A stretch of DNA of 10,842 bases, taken from positions 7,194-18,035 of the forward strand of contig DNSU01000009.1 of assembly GCA_003499585.1 (NCBI GenBank). Direction: 5' to 3'. Origin of the DNA: Cyanobacteria bacterium UBA9579. Its GTDB lineage: Bacteria > Cyanobacteriota > Vampirovibrionia > Gastranaerophilales > UBA9579. Position numbers and translations under genes: made by a program. Positions 1-10,842 of this stretch are shown here, one piece after another. Under the pieces are notes generated by a model. That model did not search any database. It was not told the DNA's origin and worked only from the letters and a program-made list of their open reading frames with translations. Position 1 is the stretch's first letter, and every line of letters begins with the position of its first letter.

Positions 1-219
1 GAAATACTATACTGCTTGATGCAGCATATCAACCAGGCTGTCAGCTTAACAAATCTATTAAAAGAAGTCTGGGGCTATGATGCTGAAGATGATGTTAGAA
101 TGGTTAGAGTTCACATGGGAGGACTCAGACATAAAATCGAACCAGAGGTTAAATCTCCTAAATACATACAAACAGTCACCAGTGTTGGTTATAAACTTGT
201 CCCATGGCTGGAACAGTAA
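1..219 (+). CDS. OmpR/PhoB-type response regulator, C-terminal DNA-binding domain (5' end outside window)
   Basis: The reading frame is open from the first base and ends in TAA at 217-219, so only about 72 C-terminal residues are present. They match the second half of the winged-helix Trans_reg_C domain of OmpR/PhoB regulators: an opening EILYCLMQH helix, the LLKEVWGYD segment (recognition-helix approach), the VRMVRVHMGGLRHKIE recognition helix, and the wing/hairpin IQTVTSVGYKLV that ends nearly all members. The ORF can be opened internally at TTG 16, but that would start within the domain and is not a real start. The kinase gene begins 33 bases downstream on the same strand, the usual regulator-then-kinase order, so this is probably its cognate regulator. 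The receiver domain lies upstream and cannot be assessed. The target promoters are unknown. Confidence 0.93.
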   Translation, partial: EILYCLMQHINQAVSLTNLLKEVWGYDAEDDVRMVRVHMGGLRHKIEPEVKSPKYIQTVTSVGYKLVPWLEQ

Positions 220-252
220 ATGTAAAATACCTATATATGAATCTGGAATAAA

Positions 253-1953
253 ATGCGAAAACTTAGAATATACGAACAATTGTTAATAGTCTTTCTGACT
301 GCTGTGCTCCTGCCATTATGCATTGCAGCGCTTATTGTAATTAATGTAAACCAGCATGCCGTAAGAGAAGAAATAAAATACTCCGCTAATCTAACTGCTG
401 ATAGTGTCTATCATCGTTTACTAAGCAGCATAGAAGCAAGAAAATTAGCTATTTCTCATATTGCGGAAAGTTTAAATTACATAAAATCACCTCATCAAAT
501 AAATGATTTATTAAAAAAAATATCAAATTCTTCAAATGAAATTCCCAATATTGACATAATTAATCAAAATAAAAATAATGAAGCAACAGCTCCTGTTCCT
601 AATTTTACCAGTTCAAATACGGACATTATTCCTGATTATAAAAATAATGCATTAACAGTATACGCTAAATTACCAAACAACAGCTATATTAGGGAATTTA
701 TAGACCTAAAGAGACTTGAAAGTGAGATCTTTAAATATATTGTTAATGATAAAAGACAGGTATACATAATTGATTCAAATAAAGATATTGTTATGTCGTA
801 TAACAGGGATGATTCTACCTTCGAAAAAATCCTACCAGACCTTCCACAAGATTACAAAATTGGTGAACCTATCATATTTGGCCAATATAAAAACCAGCCG
901 CATATATTCCTGAAGTTAACAGATCCTGACTGGGCAATAGTAGTAATTACTCCAAAAAATCTGACCAACTATGGTATCGCTAAAGCCAGATTTAAAATTA
1001 TCCATGCTCTGATAATAGCTGCACTTTCAATCATTGTCATTGGAATATGGTATTCTCTTTCGTTAAATACAAGCATTAAACAGCTACTTAAGGCAATCTA
1101 TGCAATGGAAAAAGGAAACTACAGAAAGAGAGTTCGTCTCATTAAAGATTTCTTTGCACCTTATGAATTTGTGCTACTGATAAACGAATTTAATAATATG
1201 GTAAGAAAAGTTGATGAATCCCACCAAAAGCTCCAACAAGCCAATGAACAACTTTCCAAGCTGGATGAAATGAAATCTAATCTGATTGATACCGTAAGCC
1301 ATGAGTTTAGAACACCACTTACCTGCATTAAAGGGTACACTTCAAGGCTTTTAAGAAATGATATACAGATAGATGAAGATACAAGAATTAAATCTCTCAA
1401 AGTAATTAAACAACAAACTGAAAGATTAAGCAGGCTAGTAGAAGACCTGCTAGTAATTCCGGATATAGAATCCTCATTAATAAGATTATTTCCTACCGAT
1501 ATTGATTTAAGAGAAACTTTTGAATCCTGCATATTATCTATTCAGCAAAAACAAGCAAGAATAATAAATCTATCTATCGATGAAAATGCCCACACTGCCT
1601 ATGCAGATCAGGACAGAGTAGAACAGGTAATTATAAATTTACTTGATAATGCTATAAAATATTCTCCTGAAAACTCTGAAATAAATATTAATGTTAGTCA
1701 GGAAAATGATAAAGTGCTAATAAAGATTCAAAACGAATATGAACCTATTCCAGAGACCATCTTAAATACCCTATTCGATAAGTTCACTCGAATTGACGAT
1801 AATCTTACAAGAACTACACGAGGAACCGGACTAGGCTTGTTTATTGCAAAAGGTTTAATTGAAAATATGGGGGGAACCATAACTCTCTGTTCCCAAAATG
1901 AATTTGAGGTCAGCATCACTTTACCCATAAATTCATTACTTATTGATAATTAA
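253..1953 (+). CDS. Membrane sensor histidine kinase with Cache-like sensor, HAMP, HisKA and HATPase_c
   Basis: 566 residues. Membrane helix 1 spans about residues 10-32 and helix 2 about 248-269. They flank a roughly 215-residue extracytoplasmic sensor that contains QVYIIDSNKDIVMSYN and DPDWAIVVITPKN, a pattern typical of Cache-fold ligand sensors. A HAMP linker (about 270-325) and a short coiled segment (LQQANEQLSKLDEMK) lead to the dimerization H-box SHEFRTPLT, with phospho-acceptor His350 (codon at 1300). The ATPase domain has a normal N-box (INLLDNAIKYSP, N462 and N466), F-box (LFDKFTRID) and G2 box (RGTGLGLFIAKG). The G1 box is unusual: the expected DxGxGI reads NEYEPIP (residues 494-500), losing the Asp and both Gly. 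The ATG has only a weak upstream GGA. An in-frame ATG at 238 runs into a stop after three codons. It likely phosphorylates the regulator encoded just upstream. The ligand is unknown. Confidence 0.95.
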   Translation: MRKLRIYEQLLIVFLTAVLLPLCIAALIVINVNQHAVREEIKYSANLTADSVYHRLLSSIEARKLAISHIAESLNYIKSPHQINDLLKKISNSSNEIPNIDIINQNKNNEATAPVPNFTSSNTDIIPDYKNNALTVYAKLPNNSYIREFIDLKRLESEIFKYIVNDKRQVYIIDSNKDIVMSYNRDDSTFEKILPDLPQDYKIGEPIIFGQYKNQPHIFLKLTDPDWAIVVITPKNLTNYGIAKARFKIIHALIIAALSIIVIGIWYSLSLNTSIKQLLKAIYAMEKGNYRKRVRLIKDFFAPYEFVLLINEFNNMVRKVDESHQKLQQANEQLSKLDEMKSNLIDTVSHEFRTPLTCIKGYTSRLLRNDIQIDEDTRIKSLKVIKQQTERLSRLVEDLLVIPDIESSLIRLFPTDIDLRETFESCILSIQQKQARIINLSIDENAHTAYADQDRVEQVIINLLDNAIKYSPENSEININVSQENDKVLIKIQNEYEPIPETILNTLFDKFTRIDDNLTRTTRGTGLGLFIAKGLIENMGGTITLCSQNEFEVSITLPINSLLIDN

Positions 1954-1972
1954 TTTAGACTAAATTAATTAT
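1946..1972. terminator. AT-only hairpin between convergent genes, possible bidirectional terminator
   Basis: Arms 1946-1957 and 1961-1972 are perfectly complementary (12 bp) around a 3-base GAC loop. The hairpin spans the stop codon of the kinase and the end of the oppositely oriented prepilin gene. The stem has no G-C pair apart from those near the loop bases, so it would be weak, and the T-rich ATTATTTTATG after it is not a clean U-tract. The position, exactly at a convergent junction with a 15-base gap, is what makes a termination role plausible. Confidence 0.35.
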
Positions 1973-3738
1973 TTTATGCCCGTAAATCCTGGGCTAATAA
2001 CTGAATAGCCAGGATTACTAGTTGTAAATGAATCTATTTTTTCAGTGTAACCTCCAGCATCAGAAAATGCCGGCACTGTATCAGTAAAAGTTACATCACT
2101 GGCTGTAAAAATATTATCACTCTCCTGATTAATTTTCATTTTGACTAAAAAGATATCGTCATTGCTGCCGTTATTTACATAACCGGTTACGTAAATATTT
2201 TCCTGATTATCTGATACTACAGCTTTAGCTTCATCATTACTATTATAACTAGAATCAAGCATTTTATCCCAAAGTATATTTCCATCAGAATTAAGCTTTA
2301 TAACTGTCATATCATTATTTGAGCCATTATAGGTGTAACCTGCAAGATAAAGATTTCCTCCAGTTTCCAGTTCTAAATTCCAAGACCAGCTATTTCTTGC
2401 ACTATGAACATATCGTTTAGCCCAAACTACACTGCCGCTAGAATTAAGCTTCAACAATAAATGAGCATCCCTCGTTCCATTATATGACTTTCCTGCTATA
2501 TAGACATTTTCACTGCTATCTATTCTAAGATCAAAAGCATAATCACCACTATTATTACTCGAATTAAATCTTCTTTGCCATATTATATTTCCATCAGGGC
2601 TTAATTTAACTACCGGAATATCAGAATTAGAAGCTGTAGAGTAGCCTGTAATATAAATATTGCCTGAATCAGCTATCATTACACCACAAGAAGTATCACT
2701 AATATTGTTAGTGGAACTTAACCTTTTCCCCCAGGTTATATTTCCATCAGAATTTGTTTTTACTATTGCAATATCATTATTTCCATTATCTGAACTACCT
2801 GTAATATAAACATTTTCATTGCTATCTATATTTATATTAAAACCTGTATCTGCTCCACCGTCATAATTTTTCTGCCATATTATACTTCCACCGGGAGATA
2901 ACTTTATTACTGTTAAATCATAATTGGAATCAGTAAATACATAACCGCCAAGAAAAATATTACCGCTATCAGCTATCATCACGTCATAGCCATTATCAGT
3001 ACTACCGCCATGATATCTTTGCTGCCATAGTAAATTTCCTTCAGGATGCATTTTTATCACTACAAAGTCACCAGAAGCAGTACCACCAACGAAAATATTT
3101 CCAGTACTATCTATTCTTACAGCCCAAGCATCATCACTTCCTGCACGGTTAAATAACTTTTGCCAGGAACAGCTAAGAGTACTCTTAACTTTGCATGCAG
3201 TATTAAAAACAGGATTACAGCAGGTATTATCAACTTCAGATACTATATTAGGATAACCGATGTTGTAAAAAGACTTACCCAGCTCTTCTATTCTGATTCT
3301 TCCAGTTGTGGAATTAGTAGCTGGAAGGTTTAAGTAATAATTGAGATCATAATCTGAAGCAGCAATATTACAATTATCACTATTCTTTTGGCAGTCTTCT
3401 AAAAAGTATTTACAGGCATCTTGTCCATCCTGATTGCATATTTCTTGTAGAACTTTTCTAGCAGCAGTTTGCTCTTCTGATTTGCCGTGATTTGCAAGAA
3501 AACTAATTGTTTTACAGGCATTATTACGTTTATATTTACAGTTAGTTATGGCTTGAGAGCAGTAGCTTGAAGAAAGGTTTGCAGCCAGTTCTGCTTTTAT
3601 GCAAGCTATAGAATTGGAGTCATCTGCTTTAGGCAGCTTTATTAATAAAGGAAATGCAGCAATAAGCAATATGCTGCTTATTGTTAATGTTAATATCAAC
3701 TCTGCCAGAGATAATCCTTTACTTTTAGAAAGTGACAT
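1969..3738 (-). CDS. Type IV prepilin-like protein with Cys-rich head and C-terminal seven-repeat beta-propeller
   Basis: 589 residues from ATG 3738, chosen because GGAG (3746-3749) sits 7 bases before it and because it gives a short class III signal. The TTG at 3762 would add 8 residues and lacks such a site. The start MSLSKSKG followed by LSLAELILTL is a prepilin peptidase site: cleavage after Gly8, Glu at +5, then a hydrophobic helix to about residue 33. Residues 46-190 hold 12 cysteines (46, 60, 67, 75, 101, 109, 116, 123, 173, 174, 182, 190), which could form six disulfides outside the membrane. Residues about 190-539 are seven repeats of about 50 residues with the pattern D-x-GN-I-Y-x-x-G ... 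D-x-x-V-x-K ... G-N-I-x-W, with Trp at 192, 238, 288, 336, 387, 439 and 490. This resembles SBBP-type beta-propeller repeats. A roughly 50-residue Ser/Thr-rich tail follows. It was probably assembled as a minor pilin or surface pseudopilin with a display or adhesive head. No other pilus genes lie nearby, so the partner machinery is unknown. Confidence 0.88.
   Translation of the reverse strand: MSLSKSKGLSLAELILTLTISSILLIAAFPLLIKLPKADDSNSIACIKAELAANLSSSYCSQAITNCKYKRNNACKTISFLANHGKSEEQTAARKVLQEICNQDGQDACKYFLEDCQKNSDNCNIAASDYDLNYYLNLPATNSTTGRIRIEELGKSFYNIGYPNIVSEVDNTCCNPVFNTACKVKSTLSCSWQKLFNRAGSDDAWAVRIDSTGNIFVGGTASGDFVVIKMHPEGNLLWQQRYHGGSTDNGYDVMIADSGNIFLGGYVFTDSNYDLTVIKLSPGGSIIWQKNYDGGADTGFNINIDSNENVYITGSSDNGNNDIAIVKTNSDGNITWGKRLSSTNNISDTSCGVMIADSGNIYITGYSTASNSDIPVVKLSPDGNIIWQRRFNSSNNSGDYAFDLRIDSSENVYIAGKSYNGTRDAHLLLKLNSSGSVVWAKRYVHSARNSWSWNLELETGGNLYLAGYTYNGSNNDMTVIKLNSDGNILWDKMLDSSYNSNDEAKAVVSDNQENIYVTGYVNNGSNDDIFLVKMKINQESDNIFTASDVTFTDTVPAFSDAGGYTEKIDSFTTSNPGYSVISPGFTGIK
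2122..3171 (-). repeat. Seven tandem ~150-base repeats encoding the beta-propeller blades
   Basis: Seven degenerate repeats, readable in protein, spaced 46-52 residues Trp to Trp. Blades 2 and 4 share VMIADSGNI and KLSP-G-IIW; blades 3 and 5 share IDS-ENVYI. At the DNA level, TCAGCTATCAT recurs exactly 300 bases apart (2669 and 2969), and a block reading ACATTTTCA, one variable base, then TGCTATCTAT recurs 306 bases apart (2504 and 2810). This suggests that the 2-3 and 4-5 blade pairs arose by duplication of a two-blade unit. Seven blades make a plausible closed propeller. Confidence 0.8.
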
Positions 3739-3745
3739 ATCTTCA

Positions 3746-3749
3746 CTCC
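3746..3749 (-). promoter_or_regulatory. Ribosome binding site deciding the prepilin start
   Basis: GGAG on the minus strand, 7 bases before the ATG at 3738. It favours the shorter start (MSLSKSKG) over the TTG at 3762, and this start also places the prepilin cleavage site at the usual short distance from the N-terminus. Confidence 0.7.
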
Positions 3750-3864
3750 GTAGTTGATCCAAACTGCTTTAAATTCTTATTAAAAAATCCTTACATCTCT
3801 TAACAGAAATTGGCAAATATTTTACTCTAATTATTATGCATGAACTATATTCTGTCAATCTATG

Positions 3865-3895
3865 AACTTCAATGCATTATAATATAATTGAAGTT
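3865..3895. promoter_or_regulatory. Inverted repeat enclosing a palindromic -10 (possible bidirectional promoter/operator)
   Basis: The arms AACTTCAAT (3865-3873) and ATTGAAGTT (3887-3895) are perfect 9-base complements around a 13-base spacer. The spacer contains ATTATAAT (3876-3883), which is its own reverse complement and therefore gives TATAAT on both strands: 3878-3883 for plus and 3881-3876 for minus. It sits between two divergent genes. I find no good TTGACA-like -35 on either side, so either the repeat is an operator recruiting a factor or the promoter is weak. Confidence 0.5.
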
Positions 3896-3961
3896 TATAC
3901 TTTCTGTAGTTGTTGAATCATAAGCATATAAATATACTGAATTTTAAAATATAAGGAGTAA

Positions 3962-3997
3962 ATGTACCTTTTTAAAATTATCTACACAGATACATAG
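3962..3997 (+). CDS. Possible 11-residue leader peptide upstream of tadA
   Basis: ATG at 3962 is preceded by AAGGAG (3953-3958), a site matching the best ribosome sites in the window, though the 3-base spacer is short. It reads MYLFKIIYTDT and stops at TAG 3995-3997; the stop's last base is the first base of a GTG that opens the long tadA frame. It is followed 28 bases later by the 4025-4051 hairpin. The good Shine-Dalgarno followed by a tiny frame and a hairpin resembles a leader-peptide arrangement, but chance is possible and no regulatory amino-acid run is present. Confidence 0.25.
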   Translation: MYLFKIIYTDT

Positions 3998-4024
3998 TGA
4001 ATTTCCAAATGGCAAATATCATTT

Positions 4025-4051
4025 TAAATACTTTAATTATTAAAGTATTTA
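4025..4051 (+). repeat. Perfect AT-rich hairpin in the tadA leader
   Basis: 11-bp perfect stem (4025-4035 with 4041-4051) and a 5-base ATTAT loop. There is no T-tract after it, so it is not a standard terminator. It may be a leader structure or an operator dyad 66 bases before the tadA ATG. Confidence 0.5.
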
Positions 4052-4116
4052 TAGTAAATATCAAAATAAGTAAAATTGGGTATGTGAGATATTTGAGAAA
4101 GATCTATAATTCTTTT

Positions 4117-4578
4117 ATGAATGAAATATGTAATAAACATGATAAATATATGCAAATTGCTCTTGAAGAGGCTATTAAATCCTCAAAAGATGTACCTGTT
4201 GGAGCAATAATAGTTAAAGACGATAAAGTTATAACAAGAGCCTGTAATCGCAAGGAACTGGAAAATGATCCGACTTCCCATGCCGAAATACTGGCAATTA
4301 GAGAAGCAGCTAATATAATAGGAAACTGGAGACTGGATAATACTTCAATATATGTAACACTAGAACCCTGTCCTATGTGTGCAGCCGCAATATTATACAG
4401 TCGGATACCTAATGTATATTTTGGTGCTTATGATCCTCTATATGGAGCTTTAGGCTCTGCAATAAATATGACAGAACTGATAAAATTCAAACCCCAAATA
4501 ATAGGCGGTATTCAGGAAAAAAGCTGTCGCAATTTGCTAAAAGATTTCTTTATTCAACAGCGTGAAAATCATGAATAA
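4117..4578 (+). CDS. tadA: tRNA-specific adenosine deaminase TadA
   Basis: 153 residues, a normal length for this family. TadA converts A34 to inosine in the wobble position of tRNA-Arg(ACG), letting one tRNA read several codons. The zinc site is intact: HAE with His55 and catalytic Glu57 (PTSHAEILAI), and PCxxC with Cys85 and Cys88 (TLEPCPMCAAA). These are two residues off the E. coli numbering. The VYFGAYDPLYGALGS segment matches the family region VVFGARDAKTGAAGS. Start: ATG 4117 gives MNEICNKHDKYMQIALEEA, which lines up with the N-terminus of known TadA proteins. The longer frame to GTG 3997 adds 40 hydrophobic/basic residues with no family counterpart. No good Shine-Dalgarno precedes 4117, which is odd for a gene in this window. 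It overlaps the next gene by 8 bases, so the two are probably cotranscribed. Confidence 0.95.
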   Translation: MNEICNKHDKYMQIALEEAIKSSKDVPVGAIIVKDDKVITRACNRKELENDPTSHAEILAIREAANIIGNWRLDNTSIYVTLEPCPMCAAAILYSRIPNVYFGAYDPLYGALGSAINMTELIKFKPQIIGGIQEKSCRNLLKDFFIQQRENHE

Positions 4579-5371
4579 TAAAGAAAAAAAAGAATTTCTT
4601 GATAATCTGGTTAAAAAGTATGAAACCCCTGAATTCATACCAGATGATCCTGTAAAATTTCCTCGTATGTTTGATAATTACCAGGATCAGGAAATTGCAG
4701 GAATAATTGCATCAGCCCTAGCTTATGGAAAAAGAGAAAAAATCCTTGAGGATGTAGAAAAAATCATAAAATTAATGGAATTTGACCCCTATAATTTTGT
4801 ATTAAACTTTGACTGCGAAAAGGATAGTAAGCTTTTTAACGGTTTTATTCACAGATATACTACGGGACTGGATGTAGCCTTATTGATAACTACTCTAAAT
4901 GGCATTTTAAAAGAATATACCAGCTTGAAAAGCTGCTTTTTAGAAGACTTTTCCAAAAATGACAAAAACATAAGACCTGCACTGACAGGATTTGTAAATA
5001 AAATAAGAGACCAATTACCTGCTCATGAAAACGTAAAAGGATTTTATTTTCTTCTCCCAAGCCCGGAAAAAGGCAGTGCCTGTAAACGTTTAAATATGTT
5101 TTTAAGATGGATGGTCAGACCCGGCCCTGTTGATTTACACCTATGGTCTGAGATTCCAACGTCCAAATTAATAATTCCCCTTGATGTACACGTTGCAAGA
5201 TTATCAAGAAAGCTGGATTTAACTGCCAGAAAAGTTGATGACTGGAAAACAGCTGAGGAAATAACTGAAAATCTCAAACAATTTGACTGCAAAGATCCTG
5301 CCAAATATGATTTCGCAATATTTGGCATGGGAGTTTCAGGTCATAGTACTAAATATCTAACAAATAATTAG
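4571..5371 (+). CDS. TIGR02757/DUF2400 family protein, possibly DNA-glycosylase-like
   Basis: 266 residues from ATG 4571, which overlaps the tadA end in ATGAATAA. A GTG at 4562 would add 3 residues. I recognise the family from the LPSPEKGSACKRLNMFLRW block (about residues 162-180) and the C-terminal PAKYDFAIFGMGVSGH. The family's function is not established to my knowledge. IPLDVHVARLSRKLDL (residues 202-217) resembles the VDTHVxRvxxRLgL motif of HhH-GPD base-excision glycosylases such as endonuclease III and MutY, where the Asp is catalytic. Here that would be Asp205 (codon 5183). The KGSACKR stretch could correspond to the hairpin-helix region. The four-Cys iron-sulfur motif of endonuclease III is absent. 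The glycosylase relation is my inference. The cytosolic location and coupling to tadA fit a nucleic-acid role. Confidence 0.85.
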   Translation: MNNKEKKEFLDNLVKKYETPEFIPDDPVKFPRMFDNYQDQEIAGIIASALAYGKREKILEDVEKIIKLMEFDPYNFVLNFDCEKDSKLFNGFIHRYTTGLDVALLITTLNGILKEYTSLKSCFLEDFSKNDKNIRPALTGFVNKIRDQLPAHENVKGFYFLLPSPEKGSACKRLNMFLRWMVRPGPVDLHLWSEIPTSKLIIPLDVHVARLSRKLDLTARKVDDWKTAEEITENLKQFDCKDPAKYDFAIFGMGVSGHSTKYLTNN

Positions 5372-5372
5372 T

Positions 5373-5675
5373 TTAAATTTTAGATTTTACTGAAGCTACT
5401 TTTTCTGACATAGAGCATTCTTTATCACGCCTGTCATCAATACGAATAGTAGTTTGAACTCTTGCAGCACCATTAGTAATTTGCGCTTCATGCATTTCTT
5501 TTAGTGCTTCAAAAATTTCATTCAGGTTTTTACCTTCTATCTCAGTCGACATGGCAGTAATTTTATGGCTTAAATCAGGATATTTGTCTAAAACTTTTTC
5601 AGACTTAGCAATATAATCGCTATAACTTGTTGATCCTGTACCAACAGGCACAACAGCAATCTCTGCAGTAATCAT
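5373..5675 (-). CDS. MTH1187/UPF0045 family thiamine-binding protein
   Basis: 100 residues, full length for this one-domain ferredoxin-like family (MTH1187, YkoF-related, PF01910). Diagnostic segments are the opening MITAEIAVVPVGTGS, then MSTEIEGKNLNEIFEALKEMHEA, NGAARVQTTIRIDDRRDK and a final MSEKVASVK. Family members form tetramers and several bind thiamine or its pyrimidine part, so a role as a cytosolic thiamine carrier or sensor is likely but not certain. Start ATG 5675 has AAGGAG (5682-5687) 6 bases ahead, one of the best sites in the window. It is convergent with the preceding gene with a single base between stops. I looked for a TPP riboswitch in its leader and found none, and no other thiamine gene is nearby. 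Confidence 0.92.
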   Translation of the reverse strand: MITAEIAVVPVGTGSTSYSDYIAKSEKVLDKYPDLSHKITAMSTEIEGKNLNEIFEALKEMHEAQITNGAARVQTTIRIDDRRDKECSMSEKVASVKSKI

Positions 5676-5812
5676 ACCCCTCTCCTTATTTATAGCTAAC
5701 TTTTTATAATAAACTCTTAATTAGCTCTCTACATTACACAAATAGACAATAAATCTTTTAGCTAATTTTTTAATTTTTTAATAATTACTCCAATGTAAAA
5801 AATCAAAATTAC

Positions 5813-5845
5813 TATTATATTAGTATGTAATTAATAAAACAGCGG
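5813..5845 (+). promoter_or_regulatory. Promoter-like leader element shared with the gene at 8891 (copy 1)
   Basis: TATTATAT (5813-5820), AGTAT (5822-5826) and ATAAAACAGCGG (5834-5845) recur in the same order upstream of the 48-residue gene at 8891 (8841-8848, 8853-8857, 8869-8880). The AT part can supply a -10 (TATATT 5816-5821). The CAGCGG part merges with the ribosome site GGGGG (5844-5848). I find no good -35. The sharing may reflect a common sigma factor or regulator. Confidence 0.45.
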
Positions 5846-5856
5846 GGGAAATGAAT

Positions 5857-6213
5857 ATGCTAAACGCAATTATTAGATGGGTACTTCTCGCTTTAGCAGT
5901 TATGTTAGTTGCTTTCATTGTGCCAGGTATTCAAGTAGCAGGCTTCTTAGCAGCCTTAATTGCCGCTTTAATTATAGGTATTGTTAACCTGTTTATCAGA
6001 CCTATTGTTATGGCCTTAACACTTCCAATTAACCTGTTAACACTCGGGTTATTTACCTTTATCATTAACGCATTATTGTTATGGTTAGTTGGAATTATAA
6101 CACCTGGCTTTACAGTTGCCGGCTTCATACCTGCATTACTAGGCTCATTACTATTATCAATCTTAAGTGTACTTATTAACTGGACATCCGGTAGAGTTGC
6201 ACATGCCACATAA
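5857..6213 (+). CDS. Phage holin family IV / YvlD-type small membrane protein
   Basis: 118 residues from ATG 5857, or 120 from ATG 5851. The G-run at 5844-5848 is 8 bases from 5857 but only 2 from 5851, so 5857 is preferred. It is almost wholly hydrophobic with four predicted membrane helices (about residues 5-22, 26-46, 56-79 and 84-107). The repeated glycine-proline pattern is VPGIQVAGFLAALIAALIIG in the first half and TPGFTVAGFIPALLGSLLLS in the second, an internal two-fold repeat typical of the PF04020 family (YvlD, DUF360). NLFIRPIVMALTLPINLLTLG is the other hallmark stretch. Despite the holin label, chromosomal members are not known lysis proteins; in Bacillus the relative YvlD belongs to envelope-stress genes. 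No phage genes surround it. It is convergent with the aminotransferase gene, with 5 bases between stops. Confidence 0.92.
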   Translation: MLNAIIRWVLLALAVMLVAFIVPGIQVAGFLAALIAALIIGIVNLFIRPIVMALTLPINLLTLGLFTFIINALLLWLVGIITPGFTVAGFIPALLGSLLLSILSVLINWTSGRVAHAT

Positions 6214-6218
6214 CCAAA

Positions 6219-7367
6219 CTAGCACATCCTATCATACTTAGCTAATTTATCAAGCAAACTATCAAGAATATTTACTAATTTATCTATCTCCTCCTTGCCT
6301 ACAATGTAAGGGGGAGATATCTTTATTGTTTTTGGATTAATTGCTTCTACAATGATTCCTTTTTCAAAACACTGCTTAGCTAGCTCATAGGCTGAAACAT
6401 CCAGAATAATAGTAAATATCATGCCATAAGGATGGATGTCTACCACACTAATATGAGTCTGCGCAAGCTCATTTAAACGCTTTTCAATATATTTAGCGCT
6501 GGATTTCACTATATTTTCAAGATCATGTTTATTATAATCATCAATAAGTTTTAAAGCCTGCTCATAAGCTAGGGTTGATGAGCCTGTTTTAGGATAATTA
6601 TGTGTATAATCGTTTAACTTCTCTGAAGTTATAACCGCACCAAATGGAATACCTCTGCTTAATCCTTTTGAAACAAACAAAATATCAGGTTTTATAGAAA
6701 TATCATAATTTAAAAAGTAATTTCCTAGCCTCAATGGAGATATTGAACTCACGTCAAGAACAAGCAGAGCATTATTCTGATCACACAAATCACGTAAATA
6801 TTTTAAATATTCATTTGAAGCAATTGTTATATCAGATGAAATCTGAACCAGTTCAACCACAACAGCGCCAACCTCTTTTGTAAAGACACTTCTGGCAACT
6901 GTATCAAAATTTACCGGGATAAAATTAACCCCAATATCACTGATTACATAATTGTCCTGATTAGAAGAAGTAGATGATATTAATATTTTACTTTTCTGGT
7001 TATCCTCAATATATTTTTTTATCAAAGACTTAGCAATTTTATAATTTTCCAGACATGAAGAAGTAAAATAAGTTTTTTGTAACCCTGTAAAATTCTGAAA
7101 CTGTTTTTCAAGAGCTTGAGCCTTAGCAGAAACAAATAATTCCGAATCGAAAAAACTGCTTAATTGTCCAATATTCCCCCCGGAATAACCAAGAGGATGG
7201 TCTTCCATACAGGAAGTAAAATCCAAAAACCTGTTATTATTTTGATCTATCAAATAACAGCCATTGGCTTCTTTTATTATAAGTGGCAATGGGTATTTCT
7301 GAGGCTGCTCCAGCTCCTCTTCATCCACTAAATCAATATAATTATAAATCAATTCATCCTCAAACAT
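6219..7367 (-). CDS. Divergent class III (ArgD-like) PLP-dependent aminotransferase
   Basis: 382 residues, close to the usual ~390-400. The fold is recognisable end to end: ANGCYLIDQNNNRFLDFTS (the strand before the small domain), DHPLGYS, LRDLCDQNNALLVLDVSS with Asp205 (pairs with the PLP ring nitrogen), KPDILFVSKGLSRGIPFGAV with Schiff-base Lys234 (codon 6666-6668), and the closing KISPPYIVGKEEIDKLVNIL. Many motifs that bind phosphate or substrate are altered. SGTEA is SCLEN, the aromatic-GRT loop is not recognisable, EPxQGEGG is ELVQISSD, DEVQ is DVSS, and the Arg for the substrate carboxylate near the C-terminus (R-x-x-PP) appears as Lys or is absent. It is therefore probably PLP-binding, but the substrate cannot be named, and it may not be a biosynthetic aminotransferase. 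Met7367 starts 6 bases after a TATAAT, with no ribosome site. Confidence 0.85.
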   Translation of the reverse strand: MFEDELIYNYIDLVDEEELEQPQKYPLPLIIKEANGCYLIDQNNNRFLDFTSCMEDHPLGYSGGNIGQLSSFFDSELFVSAKAQALEKQFQNFTGLQKTYFTSSCLENYKIAKSLIKKYIEDNQKSKILISSTSSNQDNYVISDIGVNFIPVNFDTVARSVFTKEVGAVVVELVQISSDITIASNEYLKYLRDLCDQNNALLVLDVSSISPLRLGNYFLNYDISIKPDILFVSKGLSRGIPFGAVITSEKLNDYTHNYPKTGSSTLAYEQALKLIDDYNKHDLENIVKSSAKYIEKRLNELAQTHISVVDIHPYGMIFTIILDVSAYELAKQCFEKGIIVEAINPKTIKISPPYIVGKEEIDKLVNILDSLLDKLAKYDRMC

Positions 7368-7373
7368 AGTTAT

Positions 7374-7379
7374 ATTATA
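7374..7379 (-). promoter_or_regulatory. TATAAT -10 adjoining the aminotransferase start (leaderless transcript likely)
   Basis: On the minus strand TATAAT occupies 7379-7374 and only six bases (ATAACT) separate it from ATG 7367. Transcription usually begins 6-8 bases after the -10, so the RNA would start at or within the ATG. No Shine-Dalgarno exists in the gap. The -35 region is poor, with nothing close to TTGACA at 16-18 bases. Confidence 0.5.
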
Positions 7380-7440
7380 CCTGATAAATTAACATAGACC
7401 AGTTTAAATATTACACTAATTACATGTTTATATACATATA

Positions 7441-7459
7441 TATAATGATAAAATCATTA
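7441..7459 (+). promoter_or_regulatory. -10 element overlapped by a dyad, upstream of the M29 peptidase gene
   Basis: TATAAT at 7441-7446 overlaps a 7-bp perfect inverted repeat, TAATGAT (7443-7449) and ATCATTA (7453-7459). Such placement over the -10 and start site suits a repressor operator. It would give a leader of about 110 bases. The -35 is weak. A second candidate nearer the gene is TTGCCA (7508-7513), 17 bases, TTTAAC (7531-7536). Between them lie three AAGCTG copies (7481, 7495, 7517) and a CTTGC/GCAAG hairpin (7507-7519). Confidence 0.4.
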
Positions 7460-7562
7460 AAGATTAATAAATTTTGCTAGAAGCTGTCTTGTTAAAGCTG
7501 AATCACCTTGCCAAGCAAGCTGCCTGCAACTTTAACCGCAGTCCATATATAAAGGAGAAAAT

Positions 7563-8663
7563 ATGCAAAATATCTGGGAAAAATATGCCAAAGTAATCGT
7601 TGAATACTCGGTTAACGTACAAAAAAATGATCTGGTAATAATACGTGGAGAAGCACAGGCACAACCTTTAATTCTGGCCATATACGAAGAAGTTATTAAA
7701 AAAGGAGCCCATCCGATAGCAAAAGCAACTCTAGATGGCATAAATGAAAGCTATTTCAGGCTTGCTTCAGATGAGCAGCTTGAGTTTATTGACCCATTTA
7801 CTAAGCTTGAATACAATAAAGTAGATAAAATTATATCTATAGGAGCGCCGTATAATGTAAAAAATATGGCCAAAACAAATCCTGCAAGATTGGCAAAAAG
7901 ATCAGCAGCAACAAAACCATTATCAAATAAACTCCTGCAAAGATCCGCAGAGGGCAATCTTAACTGGGTAATATGTGATTTCCCAACTAATGCTTTAGCC
8001 CAAGAAGCCAAAATGTCTCTTTATGATTATCAGGAATTTTTATTCACCGCTTGCTATCTACACCTTGATGATCCGGTAGCAAAATGGAGGGAAATTGGAA
8101 AAAGCCAAGAAAGACTAGTTGAATATATGAATAATGTCAAAAAAGTTCGTATAACAGGAGAGAAAACTGATTTAACCATATCAACAGAAGGAAGAACATG
8201 GGTAAACTGCAAGGGAAAATTTAACTTCCCGGATGGCGAAGTGTTTACTTCTCCTGTAGAAAATAGTGCTCAAGGTGAAATTTATTTTGATTTTCCTGCA
8301 ATTTATCGAGGAAATGAAGCCCACGGAATTCACCTAAAATTTGAAAACGGCAAAGTAGTTCATGCTACTGCTGAAAAAGGAGAAGAATTTTTCCTCAGCA
8401 TGATCAATCAGGATGAAGGCGCAAGATATCTGGGTGAATTGGCATTTGGAACCAATGATATGATACAGGAAATTACAGGCAATATCCTGTTTGATGAAAA
8501 AATAGGAGGATCAATACACTTGGCACTTGGAACCTCATATCCTCAAACAGGCGGTAAAAACCAGTCCGGGTTGCATTGGGATATCATAAAAAACATGAAA
8601 AACGGCGGCAAAATCTATGCTGATGATAAGTTAATATATGAGAACGGTAAATTCCTGATCTAG
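7563..8663 (+). CDS. M29-family metallo-aminopeptidase (AmpS/aminopeptidase T type)
   Basis: 366 residues from ATG 7563, with AAAGGAG (7551-7557) 5 bases ahead. The family removes N-terminal residues from peptides in the cytosol using two metal ions (Zn, Co or Mg). Expected ligands are all visible: Glu226 in FPDGEVFTSP, Glu292 in LGELAFGTN, His319 and Tyr326 in DEKIGGSIHLALGTSYP, and His338 with Asp340 in SGLHWD. The N-terminal half carries the family's dimer-forming domain, including IWEKYAKVIVEYSVNVQKND and the VVIRGE-like VIIRGEAQ. It is slightly shorter than AmpS (about 410), with the missing length spread before the first Glu ligand. It is a single gene, followed by a hairpin terminator at 8716. 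The precise substrate preference cannot be read from sequence. Confidence 0.95.
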   Translation: MQNIWEKYAKVIVEYSVNVQKNDLVIIRGEAQAQPLILAIYEEVIKKGAHPIAKATLDGINESYFRLASDEQLEFIDPFTKLEYNKVDKIISIGAPYNVKNMAKTNPARLAKRSAATKPLSNKLLQRSAEGNLNWVICDFPTNALAQEAKMSLYDYQEFLFTACYLHLDDPVAKWREIGKSQERLVEYMNNVKKVRITGEKTDLTISTEGRTWVNCKGKFNFPDGEVFTSPVENSAQGEIYFDFPAIYRGNEAHGIHLKFENGKVVHATAEKGEEFFLSMINQDEGARYLGELAFGTNDMIQEITGNILFDEKIGGSIHLALGTSYPQTGGKNQSGLHWDIIKNMKNGGKIYADDKLIYENGKFLI

Positions 8664-8715
8664 TGCTACTGCCATTTTTCATTTAGCACACACGAAATAA
8701 TCAATTATACGACTA

Positions 8716-8752
8716 AAAACACTGCCTTAATAACTCCCAAAGGCAGTGTTTT
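8716..8752 (+). terminator. Hairpin terminator after the M29 peptidase gene
   Basis: Perfect 13-bp stem AAAACACTGCCTT (8716-8728) with AAGGCAGTGTTTT (8740-8752), 11-base loop. The 3' arm ends in TTTT and the 5' arm starts in an A-run (8715-8719), so it can act in both directions. It lies 53 bases after the stop codon. Confidence 0.8.
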
Positions 8753-8777
8753 AAACATGTCAACCTAAATAGTTACA

Positions 8778-8824
8778 AGGGTGATTCCTGAGGGTGATAT
8801 GTGAATATCACACTCAATGGTGAT
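8778..8824. repeat. Repeated GGTGAT sites and imperfect hairpin upstream of the small membrane gene's promoter
   Basis: AGGGTGAT occurs at 8778-8785 and 8791-8798 (13-base period), and GGTGAT again at 8819-8824. The second copy is in the left arm of a hairpin, 8789-8800 with 8805-8816 (12 bp with one mismatch, GTGA loop). It lies just upstream of the -35 at 8833, a natural place for a DNA-binding regulator. Confidence 0.4.
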
Positions 8825-8832
8825 TAACTCTT

Positions 8833-8860
8833 TTGAAAAATATTATATATTGAGTATATA
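8833..8860 (+). promoter_or_regulatory. Promoter of the 48-residue membrane protein gene
   Basis: TTGAAA (8833-8838), 16 bases, TATATA (8855-8860). The -35 matches TTGACA at five of six positions. The predicted start near 8867 gives a leader of about 24 bases, enough for the GGAG at 8879-8882. Confidence 0.55.
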
Positions 8861-8880
8861 AGTTGGATATAAAACAGCGG
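8841..8880 (+). promoter_or_regulatory. Promoter-like leader element shared with the YvlD-type gene (copy 2)
   Basis: TATTATAT (8841-8848), AGTAT (8853-8857) and ATAAAACAGCGG (8869-8880) appear in the same order as at 5813-5845. The identical 12-mer ends in the ribosome site of a small membrane protein gene in both places. Confidence 0.45.
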
Positions 8881-8890
8881 AGACAAAACA

Positions 8891-9037
8891 ATGAGTAACA
8901 TATTAAATATAGTTTCAACAAAGATTAAAGAAAATGAAATCATTTTAGAATCAGGTCTTATATTAGCAGTAGAATCAAGCCTAGCAGTCATAGTTATTTC
9001 CAGTATGTTCAACATTTATTTAAGTATGATCAGCTAA
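8891..9037 (+). CDS. 48-residue single-helix membrane protein, unknown function
   Basis: ATG 8891 to TAA 9035-9037. GGAG at 8879-8882 is 8 bases before the start, and a plausible promoter lies at 8833-8860. The protein is MSNILNIVSTKIKENEIILE, then a hydrophobic stretch from about residue 18 to 46 (GLILAVESSLAVIVISSMF) ending MIS. Residues 1-17 look amphipathic and charged; the rest would make one membrane helix. I do not recognise a family. The size and layout fit small membrane regulators or type I toxin-like peptides, but no antitoxin can be shown. A C-rich transcript and terminator follow directly (9066-9190), and htrA lies beyond. An overlapping antisense frame (8824-9015) has no ribosome site and is not supported. 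Confidence 0.6.
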   Translation: MSNILNIVSTKIKENEIILESGLILAVESSLAVIVISSMFNIYLSMIS

Positions 9038-9065
9038 TCAATAATAATTTTAACAATACATACCA

Positions 9066-9190
9066 ACATACCTCCCTCCTCTCCCTCATATCCCCCTGCA
9101 CTATCCTCTTGCAAATCCTCCCTCCTCCCTATGCATCACTACTTTTTAGTGTGGTACATTCTCTCCTCAAATAAGAGGGGAGTTTTTTTT
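9066..9190 (+). ncRNA. Candidate C-rich regulatory RNA or 3' UTR with anti-Shine-Dalgarno motifs
   Basis: From 9066 to 9130 the plus strand has only two G and is dominated by C and T, in sharp contrast to the AT-rich surroundings. CCTCC, the complement of GGAGG, occurs five times (9071, 9075, 9117, 9121, 9124), within an exact 11-base direct repeat CCTCCCTCCTC at 9071-9081 and 9117-9127. A small hairpin (9137-9141 with 9147-9151) and then a strong intrinsic terminator (9161-9190) follow. Single-stranded C-rich motifs ending in a terminator are the layout of small RNAs that block ribosome sites. No separate promoter is clear, so it may be the 3' part of the small-gene mRNA starting near 8867. 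The 5' end is uncertain. Confidence 0.5.
9161..9190 (+). terminator. Intrinsic terminator with U8 tract
   Basis: CTCTCCTC (9161-9168) pairs with GAGGGGAG (9175-9182), 8 bp with one T-G wobble, loop AAATAA, followed at once by eight T (9183-9190). It is the strongest terminator in the window and is oriented for plus-strand transcription, which isolates htrA from the upstream unit. Confidence 0.9.
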
Positions 9191-9252
9191 GCTATTTCAA
9201 AATTATAATTATTTCATATAACTTTATTATCATTACCTATTTGTAGTATTAT

Positions 9253-9258
9253 TATAAT
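9253..9258 (+). promoter_or_regulatory. Likely -10 of the htrA promoter
   Basis: A perfect TATAAT 76 bases before the htrA ATG and 62 bases after the terminator U-tract. The -35 at 16-18 bases is not recognisable (around TCATTA). The leader would be about 70 bases. Another TATAAT at 9204-9209 is possible. Confidence 0.4.
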
Positions 9259-9334
9259 TAGGCATATAAAGTTGTTTTCTCCATATACGGCAGGAAATCT
9301 CGTATTTCAGTTAAGTTTTCAAAGAGGTAAATCT

Positions 9335-10507
9335 ATGAGGAAATACTTTAAAAATAATTTTAAATTTTACCTTACTATTCTTTTAAGTGGCATTATTGCA
9401 GGAATTATTCTGGCATTTGCCGATAATTTCAGCATTGATAAATTCAATGGAAAAGACTCTGTTATTAATAGAATTTCAGCATTTGCCGGTGATAATCAAA
9501 GAAAATTGACAGATGAAGAAAAACTTAATACCAAATTATATAAAGAATTAAGCCCTGCAGTAGTAAACATCACAACAACCACATTAAAATATGATGCATT
9601 CTTTGATATTGTGCCATCAAACGGATCCGGCTCAGGCGTAATAATTGATCCATCGGGTTATATTCTCACAAATAATCACGTAATAGAAAATGCTACTAAA
9701 CTGACTGTAACTCTTAATGACGAGATGGAATATAATGCCAAAATCATTGGAACTGATAAAAGTAATGATATTGCAGTTATAAAAATTGAACCTAAAACTA
9801 CCAATCTCAGTTATATTCCTATAGGAAATTCCAATAACCTTGAAGTGGGGCAGAAAGTTTTAGCCATAGGCAATCCTTTCGGACTTCAAAGCACACTAAC
9901 AACCGGAGTAATAAGTAGTATCGGAAGAACTCTAAGATCAGAGAACGGCAGAATAATTCAAAATATTATTCAAACTGACGCTGCAATAAATCCTGGCAAT
10001 TCAGGAGGGCCATTAATCGATACTCAAGGTCAATTAGTTGGTCTAAATACAGCAATATTCTCTCCAAGTAAAGGCAATATAGGAATAGGCTTTGCCATTC
10101 CTGCATCTACAATTACAACGGTTGTACCCGATCTAATCAAGCATGGCTATGTAATAAGACCTTATCTTGGCGTCACAGGAACACTACCTGTAAACCAACA
10201 TCTGGCAAGTGTTCTTGGCAATCCTGAAGCGACAGGAATACTGATTCAGGAAATTATCCCGGGAAGTCCAGCTGATAAAGCCAGTTTAAAAGGTGGAAAC
10301 CAACTTGTGAGAATGGGAAGATATAATATATTATTAGGTGGAGATATAATTACACTGGTTGATGGCAAAAAACTGACTAACAGTTCAATACTTGCAACTT
10401 ATATTGAATCCAAACGTCCAGGTGATAGGGTCAAACTAACGGTAATACGAGATAATAAACCTAAAGATATAACAGTTACCCTGGAAGAACCTCCCAAAAA
10501 ACGCTAA
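9335..10507 (+). CDS. htrA: Membrane-anchored HtrA/DegP-type serine protease with one PDZ domain
   Basis: 390 residues from ATG 9335, with AGAGGT (9323-9328) 6 bases ahead. The frame could open at TTG 9272, but the extra 21 residues precede the basic N-terminus (MRKYFKNN) and lack a ribosome site. A membrane helix at about residues 11-29 anchors or exports the enzyme. The trypsin-like domain (about 70-265) has the full triad: His115 in TNNHVIEN, Asp145 in SNDIAVIK, Ser223 in PGNSGGPL. The C-terminal PDZ (about 270-384) includes the insert GGNQLVRMGRYNILLGGDII before the DG turn, a form common in cyanobacterial and Chloroflexi HtrAs. The role is degradation and quality control of misfolded envelope proteins. 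It is followed 15 bases later by a response regulator gene on the same strand, suggesting an operon linking protease level to a signalling system. Confidence 0.96.
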   Translation: MRKYFKNNFKFYLTILLSGIIAGIILAFADNFSIDKFNGKDSVINRISAFAGDNQRKLTDEEKLNTKLYKELSPAVVNITTTTLKYDAFFDIVPSNGSGSGVIIDPSGYILTNNHVIENATKLTVTLNDEMEYNAKIIGTDKSNDIAVIKIEPKTTNLSYIPIGNSNNLEVGQKVLAIGNPFGLQSTLTTGVISSIGRTLRSENGRIIQNIIQTDAAINPGNSGGPLIDTQGQLVGLNTAIFSPSKGNIGIGFAIPASTITTVVPDLIKHGYVIRPYLGVTGTLPVNQHLASVLGNPEATGILIQEIIPGSPADKASLKGGNQLVRMGRYNILLGGDIITLVDGKKLTNSSILATYIESKRPGDRVKLTVIRDNKPKDITVTLEEPPKKR

Positions 10508-10522
10508 TAGGAGTGATCATAA

Positions 10523-10842
10523 ATGAGTAAAATTTTAGTTATAGATGATGATATGGCAATCCTTGAACTTCTCCAGATTAACCTTGAGCTTTTAGGGCAT
10601 GACATCTTAACAAGCCCGGATGGCATTAAAGGATTTGCATTAGCTCAGCAGGAAATTCCTGATTTGATAGTTCTTGATGTTATGATGCCTGAAGTTGATG
10701 GATATACTGTAGCTCAACGCATAAGACATAATGAAGCGACTAAGGATATTCCTATCCTGATGCTAACAGCATTAGGAATGCTAAAAGATAAAGTTCACGG
10801 ATTTGACTCAGGAGTAGATGATTATCTGATAAAACCTTTTGA
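10523..10842 (+). CDS. Response regulator, receiver domain (3' end outside window)
   Basis: The first 106 residues are present. AGGAG (10509-10513) lies 9 bases before ATG 10523. It is a complete-looking CheY-type receiver: acidic pocket Asp8/Asp9/Asp10 in ILVIDDDM, phospho-acceptor Asp52 in [12 protein letters not shown], switch Thr82 in MLTALG, and Lys104 in IKPF at the window edge. The output domain is not visible. The opening [10 protein letters not shown] and the length to KPF suit OmpR/PhoB regulators, but a stand-alone receiver is also possible. It shares an operon with htrA, with only 15 bases between. Confidence 0.94.

Follow-up and report, generated by a model that had tools for sequence, protein, structure and literature searches.

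Within the 10,842 nucleotides of Cyanobacteria bacterium UBA9579 analyzed here (the window), the 3′ untranslated region of a short mRNA for a 48-aa protein is probably a base-pairing regulator, acting within the whole mRNA or after being cut from it. This reading is drawn from the anti-Shine-Dalgarno motif CCUCCUCCC, its conservation in one relative (genome G016, locus L065), its predicted accessibility, the presence of a terminator in both genomes and the use of Shine-Dalgarno sites in the relative. The features of the locus are as follows.

8716-8752, + strand: terminator-like inverted repeat 3′ of the M29 peptidase gene (13-nt arms, 100% complementary, 11-nt loop)
8789-8816: near-perfect palindrome (12-nt arms, 92%) just 5′ of the promoter-like site
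8824-8851, + strand: sigma-70-like promoter site, TTAACT, 16, TATATT (9/12 matches)
8891-9037, + strand: 48-aa hydrophobic small ORF with a CGGAG site
9063-9130, + strand: C-rich, G-poor, largely single-stranded tract (from base counts and predicted pairing)
9097-9160, + strand: conserved core, identical to L065 at 57/64 positions (pairwise alignment) or 54/64 (MAFFT)
9121-9129, + strand: anti-Shine-Dalgarno motif CCUCCUCCC, invariant and predicted to be unpaired in both genomes
9131-9159, + strand: hairpin B, AUG.CAUCAC..GUGUGGU.CAU, inner pairs predicted at 0.81-0.84 in the window
9161-9190, + strand: intrinsic terminator with U8 (terminator scan), its GAGGGG arm common to L065
9239-9275, + strand: conserved element of putative promoter function, TATAAT at 9253, 32/37 positions identical

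Organization of the locus

The terminator-like repeat 8716-8752 is the upstream limit of the unit and the U8 terminator its downstream limit. The repeat was missed by the consensus terminator scan, in which the loop limit is 8. The palindrome 8789-8816 (28 bases) is possibly an operator of the small-ORF unit. Three copies of GGTGAT, at 8780, 8793 and 8819, lie near the palindrome (window 8776-8825), just 5′ of the promoter-like site. Promoter-like sites are about equally frequent in the region 8000-10842 and in its shuffles (15 versus 12.8). The 48-aa protein has one other relative in the database, 98% identical, and matches none of the Pfam, NCBIfam or PHROG families at E ≤ 1. The initial annotation had assigned the RNA a terminator of its own, and this is confirmed, with 8 pairs at 9161-9182 followed by U8 at 9183-9190. 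The promoter-like element 9239-9275 precedes htrA and a response regulator. The M29 gene has its best matches in Candidatus Gastranaerophilales and Melainabacteria genomes, with full-length identity reaching 76%; a fragment of 70 residues in L056 is 86% identical.

Composition of the C-rich tract

The tract had been picked out as a C-rich, G-poor stretch of 65 bases, and the count bears this out: positions 9066-9130 hold C34 A10 T19 G2, in a window with a G+C content of 33.3%. The excess of C over G per 60 bases peaks here at 31, against a mean of 1.13 (sd 5.09) on the + strand, and the maximum on the − strand of the window is only 17. The aligned site in G016 reaches 26, the highest value among 20 contig stretches (305,167 bases, both strands), where the next value is 22. 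All five CCTCC motifs are present, starting at 9071, 9075, 9117, 9121 and 9124; five or more appear in 95/20,000 composition shuffles of the tract. The exact 11-base repeat CCTCCCTCCTC is real as well (9071-9081 and 9117-9127). It was read from the letters and was not reported by the repeat scan. Its first nine bases, CCTCCCTCC, found at 9071 and 9117, are expected 0.01 times per window. The motif CCTCCTCCC arises in 861/20,000 composition shuffles of the window tract and in 329/20,000 of the L065 tract; its identical placement in both genomes is a stronger point than this shuffle frequency.

Conservation in one relative

A DNA search with 8664-9271 gave matches at E ≤ 0.01 in 38 of 97 genomes of the order. 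G016 alone stands out, with E 2.8e-31 and 73% identity to window 9004-9271; the next-best genome (E 3.6e-6) matches in the spacer 3′ of the terminator. At L065 the element sits between the same neighbors, the 3′ end of the small ORF and the response regulator. The L065 contig starts inside the small ORF, of which the last 11 codons and the stop are in frame, with 6/11 residues identical. A protein search with the small ORF found none in G016, which the contig break inside the ORF may explain. The downstream response regulator is identical at 91/106 residues. Between it and the promoter-like element, htrA is present at L065 (1-460) as a remnant of its start.

Pairwise identity between the window and L065 is 28/34 at the small-ORF end, 12/25 after its stop and 25/34 in the 5′ half of the tract. 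It is 20/30 in the terminator, 31/48 after the terminator, 32/37 in the promoter-like element and 36/59 in the leader. The core is conserved above several references, p being given by Fisher test for the pairwise alignment and then for MAFFT. Fourfold-degenerate sites of the regulator (20/35 identical) give p 0.0007 or 0.004, the remaining aligned non-coding positions taken together (156/233) give 0.0003 or 0.008, and third codon positions where the residue is unchanged (60/91) give 0.001 or 0.016. With a reference of 79/132 positions, from which the promoter-like element, the terminator and the 5′ half of the tract are excluded, p is 2.6e-5. The core bounds were set after the alignment had been seen, so that these p values are somewhat flattering. 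The MAFFT alignment weakens the conservation figures and leaves their direction unchanged.

The longest unbroken run, CCTCCTCCCTATGCATCACTAC, spans 22 bases and includes CCTCCTCCC; of 20,000 simulated alignments (270 columns, 60% identity), 27 contained a run that long. On both strands taken together, the window and the 305,167 bases of G016 each contain CCTCCTCCC a single time, at corresponding sites of the alignment. The conservation evidence consists of two sequences, the window and L065, and the core hairpin shows no covariation between them. Of the features singled out by the initial annotation, the CCTCC motifs are conserved in part: two of the five are kept in L065, both inside CCTCCTCCC, and three are not, while CTCC occurs six times in each sequence. 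Of the 11-base repeat neither copy is conserved in L065. The terminator of L065 lies at 152-170 and has the same GAGGGG arm as that of the window. No conserved promoter was found after the small-ORF stop (12/25 identical), suggesting that the element is a 3′ untranslated region rather than a separate gene.

A coding role for the core was also considered and rejected. The window ORFs of 21 and 25 aa have no L065 counterpart of at least 20 aa, and no start-codon ORF of at least 20 aa covers the core likewise in both sequences. On the + strand each sequence has two open frames out of three, and ILLQ and PPPYASLL are common to both; these peptides are shared because the DNA is nearly identical, and 1-base indels flank them. 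On the minus strand one frame is open in L065 and contains stops in the window.

Predicted folding and other roles of the element

CCUCCUCCC is predicted to be unpaired in both RNAs, with a mean probability of 1.0. The two RNAs favor different folds around it. In the window, hairpin B together with the terminator is favored (−21.7 kcal/mol, versus −17.4 kcal/mol with fold A enforced); UGCA at 9097-9100 pairs with UGCA at 9110-9113, and fold A has a probability of 0.0. L065 favors fold A (−17.5 kcal/mol, probability up to 0.98; −15.2 kcal/mol with fold B enforced), in which the 5′ arm of hairpin B pairs with the upstream UGCA and a UGCAUA/UAUGCA stem closes a 23-base C-rich loop. Both folds use the invariant AUGCAU, and a switch between them, as a matter of prediction only, is conceivable. 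The element folds more stably than its shuffles, with z between −2.2 and −3.2 for four pieces. An alternative pairing of the terminator arm GAGGGGAG with the tract, which had been proposed from the letters, does exist in the window, but it is minor, its probability being about 0.16 where the terminator has about 0.8; for L065 nothing of the kind rises above the 0.02 reporting limit.

The hairpin and tract could instead act in cis, protecting or regulating the small-ORF mRNA, for instance through base pairing to the GGAG site of that mRNA. The predicted pairing of the tract with the start region of the small ORF is −13.4 kcal/mol, and in the predicted fold of 8855-9190, inspected by eye, GGAUAU and GGAG near the start pair with AUAUCC and CUCC in the tract. 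However, L065 lacks the AUAUCC side, shuffled sequences fold as stably as the full-length 8855-9190 (z −0.29), and conservation is highest in the 3′ core rather than in the pairing part. We regard this role as unlikely, though it is the best of the alternatives. The chance is smaller still, and quite low, that 9131-9159 is a conserved DNA site, an operator or protein-binding palindrome that happens to have C-rich sequence beside it. In favor of such a site, the hairpin forms an imperfect palindrome that hardly varies and lies about 80 bases 5′ of the conserved promoter-like element. Against it, the conserved run continues beyond the palindrome into the asymmetric CCTCCTCCC and TATCCTCTT, and both genomes have a U-tract terminator after the palindrome.

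Rut sites for Rho contain more C than G and are mostly unstructured. More than 60 mostly unstructured bases with C above G fit this description, and the tract could be a rut-like site for Rho-dependent termination ahead of the intrinsic terminator. Rut sites are not expected to stay conserved letter by letter, whereas 22 bases are invariant here. In 4/4 related genomes, whose completeness is unstated, the rho model reached at best 63.1 bits versus a cut-off of 509.45, which was passed in 8/14 controls. Such a rut-like role is thus highly improbable.

Distribution among related genomes

Beyond the window, the element was found in one genome, G016. Being restricted to G016 among the genomes searched, the RNA is either young or often lost. 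A covariance model (R1) built from the window and L065, of the kind that the initial annotation had proposed for related genomes, recovered G016 but no other convincing match. Run on genome sets drawn from larger groups and partly overlapping, it gave matches in 38 of 383 genomes of the order at E ≤ 0.1, about chance level, and in 6 of 289 of the class at E ≤ 0.005 (G016, L086, L150, L151, L090 and L092). Ten of the 37 order matches besides G016 were read by eye, some of them on the stored and not the matched strand. The sites in L086, L150 and L151 were rejected as homologues for overlapping open frames (in L086 the end of one); L090 and L092 were judged by eye only.

Whether the tract is lost where the flanking genes stay has a mixed answer. 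The core is kept in G016, and the tract was not found in G021, G003 or G007. G021, the one other genome analyzed from the family of G016, keeps the regulator; small ORF and htrA were not found in the 7.5 kb around it, and a DNA search of this genome for the tract gave no match. In G003 and G007 htrA and the regulator are kept, and inspection by eye of 0.8 kb around and upstream of the htrA start showed no such tract. The small-ORF protein gave weak matches in G007 (E 0.0056) and G021 (E 0.27) and none in G003. Among 56 M29 peptidase loci, htrA and the regulator are found at L007 (upstream of M29) and an aminotransferase at L002; none showed the small ORF in tblastn over 60 bits, a level at which a diverged copy would be hidden.

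Five C-rich stretches in L026, L027 and L052 were set aside, as by eye they look unrelated to the tract. Those at L026 5004-5078 and at L027 2663-2760 and 7312-7374 are C-rich simple sequence made of CCATTCACC and TTTACC units. The exact 11-mer occurs in 6/192 genomes of the order versus 8/192 for the reversed control pattern. Judged by eye, five of its six sites look coding; the sixth, in L061, comes after a stop codon, forms part of a stem that includes GAGGGAGAGGG, and apart from this differs from the element. Plasmids gave no match to 8800-9260, phages none to 8880-9271 or to htrA, and no viral contig carried the 19-base core pattern. That the tract is a functionless low-complexity stretch, retained by slow local divergence, is hardly credible: C-rich simple sequence is indeed known in other relatives (L026, L027), but the other non-coding positions are identical at 156/233 and the core at 57/64 or 54/64.

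Pairing with ribosome-binding sites

GGAG-type ribosome sites, which the initial annotation had read in the genes of the window, are used in G016 as well. The set comprised 201 ORFs of at least 150 aa from 305 kb, with the first ATG taken as start; GGAG lies at −18..−4 in 45/201 of them, versus 6/201 in each of two controls, and GGAG, GAGG and AGGA pooled peak 11-12 bases 5′ of the start. A conserved and accessible motif complementary to the ribosome-binding sites of the lineage, as found here in two sequences, is consistent with the anti-Shine-Dalgarno class in its loose sense.

The mean predicted pairing with G016 start regions is about −12 kcal/mol. The advantage of start over internal regions of the 201 ORFs is 0.98 kcal/mol for the L065 RNA and 1.13 kcal/mol for the window tract, versus 1.45 and 1.21 kcal/mol for shuffled RNA. 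Target prediction by pairing, as suggested from the motifs, therefore did not succeed: the preference for start regions is no larger than that of composition-shuffled RNA, and selectivity beyond composition was not found. Pairing with many targets, as the initial annotation had proposed, is possible. From the complementarity to GGAG sites we infer an anti-Shine-Dalgarno regulator for which targets are not nameable. Among 11 genes of the window, the strongest predicted pairings are with the thiamine-binding-protein gene at 5675 (− strand, −20.4 kcal/mol) and, second, with the start of a 120-aa membrane-protein gene at 5851 (+ strand, −19.3 kcal/mol).

In the proposed mechanism, a short monocistronic mRNA would encode the 48-aa hydrophobic protein, and its 3′ end would serve as the base-pairing regulator. 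The C-rich stretch with CCUCCUCCC would stay single-stranded beside the hairpin and the intrinsic terminator, and would pair with GGAG-type ribosome-binding sites of other mRNAs, so that their translation would be lowered. Either the intact mRNA or an sRNA cut out of it may be the active form. We infer that this RNA is transcribed, processed and active on targets. Counting against the mechanism, no Hfq match turned up in 6/6 genomes (G016, G021, G015, G006, G003 and G007), whose completeness is unstated; its model found 5 of 14 control genomes, Synechococcus elongatus not among them. The interpretation given in the initial annotation is partly supported, in that an anti-Shine-Dalgarno RNA, rich in C and ending in a terminator of its own, is kept in a relative at a locus where htrA is a remnant.

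Comparison with known RNA families

The RNA had been likened to the C-rich-loop sRNAs of Firmicutes, but the closest parallels that we found are proteobacterial. According to work on NfeR1, αr14 sRNAs have CCUCCUCCC as an ultraconserved anti-Shine-Dalgarno motif, present in three redundant hairpin copies, and silencing of ntrB through this motif was demonstrated by reporters (PMC10746234). SmelA075 and SmelA099 are reported to carry the motif in three and four hairpin loops (PMC3927594). As in cuckoo and αr14 RNAs, so far as these accounts describe them, the identical CCUCCUCCC lies in unpaired RNA, here as one exact copy per genome in two genomes. Unlike these RNAs of Alphaproteobacteria, described with three or four motif loops, the present element has a single copy, which lies either in a linear stretch or within one large loop, and belongs to the cyanobacterial phylum. 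A series of hairpins carrying CCUCCUCCC is absent from the predicted folds of the window and L065. The Rfam ar14 model (RF02344) scores 9.4 bits in L065 versus a gathering threshold of 58.8, and window 9030-9200 is not among its matches at E ≤ 10. CcsR1-4 are presumably cuckoo-type RNAs. They are sRNAs from the 3′ untranslated region of the ccaF1 mRNA of Rhodobacter, which encodes a small protein (PMC8625941). The element resembles them, as described in that source, in being RNA from the 3′ untranslated region of a small-protein mRNA; the difference is that four RNAs and a DUF1127 protein are described there, and one RNA and a 48-aa protein of no family are found here.

The best Rfam match of both sequences is anti-hemB (RF02837), with E of 0.00098 and 0.00057 in searches of 161-171 bases. 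The scores, 23.4 and 24.1 bits, are under the gathering threshold of 49.5, and the whole-window Rfam scan did not give this match. In size-matched controls an unrelated C-rich stretch had 0 matches and another terminator region 10, the best with E 0.021, so that an Rfam E near 0.001 is unusual and not decisive. Like anti-hemB, the element has CUCCUCCCU, a hairpin and a U-rich terminator in the same order; unlike it, the first hairpin of anti-hemB is absent from both alignments. Anti-hemB (RF02837) and the toxic/double-hairpin sRNAs (RF02278) are described from Burkholderia (PMC5688073). RF02278 matched L065 only, with 17.4 bits versus a gathering threshold of 50.

Yfr1 of cyanobacteria is described with a single-stranded CU-rich motif before its terminator (PMC2190773, PMC6778093). 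The element shares with this RNA of the sister group, as portrayed in those papers, an unpaired CU-rich motif followed by a terminator. Unlike in Yfr1, where ACUCCUCACAC stays unpaired with a hairpin on either side, ACUCCUCACAC is absent, the best sites having 3 (window) and 2 (L065) mismatches. The Yfr1 model (RF01116) is not listed for the window or L065 and gave no match in 6/6 related genomes at E ≤ 1, while matching in 5/14 control genomes, 1 of them over the cut-off. The anatomy of the element recalls cuckoo, anti-hemB and Yfr1, but in these tests it belonged to none of the three families. It appears to be a separate origin of a solution found mostly in other bacteria.

A more specific reading can be put forward tentatively. 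The transcript may have a dual function, as mRNA of the 48-aa protein and as a 3′ CCUCCUCCC regulator of an origin independent of the proteobacterial cuckoo and cyanobacterial Yfr1 RNAs, with the upstream or downstream pairing of AUGCAU perhaps tuning access to the motif. This would be set in a lineage with no detected Rho (4 genomes) or Hfq (6 genomes).

Biological meaning

Regulatory sRNAs seem to be little described for Melainabacteria/Gastranaerophilales, a weak statement that comes from limited literature sampling. The core 9097-9160 is a small test object for specificity of an RNA whose main motif matches ribosome sites generally. A conserved anti-Shine-Dalgarno RNA in a non-photosynthetic cyanobacterial relative, if true, would suggest that the CCUCCUCCC solution arose more than once.
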